64,000 nt of DNA, taken from contig NZ_RDSR01000002.1 of assembly GCF_003716325.1 (NCBI RefSeq), positions 62,001 to 126,000 on the forward strand, in the 5' to 3' direction. Source of the stretch: Cryobacterium tepidiphilum (GTDB lineage: Bacteria > Actinomycetota > Actinomycetes > Actinomycetales > Microbacteriaceae). Below are positions 1 through 64,000 of this stretch, piece by piece. The position numbers and the translations under genes were made by a program. The first letter of the stretch is position 1; each line of letters starts with the position of its first letter. The notes beneath the pieces are model-generated. The model was given only the letters and a program-made list of their open reading frames with translations. It made no database searches and had not been told where the DNA came from.

Positions 1-1
1 C

Positions 2-319
2 GCACGCGCTGTCACCGATGGAACTTTTGACCAGGAAGTCATCAACAACGAGAAGACCGTTCTCGTGGACTTCTGGGCTGAATGGTGCGGACCTTGTCGC
101 GCCGTGAGCCCGATCCTCGACCAGATCGCCAGTGAGCACTCCGACAAGCTCGACATCGTGAAGCTCAACGTCGACGACAATCCGGCACTTGCCGCGAAAT
201 ACCAGATCACCTCGATCCCCGCGATGAAGGTGTTCCAGAAGGGCGAGGTCGTCAAGACCGTCATCGGCGCCAAGCCGAAGCCTGCACTCGAAGCCGACCT
301 GGCCGCCTACCTCGCGTAG
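2..319 (+). CDS. trxA: Thioredoxin, 5' end cut by window edge
   Basis: Thioredoxin reduces protein disulfides in the cytoplasm and is itself recycled by thioredoxin reductase. The open frame runs from the window edge to a TAG stop and gives 105 residues, so only the start codon and perhaps one to three residues are missing. The redox motif WCGPC is at visible residues 28-32, and the cis-proline loop (TSIPAMKVF) follows in its usual place. A strong hairpin terminator lies 17 bases past the stop. The family usually has 105-110 residues, so this is a normal single-domain thioredoxin. An upstream partner such as trxB would lie outside the window. Confidence 0.95.
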   Translation, partial: ARAVTDGTFDQEVINNEKTVLVDFWAEWCGPCRAVSPILDQIASEHSDKLDIVKLNVDDNPALAAKYQITSIPAMKVFQKGEVVKTVIGAKPKPALEADLAAYLA

Positions 320-335
320 TCGTCCGGCGTCCACC

Positions 336-365
336 GACCCCGTCCGGCACCAGCCGGACGGGGTC
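336..365 (+). terminator. Hairpin terminator after trxA
   Basis: A perfect 13-bp stem (336-348 with 353-365) closes a 4-base ACCA loop and is followed by a short T run (gctttaaag). It lies just after the thioredoxin stop and before the aminotransferase start, so it most likely ends trxA transcription. Confidence 0.8.
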
Positions 366-417
366 GACTGCTTTAAAGACCGAATACCATTGAAACCACA
401 CTCAGAACGGAAGTGAC

Positions 418-1737
418 GTGACGAAACAGGGACCGCCCCAAGTCGGCAACAATCTCGACCCGTGGTATGACCACTACTCCGAGCGAGCCGGGGGCCTGCG
501 AGCCTCCGAGGTTCGAGCCCTCTTCGCCGTCGCCTCGCGTCCGGAGGTCGTCTCCCTTGCCGGCGGGATGCCGTTCGTCTCCGCTCTCCCGCAAGACCTG
601 GTCATCAACGCGATGGACCGTGTCATGGTCGAACAGGGCGCCACAGCACTCCAATATGGCTCTGGTCAGGGAGTTCCCTTGCTCCGTGAGCAGATTCTCG
701 AGGTCATGGCCCTCGAGGGGATCCAGGCGAACGCCGATGACGTCGTGGTCACCACGGGGTCCCAGCACGCCCTCGAACTCGTGAGCAAGCTCTTCCTCGA
801 CCCCGGCGACGTCGTGCTATCCGAGGGTCCGAGCTACGTGACCGCACTGGTGATCTTCAAGTCGTACCAGGCGGAGGTGGAGCACGTCCCCATGGACGAG
901 CACGGGCTCATTCCGCAGGCCCTCCGCGAGCACATCGCCCGGTTGAAGGCTGCGGGCAAGACGATGAAGTTCCTGTACACGATCCCGAGTTTCCACAATC
1001 CCGCCGGTGTCACCCTCAGTTGGGAGCGTCGCCTCGAGATCCTCGAGATCGCGCGCAGCAACAACATCCTCGTGCTCGAGGACAATCCGTACGGTCTGCT
1101 GTACTTCGACCACCCGGCACCGGATGCCATGCGCTCGGTCGAACGGGACGGCGTCATCTATCTCGGAACGTTCTCCAAGACGCTGGCACCGGGCTTCCGG
1201 GTCGGCTGGGCGCTCGCTCCGCACGCGATCCGGGAGAAGCTGGTGCTCGCCAACGAAGCCGCCGTGCTGTCCCCGAGTTCCTTCACGCAACTCGTGATCT
1301 CGCAGTACCTGGCCACCGCCGACTGGAAGGGTCAGATCAACACGTTCCGCGGCGTGTACGAAGAACGCAAGAACGCCATGCTGTCAGCGCTGGGGGAGCA
1401 CCTTCCGGGGCTGAGCTGGACGAATCCCAACGGCGGGTTCTATGTCTGGCTCACTCTGCCCGAGCAGCTCGACTCGAAGGCGATGCTGCCCCGTGCCGTC
1501 AAGGAACTCGTCGCGTACACGCCCGGCACCGCCTTCTTCGCCGACGGTGATGGCAGACAGAACATGCGCCTCTCGTTCTGTTACCCGACACCCGAGAACA
1601 TCCGGGTGGGTGTGCGTCGACTCGCCACCGTGATTCGCGGGGAGCTCGACCTCCTCGACACGTTCGCCGGCACCGGGATCCGGAGCACTGCAGACACCTC
1701 CCGCCGGTTCGGGGCGCCCCCACCCGACATCTCCTAG
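418..1737 (+). CDS. PLP-dependent aminotransferase (class I/II fold)
   Basis: A 439-residue fold-type I aminotransferase of the LysN/MocR-like group. The PLP-binding lysine is K254 in TFSKTLAPG. The cofactor-contact motifs are present: HNPAGVT near residue 193 and EDNPYG near residue 221. There is no N-terminal GntR DNA-binding domain, so it is an enzyme rather than a MocR regulator. The start is GTG at 418, with ACGGAAG about ten bases upstream. The substrate cannot be read from the sequence; relatives act on aromatic, branched-chain or 2-aminoadipate amino groups. It sits 38 bases upstream of the ATP-grasp ligase and may be co-transcribed with it. Confidence 0.85.
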   Translation: MTKQGPPQVGNNLDPWYDHYSERAGGLRASEVRALFAVASRPEVVSLAGGMPFVSALPQDLVINAMDRVMVEQGATALQYGSGQGVPLLREQILEVMALEGIQANADDVVVTTGSQHALELVSKLFLDPGDVVLSEGPSYVTALVIFKSYQAEVEHVPMDEHGLIPQALREHIARLKAAGKTMKFLYTIPSFHNPAGVTLSWERRLEILEIARSNNILVLEDNPYGLLYFDHPAPDAMRSVERDGVIYLGTFSKTLAPGFRVGWALAPHAIREKLVLANEAAVLSPSSFTQLVISQYLATADWKGQINTFRGVYEERKNAMLSALGEHLPGLSWTNPNGGFYVWLTLPEQLDSKAMLPRAVKELVAYTPGTAFFADGDGRQNMRLSFCYPTPENIRVGVRRLATVIRGELDLLDTFAGTGIRSTADTSRRFGAPPPDIS

Positions 1738-1775
1738 CCCGCCTTTGCCATCGAGACCAAGGAAAACAGCAGATC

Positions 1776-2753
1776 ATGACTGAAACCGCAGAGTCGTCGC
1801 GCCCCACAGAACGTGCCGAAGGGCTGAACATCGTCATTCTGGCAGGGGGCATCTCGCACGAACGCGACGTGTCACTCCGGTCGGGACGACGGGCAGCGGA
1901 TGCGCTGGCCGGCCTCGGTCACCGTGTCACCATTCTCGACGCGGACGCCGCCTTGCTGCCGACCCTCGCCTCGCTCAAGCCGGACGTCATCTGGCCGGTA
2001 CTCCACGGCGCGATCGGCGAGGACGGTGCGCTGCTCTCCCTGCTCGGCACCACCGGCATCCCCACAGTCGGCCCGCTCGGCCCTGCCGCCGCCCTGGCCT
2101 GGTCGAAGCCCACGGCGAAGGAACTGGTGGCGCGCGCGGGCATGGCCACACCGCGATCGGTCTCGCTGTCTCGCGAGACGTTCCGGGACCTCGGAGCGAA
2201 CAACGTGCTCTCGAGCGTTATCCATTCCCTGGGGACTCCCCTCGTCGTCAAGCCGGCCAACGGCGGATCCGCACAGGGTGTGAGCATCGTCACGCAAGCC
2301 GAGGATCTGCCACGCGCCATGGTGGATGCCTACACCTACTCCGATGTCGCTCTCATCGAACAGCAGATCACCGGCACAGAGCTCGGCGTAACCGTCATCA
2401 ATACCGGTGAGGGCCCCGTGGCGCTTCCCGCGGTCGAAATCGTTCCCCGCGACGGCGTCTACAGCTTCGAAGCTCGCTACAACGCCGGCGAGACGTTGTT
2501 CTATGCTCCGGCACGCGTGGAGTCGTCGCTTGCTGACCATGCCGCCGAGGTCGCCGTGGCTATTCACGATCTCCTGGGCCTGCGCCAACTTTCCCGGGTG
2601 GACCTCATTGTCGACGCCGAGGGGACCGTCTGGTTCCTTGAGGTGAACACGCTACCCGGCCTCACCGAGACGTCGCTCGTTCCGCAGGCCATTGTTGCCG
2701 CCGGGGAGAACCTCGGCCAGGTCTACGACTCCATCGTTCGCGCCGCCCAGTAG
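1776..2753 (+). CDS. ddl: D-alanine--D-alanine ligase family protein
   Basis: An ATP-grasp enzyme of 325 residues that would join two D-alanines for the peptidoglycan precursor. Visible family motifs are the N-terminal LAGGISHERDVS (residues 23-33), LHGAIGEDGALL (76-87), the ATP-lid region VVKPANGGSAQGVS (157-170) and the metal and substrate region FLEVNTLPGLTETS (287-300). The glycine-loop wording differs from the usual GSSVGV, so a related D-Ala-D-X ligase or second paralogue is possible. It starts at ATG 1776 shortly after the aminotransferase. Its stop is six bases before a 34-bp palindrome that contains a parS site and may also end transcription. Confidence 0.8.
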   Translation: MTETAESSRPTERAEGLNIVILAGGISHERDVSLRSGRRAADALAGLGHRVTILDADAALLPTLASLKPDVIWPVLHGAIGEDGALLSLLGTTGIPTVGPLGPAAALAWSKPTAKELVARAGMATPRSVSLSRETFRDLGANNVLSSVIHSLGTPLVVKPANGGSAQGVSIVTQAEDLPRAMVDAYTYSDVALIEQQITGTELGVTVINTGEGPVALPAVEIVPRDGVYSFEARYNAGETLFYAPARVESSLADHAAEVAVAIHDLLGLRQLSRVDLIVDAEGTVWFLEVNTLPGLTETSLVPQAIVAAGENLGQVYDSIVRAAQ

Positions 2754-2759
2754 GTGCAT

Positions 2760-2793
2760 CCGGGCGAGCGTTTCACGTGAAACGCTCGCCCGG
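2760..2793. repeat. 34-bp perfect palindrome centred on a parS site
   Basis: Positions 2760-2793 read identically on both strands, with parS (2770-2783) in the centre and ten G/C-rich bases on each side (CCGGGCGAGC and its complement). It begins six bases after the ddl stop. It can act as a ParB site in duplex DNA and could fold in RNA as a terminator hairpin, although only a weak T run (cggtaccttt) follows. Confidence 0.8.
2770..2783. promoter_or_regulatory. parS site 1
   Basis: An exact 14-base palindrome GTTTCACGTGAAAC, the ParB-binding core of chromosomal parS. It lies in the centre of the larger perfect palindrome after ddl. Confidence 0.93.
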
Positions 2794-2878
2794 TACCTTT
2801 CCAGGCCACACACTCCAGGCGGCCAGGCGAACAAGCCGCTCGGGCCGCCGCTTTTACAGACCTGCGACGGCGCGCAGT

Positions 2879-2892
2879 GTTTCACGTGAAAC
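2879..2892. promoter_or_regulatory. parS site 2
   Basis: Exact parS core GTTTCACGTGAAAC, preceded by T (the 16-base consensus begins TGTTTCAC). Confidence 0.93.
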
Positions 2893-2973
2893 GCCCCGGC
2901 TACGCCCGCCCTCCACGTTGAGGTGACGAGTATACGGTCCCGCCCACTCCGAATGCTCCATCGATAAATCGTT

Positions 2974-2987
2974 GTTTCACGTGAAAC
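2974..2987. promoter_or_regulatory. parS site 3
   Basis: Exact parS core, preceded by T. The T-rich left flank (aaatcgtt) is the most AT-rich context of the cluster. Confidence 0.93.
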
Positions 2988-3099
2988 GCGTTCACGACAC
3001 TACTACACAGCCCCGGCGGCGGCACCGTCGCGCCTCCGCACCTGCTTCAGTGCACAGGCACCGCTGATGTCATGGGGCAACGCCAGTTCGCCGACGCGC

Positions 3100-3113
3100 G
3101 TTTCACGTGAAAC
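3100..3113. promoter_or_regulatory. parS site 4
   Basis: Exact parS core flanked by GC-rich sequence (gcgc on the left, gtctcg on the right). Confidence 0.93.
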
Positions 3114-3345
3114 GTCTCGCCGGTGCGCATGTCCAGAGCCGGCAGGCGGGGGAGTGCCCCACGATGCGGTGCTGGCCACAGGACCTGGGCGCGAGAAGCC
3201 GCGCGACATTCCTGCTCCGACTCCATCTCGCGAACCAGTTGTAGACAGGAACACGGACGCTCCCCGGAAGGAGACCGGGACGGGAATCAATTCGATCGCG
3301 ACCGGTGCCACTGCTGGTTGTCGCGTGCTAGCACGGGTGTGTTGT

Positions 3346-3359
3346 GTTTCACGTGAAAC
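3346..3359. promoter_or_regulatory. parS site 5
   Basis: Exact parS core, preceded by T (TGTTTCACGTGAAACG). Confidence 0.93.
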
Positions 3360-3452
3360 GGCACGTCGGACCACGGCCGTCCCAGCAGAGCACTGCAGCG
3401 GTGCGCCGAACGCGGAGGAGACCCTCCCTCGCAAGCGCAGCGCTGAACCGGT

Positions 3453-3466
3453 GTTTCACGTGAAAC
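3453..3466. promoter_or_regulatory. parS site 6
   Basis: Exact parS core, preceded by T. It is the copy nearest the 3' end of parB. Confidence 0.93.
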
Positions 3467-3681
3467 GCACCCGAGGGCGTGTCCCTGCGGTGAAGCATAC
3501 CGGCTCCGGCGGCGCGGCGAGGCCGGTGGCCGCCCAAAGGGCCCTATTGCCACGGACCGCGAGCGCGAAAACGGGCGGAAAACGACCAGGTCGGGTCGCC
3601 TCATCGACCCGGAGAATGGCTCCTGTGGCGATTTCGCACATCGAAAAGAGCCGAATCCGGGGCCCGACTCGACCGTGTCGC

Positions 3682-4668
3682 TCAGTTGTCGCCGAATCCA
3701 GGCTGGCCCAGCTCACCCAGAATGCGGTTGAGGTCACCGATGGTCGCGAAGTCGACAGTCAGTTGACCCTTGCGCGAGGTGAGCTTGATCTTGACCGACG
3801 TGTTCAGACGGTCGCCAAGCCGGCCGGCGATCTCATCGAGGTGACCACGGTGCTTGCCAGCGGCCGGGCGCTGGCCGGGGGAGCGGGGCGTTGCCTTCGC
3901 CGCGGCCTCGGCGGCCCGCACGGAAAGATCCTCGTTCACGATCTTGTCGGCCAGCTTCAACATCGACTCGCGGTCGGGAAGGGAGAGGATGGCGCGGGCA
4001 TGGCCTGCACTCAGCACGCCGGCGGCCACCCGCAGCTGCACGGGCTCGGGCAGGCGCAGAAGGCGCAGGGTGTTCGTGATCTGCGGTCGAGACCGGCCGA
4101 TACGCGATGCCAGCTCATCCTGCGTGATGCCGAAGTCGGCCAGGAGCTGCTGGTACGCCGACGCCTCTTCGAGAGGGTTCAGCTGCGCGCGATGCAGGTT
4201 CTCAAGAAGGGCGTCACGCAGCATATCGACGTCGGCAGTTTCGCGGACAACGGCCGGAATCGTCGCCAAGCCAGCCTCTTTGGTCGCGCGCAACCGGCGC
4301 TCGCCCATGACCAACTCATACTTGCCGGGTTGCTGAGCAAGCGGCCGCACGACGATCGGCTGCAGCACGCCGATCTCCCGCACGCTGTGCACCAACTCAG
4401 CCAGGTCGGATTCGTCGAAGACGGTGCGGGGCTGCTGCGCGTTGGGAACGATGTCATTCGGGTCGAGCTGAACGAGCCGCGCACCGGGCACCTCGAGCAG
4501 TTCTTCAGCCGCAGACGACACGGTTTGCACGGGTGGCTCCGCCACGACCGCAGCCGATGTCTTCCCAACGCTGTGCGGAAAGAAGACGTCGACAGGCCGG
4601 GACTTCGTCTCATCCTGCATGGGGATGAGCGCTCCGATGCCGCGGCCCAGGCCTGTTCGCTTCGCCAT
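3682..4668 (-). CDS. parB: Chromosome-partitioning protein ParB
   Basis: ParB binds parS, spreads on DNA as a CTP-dependent clamp and works with ParA to segregate origins. The protein has 328 residues. The N-terminal CTPase domain includes GERRLRA (122-128) and ENLHRAQLNPLEEA (156-169), a helix-turn-helix lies near 180-205, and a C-terminal dimerisation part ends the protein. I place the start at ATG 4668 (MAKRTGLGRG, the conserved ParA-contacting N terminus). A longer in-frame reading to 4728 would overlap the end of parA. The gap to the parA stop is four bases, with AGGA as ribosome site, so parA-parB are translationally linked. Confidence 0.96.
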   Translation of the reverse strand: MAKRTGLGRGIGALIPMQDETKSRPVDVFFPHSVGKTSAAVVAEPPVQTVSSAAEELLEVPGARLVQLDPNDIVPNAQQPRTVFDESDLAELVHSVREIGVLQPIVVRPLAQQPGKYELVMGERRLRATKEAGLATIPAVVRETADVDMLRDALLENLHRAQLNPLEEASAYQQLLADFGITQDELASRIGRSRPQITNTLRLLRLPEPVQLRVAAGVLSAGHARAILSLPDRESMLKLADKIVNEDLSVRAAEAAAKATPRSPGQRPAAGKHRGHLDEIAGRLGDRLNTSVKIKLTSRKGQLTVDFATIGDLNRILGELGQPGFGDN

Positions 4669-4672
4669 TGTC

Positions 4673-5608
4673 CTACTGCTTTCCTGTCGAGGGCGCACCG
4701 CGCCTGGCGATTTCCGCGGCAGCCTCAAGGTAGGAGAGGGAGCCGGCCGAGTTGACGTCGTAATTGATCACACTTTGCCCGTAGCTCGGCGCCTCAGACA
4801 CTCGAACGGAGCGCGGAATCGGAGTTTCGAGCACCTGATCAGGGAAATGCTGTCGCACATCTTCGGCAACCTGCTGGGCGAGATTGGTGCGGCTGTCGTA
4901 CATGGTGAGCAGAATCGTCGTCACGGCCAACTCGGGATTGAGATGCCGCTCGATCATCTCGATGTTCTTCAGCAGCTGGCTGAGACCTTCGAGCGCGTAG
5001 TACTCACACTGGATGGGGATGAGGACTTCCCGGGCAGCGACGAAAGCGTTGATCGTCAACAGTCCAAGCGAAGGCGGGCAGTCGATGAAGACGTAGTCGT
5101 ACGGATCGGCCATGTCCTTGACGTGCAGATCCAGCGCTCGACGCAGCCTCTGCTCACGCGCGACAAGCGAGACGAGCTCAATCTCAGCGCCGGCCAGGTG
5201 GATGGTCGCGGGAACGCAGTAGAGCTCTCCGGCCTCCGGGCTCCGCTGGACCACGTCCGCAAGCGGGATGTCATTGATGATCACGTCATAGACGCTGGGC
5301 GTCTCCGCATGATGCTCGACTCCGAGCGCGGTCGACGCGTTTCCCTGGGGATCGAGGTCGATGACGAGAACCCGCGCACCCTGCCGGGCGAGCGCCGCGC
5401 CCAGGTTCACCGCGGTCGTCGTCTTACCGACGCCACCCTTCTGATTGGAGATGGTGAAGACGCGGGTGCGCTCGGGCTTCGGGAGGGTGTCGGACGCGAC
5501 GGCCTGACGACGGCGGGTCAGGTCGGCGATCTCGCGGGCAAGGGGAGTGCTTCCGTCGAATCCTGGCGCAGCGCTCGGTGCTTGCTGTTCTTCAGCAGGA
5601 CGTTTCAC
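4673..5608 (-). CDS. parA: Chromosome-partitioning ATPase ParA
   Basis: A Walker-type ATPase that forms the nucleoid gradient used by ParB-parS complexes. It has 311 residues with the deviant Walker A motif KGGVGKTT at 57-64. About 48 residues precede it, an extension also seen in other actinobacterial ParA proteins. The only in-frame start after the upstream TAA is GTG 5608, and this codon lies inside a parS palindrome. A G-rich ribosome site (TAAGGG) sits just before it. ParB binding at this site could cover the ribosome site and promoter, which suggests autoregulation; that part is inference. Confidence 0.95.
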   Translation of the reverse strand: MKRPAEEQQAPSAAPGFDGSTPLAREIADLTRRRQAVASDTLPKPERTRVFTISNQKGGVGKTTTAVNLGAALARQGARVLVIDLDPQGNASTALGVEHHAETPSVYDVIINDIPLADVVQRSPEAGELYCVPATIHLAGAEIELVSLVAREQRLRRALDLHVKDMADPYDYVFIDCPPSLGLLTINAFVAAREVLIPIQCEYYALEGLSQLLKNIEMIERHLNPELAVTTILLTMYDSRTNLAQQVAEDVRQHFPDQVLETPIPRSVRVSEAPSYGQSVINYDVNSAGSLSYLEAAAEIARRGAPSTGKQ

Positions 5609-5615
5609 GTGAAAC
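5602..5615. promoter_or_regulatory. parS site 7, over the parA start codon
   Basis: Exact parS core GTTTCACGTGAAAC. The GTG start codon of parA (5608-5606 on the - strand) is formed by its central bases. It is about 2.1 kb from the other six sites. Confidence 0.93.
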
Positions 5616-5707
5616 CCTTACCTATGGATGTCGATGTTCAGGCCGTACGCCACCCGGAAGTGGCCCCCGTGGCATCCGTCGGCGATGAGGCTCTCGGCTG
5701 GCGGGGA

Positions 5708-6337
5708 CTAACCCACTGTAGCTCGAATGACCCGCGTCACCTCGTCCAGCACGCCGTCGCCGAGGGTAAGAACTTCGACGTCCTCGAGTCGGTACCTGCG
5801 ACTCGCCTTCGCGGCCGCTTCGACCTCCCGCTCGGCGGCAGCGCCCTTCATGAGAACCAGTTGCCCTCCCGCGCGAACCAACGGCGCCGTCAGTGGAATC
5901 AGCGTGCGCAGCGCGCTCACTGCACGGGCCGTGACCTGGTCGAGGGGCTCAGGAAGAGCCACGTCCTCCGCTCGGGCACGAAGGACCTGCACGTTTTCGA
6001 GACCCAGCACAGAAACCTGATCGGTCAGCCATGCGACGCGGCGCTCCATCGGCTCGATGAGTACGAAGGACACGTCAGGGCGCGCGATGGCGAGCACCAG
6101 CCCGGGAAGCCCGGCACCGGAGCCCACGTCTCCGACACGCCCAGGGCGCAGCAGGGGAGCGACGATCACACTGTTGAGGACGTGCCGGCTCCAGAGCCGG
6201 GGGAGTTCCAGCGGCCCGATCAGTCCGAGCGTTTCCCCCTGCTCGGCGAGGTTCCGGGTAAACGCACGAGCGACATCGATACGGTCACCGAACAATTCCT
6301 CGGCAACCCGGGGCTCTGCCTCCAGCTCCTCCGTCAT
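5708..6337 (-). CDS. rsmG: 16S rRNA m7G527 methyltransferase RsmG
   Basis: RsmG uses S-adenosylmethionine to methylate N7 of G527 of 16S rRNA; its loss gives low-level streptomycin resistance. The product has 209 residues. The SAM-binding glycine loop is DVGSGAGLPGLVLA near residues 70-84, followed by FVLIEPMERRVAWL, where the acidic residue contacts SAM. It starts at ATG 6337, ten bases after the jag stop, within the parAB-rsmG-jag-yidC run typical of bacterial origins. The GC-rich gap of 98 bases to parA may carry the parAB promoter, but I see no clear -10/-35 pair. Confidence 0.93.
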   Translation of the reverse strand: MTEELEAEPRVAEELFGDRIDVARAFTRNLAEQGETLGLIGPLELPRLWSRHVLNSVIVAPLLRPGRVGDVGSGAGLPGLVLAIARPDVSFVLIEPMERRVAWLTDQVSVLGLENVQVLRARAEDVALPEPLDQVTARAVSALRTLIPLTAPLVRAGGQLVLMKGAAAEREVEAAAKASRRYRLEDVEVLTLGDGVLDEVTRVIRATVG

Positions 6338-6347
6338 CGGTTGCGGA

Positions 6348-6896
6348 TCAGCGCTGGGTGATCACGGTGTGCCGGTCGCGCCCCTCGCCACGGGACTCCG
6401 AGTGGAAGCCGCGCTCGGAGACGATGTCGTGCACGAGCTTGCGCTCGTATGACGACATCGGAGGCAGCTCAGCCTCCGCCGACCCTGCCTCGATGCGCTC
6501 GACAGCGCGGCTGACGAGCGCCGACAGCTCGGCCTGACGGGCGTCGCGGGAACCGCCGATGTCCAGGATCAGTCGCGAGAAGGCGCCCGTCTTGTTCTGC
6601 ACGGCCAGACGGGTCAGTTCTTGCAGTGCCGTCACCGTCTCCGGCTTGGACAGCACACGCAGGTTCGCGCCCTCGGAAGCGTTGACAGAGACATACGCGC
6701 GTCCGTTGCGGGCGTCGATGTCGATGTCGCCGTCGAGGTCGCAGATGTCGAGGAACTCCTCGATGTAATCCGCAGCGACGTCGCCCTCCTGCTCCAGCTG
6801 TTCGAGCGACACCGCCTGCTCGCCGCGACCAGGCGACTCAGCTGCAGGGGCCATGGGGGGAAGGTCGGTCATTGCTTCATCACTCACGTTGCTCAC
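6348..6896 (-). CDS. jag: KH/R3H RNA-binding protein Jag (KhpB)
   Basis: Jag/KhpB is a cytoplasmic RNA-binding protein linked to cell elongation control and usually encoded next to yidC. The 182-residue product has an acidic N terminus, a KH domain (about 45-115) and a C-terminal R3H domain (SYERKLVHDIVSERGFHSES). It lacks the long Jag_N region seen in Firmicutes, as is normal for actinobacteria. The start used is GTG 6896, six bases past the yidC stop; ATG 6872 is an alternative. Confidence 0.9.
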   Translation of the reverse strand: MSNVSDEAMTDLPPMAPAAESPGRGEQAVSLEQLEQEGDVAADYIEEFLDICDLDGDIDIDARNGRAYVSVNASEGANLRVLSKPETVTALQELTRLAVQNKTGAFSRLILDIGGSRDARQAELSALVSRAVERIEAGSAEAELPPMSSYERKLVHDIVSERGFHSESRGEGRDRHTVITQR

Positions 6897-6901
6897 CGTT
6901 T

Positions 6902-7879
6902 CTACTTCTGCGGGGGCTTCTTAGGGCGCTTCTTCGCGCGGTTCTTACCGAGCGGCTGCTGCCGCTGAGTGGGCTTCGACGGTTCGTCGAGCGCGATCAC
7001 ATCCCCATCCGGCGTGATCAGCTTGCCCTTGCGGGCCAGCCGGTCCTCCCGGGCCTTCGCGGCCTCACTGCCGGGCGTCGGCATGTTGCGGATGACGAGG
7101 AACTGCTGACCCATCGTCCAGACGTTGGACGTCAGCCAGTAGAACATCACGCCCAGGGGGAAGGCGATGCCGGAGAAGGCGAACACCAGGGGCAGCAGGT
7201 ACAACATGATGCGCTGCTGGCGGAACATCGGGCTCGCCTTGGTCTCAGGCGACATGTTCTTCGAGACGATCTGCAGCTGGGTGACGAACTGCGACACGGT
7301 CATCAGGATCACCATGGTCGCGGCGATGACCATCACTGAAGCGCTGAAGGGCTGGCCCGCCGTCATGAGCGACCACTGCGAGGCGAAGGACTCGTGCAGT
7401 GGGGCGCCGAACAACCGGGCGTCGACGAAGCTCTTGGCCAACTCGGCGTTGAGTGGACCGACGCCGGCCTTGCCGTGCTGGGCGTCGTTGAGCACGGAGA
7501 AGAGCGAGAAGAAGATCGGCATCTGCAGCAGCAGGGGAAGGCACGAGCTCAAGGGGTTCGTCCCGGTGCGCTTGTACAGTTCCATCGTCTCCCGCGACAT
7601 TGCCTCGCGGGAGAACTGGTCCTTCTTGCCCTTGTACTTGTCCTGGATCTTCTTGAGCTGCGGCGCGACCTCGAGCATCTTCCGCTGGCTCTTGATCTGG
7701 CGCACGAACACGGGGATGAGTGCGGCTCGCACCACGAGCACGAGGCCGACAATGGACAGCACCCAGGTGAGGCCACCGTCGTAGTCCATGCCCAGGGTGC
7801 TGAACAGCCAGTGGAAGGCCACCAGCAGCAGTTCGACCACCCATTTCAGCGGCCAGAGGATTGTCTGGAAGAGGTCCAT
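6902..7879 (-). CDS. yidC: Membrane protein insertase YidC
   Basis: YidC/Oxa1 inserts and folds inner-membrane proteins, alone or with SecYEG. The 325-residue protein has an N-terminal helix (LLLVAFHWLFSTLG), the family core with an amphipathic cytosolic loop (FVRQIKSQRKM to GTNPLSSCLPLLLQMPIFF), further transmembrane helices and a basic C-terminal tail (KKRPKKPPQK) that probably contacts the ribosome. It lacks the large periplasmic domain of Gram-negative YidC. Start at ATG 7879, 11 bases after yidD. Confidence 0.95.
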   Translation of the reverse strand: MDLFQTILWPLKWVVELLLVAFHWLFSTLGMDYDGGLTWVLSIVGLVLVVRAALIPVFVRQIKSQRKMLEVAPQLKKIQDKYKGKKDQFSREAMSRETMELYKRTGTNPLSSCLPLLLQMPIFFSLFSVLNDAQHGKAGVGPLNAELAKSFVDARLFGAPLHESFASQWSLMTAGQPFSASVMVIAATMVILMTVSQFVTQLQIVSKNMSPETKASPMFRQQRIMLYLLPLVFAFSGIAFPLGVMFYWLTSNVWTMGQQFLVIRNMPTPGSEAAKAREDRLARKGKLITPDGDVIALDEPSKPTQRQQPLGKNRAKKRPKKPPQK

Positions 7880-7890
7880 AAGGAGCTTGA

Positions 7891-8202
7891 TCAGCCCTTT
7901 CCGTGGCTTGGTGCGACAACGAATCCAAATCGTGTCACGTGATAGCGGTGCAGGCTCTTGCGGGGAACGTCATCGACTCCGCCTTCGGCCCACGGATGGC
8001 AACGGGCCAGACGACGGACGGCAAGGGCAGATCCGATCAGAACCCCATGTTCCTGTACGGCGCCGAGTGCATATGCGGAACATGACGGATAGTACCTGCA
8101 GACGTCGCCGTACAGCGGTGAGATCACCGCTCGATACAGCCGGAGCAGCAGGACGACACAATTGCGGGGAACCAGCAGGAGATTGCGGAGTGCGGCGGTC
8201 AT
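7891..8202 (-). CDS. yidD: Membrane protein insertion efficiency factor YidD
   Basis: YidD is a small membrane-associated protein that helps YidC-dependent insertion. The product has 103 residues with the family signature CRYYPSCSAYALGAVQEHG and an N-terminal amphipathic helix. Start choice: ATG 8202 overlaps the rnpA stop as ATGA, which fits a coupled operon. A longer reading from 8259 would run deep into rnpA and adds no conserved sequence. The C-terminal tail after the HPW motif is short. Confidence 0.92.
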   Translation of the reverse strand: MTAALRNLLLVPRNCVVLLLRLYRAVISPLYGDVCRYYPSCSAYALGAVQEHGVLIGSALAVRRLARCHPWAEGGVDDVPRKSLHRYHVTRFGFVVAPSHGKG

Positions 8203-8540
8203 CGGCCGGCCATGCCCCTGGTGCGAGCTTCCACGACTTCCGAACGCAGGGTCGTCCACTCCGACGTCGCCGCCGACGGCAAGGCACGAATGACGATGTC
8301 GGTCCCGTCGGGGATCGACGGCAGCAATTCTGAGCTCGCTGCCTTCAGGCGCCGGCGGACTCGGTTGCGGGTCACAGCATTCCCCACGTTCTTGGCGACG
8401 ATGAAGCCGAACCGGGCGGGACCAGGAGTCGTGCCCCTCCGCAGGTACATCACGGTATTGGGGCGCACCACCCGCGACCCACGGCGGACAACCGCCTTAT
8501 AGTCGGTCCCGCTTGTGATCCGGTTCGCCTTCGCGAGCAC
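8199..8540 (-). CDS. rnpA: Ribonuclease P protein component
   Basis: RnpA binds RNase P RNA and helps it trim the 5' leader of pre-tRNA. The 113-residue basic protein starts at GTG 8540 with the usual N terminus (LAKANRITSGTDYKAVVRRG). It has the RNR-like helix motif NAVTRNRVRRRLKAA, the signature of the family. The gene is eight bases downstream of rpmH and overlaps yidD by four bases. Confidence 0.95.
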   Translation of the reverse strand: MLAKANRITSGTDYKAVVRRGSRVVRPNTVMYLRRGTTPGPARFGFIVAKNVGNAVTRNRVRRRLKAASSELLPSIPDGTDIVIRALPSAATSEWTTLRSEVVEARTRGMAGR

Positions 8541-8548
8541 CGGTTGGC

Positions 8549-8686
8549 TCAGGCAGAGAGTTCGTTGCGTCCCTTGCGGCGGCGGGCACCGATGATGGCA
8601 CGGCCGGCACGGGTGCGCATGCGCAGACGGAAACCGTGCACCTTGGCGCGGCGGCGGTTGTTCGGCTGGAAGGTTCTCTTGCTCAT
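8549..8686 (-). CDS. rpmH: 50S ribosomal protein L34
   Basis: A 45-residue, highly basic ribosomal protein reading [19 protein letters not shown], then [17 protein letters not shown], ending NELSA. The order rpmH-rnpA-yidD-yidC beside dnaA is almost universal in bacteria. It starts at ATG 8686 with GGAG eight bases upstream. Confidence 0.97.
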
Positions 8687-8923
8687 GATGTCTCCACGTG
8701 TTGGATCTCCACAGGGCGCGACGGACGCGTCCGGGAAAGAAATGGGTAGCCCTCAGGCTCAGGTCAACTGATTAAAACTACGGCCTTCCATCCCTATGGT
8801 CAAACCCATCCTCGCGCCGAGCGGCGATTCTCCCTAATCGGATCCCCAATACAGGGGAGCGACACGCTGGGACTTCTCACCGGGTTTGTTCCCACTGGCT
8901 GTTTTGGCTAGCGTGTTCACAAG

Positions 8924-8932
8924 TTATCCACA
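8924..8932 (+). promoter_or_regulatory. DnaA box
   Basis: Exact TTATCCACA on the + strand, upstream of dnaA. Confidence 0.8.
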
Positions 8933-8978
8933 GGCCGGCGCCGTGAAGCTGGGAATTCACCGGTTTTTACCCACAGGC

Positions 8979-8987
8979 CGTGGATAA
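8979..8987 (-). promoter_or_regulatory. DnaA box
   Basis: CGTGGATAA on the + strand, that is TTATCCACG on the - strand (one difference at the last base). Confidence 0.65.
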
Positions 8988-9098
8988 CCCTGTGAATAGC
9001 TGCCGCGATTTTCCCGAATCGGATCGACGCCAGCGCGCCGAAGGAAAGAAGATTGAAGCGCGTGCTTCCAACGAACAACACAGAGGATGCGAGAGACC

Positions 9099-10514
9099 AT
9101 GGCTGACGGGGAAACGCCGATCGCCCAGACCTGGCAGGCCGTTCTCGCGGCGCTCGAGTCCGATGCAAGCATCACGCCGATGCTCTACGGCTTTCTGAAC
9201 CTCGTTGAACCCAAGGGGATCGCCGCCGGGACCTTCTATCTCGAGGTTCCCAACGAATTCACCGCGAGCATGCTCAACCAGCGGATGCGCGTGCCCCTGT
9301 TGACGGCCATGGACCAGCTCATCGACGAGACGGTCACCACCTTCTACGTGGTCGTGAACCCGGAGTTGGAGCAGGAAGCCCTGCGGCCCGTCCACGAGCC
9401 GGTTCACCAGCCCGACGTGCAGACTCCGGCCGCCCCGCAGTCCGTCTTCGAGAGCCCGGCGACCGAGAACCCACACGACACCCGCCTCAACCCGAAGTAC
9501 AGCTTCGACAACTTCGTCATCGGCCAATCCAACCGGTTCGCGCACGCTGCGGCGGTCGCGGTCGCCGAAGCGCCGGCCAAGGCATACAACCCGCTCTTCG
9601 TCTACGGCGAGTCCGGCCTGGGAAAGACGCACCTGCTGCACGCCATCGGCCACTACGCGATGAGCCTGTATCCCGGCATCCGGGTTCGCTATGTGAGTTC
9701 CGAGGAATTCACGAATGACTTCATCAATTCGATCGCGAACAACCGCGGGTCCCTGTTCCAATCCCGGTACCGCAACATCGACATCCTCTTGATCGACGAC
9801 ATCCAGTTCCTGCAGGGCAAGGCGGAGACCCAGGAAGCGTTCTTCCACACCTTCAACACCCTGCACGATCACAACAAGCAGGTCGTGATCACAAGCGACC
9901 TGCCACCCAAGCACTTGACCGGATTCGAAGACCGCATGCGATCGCGTTTCGAGTGGGGCCTCATCACCGATGTGCAGGCGCCGGACCTCGAGACCCGCAT
10001 CGCGATCCTTCGAAAGAAGGCGCAGAGCGAGAAGCTCCAGGTGCCCGACGACATCCTCGAGTTCATGGCCTCAAAGGTCTCGTCCAACATCCGGGAGCTC
10101 GAGGGCACCTTGATCCGGGTCACCGCATTCGCCAGCCTCAACCGCACGCCCGTCGACATGGCCCTGGTGCAGACGGTGCTGAAGGACCTCATCACCCTGG
10201 ATGAGGACAACATCATCGCGCCGGTCGACATCATCACCAACACCGCCGACTACTTCAAGCTCACCGTCGATGACCTCTACGGCTCATCGCGCTCCCAAGC
10301 GGTGGCGACGGCGAGACAGATCGCAATGTACCTGTGTCGCGAACTGACCAACCTGTCGCTGCCCAAGATCGGCCAGCTGTTCGGAAACCGCGATCACACC
10401 ACGGTGATGTACGCGAACAAGAAGATCAGCGAGCTGATGAAAGAGCGGCGCTCGATCTACAACCAGGTCACCGAACTGACCAACCGCATCAAACAGAACC
10501 ACCGGTACAAGTAG
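9099..10514 (+). CDS. dnaA: Chromosomal replication initiator DnaA
   Basis: DnaA-ATP binds DnaA boxes, opens oriC and loads the replicative helicase. It has 471 residues from ATG 9099 (MADGETPIAQTWQAVLA). An in-frame ATG at 9087 would add four residues, but its AGAGG lies too close to act as ribosome site. Domain I is at the N terminus. A short linker precedes the AAA+ domain with Walker A GESGLGKTH and Walker B ILLIDDIQFL. The C-terminal DNA-binding domain contains the signature GNRDHTTVMYANKKI. The linker domain II is short, unlike the very long one in Streptomyces. Confidence 0.97.
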   Translation: MADGETPIAQTWQAVLAALESDASITPMLYGFLNLVEPKGIAAGTFYLEVPNEFTASMLNQRMRVPLLTAMDQLIDETVTTFYVVVNPELEQEALRPVHEPVHQPDVQTPAAPQSVFESPATENPHDTRLNPKYSFDNFVIGQSNRFAHAAAVAVAEAPAKAYNPLFVYGESGLGKTHLLHAIGHYAMSLYPGIRVRYVSSEEFTNDFINSIANNRGSLFQSRYRNIDILLIDDIQFLQGKAETQEAFFHTFNTLHDHNKQVVITSDLPPKHLTGFEDRMRSRFEWGLITDVQAPDLETRIAILRKKAQSEKLQVPDDILEFMASKVSSNIRELEGTLIRVTAFASLNRTPVDMALVQTVLKDLITLDEDNIIAPVDIITNTADYFKLTVDDLYGSSRSQAVATARQIAMYLCRELTNLSLPKIGQLFGNRDHTTVMYANKKISELMKERRSIYNQVTELTNRIKQNHRYK

Positions 10515-10538
10515 CGTGCTTTCGCTGTTCCTGGGTCC

Positions 10539-10547
10539 TGTGGATAA
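10539..10547 (-). promoter_or_regulatory. DnaA box
   Basis: Exact TGTGGATAA on the + strand (TTATCCACA on -), 24 bases after the dnaA stop. Confidence 0.8.
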
Positions 10548-10718
10548 CCCTGTGGATTTGTGAGCGAAAACTCCGGGCGCACTGTAGAAAACGACGCCCG
10601 CGTTGTGAAAAGTCACGGCGACGCCGCGGTGGGCTCCGACATTCTGCGGATTAACGCCCACAGGCGCCCAACAAGTCACACCGTTGTAGTTCCCATGCCC
10701 AGCGCGGCGAAGAGAGAG

Positions 10719-10727
10719 TTATCCACA
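10719..10727 (+). promoter_or_regulatory. DnaA box
   Basis: Exact TTATCCACA beside the AT-rich stretch of the dnaA-dnaN gap. Confidence 0.8.
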
Positions 10728-10879
10728 GTTTGCACAGCGGTTAAGACCATTAACGAATTAACTTCTCTCTCTATAGAAACCGACAACCTTTACCGCAGCG
10801 GGCTCGAAATCGGCAGCCTGACAAACCCGACTAGCATTGAGCCGACAATTGTTTGCCTCCACCGGACAGGAGTGACTTC

Positions 10880-12028
10880 GTGAGATTTCAGGCCAATCGG
10901 GATGTCTTCAGCGAAGCCGTTTCGTTCGCAGTGAAGCTCCTGCCTCAGCGCACCACGCTGCCCATCCTCAGCGGTGTGTTGATCGAGGCGACCGAAAGCG
11001 GCCTCACGCTGTCGTCTTTCGACTATGAAGTCTCCGCTCGGACGGAGATCGCTGCGGAGGTGGAGGAGACCGGGACGGTACTCGTCTCCGGTCGGCTGCT
11101 GGCAGAGATCGCCAGCCGGATGCCCAATGCGCCGGTGCGGTTCGTGACCGATGAGTCGCGCATCACCGTAAGTTGCGGATCGGCCAACTTCACCCTGCTC
11201 TCCATGCCCGTGGAGGAATACCCCACGATTCCCCAGATCAGCACGGAATCCGGCCTCGTTCCGGCCGAGGATTTCGCTGCCGCGGTCGCCCAGGTCGCCG
11301 TCGCTGCGTCCAGGGACGACGTCACTCCCGTGATCACCGGCGTGCAGCTCGAGGTGTCCGGCACCAGCGTGAGCCTGGTCGCTACCGACCGCTACCGTGT
11401 GGCCGTGCGCGAGATCGACTGGGATCCGGGCAGCAACCCCGCCAGTGACACCATTCCGGCACTGGTGCCGGCACGCACGCTCCAAGAGATCGGCAAGACC
11501 TTCGGACACAGCGGGACCATCTCGGTGGCGATCACCAGCAAGGACGACCGTGAGCTGATCGCGTTCACGGCTGACAAGAAGACCGTCACCTCGCTGCTGA
11601 TCAAGGGCAACTTCCCGCCGGTCCGCCGTCTGTTCCCCGAATCCGTCGACAACTACGCGGTGATGAACACCGCCGAGCTGATCGAAGCGACCCGGCGCGT
11701 GCAGCTGGTGCTGGAGCGGGAGGCCGCACTGCGCTTCACGTTCACCGCCGACGGGCTCACCCTGGAGGCGATCGGCAGCGAGCAGGCCCAGGCCTCCGAA
11801 ACGATCGACGCGATCCTCACGGGCAATGACACAGTGGTCTCCCTCAAGCCCCAATTCCTGCTCGACGGCCTCGGGGCCGTTCACTCCGAGTTCGTCCGCA
11901 TCTCGTTCACGAAGACCGAGAACCCGAACAAGCCCGGCCCTGTGCTGATCACCAGCCAGACGTCGCGCGAGAACGCCGGCGCCGACAGCTACAAGTACCT
12001 CTTGCAGCCGAACCTGCTGCTTCGGTAA
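10880..12028 (+). CDS. dnaN: DNA polymerase III beta sliding clamp
   Basis: The beta clamp is a ring dimer that tethers polymerase III and other repair partners to DNA. The product has 382 residues in three repeated clamp domains. It starts at GTG 10880 (MRFQANRDVFSEAV), chosen because AGGAG lies seven bases upstream; a longer frame from 10853 has no ribosome site. The typical ends are present (RDDVTPVITGVQLE in the middle domain, YKYLLQPNLLLR at the C terminus). NucS, encoded later in this window, is a known clamp partner in related bacteria. Confidence 0.96.
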   Translation: MRFQANRDVFSEAVSFAVKLLPQRTTLPILSGVLIEATESGLTLSSFDYEVSARTEIAAEVEETGTVLVSGRLLAEIASRMPNAPVRFVTDESRITVSCGSANFTLLSMPVEEYPTIPQISTESGLVPAEDFAAAVAQVAVAASRDDVTPVITGVQLEVSGTSVSLVATDRYRVAVREIDWDPGSNPASDTIPALVPARTLQEIGKTFGHSGTISVAITSKDDRELIAFTADKKTVTSLLIKGNFPPVRRLFPESVDNYAVMNTAELIEATRRVQLVLEREAALRFTFTADGLTLEAIGSEQAQASETIDAILTGNDTVVSLKPQFLLDGLGAVHSEFVRISFTKTENPNKPGPVLITSQTSRENAGADSYKYLLQPNLLLR

Positions 12029-12076
12029 CGCACCGCGCCAGCGGGCAATCACGCAACGAGTCAGAAGGAGCGCGTC

Positions 12077-12964
12077 ATGCATATCGGAATCATCGGCCTC
12101 GGGAAGATGGGCGCGAACATGCGCACCCGCCTGCGTGCGGCGGGCATCGAAGTGACCGGGTATGACCGCAATCCCGAGGTGACGGATGTCGCGACAACGG
12201 ACGAGCTGGTGCAGGCGCTGCCGGCACCGCGCATCGTCTGGGTGATGGTGCCGGCCGGACCGATCACCGACTCGGTCATCGGCGACCTCGGCGAGAAACT
12301 CGACGAGGGCGACCTCGTCATCGACGGTGGCAACTCGCGCTTCACCGAGGACTTCAAGCATGCCGAATTCCTGGCGACCAAGGGGATCAACTACGTCGAC
12401 GCAGGTGTCTCCGGCGGCGTCTGGGGAGTCACCAACGGTTACGGCCTGATGGTCGGCGGCAAGACCGAGCAGGTCGAGCGCGCGATGCCGATCTTCGACG
12501 CACTGCGTCCGGAGGGGCCGCGTGACGAGGGCTTCGTGCACGCCGGCGAGATCGGTGCCGGTCATTACGCCAAGATGGTGCACAACGGCATCGAGTACGC
12601 ACTCATGCAGGCCTATGCCGAGGGATACGAGCTGCTCGAGGCGAAGGACACCCTGATCAGCAACGTCCCGGGCATCTTCAAGGCCTGGCAGCAGGGAACT
12701 GTGGTTCGTTCCTGGCTTCTCGAACTTCTCGTGCGTGCCTTGGAGCACGACCCCAACCTCTCCGACATCGAGGGCTACGTGGAGGACTCGGGCGAGGGCC
12801 GCTGGACGATTGAAGAGGCCATTGAGAACGCGGTTCCGGTTCCCACGATCAGCGCTTCCATTTTCGCCCGGTTCGTCTCACGGCAGGACGACTCCCCGGC
12901 GATGAAGGCCGTCGCTGCCCTCCGCAACCAGTTCGGCGGACACGAAGTCAAGAAGGCCGACTAG
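12077..12964 (+). CDS. gnd: 6-phosphogluconate dehydrogenase, decarboxylating (short type)
   Basis: It oxidises and decarboxylates 6-phosphogluconate to ribulose 5-phosphate in the pentose phosphate pathway. At 295 residues it is the short tetrameric form found next to dnaN in many actinobacteria, not the 470-residue form. The N-terminal Rossmann motif is GIIGLGKMGANM, the substrate loop SGGVWGVTNGYGLMVGG, and the catalytic lysine region GHYAKMVHNGIEYA. The ribosome site AGAAGGAG precedes ATG 12077. It sits between dnaN and recF, a conserved order rather than a functional link. Confidence 0.93.
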   Translation: MHIGIIGLGKMGANMRTRLRAAGIEVTGYDRNPEVTDVATTDELVQALPAPRIVWVMVPAGPITDSVIGDLGEKLDEGDLVIDGGNSRFTEDFKHAEFLATKGINYVDAGVSGGVWGVTNGYGLMVGGKTEQVERAMPIFDALRPEGPRDEGFVHAGEIGAGHYAKMVHNGIEYALMQAYAEGYELLEAKDTLISNVPGIFKAWQQGTVVRSWLLELLVRALEHDPNLSDIEGYVEDSGEGRWTIEEAIENAVPVPTISASIFARFVSRQDDSPAMKAVAALRNQFGGHEVKKAD

Positions 12965-12980
12965 AAAGCAAGGTGAGTGG

Positions 12981-14141
12981 ATGAGGGCCACCCATCTCTC
13001 CCTCGCCGACTTTCGGAACTACCAGTCAGCCGAGGTCGCGTTCTCGCCAGGGCCGAACCTTGTCGTCGGCAGGAACGGCCAGGGCAAGACCAACCTCGTC
13101 GAGGCGCTCGGTTATCTGAGCACGCTCGGATCCCATCGGGTCTCGAATGACAAGGCGCTCATCCGTGCGGAGTGCGACGCCGCGATCATCCGCGCGCGCG
13201 TGGAATTCAATGGCCGTGAGGTCCTCGCCGAAGTGCAGATCAACCGCGCGGCACCCAATCGCGCCCAGGTGAACCGTTCGGCGATCAAGCCGCGCGAGCT
13301 TCCCCGCTATTTCTCGAGCGTGCTGTTCGCTCCTGAGGACCTCTCCCTCATCCGGGGAGACCCCTCAGGGCGGCGCCGGTTTCTCGACCAGCTCCTCGTA
13401 CTACGGAATCCCCGGGTCTCCGGGATTCTGGCGGACTACGAACGGGTGCTCAAGCAGCGCAACACCCTCTTGAAGTCCGCACGTGCGAGTCGTGTTGCCG
13501 CCCATGCCCTGACGACCCTCGACATCTGGGACGAGAGGCTCGTGGAGATCGGGTCCCAGATCATCGATGAGCGGAGCAGACTGGTGGGCCTGCTCGCCCA
13601 ACCCCTGCGTGAGGCCTACCAGTCCGTGGCCGGGGATGACCACGTTCCTGAGCTCCAGTCATCGCTCAGCGTCCTCGGCCAGAACGAGGGGGACGAGGAT
13701 GCTGCCGGCTCCGTCCCCGAGATGGCGGCGCCGGACGCCGGCAGCCGCGCAACGACGGACCTCTTCCGTGAGGCGCTGACCGAACGACGGCCCAGGGAAC
13801 TCGAACGCGGCCTCACGCTCGTCGGTCCCCACCGGGATGATGTCGTCTTCCGCCTGAATTCGCTTCCCGCCAAGGGGTACGCCAGCCATGGTGAGACCTG
13901 GTCGTTCGCACTCGCGCTGAAACTCGCATCCGCCGAACTGTTGCGGCGCGACTCGACAAGCGGTGACCCGGTGCTGATCCTCGACGACGTGTTCGCCGAG
14001 CTCGACCAGGCCCGGCGTGCCCGGCTCGCCGACGCCGTCACCGGGTTCGAGCAGGTCATCATCACGGCTGCCGTGCTGGAGGACATTCCCGAGGCCCTGA
14101 CCGCGCACATCATCCGTATCAGCGCCGGAGCGGTTGAATGA
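12981..14141 (+). CDS. recF: DNA replication and repair protein RecF
   Basis: RecF is an SMC-like ATPase that helps load RecA at single-strand gaps together with RecO and RecR. The 386-residue protein has Walker A GRNGQGKTN at residues 30-38, the signature region near SHGETWSFALALKLAS, and Walker B VLILDDVFAELD. An acidic insert (about 230-255) lies before the C-terminal part. The start is ATG 12981 with AAGGTG upstream. The stop overlaps the next gene as ATGA. Confidence 0.95.
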   Translation: MRATHLSLADFRNYQSAEVAFSPGPNLVVGRNGQGKTNLVEALGYLSTLGSHRVSNDKALIRAECDAAIIRARVEFNGREVLAEVQINRAAPNRAQVNRSAIKPRELPRYFSSVLFAPEDLSLIRGDPSGRRRFLDQLLVLRNPRVSGILADYERVLKQRNTLLKSARASRVAAHALTTLDIWDERLVEIGSQIIDERSRLVGLLAQPLREAYQSVAGDDHVPELQSSLSVLGQNEGDEDAAGSVPEMAAPDAGSRATTDLFREALTERRPRELERGLTLVGPHRDDVVFRLNSLPAKGYASHGETWSFALALKLASAELLRRDSTSGDPVLILDDVFAELDQARRARLADAVTGFEQVIITAAVLEDIPEALTAHIIRISAGAVE

Positions 14142-14650
14142 GCGAACCATCCGGCGGTAGGGCACCGCGCTTTAGCGAGGCCGCGCGGGTCTTCCTGCAT
14201 TTCAAGGACGTCTTCGGTGACCCGAATGCCGGGAGGTCGCGCGCGAGGAAACAGCGGCGGGAGGAGCGCGGATCGAGCGTGCCGTTCGGTGCCGGCCGAG
14301 ACCCGCGAGGCCTCGGCGACGCGCTGTCGTCGCTGACCTCGCAACTCGGGTGGAACTCCCCGCTTGCGCAGTCGGAACTGCTGGCCTCGTGGGCGGAGAT
14401 CGCCGGCGCGGAGACCGCGAGCCACTCGACACCGGCGGGGATCACCGACGGCGTACTCACGGTGAAATGCGAGTCCACCGCCTGGGCCACCCAGCTCCGC
14501 CTCATGCGAGTCGACATTATGACGCACATTGCGAAGCGATACCCGGACGCCGGGATCGAATCGGTACGTTTCCAAGGGCCGGACGCCCCGTCCTGGAAAA
14601 AGGGCCCCAGATCAATTCCAGGGCGCGGTCCACGCGATACTTACGGCTAG
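14138..14650 (+). CDS. DUF721 protein (DciA-like)
   Basis: A 170-residue protein of the DUF721 family, whose characterised members (DciA) help recruit the replicative helicase. The conserved core is in the C-terminal half (SQLGWNSPLAQSELLASWAE, then GVLTVKCESTAWATQLRLM). A basic variable N terminus includes RSRARKQRREERGSSVPFG. It overlaps recF by four bases and lies 124 bases before gyrB. Its place in the dnaA-gyrB cluster fits a role in replication initiation; the helicase-loading role is inferred from the family. Confidence 0.85.
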   Translation: MSEPSGGRAPRFSEAARVFLHFKDVFGDPNAGRSRARKQRREERGSSVPFGAGRDPRGLGDALSSLTSQLGWNSPLAQSELLASWAEIAGAETASHSTPAGITDGVLTVKCESTAWATQLRLMRVDIMTHIAKRYPDAGIESVRFQGPDAPSWKKGPRSIPGRGPRDTYG

Positions 14651-14727
14651 GAACACAAATCAGGTCACCCGAACGAATAAAACGCGTGAGACGCGCGAAT
14701 CTGCAGCTGGCTTCCCGGGCGGTTTGG

Positions 14728-14733
14728 TAGACT
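14728..14733 (+). promoter_or_regulatory. Possible -10 element for gyrB
   Basis: TAGACT lies 40 bases before the gyrB start, with a purine-rich ribosome site (GAGGGAG) between them. No good -35 is visible. This is a weak call based on position and the TAnnnT pattern. Confidence 0.3.
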
Positions 14734-14773
14734 GAAGAGTCGCCGTTCGCGGCAGAGGGAGCCCAAACTTCAT

Positions 14774-16753
14774 ATGACAGCAGACGCGCAAACACCCGAG
14801 CCCGCCCACGCATACGGGGCCGACGAAATCCAGGTTCTCGAAGGTCTCGAAGCCGTTCGCAAGCGACCGGGAATGTACATCGGGTCGACCGGCCCGCGCG
14901 GTCTGCACCACCTGGTCTATGAGATCGTCGACAACTCCGTCGATGAAGCTCTCGCCGGATATTGCGACACGATCGACATCCGCATTCTTGCGGACGGTGC
15001 CATGCGCGTCCAGGACAACGGACGCGGCATCCCGGTCGACATCCACAGGACCGAGGGCCGCTCGACCCTCGAGGTGGTGCTCACCGTTCTCCACGCCGGC
15101 GGAAAGTTCGGCGGCGGCGGATACGCCGTCTCCGGTGGACTCCACGGTGTCGGCAGCTCGGTCGTGAACGCACTGTCGAGTCGCCTCGAGGTGGAGGTTC
15201 GCCGGCAGGGACACGTCTGGAGCCAGAGCTACGCCAACGGCATCCCCAATGCCCCCGTCGAAAAGGGGGAGGAGACCGACGAGACCGGTACCACCACCAC
15301 CTTCTGGCCGAGCGCCGAGACCTTCGAGACGATCGAGTTCGACTACGAGACGCTGCGCGCGCGCTTCCAGCAGATGGCGTTCCTCAACAAGGGCCTGCGC
15401 CTGACCCTCACCGACGAGCGTGAGGAGTACCGCGACGAAGAAGGCAACCCGCTCACCAACACCTTCCTCTATGAGCAGGGCCTCGTCGACTACGTCGAGT
15501 ACCTGAACCGGGCACGCAAGGCGGATCTCGTCAACGACGAGATCATTTCCTTCGACGTCGAGGATCACGAGCGCAAGATCGCCCTCGAGGTGGCGATGCA
15601 GTGGACGACGGCCTACACGGAAAGCGTCCACACCTACGCGAACACCATCAACACACACGAGGGCGGCACGCACGAGGAGGGGTTCCGCGCGGCCCTCACC
15701 AGCCTCATCAACCGGTACGCCCGCGACAAGGGGATCCTGAAGGACAAGGATGACAACCTCTCGGGCGACGACGTGCGCGAGGGTCTGACGGCCGTCATCT
15801 CGATCAAACTCTCCGAGCCGCAGTTCGAGGGACAGACGAAGACGAAGCTCGGCAACACCGAGGCCAAGTCGTTCGTGCAGAAGGTCACGAACGACCAGTT
15901 GTCCGACTGGTTCGACCGCAACCCGATCCAGGCACGGGACATCATCCGCAAGGCCCTGCAGGCGGCGACGGCCCGCATGGCGGCGCGCAAGGCCCGGGAA
16001 ACCGCCAGGCGCAAGGGCCTCCTCGAAGGCGGCGGCATGCCCGGCAAACTCAAGGACTGCCAGAGCAAGGACCCCTCGATCTCCGAGATCTTCATCGTCG
16101 AGGGTGACTCGGCCGGTGGCTCCGCCGTGCAGGGTCGCAACCCCGAGACCCAGGCGATTCTTCCGCTGCGGGGGAAGATCCTGAACGTGGAGAAGGCCCG
16201 GCTGGACCGTGCCCTCGGCAACAACGAGGTACAGGCCATGATCACGGCCTTCGGTGCCGGCATCGGGGAGGATTTCAACCCCGACAAGGTGCGGTACCAC
16301 AAGATCGTTCTCATGGCGGATGCCGACGTCGACGGCCAGCACATCACCACGCTGCTCCTGACCCTGCTGTTCCGTTACATGCGCCCGCTGATCGACCTCG
16401 GGTACGTCTACCTCGCCCAGCCACCGCTGTACCGCCTGAAGTGGACCAACGCCCCACACCAGTACGTGTACTCCGACCGGGAGCGCGACGTGCTCCTTGC
16501 GGACGGCCAGGCCGCCGGCAAGCGCATCCCCAAGGACAACGGCATCCAGCGCTACAAGGGTCTCGGTGAGATGGACTACCAGGAGCTGTGGGAGACCACG
16601 ATGGCACCGGAGTCCCGGACCCTGCTGCAGGTGACGCTCGACGACGCCGCCGCAGCCGACGAGATCTTCTCGGTGCTGATGGGCGAGGACGTCGAGTCAC
16701 GCCGCAATTTCATTCAAAAGAACGCGAAGGACGTGCGCTTCCTTGACATCTGA
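14774..16753 (+). CDS. gyrB: DNA gyrase subunit B
   Basis: GyrB supplies the ATPase of the A2B2 gyrase that adds negative supercoils. It has 659 residues: the GHKL ATPase domain with [11 protein letters not shown] and the [11 protein letters not shown] loop, the transducer domain, and the TOPRIM domain with EGDSAGGSA and [13 protein letters not shown]. The C terminus ends [17 protein letters not shown], as in other GyrB. It lacks the 165-residue insertion of enterobacterial GyrB. The gyrA frame begins 11 bases before its stop. Confidence 0.97.
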
Positions 16754-19316
16754 CGACACCCCGAACATCCCGGGAGACGCCGCCGCCGACGAGGCTGCCC
16801 GCTACCTGTTGCAGCACGGCAAGGTCGACCAGGTCGACCTGCAACTCGAGATGCAGCGCTCGTACCTCGACTACGCCATGAGCGTCATCGTGGGCCGCGC
16901 CCTGCCCGACGTGCGCGACGGCCTGAAGCCGGTGCACCGCCGCGTCATCTACGCCATGTACGACGGCGGCTACCGACCCGACAAGGCCTTCTCCAAGTGC
17001 TCCCGCGTTGTCGGCGACGTCATGGGGCAGTTCCACCCGCACGGCGACACGTCCATCTACGACGCGCTCGTGCGCCTGGTGCAGCCGTGGAGCCTCCGCT
17101 ACCCCCTCGCGCTCGGCCAGGGCAACTTCGGCTCCCCGGGCAATGACGGCGCAGCCGCTCCCCGGTACACCGAGACCAAGATGGCCCCGCTCGCGCTCGA
17201 AATGGTGCGCGACATCAACGAGGACACCGTCGACTTCCAGGACAACTACGACGGCCGTACGCTGGAACCGACCGTCCTGCCTTCGCGATTCCCGAACCTG
17301 CTGGTCAACGGCTCCGTCGGCATCGCGGTCGGCATGGCCACGAACATCCCGCCGCACAACCTGCGTGAAGTGGCCGCCGGCGCGCAGTGGTACCTCGAGA
17401 ACCCGGACGCGACGCGCGAAGAGCTGCTGGACGCCCTCGTGCAGCGGATCAAGGGACCGGACTTCCCGACCGGCGCACAGATCCTCGGCATCAAGGGCAT
17501 CCAGGACGCCTACCGCACCGGCCGCGGATCCATCACGATGCGTGCCGTAGTCACCATCGAGGAGCTCCAGGGCCGCACCTGCCTCGTCATCACCGAGCTG
17601 CCCTACCAGGTCAACCCCGACAACCTCGCGATCAAGATCGCCGAGCTGGTCAAGGACGGCAAGATCTCCGGGATCGCCGACATCCGGGATGAGACCTCGG
17701 GACGCACGGGCCAGCGCCTCGTCATCGTGCTCAAGCGTGACGCGGTTGCGAAGGTCGTGCTGAACAACCTGTACAAGCACACGCAGTTGCAGGAGAACTT
17801 CGGCGCGAACATGCTCGCCATCGTCGACGGTGTGCCGCGCACACTGCCGCTCGACGGCTTCATCTCGGCGTGGGTCGCTCACCAGATCGACGTCATCGTT
17901 CGCCGCACCCAGTTCCGGCTGAACAAGGCCGAAGCGGATGCGCACATCCTGCGCGGTTATCTCAAGGCGCTCGACGCCCTCGACGAGGTGATCGCCCTCA
18001 TCCGTCGTTCACCCACGGTCGACGACGCCCGCGCGGGCCTGATGGAGCTGCTCGACGTCGACAAACTGCAGGCCGACGCCATCCTCACCATGCAGTTGCG
18101 CCGTCTCGCCGCGCTTGAGCGCCAGAAGATCGTCGACGACGCGGCGCGCCTTGAAGAGGAGATCGCCGAGTACAAGGCGATCCTCGCCAGCCCGGAGCGC
18201 CAGCGGAGCATCATCAGCGAGGAGCTCGCCGAGATCGCCGAGCGATTCGGCGACGACCGCCGCACCGAGATCATGTTCGGGTTCGACGGTGACATGTCGA
18301 TCGAGGACCTGATCCCCGAAGAGGAGATGGTGATCACCGTCACCCGGGGCGGTTACATCAAGCGCACGCGAAGCGACAACTACCGCAGCCAGCACCGCGG
18401 CGGCAAGGGCGTGCGCGGTGCCCAGCTCCGTGCGGACGACGTGGTGGAGCACTTCTTCGTGACCACCACCCACCATTGGCTGCTGTTCTTCACCAACACC
18501 GGACGCGTGTACCGCGCGAAGGCGTACGAGGTGCAGGAGGGCGGCCGTGACGCCAAGGGACAGCACGTCGCCAACCTCCTCGCCATGCAGCCGGGCGAGG
18601 AGATCGCGCAGATCCTCGACATCCGCGATTACCAGGTGGCGACCTACCTCACCCTCGCCACCCGTGAAGGGCTGATCAAGAAGACACCCCTCGTCGAGTA
18701 CGACACGAACCGCTCAGGCGGCATCATCGCCATCAAGCTTCGCGAAGGCGACGAACTCGTCTCCGCGATGCTCGTCGACGAGGACTCCGATCTGCTCCTC
18801 GTGTCGCGCAAGGGCATGTCGATCCGCTTCCAGGCAACGGATGAGGCGCTGCGCCCCATGGGGCGGAGCACATCCGGCGTCATCGGCATGCATTTCCGCG
18901 GCGACGACTCGCTGCTCGACGCATCCGTGGTCTCCGACCAGGGGTACGTCTTCGTCGTGACCGAGGGCGGCTACGCCAAGCGCACATCCGCCGACCAGTA
19001 CCGCTTGCAGAACCGTGGTGGGCTGGGAATCAAGGTGGCCAAGCTCAGCGAGGACCGCGGCGAACTGGTCGGCGCCCTGATCGTCGATGAGGGCGATGAG
19101 GTGCTCGTGGTCCTCGCGGGCGGCAAGGTGATACGCTCTGACGTCGCCGAAGTGCCGGCCAAGGGGCGCGACACGATGGGCGTGGTCTTCGCGAAGTTTG
19201 CGGAAAAAGACAGGATCATCGCTATAGCGAAGAACACCGAACGCAATCTGGTAGCCGAAGAGATCGAAGCTCCACTCGAAGGCGAGCAGGGGAAAGAAGA
19301 GTCAGTAGATGAGTAG
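16743..19316 (+). CDS. gyrA: DNA gyrase subunit A
   Basis: GyrA cleaves and rejoins DNA through its catalytic tyrosine Y142 (in APRYTETK) and wraps DNA with its C-terminal beta-pinwheel. It has 857 residues. The start is TTG 16743, overlapping gyrB by 11 bases, with AAGGAC upstream; no ATG or GTG fits the conserved N terminus better. The quinolone region reads [11 protein letters not shown], so the residue matching E. coli Ser83 is T103 and the Asp87 position is D107. The GyrA-box QHRGGKG needed for wrapping is near residue 550. The tail is acidic. Confidence 0.97.
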
Positions 19317-19713
19317 CGTCGCCGAGAAGCTGGCAAAGAAGTCAACGCGGAAACCCGCCACGAAGCAGGTGCGCCTGAAGCTGGTGTACATCGACTTCTG
19401 GTCTGCCGTGAAACTGTCGTTCCTGATCGCCATCTGCGTGGCCATCGTCACGATCGTCGCGACCTTCCTCATCTTCACGGTGCTGAACCAGACCGGTCTC
19501 TTCGAGCAGATCAACCAGATCTATACGTCGATCGCGGGGGAGACGAGCGACCTCTCGACCATTCTCTCGCTGGGTAACATCATGGGCTTCGCCGTGGTCG
19601 TCGCCCTGCTGGACACCGTCGTCATCACGGCGCTCGGCGCGGTCGTGGCCCTGCTCTACAACCTCAGCGTCAAGATGACCGGCGGGCTGCTCGTCGGCTT
19701 CACAAACAACTGA
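19309..19713 (+). CDS. DUF3566 membrane protein
   Basis: A 134-residue protein with a basic N terminus ([15 protein letters not shown]) and two transmembrane helices (about 38-62 and 92-122). It carries the DUF3566 pattern, seen almost only next to gyrA in actinobacteria. It overlaps the gyrA stop by eight bases, so the two are translationally coupled. The function is unknown. A GC-rich hairpin follows its stop. Confidence 0.88.
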
Positions 19714-19716
19714 TCG

Positions 19717-19737
19717 GCGCCGGCATTGAGCCGGCGC
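19717..19737 (+). terminator. GC-rich hairpin after the gyrase operon
   Basis: GCGCCGGC (19717-19724) pairs perfectly with GCCGGCGC (19730-19737) around a five-base loop. No T run follows, so it may be a weak or protein-assisted terminator. Confidence 0.5.
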
Positions 19738-19786
19738 TCGATTAGAAGATCGTGGCAGATTCAGGTAGTCTCTAATCTGCCCAATC

Positions 19787-19860
19787 GGGGATATAGCTCA
19801 GGCGGTTAGAGCGCTTCGCTGATAACGAAGAGGTCCCAGGTTCAAGTCCTGGTATCCCCA
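19787..19860 (+). tRNA. tRNA-Ile (GAT anticodon)
   Basis: A complete 74-base cloverleaf. The acceptor GGGGATA pairs with TATCCCC, the D arm contains AGCTCAGGCGGTTAGAGC, the anticodon loop is CTGATAA closed by CTTCG/CGAAG, and the T arm is GGTTCAAGTCC. CCA is not encoded. It lies directly after the gyrA operon, its usual place near the origin. Confidence 0.95.
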
Positions 19861-19873
19861 CAATTCCCCATCC

Positions 19874-19946
19874 GGGGCCTTAGCTCAATTGGTAGAGCGC
19901 CTGCTTTGCAAGCAGGAGGTCAGGAGTTCGATTCTCCTAGGCTCCA
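19874..19946 (+). tRNA. tRNA-Ala (TGC anticodon)
   Basis: A complete 73-base cloverleaf 13 bases after tRNA-Ile. The acceptor GGGGCCT pairs with AGGCTCC, including the G3-U70 wobble that marks alanine tRNA. The anticodon loop is TTTGCAA and the T arm GAGTTCGATTCTC. CCA is not encoded. A 12-base piece of its 3' end is repeated 48 bases downstream. Confidence 0.95.
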
Positions 19947-19995
19947 CACTTCGATCTCCGCGTGATACGTCACGGGGATCACACCTAGGCTCCAC
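19936..19995 (+). repeat. 12-bp direct repeat of the tRNA-Ala 3' end
   Basis: CCTAGGCTCCAC at 19936-19947 (tRNA-Ala 3' end) recurs exactly at 19984-19995. Duplication of a tRNA 3' end is a typical footprint of integrase-mediated insertion followed by loss of the element. The sequence between is short and codes nothing. Confidence 0.55.
19953..19980 (+). terminator. Imperfect hairpin after tRNA-Ala
   Basis: A GATC...GATC bounded inverted sequence with inner CGTGA/TCACG arms around TACG. It may end the tRNA transcript. The pairing is imperfect and no T run follows. Confidence 0.35.
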
Positions 19996-20035
19996 GTTCT
20001 CCTGGAACTGAGCTGTCTGCGGTGCGTGCTCGTCG

Positions 20036-20120
20036 CTACTGAGTGTGGTGAACGTAGAGGTCGCGGAGCAGCGCGATTTCGGCTCCGTGGTGCAGGATCT
20101 CTTGGGTAGTAGTACCTGGC
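20036..20120 (-). pseudogene. Remnant of a DinB-like protein C terminus
   Basis: Read on the - strand, this piece gives EILHHGAEIALLRDLY followed a few residues later by a TAG stop. That resembles the C-terminal end of DinB-superfamily (DUF664-like) proteins. The frame is closed by a TGA about 35 codons upstream and has no start or ribosome site, so it is a leftover fragment. The rest of 19996-20230 shows nothing else I recognise. Confidence 0.4.
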
Positions 20121-20230
20121 GCCAGTCGGCTGCGGCGTGACGGAAAACGCGCGCGTCAAGGCGACTTACAGGCAGCTTGGACGGCACGGCCGTACATGGA
20201 CTTCGAGATCCACCGACTCGCACATCCTGA

Positions 20231-21178
20231 TCAGGCGAGGGAGAGCGCGACTCCGTCAAGAATGTCGTGCTCGCTCGTCACGACGGTGTCGAGGCTGCGT
20301 CCCGATGCGGCGACAGCGTCAACCGTTCGGCGCAGGACCGTCGCCCAGACCAGGGCGCCGGCAGCGATGACGTCGATCCGTCCGGGGTGCATGTATGGCA
20401 GAGCCGCCCGCTCGTTGCGGGTCATCCCTGCGAGGTCATCGCACGCGTCGAGGACTGTCGCGATCGGCAGCCGCGCACCGTGGATGGCGCGTGCATCGTA
20501 TCGATCGAGCCGCAGGGCATGCGCGGTGATCGTCGTGACCGTCCCCGCGACGCCGATGATCTCGCGTACCTCGGTCAGGTCGACGCTGTCGGTCGCCTCG
20601 TCGATGGCGGCATTGACGTCGCGGCGCAGATTGCGGCGGTCGTCCTCAGCCGGAGGATCGGTGCGCACGTTGCGTTCGGTCATGCGCACGCAGCCGACGT
20701 CCATCGAGTAGATGGACTCCGGGGAGCCTCCGCCGAGCACGAGCTCCGTCGAACCGCCGCCGAGGTCGACGACGAGACGTCCCCGCGCATCGTCGTTCGA
20801 CGCGTTGAGGGCGCTTGTCGCGCCTCGGAATGACAACGCTGCCTCCTCAGCGCCCGCGATCACCTCAGGATGGACGCCGATGATCTCACGGACCGCGTCG
20901 ATGAAGACCTGCCGGTTGGCCGCATCCCGGGTCGCTGAGGTGGCCACGAACCGGACTTTCTCGACTTCGTGCTTCGCGCACTGGGCGGCGTAACGCCGTG
21001 TCGCATCGAGGGTGCGCTCGAGAGCGGCGTCGGCGAATCGGCCCGTACGATCCACGCCCTCGCCGAGCCGCACGACCTCGAGGGTGCGCACGATGTCGGT
21101 TACGACGCCGTTCGCGACGTCTGCGATGAGTAGGCGGATGGAATTGGTGCCACAGTCGATGGCGGCCACTCGGGTCAC
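20231..21178 (-). CDS. ppx: Ppx/GppA exopolyphosphatase
   Basis: This family cleaves terminal phosphate from polyphosphate or converts pppGpp to ppGpp. The product is a 315-residue single-domain ASKHA-fold enzyme, shorter than E. coli Ppx, as usual for actinobacteria. The N-terminal phosphate loop is AIDCGTNSIRLLI. The second loop is VVDLGGGSTELVLGGG. The start is the GTG at 21178, because AAGGAG overlaps the alternative GTG at 21184 and is correctly spaced only from 21178. Whether it prefers polyphosphate or pppGpp cannot be told. Confidence 0.88.
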   Translation of the reverse strand: MTRVAAIDCGTNSIRLLIADVANGVVTDIVRTLEVVRLGEGVDRTGRFADAALERTLDATRRYAAQCAKHEVEKVRFVATSATRDAANRQVFIDAVREIIGVHPEVIAGAEEAALSFRGATSALNASNDDARGRLVVDLGGGSTELVLGGGSPESIYSMDVGCVRMTERNVRTDPPAEDDRRNLRRDVNAAIDEATDSVDLTEVREIIGVAGTVTTITAHALRLDRYDARAIHGARLPIATVLDACDDLAGMTRNERAALPYMHPGRIDVIAAGALVWATVLRRTVDAVAASGRSLDTVVTSEHDILDGVALSLA

Positions 21179-21255
21179 GGTCACTCCTTCAGGACGAGGT
21201 TCGCGCCGCTTTTCAGCGGCAGAGGACGACGGGGGCAGGACGCGAGGGAAACACA

Positions 21256-21283
21256 GAACGCCCGGCCTTTCGACCGGGCGTTC
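21256..21283 (-). terminator. Hairpin terminator between ppx and the next gene
   Basis: GAACGCCCGG (21256-21265) pairs perfectly with CCGGGCGTTC (21274-21283) around an eight-base loop. It follows the stop of the - strand gene at 21302 and would separate it from ppx. Confidence 0.7.
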
Positions 21284-21301
21284 TTCGCGTGTTGCGGAGG
21301 G

Positions 21302-21871
21302 TCAGCTTTCCTCGACAGGGGTGACGGTCGTTGCGGTGCCGCCGGTGGTGCTCGGTGTGGTGACCACGACCTCGTCTTCCTCGGCGACCCAGAGCTCGTC
21401 ATCCGCCTTGAAGGTCTGCCAGATGGCGTAACCCACCCCTGCAGCGGCGACCACGGCAGCACCGAGGGCGATGAAGGTGCCGACGCCCGGTCCCTTCTTC
21501 TCGACCACCACCGGCTTCTGGAGGTGCATGCGGGACAGGGCAGCGCGCACGCGGGCGTCTTTCGCGACGTCGCCGACGGACATGACGGCGCCGATGGCCG
21601 TGCCGACGGCCGGGAGGGTGGTGGCCGCGACCCGGTGTCCAATTCCCCCGGCGATCCCCTGGGTGGTGGCCACGTGTGGCTTGACGTACTGGTCGTAGCT
21701 GCTCACCACGCGGGGAACGACCTCTTCCCTGGTGAGCACGCTCGCCTGCCGCGCCGCCTCGCGCGCCACGGCGCCCGCGCGGTCCAGCACGTCCTGCTGC
21801 TGGCTCCACAGCTCGTCTGCGTGCTTCCGCAGCCGATCGAGTTCCTTGCGGCGCTTTCGTGACAGGCTCAT
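21302..21871 (-). CDS. Hypothetical membrane-anchored protein
   Basis: A 189-residue protein that I do not recognise. It has a basic, coiled-coil-like N terminus (SRKRRKELDRLRKHADELW), then an alanine-rich helical region. One predicted transmembrane helix lies near 135-157 (IALGAAVVAAAGVGYAIW), and a short acidic, threonine-rich tail ends the protein. The start is ATG 21871 with GGAGG seven bases upstream; a longer open frame to 22015 has no such site. Its own terminator separates it from ppx, so it is probably a single-gene unit. Confidence 0.75.
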   Translation of the reverse strand: MSLSRKRRKELDRLRKHADELWSQQQDVLDRAGAVAREAARQASVLTREEVVPRVVSSYDQYVKPHVATTQGIAGGIGHRVAATTLPAVGTAIGAVMSVGDVAKDARVRAALSRMHLQKPVVVEKKGPGVGTFIALGAAVVAAAGVGYAIWQTFKADDELWVAEEDEVVVTTPSTTGGTATTVTPVEES

Positions 21872-22003
21872 CTGGACCCTCCATCGATGTCGTGTTGCGA
21901 ACAGTGTCCATCTTGCCACCGAATCGACTGGGAGCGCTCTGGGAGTATCCCCGCATTCCCGCTGATCGGGTGTCGAAACGGCGGCTGTGTAAGAATTGAC
22001 CCT

Positions 22004-22543
22004 ATGTCCAAGCACACGGCGATCGCCACCCTCAACACCTCACTCGGCCCGATCACGATCAACCTCTACGGCAACCACGCTCCGAAGACGGTCAAGAACT
22101 TCGTCGGCCTGGCAACGGGGGAGATCGAGTGGACGCACCCCGGCACGGGCGTGAAGAGCACCGACCCGCTGTACGACGGCACCATTTTCCACCGCATCAT
22201 CAAGGACTTCATGATCCAGGCCGGCGACCCGCTGGGCCAGGGGATCGGCGGCCCGGGCTACCAGTTCGACGATGAGATCAACCCGGAGCTCGACTTCACC
22301 CAGCCGTACGTTGTCGCGATGGCCAACGCCGGAACCCAGGGTGGCCGCGGAACGAACGGCTCGCAGTTCTTCATCACCGTCGTGCCCACCACCTGGCTGC
22401 AGGGCAAGCACACCATCTTCGGCTCGGTCGATGACGAGGCGTCACGCGCCATCGTCGAGAAGATCGCCGCCGTGCCGACCGGCCGTGGCGACCGGCCCCT
22501 CGAGGACGTCGTCATCGAGAGCGTCACGGTCGAGCAGGTCTAG
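22004..22543 (+). CDS. ppiA: Peptidyl-prolyl cis-trans isomerase (cyclophilin)
   Basis: A cyclophilin that speeds proline isomerisation during folding. The 179-residue protein has no signal peptide, so it is cytoplasmic. Core motifs are visible: FHRIIKDFMIQAGDP, the active-site stretch MANAGTQGGRGTNGSQFFIT and WLQGKHTIFGSV. The start is ATG 22004 (MSKHTAIATLNTSLGP). No ribosome site precedes it; TAAGAAT lies 8 bases upstream, so a leaderless mRNA is possible. The order ppiA-rhomboid-crgA is conserved near actinobacterial origins. Confidence 0.94.
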   Translation: MSKHTAIATLNTSLGPITINLYGNHAPKTVKNFVGLATGEIEWTHPGTGVKSTDPLYDGTIFHRIIKDFMIQAGDPLGQGIGGPGYQFDDEINPELDFTQPYVVAMANAGTQGGRGTNGSQFFITVVPTTWLQGKHTIFGSVDDEASRAIVEKIAAVPTGRGDRPLEDVVIESVTVEQV

Positions 22544-22558
22544 GGCCCCGGGCAGCAC

Positions 22559-23383
22559 GTGACTGCAGGGCCGGAGGGTTCGGCGAACCACTGTTACCGG
22601 CATCCCGACCGCGAGAGCTACGTGCTCTGCCAGCGCTGCGGGCGCACCATCTGCCCGGAGTGCATGACGCAGGCGCCCGTCGGGGTGATCTGCCCGGAAT
22701 GCATGCGTGAGGCACGAGCCAGCATGCCGCGGACAAAGCCGGCACTGCTGCGGCGCTCCGATGACCGGCCCGTGGTCACCCTGGGCATCATCGCGGTGAC
22801 CGTCGTGGTCTACCTGCTGCAGTGGATCCCGGGCTTGGCGGTGACGCAGAACCTCGCGTACACCCCGATCCTCACGGCGGTCGAACCGTGGCGCATGCTG
22901 ACGAGCGTCTTCGTGCATTCGCGCGGCTTCATCTTCCACATCCTGCTCAACATGTACATGTTGTGGATCTTCGGCCAGCTCATGGAGCAGCTGCTCGGCC
23001 GAGCGCGCTTCCTGTCGCTGTACCTCATCTGCGGGTTCGCTGGATCGGTGGGCGTGCTGCTTCTGGCGCCGGTGAACACGGTTGTCGTTGGTGCGTCCGG
23101 TGCGATCTTCGGGCTGATGGGTGCGTTCCTGGTCATCCAGCGCCGGCTCGGCGGCAATACCAACCAGCTGCTCATCCTGTTGGTGATCAACCTCGTGATC
23201 GGGTTCATCCCCGGCCTGAACATCGCATGGCAGGCCCACGTGGGGGGGCTTGTCGGCGGCGCGCTCGTGGGCGTCATCTACCTGGAGACCAGAGGCCGCC
23301 AGCGGAAGGCGCTACAGATCGCGCTCCTGGTGGCGCTTGTCGTGGTGCTGGTGGCGGCATCCGTTGCCCGCATCCTGCTGTGA
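22559..23383 (+). CDS. Rhomboid family intramembrane serine protease
   Basis: Rhomboids cut transmembrane substrates inside the membrane. The 274-residue protein starts at GTG 22559. A short zinc-binding N terminus (C12, H15, C24, C27, C32, C35, C45, C48) resembles a B-box finger. Six or seven transmembrane helices follow, with the catalytic pair S180 (GASG) and H227 (AHVGG). WRMLTSVFVH is the conserved L1-loop region. The zinc module is common in actinobacterial rhomboids of this locus. The substrate is unknown. Confidence 0.92.
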   Translation: MTAGPEGSANHCYRHPDRESYVLCQRCGRTICPECMTQAPVGVICPECMREARASMPRTKPALLRRSDDRPVVTLGIIAVTVVVYLLQWIPGLAVTQNLAYTPILTAVEPWRMLTSVFVHSRGFIFHILLNMYMLWIFGQLMEQLLGRARFLSLYLICGFAGSVGVLLLAPVNTVVVGASGAIFGLMGAFLVIQRRLGGNTNQLLILLVINLVIGFIPGLNIAWQAHVGGLVGGALVGVIYLETRGRQRKALQIALLVALVVVLVAASVARILL

Positions 23384-23387
23384 AAAG

Positions 23388-23396
23388 TTATCCACA
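23388..23396 (+). promoter_or_regulatory. Isolated DnaA box
   Basis: Exact TTATCCACA a few bases past the rhomboid stop, about 13 kb from the origin, followed by TTTCCACAC and GGGGATAAT. A single 9-mer match can occur by chance. Confidence 0.35.
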
Positions 23397-23443
23397 GGAC
23401 TTTCCACACTGGGGATAATTACATCCGTGTAATTAGCGGTGAT

Positions 23444-23689
23444 TCAGCGCCACTGGGTGGTCATGAGGAAGCCGATGAAGGCGATTCCGAAGCCGACGAG
23501 AATGTTCCAGGAGCCGAGCGCGGGCACGGGGAGCTGGCCCTGGCTGACGTAGAAGACGATGATCCAGACCAGGCCGAGGAGCATGAAGCCGAACATCACC
23601 GGCTTGAACCACACCGGGTTGGGCGCGTCCTCGCTGGAGCGGGGAACGTCGTCGCGGGCGGGCCGGGTGCGGGAATTCGTACGTGCCAT
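23444..23689 (-). CDS. crgA: Cell division protein CrgA
   Basis: CrgA is a small actinobacterial membrane protein that helps assemble the septum and recruits peptidoglycan synthases to FtsZ. The 81-residue product has a basic N-terminal tail (MARTNSRTRPARDDVPR). Two transmembrane helices (about 30-48 and 58-76) are joined by a short outside loop, and the protein ends TTQWR, as family members do. It starts at ATG 23689 and is divergent from the sortase gene. Confidence 0.92.
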   Translation of the reverse strand: MARTNSRTRPARDDVPRSSEDAPNPVWFKPVMFGFMLLGLVWIIVFYVSQGQLPVPALGSWNILVGFGIAFIGFLMTTQWR

Positions 23690-23760
23690 GCCCGAGATTC
23701 TATCGGTAACCAGCTGTATACCCCTGAGGCTGGTCGGGAAGCCCTCATCGCGGGGGCGAT

Positions 23761-23766
23761 TAGACT
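23761..23766 (+). promoter_or_regulatory. Possible -10 element of a leaderless sortase mRNA
   Basis: TAGACT ends six bases before the ATG of the sortase gene, and no ribosome site lies between. This spacing predicts transcription starting at or next to the start codon. No clear -35 is seen. Confidence 0.4.
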
Positions 23767-23772
23767 CATTTC

Positions 23773-24549
23773 ATGATCGGGAGCCGGCAGGAGAAAGTGG
23801 GGGACACACCCACGCCTCGTCGCCGGCTGTCGGTGGTCGGGGTCCTGGGAGAGCTTCTCATCACGGGAGGCGTCCTGGTGTTCCTCTTCCTCGGCTGGCA
23901 GCTGTGGTGGAACGACATGATCGTGGCGAACCAGCAGAACCAGGCCGCCAGCGACATCAGTCGGCACTGGATCGAGCAGGCGCCCTCGGCCGCGCCCACA
24001 GCCCAACCGAGTCCGGAGCCGGTCGAACCGGTCGTCGCGGCACAGCCCGCCAAGGGCGACGCCTTCGCCGTTCTCTACATTCCCCGCTACGGCGCCGACT
24101 ACCACCGGACCATCGGGCAGGGCACCGGGCTCAGCATCCTGAACAGCCCCCGCCTCGGCATCGGCCACTATCCCCAGTCCCAGATGCCCGGGGAGGTGGG
24201 CAACTTCGCGATCGCCGCCCACCGCAGCGCCAACGGCGGCGGAATGCACCTGATCGACACCTTCCAGCTGGGCGACCCCATTTACGTGCAGACCGCCGAC
24301 GGCTACTACACCTACCGCTTCCGCGATCTCCAGTACGTGAAGCCGTCCGCCGTCGAGGTGCTCGCGCCGGTTCCCAACCGGCCGGGGGTCAAGCCCACCG
24401 ACCGCATCATCACACTCACGAGCTGCAACCCGTTGTATTCCACCGCAGAACGCGTGGTCGCGTACGGTGTCTTCGAATCGTGGCGACCGACATCCGCCGG
24501 ACCGCCTGATGACCTCGCACCGATCATCCAGGCCCAGGCCAAGGGATAG
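23773..24549 (+). CDS. Class E sortase
   Basis: Class E sortases anchor LAxTG-type proteins to the peptidoglycan of high-GC Gram-positives. The 258-residue protein has one N-terminal membrane helix (about 28-46). A proline-rich spacer and the catalytic domain follow, with H150 (IAAHRS), C218 (TLTSC) and R227. The class E trait of TLTSC in place of TLxTC is visible. It starts at ATG 23773, apparently leaderless. Substrates are not next to it, so sorting targets must be elsewhere. Confidence 0.92.
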   Translation: MIGSRQEKVGDTPTPRRRLSVVGVLGELLITGGVLVFLFLGWQLWWNDMIVANQQNQAASDISRHWIEQAPSAAPTAQPSPEPVEPVVAAQPAKGDAFAVLYIPRYGADYHRTIGQGTGLSILNSPRLGIGHYPQSQMPGEVGNFAIAAHRSANGGGMHLIDTFQLGDPIYVQTADGYYTYRFRDLQYVKPSAVEVLAPVPNRPGVKPTDRIITLTSCNPLYSTAERVVAYGVFESWRPTSAGPPDDLAPIIQAQAKG

Positions 24550-24558
24550 GAGGCCACC

Positions 24559-24720
24559 ATGTACGCAGCGCTCTGGCGCATCCTCCCCGGCCCGTTGTGG
24601 GTGCGCATCCTCCTGGTGCTGGTGCTCCTTGCGGCCGTGCTCTACGTGCTCTCCACCTGGATTTTTCCCTGGGTGGACTCGATTGTCTCGAACCAGGAAG
24701 CGACGGTAGGCGCGCCATGA
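24559..24720 (+). CDS. Small one-helix membrane protein
   Basis: A 53-residue protein (MYAALWRILPGPLWVRILL at its start) with a single transmembrane helix near 18-42 and a short polar tail. The ribosome site AGGAGG lies six bases before ATG 24559. Its stop overlaps the start of the glutamine amidotransferase as ATGA. Similar tiny proteins lie at this position in related genomes (from memory), which supports a real gene. The function is unknown; the site in the division and kinase cluster suggests an envelope role. Confidence 0.75.
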   Translation: MYAALWRILPGPLWVRILLVLVLLAAVLYVLSTWIFPWVDSIVSNQEATVGAP

Positions 24721-25355
24721 CCAGGATCCTCGTCATCGACAACTATGACAGCTTCGTGTACACACTGAACGGATACCTCGTCGAACTGGGCGCGGAGACC
24801 GATGTCGTGCGGAACGACGCCTTCGATCGAGGTGAGGTGGCGGAGCGGATCAGCGCGTACGACGGCGTCTTGCTGTCACCGGGACCGGGAAAGCCCGTTG
24901 ACGCGGGCGTCTCGATCGCGGTCGTGGCGGCCGCCATGGAATCGGGAACGCCCTTGTTCGGCGTGTGCCTGGGGCACCAGGCCATCGCCGAGGCCTTCGG
25001 TGCCACGGTGACGAACGCGTCGGAGCTGATGCACGGCAAGACCTCCCGCGTCAGGCACGACGGCAGCGATTTCTATGCGGGGGTGCCGCAACCGTTCACC
25101 GCCACCAGGTACCACTCGCTGGCGGTGGTCGACGAGACGGTTCCGCCCGAGCTCGTCGTCACGTCGCGTACCGAGGGTGGCGCGATCATGGGACTGCGCC
25201 ACGTCTCGGCGCCGATCCTGGGCGTGCAGTTCCACCCGGAGTCCGTGCTGACGGAGGGCGGCTATCACATGCTCGGCAACTGGTTGGCGCTGGCCGGGCT
25301 CCCGGAGGCCCGCGAGCGGGCGGGGTCGCTGAACCCGTTGTTGAAGCTGGGTTAG
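24717..25355 (+). CDS. pabA: Glutamine amidotransferase of aminodeoxychorismate/anthranilate synthase
   Basis: This class I amidotransferase releases ammonia from glutamine for a chorismate-using partner in folate (PabB) or tryptophan (TrpE) synthesis. The 212-residue product starts MTRILVIDNYDSFVYTLNGYL. It carries the catalytic triad C84 (GVCLGHQ), H173 and E175 (FHPESVL). The start at ATG 24717 overlaps the small membrane gene. No synthase partner lies nearby, so pabA versus trpG is unresolved; this origin-proximal copy is usually called pabA. Its stop overlaps the convergent kinase gene by four bases. Confidence 0.9.
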   Translation: MTRILVIDNYDSFVYTLNGYLVELGAETDVVRNDAFDRGEVAERISAYDGVLLSPGPGKPVDAGVSIAVVAAAMESGTPLFGVCLGHQAIAEAFGATVTNASELMHGKTSRVRHDGSDFYAGVPQPFTATRYHSLAVVDETVPPELVVTSRTEGGAIMGLRHVSAPILGVQFHPESVLTEGGYHMLGNWLALAGLPEARERAGSLNPLLKLG

Positions 25356-27046
25356 CCCGCGCAGTAGGTGAGCGTGACTTCCGACTTCTGTGGGACGTCG
25401 CCCGGCGCCAGGGACTGCTTGACCACGGGTGAGCCCGGCTTCGAGGGGCAGGAGTAGTCGGGCTCCTGAGCCGGCACCAACTGGAGGTTGGGCGACGAGA
25501 GCAGGTCGGTGGCCGCCGCGAGTGACTGCCCAGTGAGGTCGCTGAGGGTCACCAGGCCGCTTGACACCACGAAGTCGACGGTGGCGCCGGCGTGCGTCGT
25601 CCCGTTGCCCTCCGGGTCGGTGCGCAGCACGACATCGGCCGGAACCTCGGGCGAATTCTCCTTGGTGATCATCCCCGGCTCGAGACCGAGTTCGGTGATC
25701 GCCGACGTGGCCGCGCCGAGCGACTCGCCGGCCACATCGGGGACGGTGACGGGTTCGGCACCGGTCGAGACGTAGACCTTGATGACCTCGGATGCCTGCA
25801 CGATGGTGCCGGCGGAGGGATCGGTGCGGATCACCTTGCCTTCGGGAACCTCGGAACTCGCCTCCTCCGCCTTGGTGGCGGCGAGGTCCAGGTCGAGGAG
25901 ATCGTTCTGGGCCGCCTCGTAGTTCTCGCCGCTCAGGTCGGGAACCTTGCGGGAATTGTCGGGGAGGTCGCTGGAGGGTGTGAGGGTGAAGACCCAGAAC
26001 ATCACGGCGATGATGATGACGATGACGCTCACGATGCCAGCCCAGACCCACACCACCGGTGGGCGCCGCTGGGTGCGCACCATGGTCTGGTCCTCGGCGA
26101 GTTGCTTGAGCGCCAGTTCGGGCTCGGAGGAGGCGGGCGGAGGCGGGCCGAACAGACCTGCCGCCGCGTCGTCGGGGTCGTGGCGGGGGACGCGGCCGCT
26201 TGCCGCCGTCTCGATGTCGTCTTTGAACTCGGCGGCGGTCTGGTACCTGGCGAAACGGTCCTTCGCGAGCGAACGCATGACAACGGCATCCATCGCCTTC
26301 GACACACGCGGATTGATCGAGCTCGGCCGTGCGGGCGCCTCGCTCACGTGCTGATAGGCCACGGCGACGGGAGAGTCGCCCCGGAACGGCGCCTTGCCGG
26401 TGAGCATTTCGAACAGTACGACGCCGGCGGAGTAGAGGTCGGTGCGGGCGTCCACGGTCTCGCCCTTGGCCTGCTCCGGAGAGAAGTAGGAGGCAGTGCC
26501 GAGGATCGAGGTGGTCTGGGCGACGGTCGTCGCAGAGTCGGAGATGGCCCGGGCGATGCCGAAGTCCATGACCTTCACCTGACCCGACGCCGTGACCATG
26601 ACATTGCCGGGTTTGATGTCGCGGTGCACGACGCCGGCGCGGTGCGAGTACTCGAGGGCGGTGAGCAGTCCTTCGACGATGCGTATCGCCTCGTCGGGGT
26701 CGAGCGGACCCTGGCGGATGATGTCCCGCAGCAGGCGGCCGTCCACGTGCTCCATGACGATGAACGGCAACTGGGCCTCGTGCCCGTCGTCATCGATGAT
26801 GGTCTCTTCGCCGGCGTCGAACACGCGCACAATCGTGGGATGCGCCATGCGGGCCGCGGCCTGCGCCTCCTGGCGAAAGCGGGTTCGGAAGGCCGGATCG
26901 ACGGCAAGGGTGGGCTTGAGGAGCTTGATAGCGACGGTGCGGCCCAGACGGGTGTCGGTGCCGACGTGCACGTCGGCCATGCCGCCTCTGCCGATGAGGG
27001 CCCCGACGCGGTAGCGGCCCGCGATCAGCCGCCCGTCGTCGGTCAA
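25352..27046 (-). CDS. pknB: PASTA-domain Ser/Thr protein kinase PknB
   Basis: PknB senses peptidoglycan fragments and phosphorylates division and cell-wall proteins. The 564-residue protein has an N-terminal kinase domain (glycine loop GRGGMADVHVG, K41, HRD at 141-143, DFG at 161-163). A juxtamembrane segment, a transmembrane helix (about 333-353) and three extracellular PASTA repeats follow (from about 367, 433 and 500). The start is TTG 27046 with AGGAG seven bases upstream. It is the last gene of the fhaA-to-pknB run. Three PASTA repeats are one fewer than M. tuberculosis PknB. Confidence 0.95.
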   Translation of the reverse strand: MTDDGRLIAGRYRVGALIGRGGMADVHVGTDTRLGRTVAIKLLKPTLAVDPAFRTRFRQEAQAAARMAHPTIVRVFDAGEETIIDDDGHEAQLPFIVMEHVDGRLLRDIIRQGPLDPDEAIRIVEGLLTALEYSHRAGVVHRDIKPGNVMVTASGQVKVMDFGIARAISDSATTVAQTTSILGTASYFSPEQAKGETVDARTDLYSAGVVLFEMLTGKAPFRGDSPVAVAYQHVSEAPARPSSINPRVSKAMDAVVMRSLAKDRFARYQTAAEFKDDIETAASGRVPRHDPDDAAAGLFGPPPPASSEPELALKQLAEDQTMVRTQRRPPVVWVWAGIVSVIVIIIAVMFWVFTLTPSSDLPDNSRKVPDLSGENYEAAQNDLLDLDLAATKAEEASSEVPEGKVIRTDPSAGTIVQASEVIKVYVSTGAEPVTVPDVAGESLGAATSAITELGLEPGMITKENSPEVPADVVLRTDPEGNGTTHAGATVDFVVSSGLVTLSDLTGQSLAAATDLLSSPNLQLVPAQEPDYSCPSKPGSPVVKQSLAPGDVPQKSEVTLTYCAG

Positions 27047-27077
27047 GACACAGCTCCTACTCCCTGGTTCACGAACA

Positions 27078-28814
27078 TCATCCCTCCGGCGTGGGTTCCG
27101 GTGATCCCGGAGGCGTGGCGGGGATCGTCGTGACCGTCACTGTGCTCGAGGGCGACTTGTCCGACTCGACCTTGCCGCAGAAGTAGCGGTAGCTGACGCT
27201 GAAGTCGCCGTCGCCGGCAGTGATGGTGGCCTGCGTGGTGTCGGCCGAGGTCGGGTTGGCCGAGGTGACCTCAGCCCCGTTGCCGTCGGCGAACACCTCG
27301 TAGCCCGACAGCTCCTGTCCGCTCGGGCAGGTCTGGGCCGGCCAAGACACCTGAACCTCGTCGCCGGGCAGGATCGGGCCTTCGGTTTCGATGGTGGGCG
27401 GGTCTGCGGGGGCGTCGGGCTTCACGACGTCGCCGTAGTACTTCGCCGTGATGGTGGTGCCGACTTTCACCGCGCCCGTGGGGTTCACCGAGTAGACGAT
27501 TCCGACGTCGTCGGGGTCGGTGGCGGCGGAGCCTTCCTCCATGTTCGCGACCAGCTGCAGGCCCTCAAGCTTCGCGCGGACCTCGTCGGCGGGCCGCCCC
27601 TTCAAGTCGGACTCCAGCACTGTGACGGTTTCGGGAGTGTCGACAGTGGGCTCCGGCGTGTCGACCGGAGCGGAACTGCTCGGGACGGAGCTCCGCTGCG
27701 TGGTGGTCGTGGCCGGCGTCGTTCCGGTGGCGTCCGGGCGGAACAGCGCGAACAGGATCGCGGCCAGCACGAGCACCAGCAGCACGATCAGGGCGATCAG
27801 CGGCCACGTCCACGGGCTGCGCTTGCGCTCGTCATCGACGGCCACTGCAGCGGGTGCGGCAGCAGTGGCGGGAAGGCCATGCGGCAGCACGGTCGTGGCC
27901 TGCGTGGTGGCCCCGGCGGCGGGCATGAGCATGGTCGCCGCAGTGTCGGTGTTCTCGCCCAACACGGCCGGCACGGCCGCAGCCGCCGCTGCCACGTCTC
28001 CGCGCCGCAGGGCGGTAGCGGCACGTGCCATGTGGGCAGCGGATGCGGGGCGCTCGGCCGGGTTCTTCGCGATGCTGGAATAGACGAGGTTGCGCACCGG
28101 CTCCGGAACGGTCGCCGGGAGGTCGGGTGCCTTCTCGTTGATCTGAGCCATGGCGATCGCGACCTGCGACTCGCCGGTGAACGGGCGGCGCCCCGCGAGG
28201 CACTCGTACGCGACGATGCCGAGGGAGTAGATGTCGGTGCTCGGGGAGGCGGCGTGGCCGCTCGCCTGCTCGGGCGACAGGTACTGCACGGTGCCCATGA
28301 CCTGCCCGGTGGCGGTCAGCGGCACCTGGTCGGCGATCCGCGCGATGCCGAAGTCGGTGATCTTCACGCGGCCATCGGGGGTGATCAGCAGGTTGCCGGG
28401 CTTGATGTCGCGGTGCACCAGTCCGGCGGCGTGCGCCGCGTGGAGGGCGGAGGCGGTCTGCGCGACGATGTCGAGCACCTTGTCGGTGGGCAACACGCGT
28501 TCGCGCTCGAGCACGGTCGACAGTGCCTCGCCCGGGACGAGCTCCATCACAAGGAAGGCGCTGCCGTCTTCCTCGCCGTAGTCGAAGACGTTGGCGATGC
28601 CCTCGTGGTTGACGAGGGCGGCATGGCGGGCCTCGGCGCGGAATCGCTCGAGGAAGCCGGGATCCCCCAGGTATTCGTCTTTCAGGATCTTGATGGCGAC
28701 GGTTCGCCCGATGACGAGGTCGGTGGCCTTCCACACCTCGCCCATGCCGCCGATCGCGATACGGGAACCCAGCTCGTATCGTCCCCCGAAGGTGAGCCCA
28801 GTCGTGGGTCTCAT
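27078..28814 (-). CDS. pknA: Second Ser/Thr protein kinase, PASTA plus Fn3-like outer domain
   Basis: A PknA-position kinase of 578 residues. The kinase domain has IGGMGEVWKA, K42, HRDIKPGN with D136, and DFG at 154-156. The transmembrane helix is at about 336-358. Unlike mycobacterial PknA, it has an extracellular part: a threonine/serine/proline linker, one PASTA-like repeat (about 396-460) and a beta-rich Fn3-like domain (about 475-565) with two cysteines (C496, C546) that could form a disulfide. Its ATG overlaps the pbpA stop (ATGA). The name pknA rests on gene order; the outer domain suggests a ligand of its own. Confidence 0.9.
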   Translation of the reverse strand: MRPTTGLTFGGRYELGSRIAIGGMGEVWKATDLVIGRTVAIKILKDEYLGDPGFLERFRAEARHAALVNHEGIANVFDYGEEDGSAFLVMELVPGEALSTVLERERVLPTDKVLDIVAQTASALHAAHAAGLVHRDIKPGNLLITPDGRVKITDFGIARIADQVPLTATGQVMGTVQYLSPEQASGHAASPSTDIYSLGIVAYECLAGRRPFTGESQVAIAMAQINEKAPDLPATVPEPVRNLVYSSIAKNPAERPASAAHMARAATALRRGDVAAAAAAVPAVLGENTDTAATMLMPAAGATTQATTVLPHGLPATAAAPAAVAVDDERKRSPWTWPLIALIVLLVLVLAAILFALFRPDATGTTPATTTTQRSSVPSSSAPVDTPEPTVDTPETVTVLESDLKGRPADEVRAKLEGLQLVANMEEGSAATDPDDVGIVYSVNPTGAVKVGTTITAKYYGDVVKPDAPADPPTIETEGPILPGDEVQVSWPAQTCPSGQELSGYEVFADGNGAEVTSANPTSADTTQATITAGDGDFSVSYRYFCGKVESDKSPSSTVTVTTIPATPPGSPEPTPEG

Positions 28815-30268
28815 TTATTAAGCACCGCCTCTAGTACCTGTTGTGCAATGGGCGCGGCAAGAAGATTGCCGTACCCCGTCTGGCCAAGTCCGCCGCCGTT
28901 CTCGACGAGAACCGTGATTGCATATTTCGGGTCGTTCGCGGGTGCAAATCCGGTGAACCACAGCGTGTACGGATCGTCTGCACCGTGCTCAGCGGTGCCC
29001 GTCTTACCCGCAACGTCGACACCGTCTATTCTTGCATTGCTCGCCGCGCCGTCCGGGGCACTCACATCGTCGATCATGAGCCGCGTGATCGTGGCTGCCG
29101 TCTCAGCGCTCATCACCCGCTGGTATTCCTGAGGCTCAAGACTCTGTTGCGGCGTGAGGTCCGGTCCCAGCACCTCCTCGACCAGGCTCGGCTTCATCAC
29201 GACGCCGCCGTTGGCGATGGCCGACGACACCATGGCGATCTGCAACGGGGTGGCAGTGACCGCGCCCTGTCCGAACGCCGACAGCGCCGTCTCGGGCGCG
29301 TTCGGGTCGTCGGGATAGTTGCTGGTGGCGACGTTCAGTGGAACGTCGTACTCCATGTTGAAGCCGAACTTCTCGGCGGTGGCACGGATCGTGTCGTCGC
29401 CGAGCGCCAGCCCGAGCTCAGCCATCGGGATGTTGCACGACAGGCGGAGCGCGGTGGCGATCGTCACCGTCTTGCCGGGCCCGCAGGTGCCGTCGCCGGA
29501 GTTGGTGACGACGGAGCTCGACTGTGGCAGCTTGAAGGTCGAGGGGTTCGGGAACGTGCTCTCGGGGGTGAACTTTCCCGACTCGAGTGCGGCGGTCACC
29601 ATGACGAGTTTGAACACCGAACCCGGAGGGTTGAGCCGATTGATCGTGCGGTTGATCAAGGGGTCGCCGTCGGCGGCGACCAACGCCTTGTACTTCTCGC
29701 TCACGGCGGCGGTGTCGTGCTGGCTGAGCGCGTTGGGGTCGTAACTCGGCTTGGAGACCATGCCGAGGATCTTGCCGGTCGACGGTTCGGTCACGATGAC
29801 GGCCCCCGTGTAGTCGCCGAGCGCTTCCCAGGCGGCCTTCTGCACGGCCGGGTCGATCGTGGTCTCAACGGCCGCGCCGGCCGGCTTCTGGCCGGTGACG
29901 ATCGCCTTGAGCTTGTCGAAGAACTGGGAGTTCGCGGTGCCGCTCAGCTCGTCGTTCATCGCCTTTTCCAGTCCGGTGGGCGCGCCGTTGATCGGCATGA
30001 ACCCGGTGACCGGCGCGTACAGCGGCCCGTTGGAGTAGGTGCGCAGGAACTTGTAGTCATCGCCGGAGGGCTTGGACTGGGCGATGGGCTGGCCGTCGAC
30101 GAGGATCGGACCGCGCTCCACCTCGAAGCTGTCGTAGAGGGTGCGGCTGTTGCGGGCATCCGCTGACAGGTTGTCGGCCTGGAAGAACTGGATGATCGTC
30201 GTCGATGACATGAGGGCGAGGAACATCAGCAGGACGACGATGCTGACGTGCTTGAGTTGACGATTCAC
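28811..30268 (-). CDS. pbpA: Penicillin-binding protein PbpA (class B transpeptidase)
   Basis: A transpeptidase that crosslinks peptidoglycan and works with the SEDS protein encoded next to it. The 485-residue protein has an N-terminal membrane anchor (about 8-27), a dimerisation region and the transpeptidase domain. The active-site motifs are S217-VFK (SxxK), SCN at 277-279 and KTG at 422-424. The start is GTG 30268, overlapping the rodA stop as GTGA; an upstream open frame to 30433 lies inside rodA and is not used. In mycobacteria PbpA is regulated by PknB phosphorylation. Confidence 0.94.
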   Translation of the reverse strand: MNRQLKHVSIVVLLMFLALMSSTTIIQFFQADNLSADARNSRTLYDSFEVERGPILVDGQPIAQSKPSGDDYKFLRTYSNGPLYAPVTGFMPINGAPTGLEKAMNDELSGTANSQFFDKLKAIVTGQKPAGAAVETTIDPAVQKAAWEALGDYTGAVIVTEPSTGKILGMVSKPSYDPNALSQHDTAAVSEKYKALVAADGDPLINRTINRLNPPGSVFKLVMVTAALESGKFTPESTFPNPSTFKLPQSSSVVTNSGDGTCGPGKTVTIATALRLSCNIPMAELGLALGDDTIRATAEKFGFNMEYDVPLNVATSNYPDDPNAPETALSAFGQGAVTATPLQIAMVSSAIANGGVVMKPSLVEEVLGPDLTPQQSLEPQEYQRVMSAETAATITRLMIDDVSAPDGAASNARIDGVDVAGKTGTAEHGADDPYTLWFTGFAPANDPKYAITVLVENGGGLGQTGYGNLLAAPIAQQVLEAVLNK

Positions 30269-31671
30269 TGCACCACCAGCCTCGGTTGGTTGCGGACCGT
30301 GTCGGACAGCCGCAGGAGCAGGGCGACGATGATCCAGTTGGCAACGAGTGAGGAGCCACCGGCCGCGAGGAACGGCGTGGTGAGGCCCGTGAGCGGGATG
30401 ACCCGGGTGACGCCGCCGATGACGATGAAGCACTGCAGGGCCACGACGAACGAGAGCCCGACGCCGAGGAGCTTGCCGAAGTCATCCTGCCCGGCGAAGC
30501 CCACCCGGAAACCGCGGGCGACGAAGAGCAGGTAGAGGGCGAGAATGGCGAAGATGCCGGCGAGGCCGAGTTCTTCGCCGAGGCTGGCGATGATGTAGTC
30601 GCTCTGCGGCACCGGGGTGATGTCGGGACGCCCCTGGCCGAGGCCGGTGCCGATCAGACCGCCCTGGGCGAGGCCGAAGAGGCCCTGTACCAGCTGGTAG
30701 CTGCCGCCGGCCGCGTTGTAGACGTCGGGGTCGAGGGCGTGCAGCCAGCTCGCGAAGCGGCCGTTGACGTAGTCCAGCACCTGGCTGGCGACGAGCGCGC
30801 CGCCGACGAAGAGCACGAGGCCGAGCAGCACCCAGCTCACCCGCGCGGTGGCCAGGTAGAGCATGACAAGGAACAGGCCGAAGTAGAGCAGCGCGGTGCC
30901 GAGGTCGTGCTGGAAGATGATCACCGACATGGACAGGGCCCAGATGACGAGAATCGGCCCGAGGTCGCGGAAGCGCGGGAACCGCATGCCGAGGAACTTG
31001 GTGCCCACCATCGAGAGGGTGTCGCGGTTGCGCACGAGGTAGCCGGCGAAGAAGACGGCGAGGGCGATCTTGGCGATTTCGCCGGGTTGGAAGGTGGCGA
31101 AGGAGCCGAAGCCGATCCACACCCGCGCGCCGCTGACCTCGCGGCCGAGGCCCGGGACGAGGGGGAGCAGCAGGAGGACCACGGCGGCGAGGCCGGATAT
31201 ATAGGTATAGCGGAACAGGATGCGGTGGTTGCGGATCACGAGGATCACGACGAGCGCGCAGAGCACTGCCAATGCGCTCCACACGATCTGACGCACGGAG
31301 GCGCTTTCGAATCCGGACTCGTTCTCGGCGATGTCGATGCGGTAGATCATCGCGATGCCGATGCCGTTCAGCAGCGTGGAGATGGGAAGCACGAACGGGT
31401 CGGCGCCGGGCGCGACGAAGCGCATGGCGATGTGGAGGGCGAGCACCAGGACGGAGAGGCCGGCGCCGAGGAGGACGAGCTGGGTGTCGATGTGCCCCAG
31501 GGCGCCGAGCTGCACGAGGATGATGGCACCGGCGTTGATCGCGCAGGCGATGACGAGCAGGAACAGCTCGAGGTTACGCAACTTCTGAGGCAGGTGGATG
31601 CGCCGCACCCGGTCCGCCTTCGCGGGCCGCGGCGCACTGGTGTTCGGCAGCGCTCGGTCAGTGGACGGCAT
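30265..31671 (-). CDS. rodA: SEDS family glycan polymerase RodA/FtsW
   Basis: SEDS proteins polymerise lipid II into glycan strands. The 468-residue protein has about ten to twelve transmembrane helices. It carries the SEDS signature loop near QLVQGLFGLAQGGLIGTGLG and the typical C-terminal GVTRVIPLTGLTTPFLAAGG. The start chosen is ATG 31671, which overlaps the pstP stop by 14 bases; an in-frame TTG at 31689 would add six residues. Pairing with pbpA points to elongation-type synthesis. Confidence 0.93.
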   Translation of the reverse strand: MPSTDRALPNTSAPRPAKADRVRRIHLPQKLRNLELFLLVIACAINAGAIILVQLGALGHIDTQLVLLGAGLSVLVLALHIAMRFVAPGADPFVLPISTLLNGIGIAMIYRIDIAENESGFESASVRQIVWSALAVLCALVVILVIRNHRILFRYTYISGLAAVVLLLLPLVPGLGREVSGARVWIGFGSFATFQPGEIAKIALAVFFAGYLVRNRDTLSMVGTKFLGMRFPRFRDLGPILVIWALSMSVIIFQHDLGTALLYFGLFLVMLYLATARVSWVLLGLVLFVGGALVASQVLDYVNGRFASWLHALDPDVYNAAGGSYQLVQGLFGLAQGGLIGTGLGQGRPDITPVPQSDYIIASLGEELGLAGIFAILALYLLFVARGFRVGFAGQDDFGKLLGVGLSFVVALQCFIVIGGVTRVIPLTGLTTPFLAAGGSSLVANWIIVALLLRLSDTVRNQPRLVVQ

Positions 31672-32884
31672 CGTGTAACCGTTCGACAATGAGCCTCGCT
31701 TCCGTCAATGAATTGGTGCTGATCGTCTCTTCGACCTGCTGCCGGTCATAGACACGCAGGTCGCTCAGCTTAACGTCGGTGTCTTCGTAGACGCTGGACA
31801 GCGGTATGGGGCCGAGGTCCTGCTGCACGCCCTTGAAGATGGCGACCGAGCCGTGGTCGGCCCCTACGTAGTACCGGGTCTGTGTCCATTGGTACCCGAT
31901 GACCGCGGCACCGGCGATGATGAGCACGAGAAGGATGCTCGCCACGAGCCAGGCGATCTTCCGCCGCCGCGCTCGGCGTTCGTCCTCCTCGATGAGTTCC
32001 GACAGGTACTCCTGGGAGTCGGGCTCGAAGTGGGTCTCCCGGAACGGGTGCAGACGCAGCGTGGGCAGCCGGAGTGACCGGTTGCGGGCCGGCTCCTCGC
32101 CGATGCCGAGCGTGGCGGCCGCGGAGCCGACGGTCGTGGGGGCGACGGGAGCGGCCGGTGCCTCGCCGATGTCGACGACCACCACAGTGACGTTGTCAGG
32201 TGCTCCGGCGTCGAGGCTCTCCTTGACGAGACGGTCGGCGACGGCCGGGGCATCCGCTGACGACGACAGGGCGTCGGCGATCACCGAATGCGAGACGACG
32301 CCGCTCAGGCCGTCGGAGCAGATCATCCAGCGGTCGCCGGGAAGGGTGGTGAGGATGGAGGTGTCGATCTCGGGTGCCGTCTCGACGTCGCCGAGCACGC
32401 GCATGAGCACGGAGCGCCGCGGATGCACCATGGCCTCGGCCTCGGTGATGCGCCCACTGTCGACGAGGCGCTGCACGAAGGTGTGGTCGGTGGTGATCTG
32501 CGCCAGTTCGCCGTCGCGGAAGAGGTAGATGCGCGAGTCGCCGATGTGGGCGATGACCACCTGGTCGCCGAGCACGACGAGGGAGCTGACCGTGGTGCCC
32601 ATGCCGGTGAGCTCGGGGTGCTCGAAGACCGCCTCGCCGATCTGCGCGTTCGCGGCGAGCAGGGCCGACTGGAGGGCGACCTCGGCGTCCTGCGGCGAGA
32701 GGTAGGGCTTGTCGGCGTCGATGATGCGCTTGGTGGTGATGGCGGATGCGACGTCGCCGCCCGCGTGTCCGCCCATTCCGTCGGCCACCACGAACAGGGA
32801 GTGGCCGGCGTAGCCGGAGTCCTGGTTGTTCGCGCGGATCTTGCCGACGTGGGACACGGCGGCGCTGTGACTGACGGTCGCCAT
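31658..32884 (-). CDS. pstP: PP2C-type Ser/Thr protein phosphatase PstP
   Basis: PstP removes phosphates from PknA/PknB and their targets. The 408-residue protein has an N-terminal PP2C domain with the metal motifs NNQDSGY, DGMGGHAGGD, GDSRIY and ICSDGLSG. A cytoplasmic linker, one transmembrane helix (about 310-332) and a small outer domain follow. It starts at ATG 32884, four bases after the fhaB stop. Confidence 0.94.
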   Translation of the reverse strand: MATVSHSAAVSHVGKIRANNQDSGYAGHSLFVVADGMGGHAGGDVASAITTKRIIDADKPYLSPQDAEVALQSALLAANAQIGEAVFEHPELTGMGTTVSSLVVLGDQVVIAHIGDSRIYLFRDGELAQITTDHTFVQRLVDSGRITEAEAMVHPRRSVLMRVLGDVETAPEIDTSILTTLPGDRWMICSDGLSGVVSHSVIADALSSSADAPAVADRLVKESLDAGAPDNVTVVVVDIGEAPAAPVAPTTVGSAAATLGIGEEPARNRSLRLPTLRLHPFRETHFEPDSQEYLSELIEEDERRARRRKIAWLVASILLVLIIAGAAVIGYQWTQTRYYVGADHGSVAIFKGVQQDLGPIPLSSVYEDTDVKLSDLRVYDRQQVEETISTNSLTEARLIVERLHDAVH

Positions 32885-32888
32885 GCAG

Positions 32889-33464
32889 TTACCGCCGCAG
32901 CTCGAAGCTGGTCGTGCCGATCTTGACGGGGGTGTTCAGGGGGATGCGGGTGGGCACGGCCACGCGGGTGCCGCCGAGGAAGGTGCCGTTGGTGGAGTCG
33001 AGGTCCTGGATCATCCACTCGTCGTTCCACAGCATGAGGCGGGCGTGGTGGGTGGAGGTGTAGTCGTCGCGGATCACGAGGCTCGAGTCGCTGGAGCGGC
33101 CGATCGTGATCGGGTCGGAGCCGAGCGGGAACTCGGTGCCGGCTTTCGGGCCCGAGAGGATGACGAGGCGGCTGGGCCGGGCTGCGGCGTCCGAGGCGAC
33201 GGGCGCCGGGGTGCGCGTGGGCACGCCGAGCTGCTCGGTGAGCGCGTCGGCGTTCGCCGGGGCGGGCGGTGCGGTCATCGCCGGAGCCATCGCCGGGCCG
33301 GGAGCCGGAGCGGGCGCGTCAGCCGCGGCATCCGCTGGCAGTTTTCTGGCCCGGCGCCCGAACAGGTCGCTGCGAAGCGCGTAGACGATGCCGAAAATGA
33401 ACAGCCAGAGCACCAGCAGAAAGCCGATGCGCAGAACCAGCAAGGTCAGTTCGCTGGAATTCAT
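32889..33464 (-). CDS. fhaB: FHA-domain protein FhaB (FipA)
   Basis: FHA domains bind phosphothreonine. FhaB/FipA links kinase signals to the division protein FtsZ in mycobacteria. The 191-residue protein has an N-terminal transmembrane helix (about 6-26), an alanine/proline linker and a C-terminal FHA domain (GRSSDSSLVIRDDYTSTHHA, then DLDSTNGTFLGG). It starts at ATG 33464 and overlaps the fhaA stop as ATGA. A longer frame reading back into fhaA is a shadow. Confidence 0.92.
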   Translation of the reverse strand: MNSSELTLLVLRIGFLLVLWLFIFGIVYALRSDLFGRRARKLPADAAADAPAPAPGPAMAPAMTAPPAPANADALTEQLGVPTRTPAPVASDAAARPSRLVILSGPKAGTEFPLGSDPITIGRSSDSSLVIRDDYTSTHHARLMLWNDEWMIQDLDSTNGTFLGGTRVAVPTRIPLNTPVKIGTTSFELRR

Positions 33465-34210
33465 GCCGAGGGCCCCCAGAATCCGTCCATGTCGTTGCGC
33501 CGGCGCGCTTCGCCACCGTCTGTGGCGGGCCCGCCGGGTGCCGCTTGCGCGAGCACACGGAAGACCATTCTGGTCCTTCCGATGGTGATTACCGAGTCGG
33601 GCTCCAGCACGGCCTGCTTCACGGGCGCGCCGTTGAGCTGTGATCCGTTGGTCGAACCGAGGTCGCGCACCATAGCGTGCGAGCCGTCCCAAGCGATCTC
33701 TACATGCCGCCTCGAGGTGCCGGTGTCGTTCACGGTGATGTCGGCGTCGCTTCCCCGGCCCACGACGGTGCGGGGCTTGGTCAGCGGATGACGCGTGCCG
33801 TTGATCTCGAGGACGGGCGTCCACCGGACGTCGGCCTGGGCGCTGGCGCTGCTGGAGTCGATCTGCACCATTCCCTCAGACAGGCTCTGGTCTTCGGTGA
33901 GCTTGATCGAGACGCTGCCCGCGAACTGGTAACCCTGCGCCGCCGCGTGCTGCGTGACAAGGTCGGTGAGCTCGCTGGTGAGTGCGGAGCCGAGGCCGCG
34001 CATTCGATCGAGGTCCGGCCGCGACATGCGAACGACGAAGCGGTTGGGGGCCAGGATGCGGTCCCGGGCCACGACGGCAGCTTTGGTGTCGAGCTCCCGC
34101 TTGAGCGCCGACGTGATCTCCACCGGCTGCAGGCCCGACTTGAAGGTCTTGGCGAAAGCGCCGTTGACGGCGCGTTCCAAGCCCTTCTCAAAGTTATCCA
34201 GTATGCCCAC
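33461..34210 (-). CDS. fhaA: DUF3662/FHA-domain protein FhaA
   Basis: FhaA binds phosphorylated MviN in mycobacteria and so controls lipid II export. The 249-residue protein has the N-terminal DUF3662 domain (MGILDNFEKGLERAVNGAF) and a C-terminal FHA domain (GRGSDADITVNDTGTSRRH, DLGSTNGSQLNG). The central linker is much shorter than in M. tuberculosis. It is the first gene of the - strand signalling operon. TTATCCAGT, one base off a DnaA box, lies inside its start region and is probably chance. Confidence 0.92.
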   Translation of the reverse strand: MGILDNFEKGLERAVNGAFAKTFKSGLQPVEITSALKRELDTKAAVVARDRILAPNRFVVRMSRPDLDRMRGLGSALTSELTDLVTQHAAAQGYQFAGSVSIKLTEDQSLSEGMVQIDSSSASAQADVRWTPVLEINGTRHPLTKPRTVVGRGSDADITVNDTGTSRRHVEIAWDGSHAMVRDLGSTNGSQLNGAPVKQAVLEPDSVITIGRTRMVFRVLAQAAPGGPATDGGEARRRNDMDGFWGPSA

Positions 34211-34429
34211 AGGTCTCCCGATCCGGTCCGTTTGGCTACCTGCATGTTACTGGGGTGAGGTGTGACTCGCCCGAAGGCCGCCCGCCCGGGGTGCAATTGC
34301 CGGTCGCGCGGGTCGAACGCCACTGCGCGGGCTGAATTCAGCCCGCGCACCGGCGTTCAACCCGCGCACCGGCATCCGCTGCCCTCGAATGGCGGATGCG
34401 GCGGCGAAAGTGCTAGCATTTCCAAGTTC
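34211..34429. other. Intergenic space before tRNA-Leu
   Basis: 219 bases between fhaA (-) and tRNA-Leu (+). It must hold the promoter of the fhaA operon and that of the tRNA (tagcat at about 34414 is a possible -10). It also holds copy 1 of a palindromic repeat (34306-34373) shared with position 49280. No gene is seen. Confidence 0.6.
34306..34373. repeat. Palindromic intergenic repeat, copy 1
   Basis: Positions 34324-34349 are a perfect 26-bp palindrome around GAATTC. Outside it, 34306-34321 and 34352-34367 form a second pair of arms with one mismatch. A 59-base stretch (34315-34373) matches 49280-49338 with no gaps and few differences. Confidence 0.75.
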
Positions 34430-34513
34430 GCGCGAGTGGCGGAATTGGCAGACGCGCTGGCTTCAGGTGCCAGTGCTCGAAAGGGCGTGGGGGTTCAAGT
34501 CCCCCCTCGCGCA
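34430..34513 (+). tRNA. tRNA-Leu (CAG anticodon)
   Basis: A complete 84-base class II tRNA. The acceptor GCGCGAG pairs with CTCGCGC, the anticodon stem CTGGC/GCCAG closes TTCAGGT, the long variable arm is TGCTCGAAAGGGCGT, and the T arm contains GGTTCAAGTCC. CCA is not encoded. A strong terminator follows after 54 bases, and the accessory island begins there. Confidence 0.95.
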
Positions 34514-34560
34514 CAGTGGGTTAATTGCAAAACTGGCTGTTTTTATTTGCAAATATCCCG

Positions 34561-34598
34561 GCGAACACGAAGGGCCCCCGAGAAATCGGGGGCCTTCG
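34561..34598 (+). repeat. 38-bp direct repeat, left copy
   Basis: This stretch, which includes the tRNA-Leu terminator, recurs at 40381-40418 in the same direction with two differences (positions 12 and 23 of the repeat). The two copies bound the accessory genes. Confidence 0.85.
34568..34598 (+). terminator. Terminator after tRNA-Leu
   Basis: CGAAGG plus CCCCCGA pairs with TCGGGGG plus CCTTCG, with one bulged G and a GAAA loop, followed by tcattt. It is a strong intrinsic-type hairpin. Confidence 0.8.
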
Positions 34599-34643
34599 TC
34601 ATTTCCGACCGGCGCGCCCTCGTCCCCCGGGGCTCGCAGCTGA

Positions 34644-34880
34644 GTGGCCCGACGTGCGAGGCGTAGATCCCATGGTGAAGTTGCCCGGCGGTTTGCTGCA
34701 AACCTGAGGCTCGCGATCGGAGAACGAGGCCTCCGCGTTGCGGCACAAGAAGCCGGTGTCGACCACACCACGATCCTGGCCGTGTTTGAAGGCCGGGCGG
34801 GGCCTGACCTGGCAACGATCGCGAAGCTGGAGCGTGGCTTTGACGTGGACCTGTGGCCTGGTCGCGTGGACATCGACTGA
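34644..34880 (+). CDS. Small XRE-like helix-turn-helix protein
   Basis: A 78-residue protein from GTG 34644. A basic N terminus is followed by a five-helix XRE-type fold: FAANLRLAIGERGLRVAAQE, then AGVDHTTILAVFEG as the recognition part, then DLATIAKLERGF. The ending DVDLWPGRV is common in such short regulators. No ribosome site is obvious. It may regulate the island or be a leftover antitoxin-like gene; no toxin partner is beside it. Inverted repeats follow at 34887-34909 and 34927-34951. Confidence 0.6.
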   Translation: MARRARRRSHGEVARRFAANLRLAIGERGLRVAAQEAGVDHTTILAVFEGRAGPDLATIAKLERGFDVDLWPGRVDID

Positions 34881-34926
34881 TTGTTGACGCATGTATAAGA
34901 GGCATGCGTAGTGCAACTGCGCTGTC

Positions 34927-34951
34927 AGCGCACATCGAGTCAATGTGCGCT
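34927..34951. repeat. Perfect 9-bp hairpin after the HTH gene
   Basis: AGCGCACAT (34927-34935) pairs with ATGTGCGCT (34943-34951) around seven bases. It may be a terminator of the HTH gene or an operator. A smaller inverted pair ACGCATG/CATGCGT (34887-34893 and 34903-34909) lies between it and the gene. Confidence 0.5.
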
Positions 34952-34973
34952 AAAGAGTAGTAGTGCCCCATAG

Positions 34974-36360
34974 AGTGGTGTAGCCCCGTGGCCCGGCTTC
35001 GTCGTTACTGACGTGAGCGCGGTCACCGTGTGATCCTTCGAGTCAACCGTCTAGAGAATCCTCGAATTGGAGTCATCACGATGACCGCACCTCATATTGT
35101 CGACCCTTCCGGCCTTCTTGTCGAAGCCCTCTCCGACGCGTCCCCGGATTTGATGCGCAGCCTGTTGCAAACCATGATCAACGCGCTGCTGTCCGCGGAC
35201 GCGGACGCCGTCGTCGGCGCCGAGTGGGGCAGACCGTCCCCTGAGCGCACCGCGCAGCGCAACGGTTACCGGCACCGCGACCTCGATACCCGCGTCGGCA
35301 CCGTTGACGTCGCCATCCCGAAGCTGCGCTCCGGGACGTACTTCCCGGAATGGCTGCTGGAGCGCCGCACGCGGGCCGAGGCGGCGATGATCACCGTCGT
35401 CGCCGACTGCTACCTCGCCGGCGTCTCCACCCGCCGGATGGACAAGCTCGTCAAGACCCTCGGCATCTACTCGCTGTCCAAGTCGCAGGTGTCCCGCATG
35501 GCCGCGGACCTCGACGAGCACGTGGACCAGTTCCGGCACCGGCCTCTGGGCGAGGCCGGCCCGTTCACGTTCGTCGCCGCCGACGCGCTAACCATGAAGG
35601 TCCGCGAAGGAGGCCGGGTCATCAACGCCGTCGTCCTGGTCGCCACCGGCGTCAACGGTGACGGGCACCGCGAGGTCCTCGGCATGCGAGTCGCTACCAG
35701 CGAGACCGGGGCGGCGTGGAACAGCTTCTTCGCCGACCTCGTCGCCCGCGGCCTGACCGGGGTGCGCCTGGTCACCTCCGACGCCCACGCCGGCCTCCGG
35801 GACGCGATCGCCGCGAATCTGCCCGGCGCCGCCTGGCAGCGCTGCCGCACCCACTACGCCGCCAACCTGATGTCCGTCTGCCCGAAGAGCATGTGGCCGG
35901 CCGTGAAAGCGATGCTGCACTCCGTCTACGACCAACCCGACGCCGCAGCGGTGAACGCCCAGTTCGACCGCCTCATCGAGTACGTGTCCGCGAAGCTCCC
36001 CGCCGTCGCCGACCACCTGGGCAATGCCCGGGAGGACCTCCTCGCGTTCACCGCGTTCCCAAAGGACGTGTGGCAGCAGATCTGGTCGAACAACCCGCAA
36101 GAACGACTCAACAAGGAGATCCGCCGCCGCACCGACAGCGTCGGGATCTTCCCGAACCGGGAGGCCATCATCCGCCTCGTCGGCGCAGTCCTCGCAGAGC
36201 AGACCGACGAGTGGGCCGAAGGCCGCCGCTACCTCGGCCTCGACGTCCTCGCCCGCTGCCGCCTCACCCTCGTCCCCGATACCGGGAGCGAGGTGAACAC
36301 CGACCCTCTCGAACTCAGCGCCTAACCCCCAACCCGAAGGACACCGACGGCTACACCACT
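34974..36360 (+). mobile_element. IS256-family insertion sequence
   Basis: A 1,387-base element with one transposase gene between perfect 12-bp inverted ends AGTGGTGTAGCC (34974-34985) and its complement (36349-36360). Similarity continues weakly inward. I find no flanking target duplication: the eight bases outside each end differ. The size and gene content are those of a complete IS. Confidence 0.8.
35081..36325 (+). CDS. IS256-family transposase
   Basis: A 414-residue mutator-type (Transposase_mut) DDE transposase. The likely catalytic residues are D168 (FVAADALT), D234 (VTSDAHAG) and the glutamate of NNPQERLNKEIRRR (E341 or E346). The C-to-H motif C255-H258 of the family is present. The start is ATG 35081 with GGAG upstream; 17 extra in-frame residues upstream lack a ribosome site. 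The frame is intact and of normal length, so the element may be active. Confidence 0.93.
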   Translation: MTAPHIVDPSGLLVEALSDASPDLMRSLLQTMINALLSADADAVVGAEWGRPSPERTAQRNGYRHRDLDTRVGTVDVAIPKLRSGTYFPEWLLERRTRAEAAMITVVADCYLAGVSTRRMDKLVKTLGIYSLSKSQVSRMAADLDEHVDQFRHRPLGEAGPFTFVAADALTMKVREGGRVINAVVLVATGVNGDGHREVLGMRVATSETGAAWNSFFADLVARGLTGVRLVTSDAHAGLRDAIAANLPGAAWQRCRTHYAANLMSVCPKSMWPAVKAMLHSVYDQPDAAAVNAQFDRLIEYVSAKLPAVADHLGNAREDLLAFTAFPKDVWQQIWSNNPQERLNKEIRRRTDSVGIFPNREAIIRLVGAVLAEQTDEWAEGRRYLGLDVLARCRLTLVPDTGSEVNTDPLELSA

Positions 36361-36426
36361 ACCGGGGACTTGACCGTGGGCTGAAAGCACCATCCATGGG
36401 CACCATCGTTTCTCTGGGGGTTTGCA

Positions 36427-39400
36427 ATGACGGCAACAATGTCCACTACTGGAACTGCGCGCGCTGGATTTCGGCGCAGCAGCAAGGCGGCCCTGACCGG
36501 TGTGTTGAGTGGGGCGATGATCTTTGGTCTCGCTGGGGCTGCGCAGGCGACGACGTCGGGTCTTCCTGGTTACTCCGACGAGACCGGGTTGACGGGCGCA
36601 CGCCCCAATGCGACGCGGTTGTCGTTCTATGTCAGCGACCAGGTCAGCGCGACGATCGACGTCGGCACCGGGAACCTCATGGTGACATCCCGCAACTTGG
36701 TGCTGCCGGGAGTCAACGGCAGCGTCCCGATCGGCGAGACGTACAACCTGCTCGGTGCCGAGGTCGGGTCGACCTCGACCCTGGAGGCGAACAACTGGAC
36801 GTTGGGGCTCGGCGGTGCCGGTTCGCTCGCCCAGGCGGATGCCGGCGTCGTTTATACCGGTGGCGATGGTTCCACCTGGTTGTTCACCCCGGTGTCCGGT
36901 TCGTCGACCGCGTTCTCGTCGCCGGCCGGATTGAAGGGGGACCTCATCAAAACGGCCAGCGGGTACACGTTGTCGTTCCACGGTTCCGGTCAGGTGGTGT
37001 CGTTCGACGCGTCGGGCAACGCGGTGAGTGTCGCGGACCGGAACGGGAACACGACCACGATCTCGTACACGAGCGGCCAACCGACCTCGATCACGTCGAC
37101 TGCTGGTCCTACCGCGGCGCGGACGGCGGCGTTGTCGTATTCCTCGACATCGCGGACGTTGACGGTGTCGCAGACGAGCGGCTCGCTGTCGCGGTCGGTG
37201 AAGTACGTGAAGGACGCGTCGTCGAATCTGACGTCGATCGTGGACGCGAACGGGAAGACGACGAGCTTCGCGTACGGGTCGAATTCGAAGCTGACGTCGA
37301 TCACGTCGCCGACGGGGGCGGTGACGAACTTCAGCTACAACAGCGCCGGCCTGCCGGTGCAGGTGGATCAGCTCAACACGAGCGTGGGGTCGCCGGGCAC
37401 GGCGACGACTCGGTTCGATTACACCGACGGGCCCGAGACCCTCGTCGCGGGCCCGAACACGGCTGTTTCTCCGGTGTCTGCGGCCCCGCACACGACGTAT
37501 GAGTTGAACGCCGACGACCGGGTGACGTCGGCGACGGACCCGGAGGGCCGCTCCCGGTCCCGCACGTATACACCCGAAGCGGATGTCGCGACGGCTACGG
37601 ATGGCACCGGCACGACCGGTGGCACGACGACGGCGACGTACGGGGCCAACTCGGGCGAGTCGTTGACGAAGGTACAGTCACCGGGCGGTGCGGCCGGGCA
37701 GGCGGCGTACGCGAACACGTCGCCGGGGGCGAAGTACCAGCCGTCGTCGGCTACGGATGACGCCGGTAACACCAGCCTGTACACGTATAGCGGTTCGGGG
37801 AACGCGCTTACCGCGAGCGACGCGAGCTCCGCGACCGCCACCCTCACCTACCACTCGGACGGGACGGTTGCGACGGCGACGGCGCCGGGTAACGGCACGA
37901 ACAAGACGGTGTATTGGTACACGGATCACCAGCTGACCTGGGTGACCCCGGTGACCGGTTCCTCCCTCGGCGCCCGGGACCTGGCCTATGACGACTTCGG
38001 CCGGCTCTCGACCGACACTGACGGGCGCGGGATTACCACCACCTACACCTATGACAAGGTCGACCGGGTGCTGTCGACGTCGTTCTCCGACGGCACCCCC
38101 ACCGTCAGCTACACCTACAACGCGGCCGGGAAGACGGCCACCCGTGTCGACGGCGAAGGCACCACGACGTATGGGTATGACCAGTTGGGCCGGTTGACAT
38201 CGCGGGTAAACACCGCCGGCGGTGGCACCATCAGCTACGGGTACGACAAAGCGTCCAACCTGACGTCCACGACGGACTCCCGCGGCACGACCACGTACGC
38301 GTTCGACGACTCGGGGGTGCCGACCAAGCTGAACTACCAGTACAACGGCGGCACCCACGTGCTCGCGTTCGCAACCGACGACCGGGGCCGCCGCACCGAC
38401 AGCTGGATGGACGCGAACAGCGACCACTCCACCTGGGTCGCCCACACCCACACTGACTACGACACCAGCGGCCGCGTCACCGCCGTGACCGCGGAAGAGG
38501 GCCACGGGAACAGCGACAACACGTCGATCATGGACCTGACGTACTGCTACGCCGCCGGCTCTACCGCCCCCACCTGCCCGACCACGGCGTCCAGTGACCG
38601 GTCGAAGATCCAATGGCAGAAGGACAACCTCACCGGCGCCGTCACCGCCTACACCTACGACACCGCCGGCCGGCTGACGCAGGCGAAGATCACCGGCGGT
38701 ACGAGCCCGACGACATACAACTACACGTACGACGCTCGCGGCAACCGGCTCACCGTCAGCGGCGGGACGGCCCCGGCGCGGACGCTCACGGTCAACGCGG
38801 CGAACCAGATCACCAGCACCGGGTACACCTACGATGGGGCCGGGAACCTGACCGCTGACTCGCACGGCACCTACGAGTACAACGGGGCCGAGCAGATGAC
38901 CGGTGTCACCGTCGGCGGGACGACGTATAGTCCGGATTATGCGGGGACCGGGCAGAACGAGATCCTCTCGGAGAACACCACGGGCGGGTATTACAAGTAC
39001 ACGTACGGGCGCACCGACCAGAACGGGCAGCCCGTGATCGAACAGGTCAATCGCGACAACCAGACCGCCTACGTGGAACACGACCCGGTGACCGGGGAGC
39101 CGCTGATGCTCCGCACCTCCAGCGGCATGCAGTCCCTGTACGTGCACGACGGCACCGGCAACCCCACCGTCCTGGTCACCAGCGGCTCCTACCGGGCGTT
39201 CGCCTACAGCTACGACCCCTACGGCGTTCCCACCCTCACCGAGGACTCCGGCGGCAACGGCACCAGCCAAAACCCGTACACGTTCAAGAACGGCGTCCAG
39301 GAACGCACCACCGGCTGGATCCACTACGGCGCCCGCTGGTACGACCCAACCACCGGCAGGTTCACGCAACAAGACACGATGGACGCGCCGCTCGACCCGC

Positions 39401-39717
39401 ACAACGCGAACAGGTACGCCTACGCTGGAGGAGACCCCGTCAACAATTCCGATCCAAGCGGCACGAGCGTGCTTAGCGTTGCGTATAAGATCCTCAAGTT
39501 GATAATGGAGGGTAAGAGCCTAGGTGAGGCTCTGGCGGGTCTGACATCGGGGGAAGCGCTGGGCGCGCTCTACGGCAGTGTCGTGGGTGGCGCATGCGGA
39601 ATCTTCGTGGGGACTCTAGCGATAGAAACACTTGGCGTGGGACTTCTCGCGGGCTTGAGCTGTACCGCGCTTGCCCAGAGCGCTTCGGTCGGCTTCCAAG
39701 CCATTTATACGCTGTGA
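36427..39717 (+). CDS. Secreted Rhs/YD-repeat protein with a variable C-terminal tip
   Basis: A 1,096-residue protein. An N-terminal Sec signal (about 14-44: basic SSKA region, hydrophobic VLSGAMIFGLAGAAQA, then ATTSG) sends it out of the cell. Next is an actinobacterial Rhs N-terminal region (VGTGNLMVTSRNL), many YD repeats (YTYDKVDRVLST, YGYDQLGRLTSR, TYDTAGRLTQA) and the Rhs core (ARWYDPTTGRFTQQD at 969-983) ending in DPSG (1009-1012). The remaining 84 residues are a hydrophobic, glycine-rich tip with C near 1055 and 1078. The tip uses ATA, CTA and other codons absent from the core. The start is ATG 36427; ATG 36439 is possible. By family, this is a contact-toxin architecture. Confidence 0.88.
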   Translation: MTATMSTTGTARAGFRRSSKAALTGVLSGAMIFGLAGAAQATTSGLPGYSDETGLTGARPNATRLSFYVSDQVSATIDVGTGNLMVTSRNLVLPGVNGSVPIGETYNLLGAEVGSTSTLEANNWTLGLGGAGSLAQADAGVVYTGGDGSTWLFTPVSGSSTAFSSPAGLKGDLIKTASGYTLSFHGSGQVVSFDASGNAVSVADRNGNTTTISYTSGQPTSITSTAGPTAARTAALSYSSTSRTLTVSQTSGSLSRSVKYVKDASSNLTSIVDANGKTTSFAYGSNSKLTSITSPTGAVTNFSYNSAGLPVQVDQLNTSVGSPGTATTRFDYTDGPETLVAGPNTAVSPVSAAPHTTYELNADDRVTSATDPEGRSRSRTYTPEADVATATDGTGTTGGTTTATYGANSGESLTKVQSPGGAAGQAAYANTSPGAKYQPSSATDDAGNTSLYTYSGSGNALTASDASSATATLTYHSDGTVATATAPGNGTNKTVYWYTDHQLTWVTPVTGSSLGARDLAYDDFGRLSTDTDGRGITTTYTYDKVDRVLSTSFSDGTPTVSYTYNAAGKTATRVDGEGTTTYGYDQLGRLTSRVNTAGGGTISYGYDKASNLTSTTDSRGTTTYAFDDSGVPTKLNYQYNGGTHVLAFATDDRGRRTDSWMDANSDHSTWVAHTHTDYDTSGRVTAVTAEEGHGNSDNTSIMDLTYCYAAGSTAPTCPTTASSDRSKIQWQKDNLTGAVTAYTYDTAGRLTQAKITGGTSPTTYNYTYDARGNRLTVSGGTAPARTLTVNAANQITSTGYTYDGAGNLTADSHGTYEYNGAEQMTGVTVGGTTYSPDYAGTGQNEILSENTTGGYYKYTYGRTDQNGQPVIEQVNRDNQTAYVEHDPVTGEPLMLRTSSGMQSLYVHDGTGNPTVLVTSGSYRAFAYSYDPYGVPTLTEDSGGNGTSQNPYTFKNGVQERTTGWIHYGARWYDPTTGRFTQQDTMDAPLDPHNANRYAYAGGDPVNNSDPSGTSVLSVAYKILKLIMEGKSLGEALAGLTSGEALGALYGSVVGGACGIFVGTLAIETLGVGLLAGLSCTALAQSASVGFQAIYTL

Positions 39718-39814
39718 ACCTGCGCGTGACTGGTCAGCAAGTCGTCGGAGTAGCGTCTGCTAACCAACTCCTCCCGCGTCCAAGCCGCCACCACTCAAGC
39801 AGTGAAGGAATCGC

Positions 39815-40111
39815 GTGAACAAGGTATTTGAGATTTGGTTCCGATTTGTCAGTCCAATCTGCGTTCTGGTTTTCGGTGCCCTCTTCGCGTTCCACGGGCT
39901 GGGTTGGCTACCGGGTGAGCGTGGTCTACCACCGGCCCACGTCCAAATCGCAATCGCAGGGGCAATATGCGTCGTCATAGGGCTGATCGGCCTGATCGTC
40001 TGCAACACTCCCAAAGTTCGACGTCGATGGCGTAGGGCCGACCCTGCCTACTGGACCGACGAACCGGATGCGGACGGCAGTCGAGGTAAAGTAGGGGATC
40101 GCTTAAGGTAG
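39815..40111 (+). CDS. Small two-helix membrane protein, candidate Rhs immunity protein
   Basis: A 98-residue protein from GTG 39815, with a strong ribosome site (GAAGGA) six bases upstream. Two transmembrane helices (about 9-31 and 43-66) are followed by a basic and polar cytoplasmic tail (VRRRWRRADPAY). It lies 97 bases after the Rhs stop in the same direction and uses codons (ATA, CTA, TTA, AGG) rare in the neighbouring chromosome. I recognise no family. An immunity role is inferred from position, codon match with the Rhs tip and the membrane character of both. Confidence 0.6.
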   Translation: MNKVFEIWFRFVSPICVLVFGALFAFHGLGWLPGERGLPPAHVQIAIAGAICVVIGLIGLIVCNTPKVRRRWRRADPAYWTDEPDADGSRGKVGDRLR

Positions 40112-40380
40112 CAAGGCTTTCGTGGACCAGCGGTACTCGCGTTTTCTCGATGGGAGCGGCGCTGTCTCAGCTGTTTTGCAGGAATCGCATTCCTTCTTCC
40201 TAGCGGTTTCCAGAAGGTATTCAGCTCCCTTCGCGTCTCGCGAATCAGGGAGGATTTTCGTCCAAGTTTGAGAGGATCTGCTGTCGGCGAGGTTGGATTA
40301 GCAGAAAGGTGGCCAGTGAAATCAAGGGTCGCTGAGAGCATGTAGAGTTTTGCAATCGACCCACAGTGGTCGAAAGACCA

Positions 40381-40418
40381 GCGAACACGAAAGGCCCCCG
40401 AGGAATCGGGGGCCTTCG
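40381..40418 (+). repeat. 38-bp direct repeat, right copy
   Basis: It matches 34561-34598 at 36 of the 38 positions. The eight bases CACAGTGG also occur just upstream of both copies, at 34512-34519 and 40366-40373, but the spacing differs. Confidence 0.85.
40388..40418 (-). terminator. Terminator hairpin near the kup 3' end
   Basis: CGAA(A)GGCCCCCGA pairs with TCGGGGGCCTTCG around GGAA. It lies 27 bases past the kup stop, so it may now end kup transcription from the - strand as well as transcripts leaving the island. Confidence 0.65.
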
Positions 40419-40444
40419 CTTTGCGTAGCGTGATCATGCTTGCC

Positions 40445-42406
40445 CTAGATTTCGACGTCGCTGCCCATCGTGAGGGTACGAAGCACGGGGAGCCCGAAAC
40501 GGGCGGCGGGATCGACGGCATTGTGCGCAAGCGCCACGAACAGTTTCTTGCGCCACGTTGCCATCCCCTTGGGATGCATCGCGCGGATCGCACCGCGGGA
40601 GACGAAGTAGGACGCCGTGCCCACATCTGCTGCCTCGAAGGGCAGGATCTCCTGGCGGCAGGCGGCTCGCAGGGCCGTCGGAATATCAGGCTTATCGGAG
40701 AACCCGAACCGCATCGTCAGGTGCTCGATGCCGTCGTCCGAGTAGCCCAGATCGTCGTAGGTGAACGCTTGTGACATCGGCACGTGCGGCACTCGCGCAG
40801 TGATCACCGAAACGATGAGAACGTGTTCGTGAAGAATGTGGTTGTGCTCGACGTTCGCCCGGAGGGCAAGCGGAGTGGTGTCCTTGTTCGGGTGCGGGAA
40901 GACCGCGATACCCGGGACGCGCGGTACGGCTTTCGCGTGGACTGCCTCGATGAATTTCGCGAGAGACCCCTCCTTCTCGCCCCTGTCCTCGACAACGAGC
41001 TGGCGGCCCCTGCGCCAGGTGGTCATCACGGTGATGACCACGGCGGCGATGAGCAGCGGCACCCAGCCGCCGAACACGATCTTCGAGAGGTTTCCGGCCA
41101 GGAACGTCAGTTCCAGGCCGCCGAAAGCGATCGCGGCCACGGCGATCTTCCACACGCGCCACCCCCACAGCAGGCGTGCGACAAGCAGCAGCAACGCGGT
41201 GTCGACGACCATGGCGCCCGTCACGGAGATTCCGTAGGCCGTGGCCAGCCGTGCCGAGGAGCCGAAGGTGAGCATCACCGCCAGGACCCCGATGAACAGC
41301 AGCCCGTTGATCGCGGGCAGGTACACCTGGCCACCCTCCCGTTCCGACGTCTGGCGAATGGTGAGCGGGGGAAGCAGTCCGAGCTGCACGGCCTGTCTCG
41401 ACAACGAGAACGCGCCGGAGATGACCGCCTGGCTGGCGATCACCGTGGCCGCGGTCGCCAGGATCACCATCGGCAGGCGACCCCACTCCGGGATGAGCAG
41501 GAAGAACGGGTCCGTCCTGGCTTCCGGATCGTGCAAGAGGAGTGCCGCCTGCCCGAGGTAGTTGAGCGTGAGCGCAGGGAAGACGAGAAAGAACCAGGCT
41601 CGACGGATGGGGCGGCGACCGAAATGCCCCATGTCTGCGTAGAGTGCCTCGGCTCCCGTGATGACCAGCACCACCGCGCCCATGGCGACAAAGGTGATGA
41701 CCGGATGCGCAAACGCGAACGTGAGCGCATACGTCGGCGACAACCCGAGCAAGACCGACGGATGCTGCACCACCATCCCGAGACCTGCCACCGCAAGAAC
41801 GACGAACCAGAGCACCATGACCGGCCCGAACAGTGCGCCGACTTTGCCGGTGCCGAACCGCTGCACAGCGAAGAGTCCGATGAGAATCACGGCGGCGATC
41901 GGGATAACGAGGTGGGAGATCGCCGGCGCCGCGACGTGAAGGCCTTCGACGGCAGAGAGCACGCTGATCGCCGGCGTGATGATCGAATCGCCATAGAAGA
42001 GCGCCACTCCGACGATGCCGACGACCAACAGCATTCCCGAACGGCTGGCCCGATGGGCGTAGAGGCGTTGCGCCAGAACGGCCAACGCCATCACGCCACC
42101 TTCGCCGTTGTTGTCAGCGCGCATCAGCACGCCGAGGTACTTGATCGACACGATGACGGTCATGCTCCAGAACATGAGTGAGATGACGCCGTAGATGTCG
42201 GCTTCGTTCACCTTCACCGCGCCGTCGTCGATGGTGAACACCGTGTGCAATGCATATAGCGGGCTCGTGCCGATGTCGCCGAAGACAACGCCCAAAGCGG
42301 CGAGGGCAGTGAGGTACAGAGCCCGGCTGCCACGGGCGCCGTGGCCCGCGCCTGAGCTTTTCGCTGGCGCCGCCGGGGGATGAATTGAGGCGGTCGGTTT
42401 GGTCAC
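40445..42406 (-). CDS. kup: Kup-type potassium uptake protein
   Basis: Kup/HAK proteins import K+ with protons. The 653-residue protein has the family N terminus (LGVVFGDIGTSPLYALHTVF), about twelve transmembrane helices, and a cytoplasmic C-terminal domain from about residue 470. The start is GTG 42406 with a weak ribosome site. I looked at the 120-base leader for a c-di-AMP riboswitch (often linked to K+ genes) and could not recognise one. It is the first conserved-type gene after the island. Confidence 0.94.
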   Translation of the reverse strand: MTKPTASIHPPAAPAKSSGAGHGARGSRALYLTALAALGVVFGDIGTSPLYALHTVFTIDDGAVKVNEADIYGVISLMFWSMTVIVSIKYLGVLMRADNNGEGGVMALAVLAQRLYAHRASRSGMLLVVGIVGVALFYGDSIITPAISVLSAVEGLHVAAPAISHLVIPIAAVILIGLFAVQRFGTGKVGALFGPVMVLWFVVLAVAGLGMVVQHPSVLLGLSPTYALTFAFAHPVITFVAMGAVVLVITGAEALYADMGHFGRRPIRRAWFFLVFPALTLNYLGQAALLLHDPEARTDPFFLLIPEWGRLPMVILATAATVIASQAVISGAFSLSRQAVQLGLLPPLTIRQTSEREGGQVYLPAINGLLFIGVLAVMLTFGSSARLATAYGISVTGAMVVDTALLLLVARLLWGWRVWKIAVAAIAFGGLELTFLAGNLSKIVFGGWVPLLIAAVVITVMTTWRRGRQLVVEDRGEKEGSLAKFIEAVHAKAVPRVPGIAVFPHPNKDTTPLALRANVEHNHILHEHVLIVSVITARVPHVPMSQAFTYDDLGYSDDGIEHLTMRFGFSDKPDIPTALRAACRQEILPFEAADVGTASYFVSRGAIRAMHPKGMATWRKKLFVALAHNAVDPAARFGLPVLRTLTMGSDVEI

Positions 42407-42526
42407 TGCTGTCGGCTCTCAACCTGTGGGTGTTATCGTGCCGTTTCAACGCTACTCGCACTCCGCCTCGGGGGCCGGGCATTATCGTCTCAGCAAGGGA
42501 GTACCGCCCGCCGATCGGAGTTGTCC

Positions 42527-42820
42527 ATGAGCGTTCCACGACCGGCACGCCGTCTCGATGCGCTCGCCGTGCTGAGCGCTGTCGCAGGCGCAGCCGGCCT
42601 GGCCGCGGTGTTCCTGCGACTGCCGCTCGTGGCGCTGGTTCTCGCGATCGGGGCGATTGTGATCGCGCTCGTCTCGAGGCGGCGGTTGCGCGCTGACGAC
42701 AGCCTGCGCGGCGCCCGGCTGGGAGTCCTCGGAATCGTTCTCGGCGCGATCGGCGGTTTCCTGGTGGTCTTCCCGTACCTGCTCGCGCCCATCCTGATCG
42801 CGATGGGCAAGCTCACCTGA
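42527..42820 (+). CDS. Small DUF4190-like membrane protein
   Basis: A 97-residue protein with two or three transmembrane helices (about 11-45 and 65-90) separated by a basic loop (SRRRLRADDSLRGARLG). The pattern resembles the DUF4190 family of small envelope proteins. The start is ATG 42527 with GGAG six bases upstream; an in-frame TTG at 42521 is less likely. It is divergent from kup. The function is unknown. Confidence 0.7.
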   Translation: MSVPRPARRLDALAVLSAVAGAAGLAAVFLRLPLVALVLAIGAIVIALVSRRRLRADDSLRGARLGVLGIVLGAIGGFLVVFPYLLAPILIAMGKLT

Positions 42821-42900
42821 GCGCGGCCTGTTCCCGCGTCCCGAGGGTCGCTCACGCTCGCTGATAGGCTCTTGCGCGCACTCCAGCGGAAGGAACTTCC

Positions 42901-43404
42901 ATGCGCGCGAGAGACCTCCAGGTCGCGACGCCCACCGTCAAGCGCCGTACCAGCGCGCGGGAGGCCGGCCAGCTGATCGCACACGGCAGCGGAATCGGCC
43001 TCGTGATCGCGAACGAAGCCGGTGTTCCGGAGGCGACCGTGTCGGCCACCGACGTGCTGCGGCTGATGCTGCCGGGCTACGTGCTCGAGGACTTCTCCCT
43101 CGCCCACGTGCTCGGCGAGGCCGACTCCGAGGAGGTGTGGGAGAACCTCGAGCAGCGCACCATCGGCGAGCTCGTCGATGACGACGCCGTTCCCCTGCAC
43201 GACCTCGTCGTCGTGAACGCCGACGACACCGTGCTCGAGATCGCCGCCGCGATGGTGGAGGCGAAGTCGCAACTCGCCCTGGTCGGCCCGCTCGTGGCCG
43301 GCGAGGCCGCGCTCATCTCGCTGCCCGATGTCATGACGGCCATCGTCGACGCGGATCGGCGTCGCACAGCCCCGACCAGCGGAGACGGGGCATCCGCTTC
43401 ATGA
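42901..43404 (+). CDS. CBS-domain pair protein
   Basis: A 167-residue protein with two CBS-type halves: residues 1-60, ending TVSATDVLRLMLPGY, and 90-155, ending LISLPDVMTAIV. CBS pairs usually bind adenine nucleotides such as AMP, ATP or c-di-AMP and control an attached activity. There is no other domain. A ribosome site GGAAGGAA precedes ATG 42901, and TAGGCT at about 42864 may be its -10. The stop overlaps the next gene as ATGA, so it is translationally coupled to the transporter and probably regulates it. Confidence 0.82.
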   Translation: MRARDLQVATPTVKRRTSAREAGQLIAHGSGIGLVIANEAGVPEATVSATDVLRLMLPGYVLEDFSLAHVLGEADSEEVWENLEQRTIGELVDDDAVPLHDLVVVNADDTVLEIAAAMVEAKSQLALVGPLVAGEAALISLPDVMTAIVDADRRRTAPTSGDGASAS

Positions 43405-44687
43405 CCGTACAGATCACCCTCGCGATCCTCGTCTTCGTTGCCGCCTACGTCCTGATCGCGATCGACAAGATCCCGCGCGTCACCATTGCCCTCACCGGCG
43501 CGGCGATCATGGTGATCATCGGCGCAACGGATGACCACCACGTCTTCTTCTCCGAGGAGAGCGGCGTCGACTGGAACGTCATCTTCCTCCTGCTCGGCAT
43601 GATGATCATCGTCGGCATCATGCGCCACACCGGTGTGTTCGAATTCCTCGCCATCTGGGCGGCGAAGCGCGCCCGTGGGCGGCCATTCCGCATCCTGATC
43701 ATGCTCGTCGTCATCACCGCGGTTCTCTCCGCGTTCCTCGACAACGTCACCACCGTGCTTCTCGTCGCCCCGGTCACGCTGCTGATCTGCGAGCGGCTGG
43801 CCGCGCCGGTGATCCCGTTCCTGATCGCCGAGGTGATGGCCAGCAACATCGGCGGCACCGCGACCCTCATCGGCGACCCGCCGAACATCATCATCGCCAG
43901 CCGTGCCGGGCTCAGCTTCAACGACTTCATCGTGAACCTGACCCCGATCGTCATCGTGCTCATGGTCGTGTTCATCGGTCTCTGCTGGCTGCTGTTCCGC
44001 AAGAGCTTCCACTTCGACCCCGAGCGCGCCCGCCGGCTGATGGCGCTCAACGAGCGGGAGGCGATCGGCGACAAGACGCTCCTCATCAAGTGCCTCGTGG
44101 TGCTGGGCCTGGTGCTGTTCGGCTTCATCGCGCATCCGCTGCTCGGCTTCGCGCCCGCGCTCGTGGCCCTGCTCGGCGCCGGCCTGCTGGTGCTGCTGGC
44201 GCGCCTCGAGGCCCGCAAGGTCTTCGGCGACGTGGAGTGGGAGACCCTGCTGTTCTTCGCGGGCCTGTTCATCATGGTCGGCTCGTTGGTGAACCTGGGG
44301 GTGATGGATGCCGTGGGCCAGGCCGCGAAGGACCTGGTCGGCGACAACTACCTCGGCGCCTCCATCGGTCTGCTGACCGGCTCGGCGGTGGTGTCGGCGA
44401 TCGTCGACAACATCCCGTACGTCGCCACGCTCGCGCCGGTGACCGCCGACCTGGTGCAGTCCGGCGGCGCGGCGGCGCATCCGCTGTGGTGGGCCCTCGC
44501 GCTCGGCGCCGACCTCGGCGGCAATGCCACGGCCATCGGCGCCAGCGCCAACGTGGTCGTGATCGGCATCGCCAAGCGCCACGGGCACCCGATCTCGTTT
44601 TGGACCTTCACCAAGTACGGCCTCGTGGTCACCGTCGTGCTCATCGCGGTCTGCGTGCCCTACCTCTGGTTGCGGTACTACCTCTGA
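43401..44687 (+). CDS. ArsB/NhaD-type ion transporter
   Basis: A 428-residue protein of the ion transporter superfamily with about eleven transmembrane helices. The two inverted-repeat signature loops are clear: SNIGGTATLIGDPPNIIIAS near 152-171 and GADLGGNATAIGASANVVVIG near 370-390. This is the pattern of NhaD Na+/H+ antiporters and ArsB-like anion pumps. The substrate cannot be decided from sequence. No arsR, arsC or ars neighbour is present, which argues against arsenite. It is coupled to the upstream CBS gene. Confidence 0.88.
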   Translation: MTVQITLAILVFVAAYVLIAIDKIPRVTIALTGAAIMVIIGATDDHHVFFSEESGVDWNVIFLLLGMMIIVGIMRHTGVFEFLAIWAAKRARGRPFRILIMLVVITAVLSAFLDNVTTVLLVAPVTLLICERLAAPVIPFLIAEVMASNIGGTATLIGDPPNIIIASRAGLSFNDFIVNLTPIVIVLMVVFIGLCWLLFRKSFHFDPERARRLMALNEREAIGDKTLLIKCLVVLGLVLFGFIAHPLLGFAPALVALLGAGLLVLLARLEARKVFGDVEWETLLFFAGLFIMVGSLVNLGVMDAVGQAAKDLVGDNYLGASIGLLTGSAVVSAIVDNIPYVATLAPVTADLVQSGGAAAHPLWWALALGADLGGNATAIGASANVVVIGIAKRHGHPISFWTFTKYGLVVTVVLIAVCVPYLWLRYYL

Positions 44688-44744
44688 TCGTTTCCCGGGG
44701 TGGCACACCGGTCTAGCGTTGGAACGACAAGGAAGTGGTGACGG

Positions 44745-45707
44745 ATGCGCGTGGCATTAGAGGTGGCGCATGAGCACGGCGCCGTCGCGCAAGACCTCCC
44801 GGCCCTCTGCGTGAGCCTCACGCTCGTGGCGGCCGGTGCCATCTACGCGGCCTCGGTGTTGCGGAACCTGCCCGAGCGGCCGTGGCCCACCGACCGCATC
44901 GGCGCGTGGCTGTGCGGGCTGGCCGCCGTCTGGGGCGCTCTGATCAGTCCGCTGGCGGCCCGTGAGACCCTGTTCGACCACGTGCTGGTGCACGTGCTGC
45001 TTGGGCTCGTGGCCCCGCTCCTGCTGGTGCTGGCGGCGCCGGTCACGCTCGCGCTCCGCGCGCTCGCCGCCGTGCCGGCCCGGCGCCTGGCCGCCCTGCT
45101 GGCGTCGCCCCCGGTGCGGGTGCTCCTGCATCCGCTCGTCGCCGCCGTGCTGAGCGCCGGCGGGCTCTGGGTGCTCTACACGACACCGCTCTACGCGCTG
45201 GCCCAGCCGGCCACGCCGATGGCGATCGTCGTCGACGTCTACCTCTTCGCCAGCGGATGTCTGTTCGCGGCCGCCATGATCGGCTCCGGCTCCGCTCGCG
45301 TGGGTTTCCGCCTTCGGCTCGTGCTCATGATCGTCGTGCTCGGGGCCCACGTCGTGCTCGGCCAGCGCGTGGTCGCGCATCCGCCCGTGGTCGTCGCGGC
45401 CGGCGAGGCGACCTCCGACGCGCTGCTGCTGGCCGCCCTCGCGGTCGCCGTCGACCTGGTTCTCATCGTGGTGCTGTGGCGGCGCTGGACGGCGGCGTCG
45501 GGAGGGCGCGGGGCGGTCTCAAGTGCGGGATCGGCGCTGGGCGGTGAGGTAGAGGCGGTGCGCGGTGATGACGAGCGCGAGCCAGGCCAGCCCGAGCATC
45601 CACGCGGCCAGGACATCAGTGAACCAGTGGTGTCCCAGGTAGACGCGGCTGAGCCCGATCGTCAGGGCGAACAGCGCACCGACCACGATCGTGAGGATGC
45701 GCGTTAG
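44745..45707 (+). CDS. Cytochrome c oxidase assembly factor CtaG-like
   Basis: A caa3_CtaG family membrane protein, linked to copper delivery to cytochrome c oxidase. It has about seven helices with family features (LFDHVLVHVLLGLVAPLLL, LPERPWPTDRIGAW). The real domain ends near residue 255 (VLWRRWTAASGG). The frame then stays open for about 65 polar residues (GEVEAVRGDDEREPGQPEHP) that are the antisense reading of the convergent PAP2 gene. So either the protein has an unusual tail or its normal stop near 45510 has been lost. The start is ATG 44745 after AAGGAAG. Confidence 0.8.
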   Translation: MRVALEVAHEHGAVAQDLPALCVSLTLVAAGAIYAASVLRNLPERPWPTDRIGAWLCGLAAVWGALISPLAARETLFDHVLVHVLLGLVAPLLLVLAAPVTLALRALAAVPARRLAALLASPPVRVLLHPLVAAVLSAGGLWVLYTTPLYALAQPATPMAIVVDVYLFASGCLFAAAMIGSGSARVGFRLRLVLMIVVLGAHVVLGQRVVAHPPVVVAAGEATSDALLLAALAVAVDLVLIVVLWRRWTAASGGRGAVSSAGSALGGEVEAVRGDDEREPGQPEHPRGQDISEPVVSQVDAAEPDRQGEQRTDHDREDAR

Positions 45708-46325
45708 CTGTTTCTTCTCGCGCAGGAGCAGCACGTAGGCGATCGCGCCGGCGATGACGGTGGCGTTCAAGGTGTGGCCACTGGGGAACGACGGGGAATG
45801 CTCGTAGGGCGGGATGGCGAACTCGAGAGCCGGGCGGGCACGGCCGATGAGGTCCTTGCCGGCGATCGTCATGAGCAGCGAGCCGATCCCCGCGCCGGCG
45901 ATCACGATCACGGGCGTCCAGGACTTGCGGCGGAGCGACAGCACCAGGATCGCCGTGATGGCGATGATCGGCATGACGACGGTACCGCCGAGATCCGTAT
46001 AGAGGGTCGCCACCTCGTCGAGCCAGGGCGACCTGAGACTGATGGCGAAGTGGAGGATGGGCTTGTCGAGGCCGGCGACCCCGTCGTTCTCGGTGACGGC
46101 GTCATAGACCTTCGCCGCGCCGAACGTCGCCATGGCCGCGACCACGGCCCCGAAGAAGAGGATCAGGATGAAGGCGCCGTGCGGCCCGAGCATCTCGCTG
46201 ACGCGCTGCACCAGGTGCGCGAGCCACTGGCCGAGCCGCGTCGACCAGTGCGTGAGGTCGGTCTTGCCCACGAAGCGGTCGTCGTTCACCTCGCCCGCGT
46301 CACCGGTCTTCTCGTTCTCGCTCAT
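45519..46325 (-). CDS. PAP2 family phosphatase
   Basis: An integral membrane lipid phosphatase of 268 residues. All three catalytic signatures are present: K157-DLIGRA-RP, PSGH at 181-184 (H184), and S226-R...H233...D237 in SRVYLGHHWFTD. About six transmembrane helices surround them. Members dephosphorylate phosphatidic acid or undecaprenyl pyrophosphate; which one is unclear. The start is ATG 46325 with AGAGGG upstream. The 3' 189 bases, including the third motif, overlap the open tail of the convergent CtaG gene. Confidence 0.9.
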   Translation of the reverse strand: MSENEKTGDAGEVNDDRFVGKTDLTHWSTRLGQWLAHLVQRVSEMLGPHGAFILILFFGAVVAAMATFGAAKVYDAVTENDGVAGLDKPILHFAISLRSPWLDEVATLYTDLGGTVVMPIIAITAILVLSLRRKSWTPVIVIAGAGIGSLLMTIAGKDLIGRARPALEFAIPPYEHSPSFPSGHTLNATVIAGAIAYVLLLREKKQLTRILTIVVGALFALTIGLSRVYLGHHWFTDVLAAWMLGLAWLALVITAHRLYLTAQRRSRT

Positions 46326-46377
46326 GCCCTCTTGCCTACCACCGAGTGGCGCGGCGCCGGAGGGCGAGGGCGGGGGT

Positions 46378-47895
46378 TTAGAGCTCGCCCCCGAGGTTGC
46401 CGGCGAGGCGCGCATGCATCCGGGTGCTGTCCTCGTTCATGCCGACGATCGCTGCGCGCTTTCCGTGGTTGCGGTACTTCCTGGTGATCGCGTCGAGGGC
46501 GGCGACCGTGGAGGCGTCCCAGATGTGCGAGCCCGCCATGTCGATGACGACGCGGTCGGGGTCGTCGGCGTACTCGAACTGGGTGGTGAGGTCGTTGCTG
46601 GAGGCGAAGAACAACTCGCCTTCCACCGTGTAATACGCGGTCGGGATGGGCTCGTCGTAGTCCACCCGGCGCTCCACGGTCACGAAGCGCGCCACCCGGC
46701 GGGCGAAGGCCACCATCGCCACGATGACGCCCACGATGACACCGATCGCCAGGTTGTTGGTGAAGACCACGACGAGCACCGTGGCGACCATGACCGCGGT
46801 CTCGCTCGTCGGCATCCGCTTCAGGGTCGACCAGCGGATGCTGTGCCAGTCGAACGTGCCCACCGACACCATGATCATCACGGCGACCAGTGCCGCCATG
46901 GGGATGATCGCGACGACGTCGCCGAGCACCACGACCAGGATGATGAGGAATGTGCCGGCGAGGAAGGTGGAGATGCGGGTGCGGGCGCCGGAAGCCTTCA
47001 CGTTGATCATGGTCTGGCCGATCATGGCGCAGCCGCCCATGCCGCCGAAGAGGCCGGAGAGCATGTTGGAGACGCCCTGTCCCCAGGATTCGCGGGTCTT
47101 GCGCGATCGGGTGTCGGTGATGTCGTCGACGAGTTTGGCGGTGAGGAGCGACTCGAGCAGGCCGACCAGGGCCATGGCGAGGGCGTACGGGGCGATGATG
47201 CGGAGCGTCTCCCAGGTGAACGGCACGTTCGGGATGAACAGCGACGGGAGGCTGCGCGGCAGCTCGCCCTCGTCGCCGACGGTGGGGATGTTCAGCGCGG
47301 TGACCACCGTGGCGACCGTGATCAGGATGATCGCCACGAGCGGGGCCGGTACGGCCGTGGTGAAGCGGGGCAGGAGCACGATGATCACGATGCCGACGGC
47401 CACGAGCGGATACACCAGCCAGGGCACGCCGATGAGGTGCGGCAGCTGGGCGATGAAGATGAGGATGGCCAGCGCGTTGACGAAGCCCACCATGACGCTG
47501 CGCGGGATGAAACGCATGAGCCTGGCGACGCCGAGCAGAGCCAGGACGACCTGGATGGCGCCGCCGAGGATGACCGTGGCGACCAGGTAGTCGAGCCCGT
47601 ATTCACGGGAGACGGGCGCGATCACCAGGGCGACGGAGCCGGTGGCGGCGCTGATCATGGCGGGCCGGCCGCCGAAGATCGAGATGGACACGGCCATGAC
47701 GAAGGCGGAGAACAGGCCGACGCGCGGGTCGACCCCGGCGATGATCGAGAACGAGATCGCCTCGGGAATGAGGGCCAGGGCGACGACGAGGCCGGCGAGC
47801 ACCTCCCGGGTGAGCACGCGTGGGCTCCGCAGGGCGCCGAGCACCGAGGAGGCCGGGCGGTAACGGACGGGTGTGGCTAAGCGAGTGGTAGGCAC
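46378..47895 (-). CDS. SulP family anion transporter with STAS domain
   Basis: A 505-residue SulP/SLC26 protein that transports sulfate, bicarbonate or related anions. The membrane domain begins LAGLVVALALIPEAISFSII and has 10-14 helices, with the conserved SNMLSGLFGGMGGCAMIGQT. A C-terminal STAS domain (about 415-500, VIDMAGSHIWDASTVAALD) ends the protein. The start is GTG 47895 with GGAG seven bases upstream. The open frame continues far upstream (to 48573), but that part only mirrors the coiled-coil gene. Bicarbonate and sulfate cannot be told apart here. Confidence 0.9.
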   Translation of the reverse strand: MPTTRLATPVRYRPASSVLGALRSPRVLTREVLAGLVVALALIPEAISFSIIAGVDPRVGLFSAFVMAVSISIFGGRPAMISAATGSVALVIAPVSREYGLDYLVATVILGGAIQVVLALLGVARLMRFIPRSVMVGFVNALAILIFIAQLPHLIGVPWLVYPLVAVGIVIIVLLPRFTTAVPAPLVAIILITVATVVTALNIPTVGDEGELPRSLPSLFIPNVPFTWETLRIIAPYALAMALVGLLESLLTAKLVDDITDTRSRKTRESWGQGVSNMLSGLFGGMGGCAMIGQTMINVKASGARTRISTFLAGTFLIILVVVLGDVVAIIPMAALVAVMIMVSVGTFDWHSIRWSTLKRMPTSETAVMVATVLVVVFTNNLAIGVIVGVIVAMVAFARRVARFVTVERRVDYDEPIPTAYYTVEGELFFASSNDLTTQFEYADDPDRVVIDMAGSHIWDASTVAALDAITRKYRNHGKRAAIVGMNEDSTRMHARLAGNLGGEL

Positions 47896-48095
47896 CGGTG
47901 ATCTCCAAGAGGCGCGAACAGCAGCGCGCGGAATGGTGAGGGGCGCCGCCGTTGGCGCTCGCGTCGTCGCCGAGCAACCGGCGGGAAAATCGCGTAACCC
48001 TACCCTAACGCCGCGCACCCGAACGCTGCCCGACCCCCTCACGGGCGCGCGGGGCGCGGGGGAGAGCGGGGGAGAGGGGAGGGGGCGCGCGGGGT

Positions 48096-48995
48096 TCAGC
48101 GGGTGAGGCGGTCGAGGGCGGCGCGCGCCTGGTCGGCCTTCCGCTCGGCGTCGTCGGCGGCTCGCTCCGCCTGGGAGCGCTCGCGGTCGAGCCGGTCGGC
48201 GTCGCGGGTCGCATCGGCCAGGGCCGCCTCGGCGTCGTGGACCCGGGCGCGGAGGTCGTCGAGCTCGTGCTCGATGGTCGTGCGGCGGGGCGCCAGCTCG
48301 TCGGCTTCGGCGTCGATCGCGTCGATCCGCGCGCGGGCGTCGGAGGCCCGCTTCTCGGCGTCGGCAACCAGGGCGCGGGCCGCCGCCAGCTTCTCCTTCG
48401 ACGGACCCCGGGGCTTCGCCTTCGCCGCCCGCTTGGTGCCGCCCTCCGACGAGCGGGCAACGGATGCCGCCGGCACGGCGACCGCGACGGCGCCGGTGAG
48501 ATCCGCCGGCTCCACGCCGGTCGCCGAGAGCGGCCGCACGAGCGCACCGGTGCGCACCGCGGCCGCCGCCCACGGATCGACCATGGCGGCCTGCAGGGTC
48601 TGGCCGACTTCATCCGCTGCCGAATCGCTCAGGCGCTCGCCGAGGTCGGACGCGAGCCGGCGGCCTTCGCGGGTGAGCGCCGCCACGAGTTTCTGCCGTT
48701 GGCGGCCGAGCTCGCGGAGCTCGTCGGCGTCGAGGTCCTGCTGCGCCTCCCGCAGCGATGCGCCGAGGTCGAGCACCTGGCCGATCTCGTCGGCCCGGTG
48801 TCGCACCAGCATGTTGACGAGCCACGCCGACGCCGATGGCTTCTTCAGCGCGGTGAGGGCCGCTGCGAGGTCCTTGTCGCCGGCGGCACGGGCGTCGCGG
48901 CTCCGCTGGTTGCGGGCCGCCGTGAAGTCGCCCGGCGTCAGGGCATAGAGCGCGGCGGCCGCGTCGGCGAGCTGCGCCGCCACATCCGTTGTCAC
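48096..48995 (-). CDS. Coiled-coil protein of unknown function
   Basis: A 299-residue protein I do not recognise by name; similar unnamed proteins occur widely in actinobacteria. The N-terminal half is helical and contains LKKPSASAWLVNMLVRHR. A linker rich in alanine and lysine follows (TKRAAKAKPRGPSKEK), then a long C-terminal coiled coil (about 195-299) with many charged heptads. No signal or membrane segment is seen. The start is GTG 48995 without a strong ribosome site. Confidence 0.72.
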   Translation of the reverse strand: MTTDVAAQLADAAAALYALTPGDFTAARNQRSRDARAAGDKDLAAALTALKKPSASAWLVNMLVRHRADEIGQVLDLGASLREAQQDLDADELRELGRQRQKLVAALTREGRRLASDLGERLSDSAADEVGQTLQAAMVDPWAAAAVRTGALVRPLSATGVEPADLTGAVAVAVPAASVARSSEGGTKRAAKAKPRGPSKEKLAAARALVADAEKRASDARARIDAIDAEADELAPRRTTIEHELDDLRARVHDAEAALADATRDADRLDRERSQAERAADDAERKADQARAALDRLTR

Positions 48996-49014
48996 TGCGC
49001 CGACGACGTGGCCG

Positions 49015-49170
49015 CTACGCGGTGTCGTCGCCCTCGGCCTGCGAGGGCTTGCCGATCTCCTGCGGGCCCGTCATCTCGGGCGCCTCGCCGTCCTCGCCTT
49101 CGGCCTGCGAGGGCTTGCCCACGGGCCCCTTGTCGGCGGGAAGGTCCAGGTTCGAACCGTCTTCGCTCAT
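49015..49170 (-). CDS. Small acidic repeat protein
   Basis: A 51-residue, very acidic protein (MSEDGSNLDLPADKGPV at the start). It contains the motif GKPSQAEG twice (near 18-25 and 40-47), each followed by acidic residues. A good ribosome site (AGAGGAG) precedes ATG 49170. It is 20 bases upstream of the coiled-coil gene and may be co-transcribed. It is probably disordered in solution. The function is unknown. Confidence 0.65.
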   Translation of the reverse strand: MSEDGSNLDLPADKGPVGKPSQAEGEDGEAPEMTGPQEIGKPSQAEGDDTA

Positions 49171-49234
49171 GTCGTGCTCCTCTCGCTTGCTCGCAACGCT
49201 AGACCGGCCGCGGGGCCGCCACAACGGATGCGAA

Positions 49235-49278
49235 GCGCGCACCCTCCGAGTTGCGCGCACCCTCCGAGCTGCGCGCAC
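49235..49278. repeat. Short tandem repeat, 18-base unit
   Basis: GCGCGCACCCTCCGAG occurs at 49235 and 49253 and its first eight bases again at 49271, giving about two and a half copies with an 18-base period. It runs into the palindromic repeat at 49280. Confidence 0.75.
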
Positions 49279-49279
49279 T

Positions 49280-49338
49280 GAACGCCGCTGCGCGGGCTGA
49301 ATTCGACCCGCGTAGCGGCGTTCGACCCGCGCAGCGCG
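49280..49338. repeat. Palindromic intergenic repeat, copy 2
   Basis: It matches 34315-34373 over 59 ungapped bases. The arms at 49280-49296 and 49307-49323 pair with one mismatch around CTGAATTCGA. It lies 13 bases after the stop of the - strand HAD gene and may end its transcript. Confidence 0.75.
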
Positions 49339-49351
49339 AAAAAGGCAGGGA

Positions 49352-50029
49352 CTAGCCGAGCAGGAGCTTGGCCAGCTGGTCGGTCGAGTGCACGACGGCG
49401 GTCGCGGCGGTCGCCTCGGCGGGGGAACCGTATCCCCACTCGACGAGGATGGCGGGCACGCCGTTCGCGGCGGCACCCTCGGCGTCGTAGCCGCGGTCGC
49501 CGACCATGACGGGGGCGCTCAGGTCGGCGCCCTTGGCCTTCAGGCGGGCCAGCGCCTCGGCGACGATGTCGGCCTTGGCGCTGCGAACCTCGTCTTCGCT
49601 CGCGCCCACCATTACGGTGAAGTACTTGGCGAGGTCGAAGTGCTCAAGGATGCGGACCGCGTTCTGCTCGGGCTTGCTGGTGGCCAGGGCCAGCGGGATG
49701 CCGGCCTCGTGGATGCGCTGCAGCAGGCCGGCGACGCCCGGGTACACGGCGGTGTCGAGCGACGCAGCGCCCTGGTAGTGGGAGCGGTACACCTTCAGCG
49801 CTTCGACCGCTTCGTCGGCGGTCATCCCGGCGTATTCGCGGAATGCGGCCAGGAGCGGCGGCCCCACGTAGGCGAGGAGTTCGTGTGCGGGGGGAACGGG
49901 GCGCCCGAGGTGGGCGAAAGTTGTGGCGAGGGAGCTGGTGATCGCCGGGGCGGAATCGGTGATCGTTCCGTCCAGGTCGAAGAGAATAGCGCTCCACGTG
50001 CGCGTCAATGTCGGATTCACGCCGCTCAT
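49352..50029 (-). CDS. HAD-superfamily phosphatase (Gph-like)
   Basis: A 225-residue haloacid-dehalogenase-type hydrolase. Motif I is FDLDGTITDS with the nucleophile aspartate, motif II lies near ALATSKPEQN, the lysine of motif III in SAKADIVAEAL, and motif IV is MVGDRGYDAEGAA. The cap domain type and sequence resemble phosphoglycolate phosphatase and related 5'-nucleotidase-like enzymes. The start is ATG 50029. The substrate is not known. Confidence 0.87.
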   Translation of the reverse strand: MSGVNPTLTRTWSAILFDLDGTITDSAPAITSSLATTFAHLGRPVPPAHELLAYVGPPLLAAFREYAGMTADEAVEALKVYRSHYQGAASLDTAVYPGVAGLLQRIHEAGIPLALATSKPEQNAVRILEHFDLAKYFTVMVGASEDEVRSAKADIVAEALARLKAKGADLSAPVMVGDRGYDAEGAAANGVPAILVEWGYGSPAEATAATAVVHSTDQLAKLLLG

Positions 50030-50094
50030 CCTAAGGTGCCTACCTTGGAATGGGCAGTACCGGAAGGCCCCTGCCCCCTCTTGGGGGTAGGGCG

Positions 50095-50790
50095 TCAGAA
50101 CAGCCGCGAATGCGTGTCGTCGAGCCCGCGCATGGCGTCGTAGTCGAGCACGAGGCAGCGGATGCCGCGGTCCTCGGCCAGCGTGCGCGCCTGCGGCTTG
50201 ATCTCCTGCGCGGCGAACACACCCGCCACGGGGGCCAGGTGCGGGTCGCGGTTCATGAGCTCGAGGTAGCGCGTGAGCTGCTCGACCCCGTCGATGTCGC
50301 CGCGGCGCTTGAGCTCGACCGCGACCGAGCGCCCGGCGGCGTCGCGGGCGAGGATGTCGACGGGGCCGATCGCCGTCATGTACTCGCGGCGCACGAGCGT
50401 ATGCCCGTCGCCGAGCAGGCCGATGTTCTCCGCCAGGAGCTTCTGCAGGTGCGCCTCGACGCCGTCCTTGATGAGCCCTGGGTCGACGCCGAGCTCGTGG
50501 GCCGAGTCGTGCAGCACCTCGTGCACGTTGACGACGAGCTGGTCGGCCGTCTTCGAATGCGTGACCTTCCAGACGGCCGTGATGCCGGCATCCGCCTGGT
50601 CGTCGTCGGGCTCGTGCGTGGTGAGGGTGCACGGCGGGCTCATCCAGTTGAGCGGCTTGTAGGAGCCGCCGTCGGAGTGCACGAGCAGGCTGCCGTCGGC
50701 CTTGACCATGAGCAGGCGCGTGGCCAGGGGCAGGTGGGCACTGAGGCGGCCGGCATAGTCGACGGAGCAGCGGGCAATTACGAGACGCAC
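50095..50790 (-). CDS. nucS: Mismatch-specific endonuclease NucS (EndoMS)
   Basis: NucS cuts both strands at mismatches and replaces MutS-MutL in most actinobacteria. The 231-residue protein has the N-terminal dimerisation half ([20 protein letters not shown]) and the C-terminal nuclease core, with GPVDILARD and [20 protein letters not shown] carrying the D...E-x-K metal site. The last residues, THSRLF, fit the C-terminal beta-clamp-binding motif of this family. The start is GTG 50790. No mutS or mutL is visible in the window. Confidence 0.94.
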
Positions 50791-50799
50791 CGGTCGAGT

Positions 50800-52047
50800 T
50801 TAACCGCGATCGTCGGATGCCGTGGCCGGCACCCTGCCGTGGCTGCGTTCACGGGCGGCCGGGGCGGCCAGCCCGGCCAGCACCATCAGGGCGAGGATCA
50901 CGTACAGCGCGCCGAGGATGCCCACGTGCTGGCCGAGCAGGCCGAGCGCCGGCGGCCCGACGAGGAAGGCGAAGTAGCCGATGATCGCGATGGCGCTCAC
51001 GCGGGCGGCGGCCCGCCTCGGGTCGTCGGCGGCCGCCGACATGCCCACCGGGAAGCCGAGCGAGGCGCCGAGTCCCCACATGACGACCCCCGCCACGAGC
51101 AGCCAGGTCGTCGGCGCGAGGATGAACAGCAGCAGCCCCACCACCCCGAGCGCCGCGCACGAGCGGAGCACGGGCACTCGTCCGAAACGATCGATGACGG
51201 GACCGCCCACGATGCGGCCGATCGTCATGGCAGCCACGAAGACGCCGAAGACGATGGCGCCGTCGGTGTTGCTGAAGCCGTGGCCGTCGACCGCGGCGAG
51301 GGCGAGCCAGTCGTTGGCCGAGCCCTCGGCGAAGGTCATGCCGAGCACGATCAGCCCGATCAGCAGCACGTTCGGGTCGCGCCACACCGCGAGGTTCTCG
51401 CCGAGGCGCGTGCGCCAGGAGGACGTCGCTCCCGCGTTCGTGATGCCGCCGTCGTCGCCCAGTTCCCTGCGGTGCGGGATGGACCGCACGGCGATGACGA
51501 CGGTGCCGAGGATGAGCGCCGCGATCAGCGCGAGATGCCACGCCACCGGCAGGTGAACAGCGGATGCCCCGGCGCCGAGAAGCGCGCCGACCACCGTTCC
51601 GAAGCTGAAGCAGGCGTGCATGAGCGGCATGAGCGTCTTGCCGATCTCCCGTTCGGCGGCGGCGCCCTCCACGTTCATCATCACGTCGACCGACCCCATG
51701 CCGAACCCGAGCAGGGCGAGGCCCGCGAAGACGAGGGGCGCGGAGCCGGCGACGTCGGTGCCGAGGCCGACCGCCAGGAGGCCGACGGTCGACACGGTGA
51801 TGCTGGACACCATCGCGTGCCGTGCGCCGAGACGCGCGAGCATGGCCGATGCGGCGACCAGGCCGACCACGGACCCGGCCGAGAGCCCGAAGATCAGGAC
51901 CCCCATCTGGTCGAGCCGGAGGTCGAGGGTGTCGCGCACGACGGGCACCCGCGACACCCAGCTCGCGGTCGCCAGTCCGCTGATGAAGAAGACGACGAAG
52001 ACGGCGTTACGCCAGGCGACCAGGGGGCGCGGGATGGGGGTGGGCAC
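50800..52047 (-). CDS. MFS transporter
   Basis: A 415-residue major facilitator protein with about twelve helices. The A-motif-like loop is not typical; a similar loop (GGPVIDRFGRVPVLR) starts the second half. It resembles the YbjJ-like group of unknown substrate. The start is GTG 52047, where AGGAA lies seven bases upstream. The open frame continues to 53187 but only as a reading of the MATE gene in another frame. It lies 9 bases upstream of nucS, so the two may be co-transcribed. Confidence 0.82.
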   Translation of the reverse strand: MPTPIPRPLVAWRNAVFVVFFISGLATASWVSRVPVVRDTLDLRLDQMGVLIFGLSAGSVVGLVAASAMLARLGARHAMVSSITVSTVGLLAVGLGTDVAGSAPLVFAGLALLGFGMGSVDVMMNVEGAAAEREIGKTLMPLMHACFSFGTVVGALLGAGASAVHLPVAWHLALIAALILGTVVIAVRSIPHRRELGDDGGITNAGATSSWRTRLGENLAVWRDPNVLLIGLIVLGMTFAEGSANDWLALAAVDGHGFSNTDGAIVFGVFVAAMTIGRIVGGPVIDRFGRVPVLRSCAALGVVGLLLFILAPTTWLLVAGVVMWGLGASLGFPVGMSAAADDPRRAAARVSAIAIIGYFAFLVGPPALGLLGQHVGILGALYVILALMVLAGLAAPAARERSHGRVPATASDDRG

Positions 52048-52082
52048 AGTGGTTCCTGAATGACGAGGGCGAATCGTCAAGG

Positions 52083-53390
52083 TTACCGCGTGCCGACCAC
52101 GAGCCAGCGGGTGGAGCGCGCTCGGAGTCCCAGTGTCGCCGCCCGGGCGCCGAGGAACGCGAAGGCGAACGCCGCCATGAGCAGGGCGAGGCCGGTGCGA
52201 CCCGACGGCGCCCACAGCAGCACCGCGACGGCGAAGGGCGCGAACACGGCGAGGTTCACCAGGCCCGTTGCGGCGAGGTAGCGGGCGTCTCCCGCCCCGA
52301 TCAGCACCCCGTCGAGCACGAACACCACGCCGCCGAGCGGAACCGAGAGCCCGAGCACGACCAGGGCCGGCGGCAGCAGGCCCGCGACATCCGCTGACGA
52401 AGTGAACAGCCCGCCGAGCGCGCCGCTCAGCGCGATCACGACCAGCCCGAGCACTGCCCCGCAGAGCACGCCCCACTGCAGGCAGCGGCGGAGGACGGCC
52501 CGCACGGCCGGCACGTCTGCCGCACCCAGGCCGTTGCCCACGAGCGCCTGCGCGGCGATGGCCAGGGCATCGAGCGCGAACGCGAGCGTCGCGAACACCG
52601 TCATCGCGACCTGCATGGCGGCGAGCTCGCTGCGGCCCAGGCTGGTGGCCACGTAGATCACGAGGAGCATGGCGGCCCGGAGGCTCACGGTGCGCACGAA
52701 GAGCCAGGCGCCCGAGCTCGCCCCGGTGAGCAGGCCCGAGCGGTGCGGGCGGAGCGGCGATCCGTGCCGTCTGGCGTGCCGCACCACGATCACGAGGTAC
52801 ACGGCCACCATGCCCCACTGCGAGACGACGGTGCCGGCGGCGGAGCCCGCGATGCCGAGGCCCAGGCCGTAGATGAACCAGAAGTTCAGCAGGATGTTCA
52901 CGAGGAAGCCGACGCCGGCCACGAACAGGGGCGTGCGGGTGTCCTGCAGGCCGCGCAGCAGCCCGGTCGCCGCGAACACCAGGAGCATCGCGGGCAGTCC
53001 GGCCATCGAGATGGCCAGGTAGGTGGTGCCAGCGGATGTCACGGCCGGGTCGCCGCCGAAGGCTCCGGCGAGCAGGGGCGCGGCGAGGCCGCCCGCCGCG
53101 GCCAGCAGCACGCCGAGGCCGAGCGCGAGCCACAGTCCGTCCACGCCGACCGAGACCGCGCGGCGCAGGTCGCCTGCCCCGCGCCACCTCGCGACGGCCG
53201 GGGTGGTGCTGTAGGCGAGGAAGACCATGAGGCCGATGATCGTCTGCAGCACCGCGCTCGCCAGCGCGAGCCCGGCCAGGGCCGTCTCGCCGAGGTGGCC
53301 GACCATCGCGGAGTCCGCCAGCAGGAACAGCGGTTCGGCTATGAGCGCGCCCAGCGCCGGAACGGCGAGGCGCAGGATCTCGCGGTCCAT
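52083..53390 (-). CDS. MATE family efflux protein (DinF-like)
   Basis: A 435-residue multidrug and toxin extrusion transporter with twelve transmembrane helices in two similar halves. It begins MDREILRLAVPALGALIAEP, the usual start of the actinobacterial DinF-like group. MATE proteins exchange drugs for Na+ or H+. The start is ATG 53390; no upstream start fits. TAGAAT at 53421-53426 on the - strand is a plausible -10. The substrate is unknown. Confidence 0.9.
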   Translation of the reverse strand: MDREILRLAVPALGALIAEPLFLLADSAMVGHLGETALAGLALASAVLQTIIGLMVFLAYSTTPAVARWRGAGDLRRAVSVGVDGLWLALGLGVLLAAAGGLAAPLLAGAFGGDPAVTSAGTTYLAISMAGLPAMLLVFAATGLLRGLQDTRTPLFVAGVGFLVNILLNFWFIYGLGLGIAGSAAGTVVSQWGMVAVYLVIVVRHARRHGSPLRPHRSGLLTGASSGAWLFVRTVSLRAAMLLVIYVATSLGRSELAAMQVAMTVFATLAFALDALAIAAQALVGNGLGAADVPAVRAVLRRCLQWGVLCGAVLGLVVIALSGALGGLFTSSADVAGLLPPALVVLGLSVPLGGVVFVLDGVLIGAGDARYLAATGLVNLAVFAPFAVAVLLWAPSGRTGLALLMAAFAFAFLGARAATLGLRARSTRWLVVGTR

Positions 53391-53420
53391 GGGCTGCCGG
53401 GTGAAGATGTCGATGCTCCG

Positions 53421-53448
53421 ATTCTATTCAGCGGCACTCGAATAGGCT
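53421..53448. promoter_or_regulatory. Divergent promoter elements, MATE and M13 genes
   Basis: On the - strand TAGAAT (53426-53421) is close to the -10 consensus for the MATE gene. On the + strand TAGGCT (53443-53448) ends six bases before the ATG of the M13 gene and would give a leaderless mRNA. No convincing -35 boxes are visible. Confidence 0.35.
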
Positions 53449-53454
53449 GGGGCC

Positions 53455-55419
53455 ATGACTGACGCTGACGCCGCATCCGGAATCGACCTGACCGAGCTCG
53501 ACCCCGATGTGCGCGCGCAGGACGACCTCTTCCGCCACGTCAACGGCACCTGGATCGCGAACACCGCGATCCCTGAGGACAAGGCACGCTGGGGCTCGTT
53601 CTACCTGCTCGCCGAGGAGGCGGAGAAGGCGGTGCGAGACATCATCCTCGAGGCCCAGTCGGCCGAGCCGGGAACGGAACAGCGCAAGGTCGGCGACCTG
53701 TACACGAGCTTCATGGACGAGGAGCGCGTCGAGGAGCTGGAATCGACGCCGCTCGAGGCGGACCTCGCATCCGTCGACGGAATCACCAGCGTGGCCGCGC
53801 TGCTGGACACCCTCGGGCGCCTCGAGCGCCGCGGGGTGAGCGGCGCCTTCCAGCTCTACGTCGACAACGACCCGGGCAACCCCGAGCGCTACATGATGTT
53901 CATCGAGCAGGGCGGGCTGGGCCTGCCCGACGAGTCCTACTATCGCGACGAGAAGTTTGCGCCCGTTCGCGAGGCGTACGCGGCGTTCATCGAGCGGATG
54001 TTCCGGCTCGCCGGCTTCGTCGACGCCGCGGCCCGCGCCAAGCGCGTGTTCGCCCTCGAGACCGACATCGCCAGCCACCACTGGGACAATGTCGCCTCCC
54101 GCGACAGCGAGAAGACCTACAACCTGCGCACCTGGGGGCAGCTGTCTGCGCTCGCCGCGGGCGCGGACCTCGACCGCTGGCTCGGCGGGCTCGGCGCACC
54201 GGCGCAGGCGTTCGAGGAGGTCGTGGTGCGGCAGCCGAGCTTCATCTCGGGCCTCGCGGCGAGCCTCACACCCTCGCGCCTCGACAACTGGCGGGACTGG
54301 CTGCGCTGGCAGGTCATCCGCTCGTCGGCCGCCTACCTCTCGAGTGACTTCGTCGAGGCCAACTTCGACTTCTACGGCCGCACCCTCAGCGGGACCCCGC
54401 AGATGCGCGACCGCTGGAAGCGCGGCGTCGCCCTAGTCGAGGGCGGGCTCGGCGAGGCCGTTGGCAAGATCTACGTGGAGCGGCACTTCAAGCCCGCCGC
54501 CAAGGAGAGCATGGACGTGCTCGTCGGCTTCCTCGTCGATGCGTACCGCGAGAGCATCACCGATCTGTCGTGGATGACGGAGGAGACGCGGGGCAGAGCG
54601 CTCGAGAAGCTCGCGAAGTTCACGCCGAAGATCGGCTACCCGGTGAAATGGCGGGACTACTCCACGCTCGCCATCGATCCGGCCGATCTCGTAGGCAACG
54701 TGCGGGCCATCGCCGAGTACGAGTTCCAGCGCGAGATCGGCAAGATCGGCAAGCCCCTCGACCGCGACGAGTGGTTCATGCTGCCGCAGACCATCAACGC
54801 GTACTACAACCCGGGCTTCAACGAGATCGTGTTCCCGGCCGCCATTTTGCAGTACCCCTTCTTCGACGACGCACGCGACCCGGCCGCGAACTACGGCGCC
54901 ATCGGCGCGGTCATCGGGCACGAGATCGGCCACGGCTTCGACGACCAGGGCTCCAAGTACGACGGCGACGGCCGGCTCCGCGACTGGTGGACCGAGGCGG
55001 ACCGGGCGGCGTTCGAGGAGCGCACGGCGTCGCTCATCGAGCAGTACAACGCCCTCGCCCCGCAGCAGGTGCCCGACCATCACGTCAACGGCGCACTGAC
55101 CATCGGCGAGAACATCGGCGACCTCGGCGGGCTGTCCATCGCGTGGAAGGCGTACCTGCTCTCGCTCGGCGGGCAGGAGCCGCCGGTGATCGACGGGCTC
55201 ACCGGTGCCCAGCGCTTCTTCCTGTCGTGGGCGCAGGCCTGGCGCATGAAGATGCGCGACGAGGAGGCGATCCGGCTGCTCGCCATCGACCCGCACTCGC
55301 CCAATGAATTCCGTTGCAACCAGATCGTGCGCAACATCGATGAGTTCTACGCGGCGTTCGACGTGACCGGGCAGGATGCGCTCTGGCTGGATCCCGGCAA
55401 GCGCGTCACCATTTGGTAG
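53455..55419 (+). CDS. pepO: M13 (neprilysin-like) zinc metallopeptidase
   Basis: M13 peptidases cut short peptides. The 654-residue enzyme has the large helical N-terminal domain and the catalytic C-terminal domain. The zinc motif is H489-E490-xx-H493 (GHEIGHGFDDQ), the third ligand E552 and D556 are in GENIGDLGG, and the substrate-binding NAYYNPGFNEIVFPAA is present. There is no signal peptide, so it is probably cytoplasmic, as bacterial PepO can be. It starts at ATG 53455, apparently leaderless. Confidence 0.94.
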   Translation: MTDADAASGIDLTELDPDVRAQDDLFRHVNGTWIANTAIPEDKARWGSFYLLAEEAEKAVRDIILEAQSAEPGTEQRKVGDLYTSFMDEERVEELESTPLEADLASVDGITSVAALLDTLGRLERRGVSGAFQLYVDNDPGNPERYMMFIEQGGLGLPDESYYRDEKFAPVREAYAAFIERMFRLAGFVDAAARAKRVFALETDIASHHWDNVASRDSEKTYNLRTWGQLSALAAGADLDRWLGGLGAPAQAFEEVVVRQPSFISGLAASLTPSRLDNWRDWLRWQVIRSSAAYLSSDFVEANFDFYGRTLSGTPQMRDRWKRGVALVEGGLGEAVGKIYVERHFKPAAKESMDVLVGFLVDAYRESITDLSWMTEETRGRALEKLAKFTPKIGYPVKWRDYSTLAIDPADLVGNVRAIAEYEFQREIGKIGKPLDRDEWFMLPQTINAYYNPGFNEIVFPAAILQYPFFDDARDPAANYGAIGAVIGHEIGHGFDDQGSKYDGDGRLRDWWTEADRAAFEERTASLIEQYNALAPQQVPDHHVNGALTIGENIGDLGGLSIAWKAYLLSLGGQEPPVIDGLTGAQRFFLSWAQAWRMKMRDEEAIRLLAIDPHSPNEFRCNQIVRNIDEFYAAFDVTGQDALWLDPGKRVTIW

Positions 55420-55425
55420 CAACGG

Positions 55426-56325
55426 ATGCCACTCCAGGACTCGTCGCGGTCGAAGCATTCGTCGCCGGCTGCGGGTAAGCATAAGGGCTCGGGGACGACC
55501 GGCGACTTCAGCCGAAGCTTCGAGACCCTGGGCGAGCTGGCCCTGGACGGCGTGCAGGTCTCGGCCCGGGCCACCGATCTCGCCACCAATCGTGCGCTGC
55601 TGTCGGTCGATGATCACGTGGTGATGCCCGCGGCCGGGATCGGCACCGTGCTGCTGCTGATCGAGGTGGCGGCGCGGCTCGACGACGACGACCTCGGCGG
55701 GTACACGATCCTCGACCGGGAGCCCGCCGACGCGGCGGCCGGGTCGGGGATCTGGCAGCACCTGCAGGCACCCTCGCTGCCGGTGGCCGACCTTGCCGCC
55801 CTCATCGGCGCGACCGGCGACAACCTGGCGACCAACGTGCTCATCCGCTCCATCGGCCTGGCGGCGGTCCGTCGGCGGGCAGAATCGATCGGCCTCACCC
55901 GCACGGCCCTCCTCGACGTGGTGCGCGACGAGCGGGGACCTGACGACGCGCCGCACCTCTCGGTCGCCAGCGCCAAGGAGCTCACCGGGCTGTTCACGGC
56001 CCTCGCCCGCGGTGAGGTCGTCGACCAGGTGACGAGCGAACGCGTGCTGGCCTGGCTCTCGCTGAACACCGACCTGTCGATGGTGGCCGGCGCGTTCGGG
56101 CTCGACCCGTTCGACCACCGTGACGCCGACCACGGACTGCTGCTGGTGAACAAGACCGGCACGGGTGTGGGGGTGCGGAGCGACGCGGGGGTGCTGCGGG
56201 GGCCGCGGGCGGGCGTCGCCTACGCCGTCTCCCTCGGTTTCGCCGACAACCGGCTGTCCACCCGGCTCGCGGTCATCGACAGCATGCGCGCGTTCGGCCT
56301 CGACCTGCTGGAGTACGTGTACTGA
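55426..56325 (+). CDS. Class A beta-lactamase-fold protein lacking the SxxK motif
   Basis: A 299-residue protein related to class A beta-lactamases and serine hydrolases. The KTG motif survives (LVNKTGTGVGVRSDAG) and GDN stands where SDN is expected (IGATGDNLATNVLI). But the segment matching SxxK reads MPAAGIGTVLLL, with no serine and no lysine in place. It has no signal peptide. It is therefore unlikely to be a working beta-lactamase and may be a binding or regulatory relative. The start at ATG 55426, six bases after the peptidase stop, lacks a ribosome site. Confidence 0.75.
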   Translation: MPLQDSSRSKHSSPAAGKHKGSGTTGDFSRSFETLGELALDGVQVSARATDLATNRALLSVDDHVVMPAAGIGTVLLLIEVAARLDDDDLGGYTILDREPADAAAGSGIWQHLQAPSLPVADLAALIGATGDNLATNVLIRSIGLAAVRRRAESIGLTRTALLDVVRDERGPDDAPHLSVASAKELTGLFTALARGEVVDQVTSERVLAWLSLNTDLSMVAGAFGLDPFDHRDADHGLLLVNKTGTGVGVRSDAGVLRGPRAGVAYAVSLGFADNRLSTRLAVIDSMRAFGLDLLEYVY

Positions 56326-56384
56326 CCGGGCGCCCCCTATTGCAGTGCCCCAGCCCGCTTCGCTGCCCTTATCTGCTTGTGCCC

Positions 56385-56489
56385 TGTCGCGGAAGCACGA
56401 GGAATCGGCCCGTCGTGCACGAGAACAGGAAGAACCGGCCGTCTCCCGGCGGCCCTTCCTGTTTCTGCAACGACGCCTCGCCTCAGAGG
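56385..56489. repeat. 105-bp dispersed repeat, copy 1
   Basis: It aligns without gaps to 57145-57249 over 105 bases. The shared blocks are GTCGCG, AAGCA, GAGGAATCGGC, GTGC, CAGGA, CCTGTTT and CTCAG. It ends in the last codons of the - strand gene that both copies flank. Inside, a unit close to GAARCAGGARGAAYCGGC occurs more than once and again inverted. Confidence 0.7.
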
Positions 56490-57103
56490 TTGGCATCGTA
56501 GGTGCGGCGGAGCCAGCCCGTCACCTCGTCGTCCACCTCATCGGGTGACGCCAGCGGGATGCGGGCGGTGAACGAGGCGCTGCCGAGGCTGCGGGCGGGA
56601 AGCACGCGGCTGGCATCCGCTGGCGCCTCGATGCGGAGGCCGAGGTCGACGCGCTTTCTGGTGGTGGGCTGCACGAGGGCGAAGCTGCGGCGCGGGCCGA
56701 CGAGCGCGATGTAGGTCTTGCGCACCTGCACGGTCACCTCGCCGAGGGTGGGCAGGGCGGCAAGTACGGCGTCGAGGATGGGGCGGAGCTCGGGCCGGTC
56801 GGCGTACTGCCCGGCGATCAGCTCGTCGGAGCTGGCCAGCATGAACTCCGGGTAGCCGAACGTCTCGTGCACGAGCAGCAGTTGCGAGTATCCGGTGACC
56901 CCCTGCTCGCCGAGCCAGGTGCGGAGGGCGGCCTCCGTTGATGGGGCGGTTTCGCGGATGCGCTCCAGCCAGTGCACGACGCCGTGCCCGGTCGAGCGCT
57001 CCAGCAGGCCCGCCTGCCAGTGCCGCATCTCCTCCCACGACTTGACGGTGACAGCGGAAGGCGAGGTCGCGTCGGACAACGGGATTCCTGTTCTCGCCGG
57101 CAT
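56483..57103 (-). CDS. DUF4287/DUF5655-type protein
   Basis: A 206-residue protein. Residues 20-70 (KSWEEMRHWQAGLLERSTGH) look like a DUF4287 domain. The C-terminal part (VTVQVRKTYIALVGPRRSFA, then KRVDLGLRI) matches the DUF5655 pattern, a domain with a nuclease-like or transport-related fold in some proteins. The function is unknown. It starts at ATG 57103. It sits exactly between two direct copies of a 105-bp repeat, so it may have moved or been flanked by repeat spread. Confidence 0.7.
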   Translation of the reverse strand: MPARTGIPLSDATSPSAVTVKSWEEMRHWQAGLLERSTGHGVVHWLERIRETAPSTEAALRTWLGEQGVTGYSQLLLVHETFGYPEFMLASSDELIAGQYADRPELRPILDAVLAALPTLGEVTVQVRKTYIALVGPRRSFALVQPTTRKRVDLGLRIEAPADASRVLPARSLGSASFTARIPLASPDEVDDEVTGWLRRTYDANL

Positions 57104-57144
57104 CCGTTGCCCGCGTCACCCCAGTATGCCGGGCGGATGCGAGC

Positions 57145-57249
57145 CGTCGCGAAAGCAGGAGGAATCGGCACGCTGTGCGCGAAGGCAGGATGAAGTGGGC
57201 GTTTTCGACCGTCCGGTCCTGTTTCCGTGACGCGTCCTCGGCTCAGCGG
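57145..57249. repeat. 105-bp dispersed repeat, copy 2
   Basis: Partner of 56385-56489, in the same direction. It lies upstream of the glyS promoter region and downstream (in coordinates) of the DUF5655-type gene. Confidence 0.7.
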
Positions 57250-57329
57250 ATGCGCGCACGTGCGCAGGGGCCGCGTGCGCAAGCGCCTAAAATGGCCTTT
57301 TCGCCCACTTCTCGACCATTGGAGCCACC

Positions 57330-58715
57330 GTGGCCGCACCCAGCCGTCTCGACGCCGTCATCGCCCTCGCCCGCCACCGCGGGTTCGTTTTCCAGGCCGG
57401 TGAGATCTACGGCGGGTCACGGTCGGCCTGGGACTACGGGCCCCTCGGCACCGAGCTCAAGGAGAACATCAAGCGGCAGTGGTGGCGCTACATGGTCACC
57501 GGCCGCGACGACGTCGTGGGCCTCGACTCCTCCGTCATCCTGCCGCGCCAGGTCTGGGAGGCGTCGGGTCACGTCGAGGTGTTCAGCGATCCGCTGGTGG
57601 AATGCACGAACTGCCACAAGCGCTTCCGGGCCGACCACCTGGAGGAGGAGTACGAGGAGAAGAAGGGCCGCGCTCCCGAGAACGGCCTCGACGACATCGC
57701 CTGCCCCAACTGCGGCATGCGCCACACCTGGACCGAGCCGCGCGCGTTCTCGGGCCTCCTGAAGACGTTCCTCGGACCGGTCGACGACGAGGCGGGCATG
57801 CACTACCTCCGCCCGGAGACGGCGCAGGGCATCTTCGTGAACTTCGCCAACGTGCTGCAGGCGGCGCGCATGAAGCCGCCGTTCGGCATCGGCCAGATCG
57901 GCAAGAGCTTCCGCAACGAGATCACGCCGGGAAACTTCATCTTCCGCACGCGCGAGTTCGAGCAGATGGAGATGGAGTTCTTCGTCGAGCCCGGCACCGA
58001 CGAGACTTGGCACGAGTACTGGCTCGAGCAGCGGATGAGCTGGTACACCGGCCTGGGCATCAACCCGGAGAACCTGCGGTTCTACGAGCACCCGGCCGAG
58101 AAGCTCTCGCACTACTCGAAGCGCACGGTCGACATCGAGTACCGGTTCGGCTTCAGCGGAAGCGAATTCGGCGAGCTGGAAGGCGTGGCGAACCGGACCG
58201 ACTTCGACCTGCGCACGCACGCCGAGGCATCCGGTAAGGAGCTCTCGTTCTTCGACCAGAACAAGAACGAGCGCTGGGTGCCCTACGTCATCGAGCCGGC
58301 GGCCGGCCTCACCCGATCGCTGATGGCGTTCCTCGTCGACGCGTACCACGAGGAGGAGGTGCCGAACGCGAAGGGCGGCGTCGACAAGCGCACCGTGCTG
58401 AAGCTCGACCCGCGCCTGGCGCCGGTGAAGGTCGCCATCCTGCCGCTGTCGCGGAACGAGGCGCTCTCGCCCATGGCGCGTTCGCTGGCTTCCGACCTGC
58501 GCCAGTCGTGGAACGTGGACTTCGATGACGCCGGAGCCATCGGCCGTCGCTACCGCCGCCAGGACGAGATCGGCACCCCGTTCTGCGTCACGGTGGACTT
58601 CGATTCGCTCGAGGACCAGGCCGTCACGGTGCGCGACCGCGACACCATGCAGCAGGAGCGCATTCCGCTCGACAAGCTCTACGGCTACCTCGCGGAGCGC
58701 CTCCGCGGCGCCTGA
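57330..58715 (+). CDS. glyS: Glycyl-tRNA synthetase (single-chain, dimeric type)
   Basis: It charges tRNA-Gly with glycine. The 461-residue class II enzyme is the eukaryote-like alpha2 form used by actinobacteria, not the alpha2beta2 form. Motif 1 lies near [16 protein letters not shown] and motif 2 near [21 protein letters not shown] zinc-like cysteine group (CTNCHKRF and CPNCGMRH) is present, then motif 3 and the anticodon-binding domain follow. The start is GTG 57330 with GGAG five bases upstream. Sixteen bases separate it from the MFS gene. Confidence 0.96.
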
Positions 58716-58731
58716 TGCACGGGCGCGCCTG

Positions 58732-59994
58732 ATGAGCGACGCGGCGGCCGGCACGGCATCCGTGCGTTTCGCCGCGCTCCGCAACCCCGAGACCCGGCGC
58801 TACATCGGCTTCGCCATGCTGGGCATGATGGGCGACAACATCGAGCACGTCATCACCTACTGGGTGATGTGGCAGCTGTTCCACTCGCCGCTCCTCGCGG
58901 GCTTCGCCGTGGTCAGCCACTGGCTGCCGCACCTGTTCCTCTCGGTGTGGTTCGGGGCGCTCGCCGACCGGCACGACTGCCGGCGCATCATTCAGGCGGC
59001 GCAGCTGTGTTTCATGGCGGTGTCAGTCGGCTGGGGCGTGCTCTTCCTGACCGGCGTGCTGCAGCCGTGGCACTGCTGCGTGCTCCTGGTCATGCACGGG
59101 CTGGCCAGCGCGACCTGGCATCCGGCCGAGCAGATGATGCTCTACGACATCAGCTCGCCTGCGAACCTGCCGAGCGCGGTGCGGCTGAACGCCACCGGCA
59201 GGAGCATGGGGATGCTCCTCGGCCCGCTCGTCGGGGCGGTGCTCTTGGTGGTGGTCGGGCCGAATGTCGGCATCTTCGTGAACGTGCTGATGTTCGTGCC
59301 GATGTTCGCCTTCATGTTCCTGACGCCGTTCACCGGGCACCTGCGGGACGGCGCCGTGCCGCGCGTGCGGGTGGCGCTGGGCGACGCGCTCGCGGTGCTG
59401 CGCGAGGTGCGCTCCGATACCCGGATCATCAGCATGATCGTGCTCGTCGGCGCGACGTCGCTGCTGATCGGTGTGGCGCTGGCGCCACTGATGCCGGAGT
59501 TCGCGGCCCGCCTCGGCGCGGAGAACGCCGGCTTCGCCTACAGCGCCCTCATGGGCGCGAACGCGGTGGGCGCCGTGATCGGCGGGGTGCTGATCGAGTC
59601 GTCCGGCTGGTTCCGGCCCACCATCCGCGTCGCCATCGCGGGCACCCTCGTCTTCGGGCTCGCGACCCTGGCGTTCGTGCTCTCGGGGAATTATGCGTTC
59701 TCACTGCTGGTGCTGGTTCTCGCGGGCATCGCGAACCTCGTCTCCACCTCCACGGCCCAGACCATCGTGCAGCTGGCCGCGCCGGCGGGCATCCGTGGGC
59801 GCGTCATCGGCCTCTACGGCATGTCGGCGATGGGCCTCCGCGCCGGGAGCGGCCTGACCATCGGGATCCTCGGCACGCTGTTCGGCGTGCAGCCCGCGGT
59901 GGCGGTGAGCGCCCTCCTGCTCTGCGCGGTCGCCGTCGCGATGTTGCTGTTCGTGCGGGTGCGCGCAGCCGGCGCCGGCGCTGTTTCCGGCTGA
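58732..59994 (+). CDS. MFS transporter
   Basis: A 420-residue major facilitator with about twelve helices. The A-motif-like loop is LADRHDCRRIIQ. The first helix region has an unusual GMMGDNIEHVITYWVMW. It resembles the enterobactin/macrolide-type exporter group (MFS_3). The start is ATG 58732; the frame stays open upstream inside glyS and is not used. It may be co-transcribed with glyS. The substrate is unknown. Confidence 0.83.
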   Translation: MSDAAAGTASVRFAALRNPETRRYIGFAMLGMMGDNIEHVITYWVMWQLFHSPLLAGFAVVSHWLPHLFLSVWFGALADRHDCRRIIQAAQLCFMAVSVGWGVLFLTGVLQPWHCCVLLVMHGLASATWHPAEQMMLYDISSPANLPSAVRLNATGRSMGMLLGPLVGAVLLVVVGPNVGIFVNVLMFVPMFAFMFLTPFTGHLRDGAVPRVRVALGDALAVLREVRSDTRIISMIVLVGATSLLIGVALAPLMPEFAARLGAENAGFAYSALMGANAVGAVIGGVLIESSGWFRPTIRVAIAGTLVFGLATLAFVLSGNYAFSLLVLVLAGIANLVSTSTAQTIVQLAAPAGIRGRVIGLYGMSAMGLRAGSGLTIGILGTLFGVQPAVAVSALLLCAVAVAMLLFVRVRAAGAGAVSG

Positions 59995-59996
59995 CC

Positions 59997-60096
59997 CCGT
60001 CGCTAACTCCGGGTATCCGCCCGCCGCACCTGCGGCATCCGCCTGTTGTCGGGCGACAAACGGTGATCGGGTGCGGATCACCGGAGTTAGCGACGG
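59997..60096. repeat. Large inverted repeat between convergent genes
   Basis: The 16-base arm 59997-60012 (CCGTCGCTAACTCCGG) is exactly complementary to 60081-60096. Inner arms ATCCGC/GCGGAT and TTGTC/GACAA (around GGGC) extend the fold. It fills the space between the MFS stop (+) and the dehydrogenase stop (-) and could end transcription from both sides, although no T run is present. Confidence 0.75.
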
Positions 60097-61137
60097 TCAG
60101 GCGAGGTCGATGAGGGTGACGCCGGCGGACGGCACCGGGTCCGACATCGCCGCGAGGGCGGCGGGGGCCTCGTCGAGGGTGATGCGGCGGGCGATGAGGT
60201 CCTGCGGCCGCAGGCGCCCGGACTCGACGAGGGCGAGCAGTTCCGGGTAGTCGGCCGCGGGCATCCCGTGGCTGCCGAGCACGGCGAGCTCCTTCGCGAT
60301 CACCGCGCCGAGCGGTACGCGCGGGTCCTCCGGCAGCAGGCCGACCTGCACGTGACGCCCGCGCGTCGCGAGCGAGCGGATGGCGACGGCCACCGTGTTC
60401 TCGCGGCCCAGGGCTTCGAGGCTGACCTGCGCGCCGCCATCCGTGAGCTCGTGCAGGCGTGCGACGACCGCGTCGTCGCCGAGTCCTGATGAGTCGACCG
60501 TGTGCGCGGCCCCGGCCCGGGCCGCGGCATCGAGGGCAGAGGCGCTGATGTCGACGGCGATCACCGTGGCGCCGAGGGCGTGCCCGATCATGACGGCGCT
60601 GAGTCCCACCCCGCCGCAGCCCACCACCACGAGGGCCTCGCCGGCCGTCAGCCCGGCCCGATGTACGAGGCCGCGGTAGGAGGTGGCGAACCGGCAGCCG
60701 AGGAGCGCGGCGGCGCCGGCGTCGAGGGTCTCCGGCACCGGGATGAGGTTCACGTCGGCGTCGTGCAGGGCGACCCGCTCGGCGTAGGAGCCCCAGTGCG
60801 TGAATCCGGGCTGGGTCTGGTTGCGGCACACCTGCGCATTGCCGCTGGTGCACTCGGGACAGCGGCCGCAGGCGCACACGAACGGCACGGTGACGCGCTG
60901 GCCGACCTGGAAGCGGCGCACGTCGGAGCCGACCTCGTCGATCACGCCGACCAGTTCGTGCCCGGGCACGTGCGGCAGGCGGATGTCGTCGTCATGGCCC
61001 AGCCAGCCGTGCCAGTCGCTGCGGCAGAGGCCCGTCGCCTCGACCCGCACCACCACGCCGCCGGCGCTGGGCACGGGGCCCGGCACCTCCCGCACCTCGG
61101 GAAGCCGGCCGAACTCGTCCACAACCACTGCGCGCAT
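60097..61137 (-). CDS. Zinc-dependent alcohol dehydrogenase family protein
   Basis: A 346-residue medium-chain dehydrogenase. The catalytic zinc ligands are the cysteine of GLCRSDWHGW and the PGHE histidine. The structural zinc cysteines are in CACGRCPECTSGNAQVC. The NAD(P)-binding loop is VVGCGGVGLSAVMIG. The substrate is not evident; relatives oxidise alcohols or sugar alcohols. The start is ATG 61137, and the stop abuts the large inverted repeat. Confidence 0.88.
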   Translation of the reverse strand: MRAVVVDEFGRLPEVREVPGPVPSAGGVVVRVEATGLCRSDWHGWLGHDDDIRLPHVPGHELVGVIDEVGSDVRRFQVGQRVTVPFVCACGRCPECTSGNAQVCRNQTQPGFTHWGSYAERVALHDADVNLIPVPETLDAGAAALLGCRFATSYRGLVHRAGLTAGEALVVVGCGGVGLSAVMIGHALGATVIAVDISASALDAAARAGAAHTVDSSGLGDDAVVARLHELTDGGAQVSLEALGRENTVAVAIRSLATRGRHVQVGLLPEDPRVPLGAVIAKELAVLGSHGMPAADYPELLALVESGRLRPQDLIARRITLDEAPAALAAMSDPVPSAGVTLIDLA

Positions 61138-61189
61138 CTCCCCATGCTCGCAGACTCGCCGCGCCGAGTGCCGTTTGCAGGAGCGGAGT

Positions 61190-61250
61190 CGTGTCGCCCG
61201 CAGTGGTGAAGCCCCTGCTCTTCACTTCCGAGCTGTGGGGCGGCGACACG
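61190..61250. repeat. Palindromic intergenic element
   Basis: CGTGTCGCC (61190-61198) is complementary to GGCGACACG (61242-61250). An inner hairpin GTGAAG/CTTCAC lies between. It is upstream of the dehydrogenase start and downstream of hemA; no gene is seen here. Confidence 0.6.
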
Positions 61251-61341
61251 CGGCGCTGTTCCTGCATTCGGTGAGGGTTGACGGAGGGCGCGGGGTGGCG
61301 GAGGGCACCGGGCGCGAATGCGAGGGCGGGGTGCGGCGGAG

Positions 61342-62685
61342 CTAGGAGACCGCTTCGCCCGGCTCCGACACGACCGGGGCCTCGAGCGCGACCTGCAGGC
61401 CGAAGAGGGCGTCCAGGGCGTCGACGTAGCTCTGCTGCTCGCCCGCGCGGGCCAGCTCCCGGGCGCGCACCATCGGCGTGTGCAGGAGCACTCCGGCGAG
61501 GTGGCGGAGGGCCGCCTCGGTCTGCGCCGAGTCGCCGCGGGTGCGGGCACGCTCGATCTCGGCGTCGAGCACCGTGAAGACGTGGGCACGCAGGGCCACG
61601 ACCGCCGGCGCCAGGCTCTGCTCGCTGGACACCTCCGAGAACTTGCGTGCGGCCCGGCCCACGAGCTCCCGCGCCTCGCTCGTGGCGTCCAGCTCCTCCA
61701 GCGGGGCGTGCAGCTTGATGGTCTCGAGGTCGAGCAGTTCGACGCCGTCGACCTCGATGACATCCGGGTCGACATTGCGCGGGAGGCCGAGGTCGATGAT
61801 CAGCTGCCGCTCCCGGGCGAGGGACGCATCGGGCCCCGGCAGCTGCACGGTGGCGACGACGGAGTGCAGGTCGGCGAGCTCGTTGCGGCCGGCGACCAGC
61901 ACGGACGCGTCGATCACATGGCGGTCGAGCACCGTGCAGGTGACGATGAGGTCTGCCTCGGCGGCCTCGGCGGCCAGCGTGCCCTCGGGAACGAACGCGA
62001 TGCCGTGCGAGGTGGCGAACTTGCGGCCGCGTCCCGAGGGGGAATAGACCCGCACGTCCTCCACCCCGCGGTCGCGGAGCGCCGCGAGGGAGGCGCCGGC
62101 GTACCGGCCGGTGCCCACGAGCAGCACCCGCGTGGCCGCCCAATCGGTGACCCGGGATTCGGCGAGGTCGAGGGCGAGCCGCACGAGCGAGCGGCCGGCC
62201 GACCCGATGCCGGTGCGGTTCTTCACCCCGCGCGAGGTCTGCGAGGCCCGCTGGAACAACCGCTCCAGTTCGGGGCTGGTGGTCCCGGCCGCGCGCGCGG
62301 CCTCCAGCGACCGCCGCACCTGGCCGGCGATCTCCCCCTCACCGACGACAACGGATTCGAGTCCACTGGTCACCGAGAACAGGTGCTGGGCCACGGCGGG
62401 CCCGTGCACGAGCTCGAGGCTCGACCGGAGCACGTCGGCCGCGACGCCCGTGTGGGTGCTGACCGCGCCGACGGCGGCCTCCACGACGGCATCCGTTGCT
62501 GTGCCGAACGGCTGGCCGAGATCGAGGTAAGCCTCGAAGCGGTTGCAGGTGGCGACCACGACCGCACCATCGAGGGCCTGGTGCCGCTGCATGAGGTCCT
62601 GTGCCGTGGCATCCGCGCCGACAGACAATCTCTCGAGTACGTCGAAACTCGAGTTCTTGTGGCTTGCGGAGAGACAAATCAGCAC
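61342..62685 (-). CDS. hemA: Glutamyl-tRNA reductase
   Basis: The first committed enzyme of the C5 haem pathway; it reduces glutamyl-tRNA(Glu) to glutamate semialdehyde. The 447-residue protein has the catalytic cysteine C47 ([12 protein letters not shown]), the [14 protein letters not shown] region near 100-130 (reads [16 protein letters not shown] here), and the NADPH-binding loop [14 protein letters not shown]. The start is GTG 62685. TACAAT on the - strand (62697-62692) ends six bases before it with no ribosome site, so the mRNA may be leaderless. It is divergent from hemE. Confidence 0.93.
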
Positions 62686-62691
62686 TGATTC

Positions 62692-62697
62692 ATTGTA
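62692..62697 (-). promoter_or_regulatory. Possible -10 element of hemA
   Basis: TACAAT on the - strand, six bases before the GTG start of hemA, in a position that predicts a leaderless transcript. The -35 is not clear. Confidence 0.4.
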
Positions 62698-62767
62698 CGA
62701 CCAGATTCTACGGGCCGTAGTAGCGGCCGGAATCGCCGCCTTCCGGGATATTTGACACAATCAGCAG

Positions 62768-63946
62768 GTGAACCTCGACGCGCAGCATCCCCTGTCTTCC
62801 GGCCTGACGTCCGCCTCGCGGCTGGTCCGTGCCTACCAGGGGACCCGCCCCGACGTCACCCCGGTCTGGTTCATGCGCCAGGCGGGCCGTTCGCTGCCCG
62901 AGTACCGCGAGCTGCGCGTGGGCACCCGCATGCTCGACGCCTGCCTCGACCCCGAGATGGCCAGCGAGATCACCCTGCAACCGGTGCGCCGCCACAGGGT
63001 GGACGCCGGCATCTTCTTCAGCGACATCGTGGTTCCGCTGCGACTCGTGGGCGTCGACGTGGAGATCGTGCCCGGTCGCGGGCCCGTGCTCGGCACGGCG
63101 ACGCGCACCGCAGCGGATGTCGACGCCCTGGTCGCGCTTGACCCGTCGATTCTCGACGACGCCCTGCTTCCCATTCGGCAGGCGGTCACGCGCACCACCG
63201 ACGAGCTCGGCGAGACCCCCCTGATCGGATTCGCCGGGGCGCCGTTCACCCTCGCCGCCTACCTCGTGGAGGGCGGGCCGTCGAAGGACCACATCCACGC
63301 CCGCACGCTCATGCACGGCGACCCCGAGGCCTGGGCGCGGCTCATGGCCTGGACCGCGGAGGTCACCGGGCGGTTCCTGCGCGCCCAGGTGCTCGCGGGC
63401 GCGAGCGCCGCCCAGCTGTTCGACTCCTGGGCCGGCGCGCTCTCCCTCGACGACTACGCGCGCTACGTGGCGCCGGCCTCCGCGCAGGCGATCTCCCACG
63501 TGCGCGACCTCACCTATGCCGAGCCGGCGGAGACCGGGGAGCCGCTCGACGCGCCCGTCGCGCCCGGAGTCGACGAGCCCGAACCGGAGCCCGCGCTCCG
63601 CAACGTGCCGGTCGTGCACTTCGGCGTCGGCACCGGGGAGCTGCTCAAGGAGATGTACGACATCGGCGCCGACGTCGTGGGCGTGGACTACCGCGTGCCC
63701 CTCGACGAGGCCAACCGGCGCCTCGGCGGCGTCGTGCCGTTACAGGGCAACGTCGACCCGGCGCTCCTGGCCGCCCCGTGGCCGGTGCTCGAGGCGCACG
63801 TGCGCGACGTGCTCGAGCGCGGCCGCACCGCCCCCGCCCACGTGCTGAACCTCGGCCACGGCGTGCCGCCCGAGACGGACCCCGACGTGCTGACCCGCCT
63901 GGTGGAGCTCGTGCACCAGGCCGGCACGACGGCATCCGCCGGCTGA
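62768..63946 (+). CDS. hemE: Uroporphyrinogen decarboxylase
   Basis: HemE removes four carboxyl groups from uroporphyrinogen III. The 392-residue protein has the N-terminal signature TPVWFMRQAGRSLPEYR and FFSDIVVPL, then GFAGAPFTLAAYLVEGG. About 28 residues rich in proline and acidic side chains (near 251-278) are inserted before VPVVHFGVGTGELL, which makes it longer than the usual 340-360 residues. The start is GTG 62768. The gene for the next oxidation step follows two bases after the stop. Confidence 0.93.
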   Translation: MNLDAQHPLSSGLTSASRLVRAYQGTRPDVTPVWFMRQAGRSLPEYRELRVGTRMLDACLDPEMASEITLQPVRRHRVDAGIFFSDIVVPLRLVGVDVEIVPGRGPVLGTATRTAADVDALVALDPSILDDALLPIRQAVTRTTDELGETPLIGFAGAPFTLAAYLVEGGPSKDHIHARTLMHGDPEAWARLMAWTAEVTGRFLRAQVLAGASAAQLFDSWAGALSLDDYARYVAPASAQAISHVRDLTYAEPAETGEPLDAPVAPGVDEPEPEPALRNVPVVHFGVGTGELLKEMYDIGADVVGVDYRVPLDEANRRLGGVVPLQGNVDPALLAAPWPVLEAHVRDVLERGRTAPAHVLNLGHGVPPETDPDVLTRLVELVHQAGTTASAG

Positions 63947-63948
63947 CC

Positions 63949-64000
63949 ATGGGCGCACCGCTCGGCCCGCTCAAGAAAGAGGTCGCCGTCATCGGCGGCG
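63949..64000 (+). CDS. hemG: Protoporphyrinogen/coproporphyrinogen oxidase, start only
   Basis: Only 17 codons are in the window. They read MGAPLGPLKKEVAVIGG, the beginning of an FAD-binding Rossmann fold. Directly after hemE in actinobacteria this is normally the coproporphyrinogen III oxidase (HemG/HemY/CgoX). The identity rests mainly on position. Confidence 0.6.
   Translation, partial: MGAPLGPLKKEVAVIGG

Follow-up and report, generated by a model that had tools for sequence, protein, structure and literature searches.

A secreted Rhs protein of Cryobacterium tepidiphilum with an exchangeable, putatively membrane-active tip and an adjacent putative immunity gene

Rhs tips of known function are mostly enzymes that need to enter the cytoplasm, which is puzzling for Gram-positive Rhs proteins, which lack an injection machine. 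Depolarising or membrane-directed tips are already known on other carriers, as described in the portions of the reports available to us. Tse5, an Rhs protein exported by the Pseudomonas aeruginosa T6SS, is pore-forming and has catalytic residues D1141 and D1164, 23 apart (PMC10684867); the CDI ionophores of the CdiA-CT EC93 family are depolarising C-terminal toxins, polymorphic and equipped with a glycine zipper, whose immunity proteins are hypervariable (PMC11630599); EsxX/ExiCD of the Staphylococcus aureus T7SS combines a depolarising glycine-zipper tip with membrane immunity against the extracellular form (PMC12744356); and a membrane tip is described on a teneurin-like protein, BiTLP (PMC13018210). 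WapA, for example in Streptococcus suis, has a signal peptide, YD repeats, a variable tip and an adjacent immunity gene (PMC12704120). Class II microcins (colicin V, E492 and others) are peptides of about 5-10 kDa, on average 61% hydrophobic and mostly neutral or anionic, in which disulfides are possible; they act at the inner membrane, and their immunity proteins (51-216 aa, median 82) have predicted transmembrane helices and are often encoded by overlapping ORFs (PMC10233263). As represented in the text available, Zhang et al. (2012) listed one pore-forming tip, W-TIP, then confined to proteobacteria (PMC3482391). Among the matches listed in the open PMC literature, seen as titles and the starts of abstracts, with subscription papers and preprints outside this scope, none described actinobacterial Rhs proteins that bear two-cysteine membrane tips followed by two-helix neighbours.

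Here we describe an Rhs locus of C. tepidiphilum that probably encodes a Sec-exported, WapA-like Rhs toxin with a small membrane-active tip and an adjacent putative immunity gene. With Tse5 the protein shares an Rhs shell, a dyad 23 residues apart and a C-terminal tip, depolarisation being the property of Tse5 (PMC10684867, in part), and the Tse5 structure 8cp6 was among both its fold and its sequence matches; Tse5 differs in its T6SS export, Gram-negative host and C-terminal toxin of about 16 kDa, compared with Sec export and mostly two-cysteine tips of 55-108 aa here. WapA is alike in signal peptide, YD repeats and variable tip with adjacent gene, and its truncated duplications with downstream pairs also have counterparts in these loci, whereas the S. 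suis tips CT1 and CT2 are folded domains with model pLDDT above 85, and microcin-like tips paired with two-helix immunity proteins do not figure in the available text (PMC12704120). The CDI ionophores, by contrast, carry a five-helix bundle plus an entry domain, for which the present tips are short, and use two-partner secretion in Gram-negative hosts (excerpts of PMC11630599). EsxX likewise comes from a Gram-positive host but is borne on an LXG carrier, exported by T7SS and countered by two polytopic and two soluble immunity proteins (PMC12744356, excerpts). BiTLP (bacterial teneurin-like protein) is similar in its YD shell, hydrophobic C-terminus and predicted transmembrane stretch and differs in its teneurin-type superfold, only one such tip being described in the available sections of the report (PMC13018210).

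The rhs locus of C. tepidiphilum

The locus lies in a 64,000-nucleotide stretch of C. tepidiphilum DNA (the window), from a genome of 2.86 Mb. Its features, in window coordinates, are as follows.

36427-39717, + strand: rhs gene, 1096 aa, with Sec signal peptide, YD-repeat shell, Rhs-associated core and polymorphic tip
36427-36549, + strand: Sec signal peptide, residues 1-41 (...GLAGAAQA), as read from the sequence
39382-39453, + strand: putative aspartyl autoprotease dyad D986/D1009, 23 residues apart, by homology and invariance
39451-39462, + strand: DPSG motif, residues 1009-1012, core/tip junction
39463-39714, + strand: 84-aa tip after DPSG, putative membrane-active toxin
39595-39597 and 39661-39663, + strand: tip cysteines at tip positions 45 and 67
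39804-39809, + strand: Shine-Dalgarno-like GAAGGA, its AAGGA five bases before the GTG start
39815-40111, + strand: 98-aa two-helix membrane protein with GTG start, putative immunity protein

The rhs product matched PF05593 (RHS_repeat) in Pfam (E 1.4e-31) and, over residues 929-1012, the NCBIfam Rhs-associated core TIGR03696 (E 2.6e-17). The Sec signal peptide proposed in the initial annotation was borne out: by eye the N-terminal segment ends in AQA at residues 39-41, and a loose script agreed, which also found signal-peptide-like N-termini in 20 of 26 ORFs longer than 800 aa. No wall-binding domain was matched by Pfam at the N-terminus of the product, and the modelled shell begins at about residue 61. 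In an AF2 model of the full protein, built on a 23-sequence alignment, the YD shell spans approximately residues 61-980 with most blocks above pLDDT 75, and the tip region has no confident structure. Foldseek returned, best by E-value, the T6SS Rhs structures 8qja and 8qjd, RhsA (7q97), Tse15 and Tse5, and its matches also included RhsP, teneurin-like proteins and Tc toxins; whole-chain TM-scores were only about 0.3-0.5 with large rmsd, so that the barrel shape of the shell is inaccurately modelled. D986 and D1009 are invariant across the 23 aligned Rhs proteins, and the D-23-D spacing is present in 40 of the 50 cassettes described below, so that these residues likely constitute an aspartyl autoprotease dyad with a putative cleavage site just past DPSG. 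Promoter and terminator scans of 36300-40500 gave scores at or near shuffle level.

The core/tip junction had been placed at DPSG with exactly 84 residues following, which is correct, and the tip, annotated as hydrophobic and two-cysteine, has a GRAVY of 1.07 compared to -0.50 in the core. The suggestion of a helical hairpin stood only in part. An AF2 model from an alignment of four tips contains three helices of more than 10 residues within the 84 aa (2-15, 30-55 and 59-83), the last two separated by a turn as a hairpin would require, with a mean pLDDT of 57 that leaves this fold weakly supported. In this low-confidence model Cys45 and Cys67 flank the turn near residue 57, which makes a staple across the hairpin plausible. 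The tip had been assigned to no recognised toxin family, and we likewise obtained no credible family from Pfam, NCBIfam or PADLOC and no match to an unrelated domain or a solved structure; its profile matched no chain among PDB sequences, and at E values up to 1 only weak matches appeared (Romo1, 0.19; DUF6861, 0.44; three NCBIfam families from 0.084).

The closest tips (loci L109, L110 and L111) are 25-29% identical to that of C. tepidiphilum and sit on other Rhs cores. A profile of these four tips identified two further Rhs tips among 299 genomes of the family (L113, E 4.3e-14; L114, E 1e-4), and a third match, L115, was treated as chance at a locus without an Rhs core. When the tip alone was searched against 296 genomes of the class, eight matches were obtained at E 0.01, one from the own genome and seven from others; these seven were treated as chance because the core HMM found no Rhs core at their loci and their ORFs read as other proteins, such as antiporter-like and MFS-like products.

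The downstream gene, annotated as a 98-residue two-helix membrane protein with a ribosome site, is indeed a GTG-started ORF with two hydrophobic segments. Its product has two hydrophobic helices with 15 residues in the loop between them, and helix 2 is followed by a strongly positive tail, KVRRRWRR. The gap of 98 nt between tip and neighbour exceeds that of most cassettes. This protein matched 24 of 296 genomes at E 0.01, the own genome included (best other, 9.7e-5); of the 23 remaining matches, 19 were examined as loci and none had an Rhs core. The neighbours of L109, L110 and L111 are unlike the 39815-40111 product by score (Z 1.3-1.6), leaving the C. tepidiphilum tip and neighbour without a homologous pair; the L113 and L114 tips are also followed by small membrane ORFs, which are unlike it by eye.

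Codon usage separates the tip and the downstream gene from the core, in line with the initial annotation. Neither ATA nor CTA is used among the 1012 codons of the core, whereas the tip contains two of each and so does the downstream gene, and the numerical comparison gave GC3 values of 0.88 for the core, 0.65 for the tip and 0.60 for the downstream gene, the lowest sampled 84-codon window within the core being 0.74. In 49 of the 50 cassettes, GC3 was lower in the tip than at the end of the core (medians 0.57 and 0.86; Wilcoxon 3.6e-15), indicating that AT-richer codon use is a general property of these cassettes. Neighbour GC3 had a median of 0.62 (n=47), and tip and neighbour GC3 were correlated across cassettes (0.43).

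Composition of fifty tips and their neighbours

With the full C. tepidiphilum Rhs protein as query, matches were obtained in 27 of 150 family genomes and in 12 of 57 genomes of the genus, the own genome included, with many weaker matches reflecting generic YD repeats. A profile built on the final 253 residues of the core identified 34 loci in genome records, with Arthrobacter reaching 72% identity and further loci in Schumannella, Microbacterium, Leifsonia, Subtercola, Frigoribacterium, Cryobacterium, Cellulomonas, Frondihabitans, Curtobacterium, Nocardioides, Actinomadura and others. Searching with an HMM for the end of the core yielded 70 modules, of which 50 cassettes were retained. We dropped 10 modules from duplicate loci (L060, L062, L063, L070, L009, L010, L011) and one repeated tip (L107:5938), leaving 59, and then six short or broken modules, two of them by hand (L107:4704, L080:7157), and three long tips borne by Rhs proteins of a different type (L074, 154 aa and open-ended; L076, 464 aa; L077, 241 aa), which indicate that the pattern is not followed by every Rhs protein of these genera. 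Weaker core matches (L012-L028) were mostly outside the tip counts. A second Rhs lineage of the same family (L065, L066, L067, L071, L072, L073) bears tips and neighbours of the same kind. A profile of a second tip subfamily, searched without a positive control, matched nothing in 297 genomes of the order.

The 50 tips are 55-108 aa long (median 74.5). Residues of the set ACFGILMPVWY make up 76% of a tip in the median, glycine and alanine have median contents of 18% each, and the median GRAVY is 0.93. The net charge is negative in 42, zero in six and positive in two, and the median number of lysines plus arginines is one. In length, hydrophobicity, a zero or negative charge (48/50) and the possibility of disulfides, the tips resemble class II microcins, and the adjacent small membrane ORF would be a candidate counterpart of the microcin immunity genes; microcins are free peptides of Enterobacteriaceae with a double-glycine leader and their own ABC exporter, unlike the C-terminus of a 1096-aa Sec-type Rhs protein, and none of the 50 tips had a credible family match in Pfam or NCBIfam. 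A tip of this kind may therefore work like a microcin, and is not one.

Cysteines occur mostly in even numbers. Two are present in 42 of the 50 tips and four in five; the remaining three tips have three, one and zero cysteines (zero in L087). Were cysteines placed at random with the same frequency, 13.3 tips would be expected to have exactly two and 25.4 an even count; even counts were observed in 48, whereas 20000 simulations never gave more than 40. When clustered at 45% identity the tips form 46 clusters, and in 39 of them the representative has exactly two cysteines, so the excess does not come from one tip counted repeatedly. Even counts are consistent with disulfides formed outside the cytoplasm. 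Glycine-zipper motifs are likewise enriched, with 179 GxxxG in the tips compared to 126 +/- 9.4 in shuffles and 56 GxxxGxxxG compared to 22.5 +/- 5.0, neither reached in any of 500 shuffles. The W-TIP motifs RxxR and Wx[ST]IP were both absent from all 50 tips.

Two other uses of such a hydrophobic segment have to be weighed here. The tip could serve as a C-terminal membrane anchor, so that the Rhs shell is displayed on the surface of the producer, with the small membrane protein as its anchoring partner, as would suit a hydrophobic tip, a partner in the membrane and a secreted carrier; we regard this as unlikely, since an anchor gives no reason for the high polymorphism, the retained downstream cassettes or the paired cysteines, the low lysine and arginine content departs from the usual positive stop-transfer tail, and the Rhs dyad at the junction predicts a cut that would part the shell from the tip. 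Alternatively, the tip could be an intracellular enzyme or a mere entry domain, its membrane character serving passage rather than marking the target. Most Rhs and WapA tips of known function are enzymes, according to the available text of PMC3482391; nonetheless, the length and composition of these tips leave little room for an enzyme, 0 of 50 matched Pfam or PADLOC at E 0.01, the single NCBIfam match (E 0.0086) was weak and judged not credible, and a membrane-bound two-helix protein is unlikely to inhibit a cytoplasmic enzyme. We therefore hold this alternative to be highly improbable and favor a toxin that acts on the membrane itself.

The neighbours were taken as small ORFs starting -60 to +150 nt from the stop and read from the first start codon, with the stops of 217 other long, high-GC3 ORFs from the same loci as controls and helices predicted by hydropathy only. 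A neighbour with at least one predicted helix followed all 50 tips (17 of 217 control stops), at least two helices were predicted in 48 (7 of 217), and exactly two within at most 130 aa in 44 (2 of 217); a looser rule permitting any start codon gave 47 of 50 and 4 of 217. Hence relatives do not lack a downstream membrane gene. Helix exceptions were L082 and L083 with one, L089 and L098:7431 with three and L100 with four, and the L097 neighbour is 160 aa long. Among the 47 any-start picks, 25 begin no later than the first base past the stop, an overlap that is perhaps overstated because the earliest qualifying codon was taken. Positive charge is denser in the two ends than in the loop in 32 of 47 neighbours and sparser in 15, which modestly suggests that both ends lie inside. 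In Pfam the 47 neighbours matched at least 25 weak families, 24 of those listed having one member (best E 2.1e-4), and weak, scattered matches of this sort are expected for hydrophobic sequence.

Exchange of tips and neighbours as cassettes

Comparison of related loci, which the initial annotation had put forward as a check on exchange, gave the predicted outcome that one core can bear different tips. In two Arthrobacter species (L082 and L083) the last 100 core residues are 98% identical and the tips 22%; the corresponding values are 97% and 27% for L090:7209 and L090:5737 and 95% and 29% for L087 and L089. Core identity was at least 72% in 63 cassette pairs, with tip identities of 22-54% among the 40 listed of these 63. 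DNA identity falls at the junction, from 0.88 to 0.59 between L082 and L083 and from 0.95 to 0.61 between two L102 cassettes. Nor is the C. tepidiphilum tip fixed in relatives: five genomes of the genus (L065, L071, L072, L073, L092) bear other tips, and the loci with the nearest cores (L078, L080, L079) have tips and neighbours unrelated to those of C. tepidiphilum. The converse was also observed, with like tips and like neighbours on different cores in L089 and L098:7431, a downstream cassette (Z 19.6 between tips, 17.4 between neighbours), L089 and L091 (11.5, 8.5) and L092:147 and L104 (16.3, 5.6). Collectively, these comparisons show that recombination near the DPSG junction moves tips and neighbours together as cassettes. 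There is good support for the polymorphic-toxin architecture, and likewise for the place of the C. tepidiphilum protein among Rhs polymorphic toxins by its YD repeats and core, dyad and exchanged tips.

Several loci contain multiple cassettes, for example three in L090 and two each in L098, L102 and L103. In Leifsonia aquatica (L090, 6757-8707) three tip and neighbour cassettes stand in a row, each with a core fragment, a clear reservoir. Behind the second cassette of Leifsonia sp. ALI-44-B (L062 2955-4187, reversed strand; L098 locus) there is a string of further small ORFs whose products have membrane segments and which may be orphan immunity genes.

We then assessed whether tips and neighbours co-vary. 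Tip similarity was correlated with neighbour similarity across the 50 pairs (Mantel r 0.26, 0/3000 permutations as high), also without the close relative L101 (r 0.15, 0/3000). With any-start neighbour picks the values were 0.23 (0/5000), 0.10 without L101 (3/3000) and 0.23 in a partial test on core similarity (0/3000). Of 16 tip pairs with Z of at least 6, eight have neighbours at Z of at most 1, for example L079/L104 (19.1, -0.9) and L109/L111 (10.0, -0.6), which implies that neighbours diverge faster or are sometimes swapped. These data bear on a further possibility, namely that tip and neighbour form a two-part pore or a recognition signal, with the neighbour as partner or receptor rather than immunity protein. 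Regular pairing and co-variation would look alike under such a scheme, and the eight strongly similar tip pairs with unlike neighbours could arise with a loosely specific partner; however, the downstream cassettes of L090, L098, L102 and L103 retain their own neighbours, as is usual where Rhs loci have kept immunity, and we consider a two-part pore or signal improbable. A toxin tip with an immunity neighbour remains our preferred reading.

Proposed action at the membrane

Taken together, a secreted carrier, the dyad, paired cysteines in a polymorphic glycine-zipper tip and a neighbour in the membrane suggest a toxin that would act on the membrane from outside; the membrane action of the tip, its disulfide and the immunity conferred by the neighbour are putative functions read from sequence. 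In the mechanism we propose, the Rhs protein would leave the cell via Sec, as its signal peptide suggests. The YD repeats, whose fold is predicted, may close as a shell around the hydrophobic tip, an enclosure suggested by Tse5 and RhsA, and by homology the D986/D1009 dyad would cut just past DPSG. Outside the cell, the two cysteines could staple two glycine-zipper helices, as the near-constant even cysteine count suggests. Once released at a neighbouring cell, the hairpin may insert and depolarise the membrane, and the two-helix protein in the membrane of the producer would presumably block its own tip, a role suggested by its position, predicted topology and co-variation.

If this holds, membrane-active disulfide tips would skip the need for entry altogether, with the outer face of the neighbour's membrane as their target, and the cassettes would represent a large unannotated set of candidate antibacterial peptides and their protection genes in Arthrobacter, Curtobacterium, Leifsonia, Cryobacterium and Streptomyces. 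We further propose, at about an even chance, that a large actinobacterial lineage uses one Sec-exported Rhs shell as the dedicated carrier for dozens of dissimilar, bacteriocin-like, disulfide-stapled glycine-zipper hairpins, each with its two-helix immunity protein, as a shell-delivered counterpart of class II microcins. The shell would then hold in solution, until a rival membrane is met, a peptide that is too hydrophobic to travel unaided, providing bacteria without an outer membrane with a microcin counterpart whose cassette reservoir lies on chromosomes and plasmids.

On plasmids, we examined 12 loci from the best 20 of 1104 matching records, hosted by Microbacterium, three Curtobacterium, Paenarthrobacter and seven Streptomyces. 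Their tips are about 50-95 aa long, those of L117, L122, L125 and L127 being shorter in truth because the script cut early, with cysteine counts unaffected, and all 12 have a two-helix ORF within 100 nt. Two cysteines are present in nine, four in one (L124, which by reading may be frameshifted at its end) and none in two (L118 and L123). L118 and L123 share a tip, as do L125 and L127, leaving ten distinct tips. The rhs genes are labelled mostly "RHS repeat-associated core domain-containing protein", and the incomplete gene table includes the two-helix ORF at three of the 12 loci (L116, L120, L127).

Several minor elements surround the C. tepidiphilum locus. An IS256-family transposase gene (35030-36325, + strand; NCBIfam E 4.4e-100) ends about 100 bp upstream of the rhs start, and an IS256 transposase is likewise present on the Streptomyces californicus plasmid (L119), there downstream of the rhs gene. 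Just upstream of a tRNA-Leu gene (34430-34514) lies an inverted repeat (34306-34367) of two 31-nt arms, 90% complementary, with zero spacer. Between the end of the Rhs locus and a convergent gene at 40445-42406, whose product reads as a Kup-like potassium transporter, there is a GC-rich 11-bp hairpin (40391-40416), perhaps a shared terminator, which is absent from the terminator-scan list. Elsewhere in the same genome (L068, C26:172384-172503), a 40-residue remnant of the same Rhs core, 68% identical, lies near an ORF that by reading resembles an IS3-type transposase fragment.
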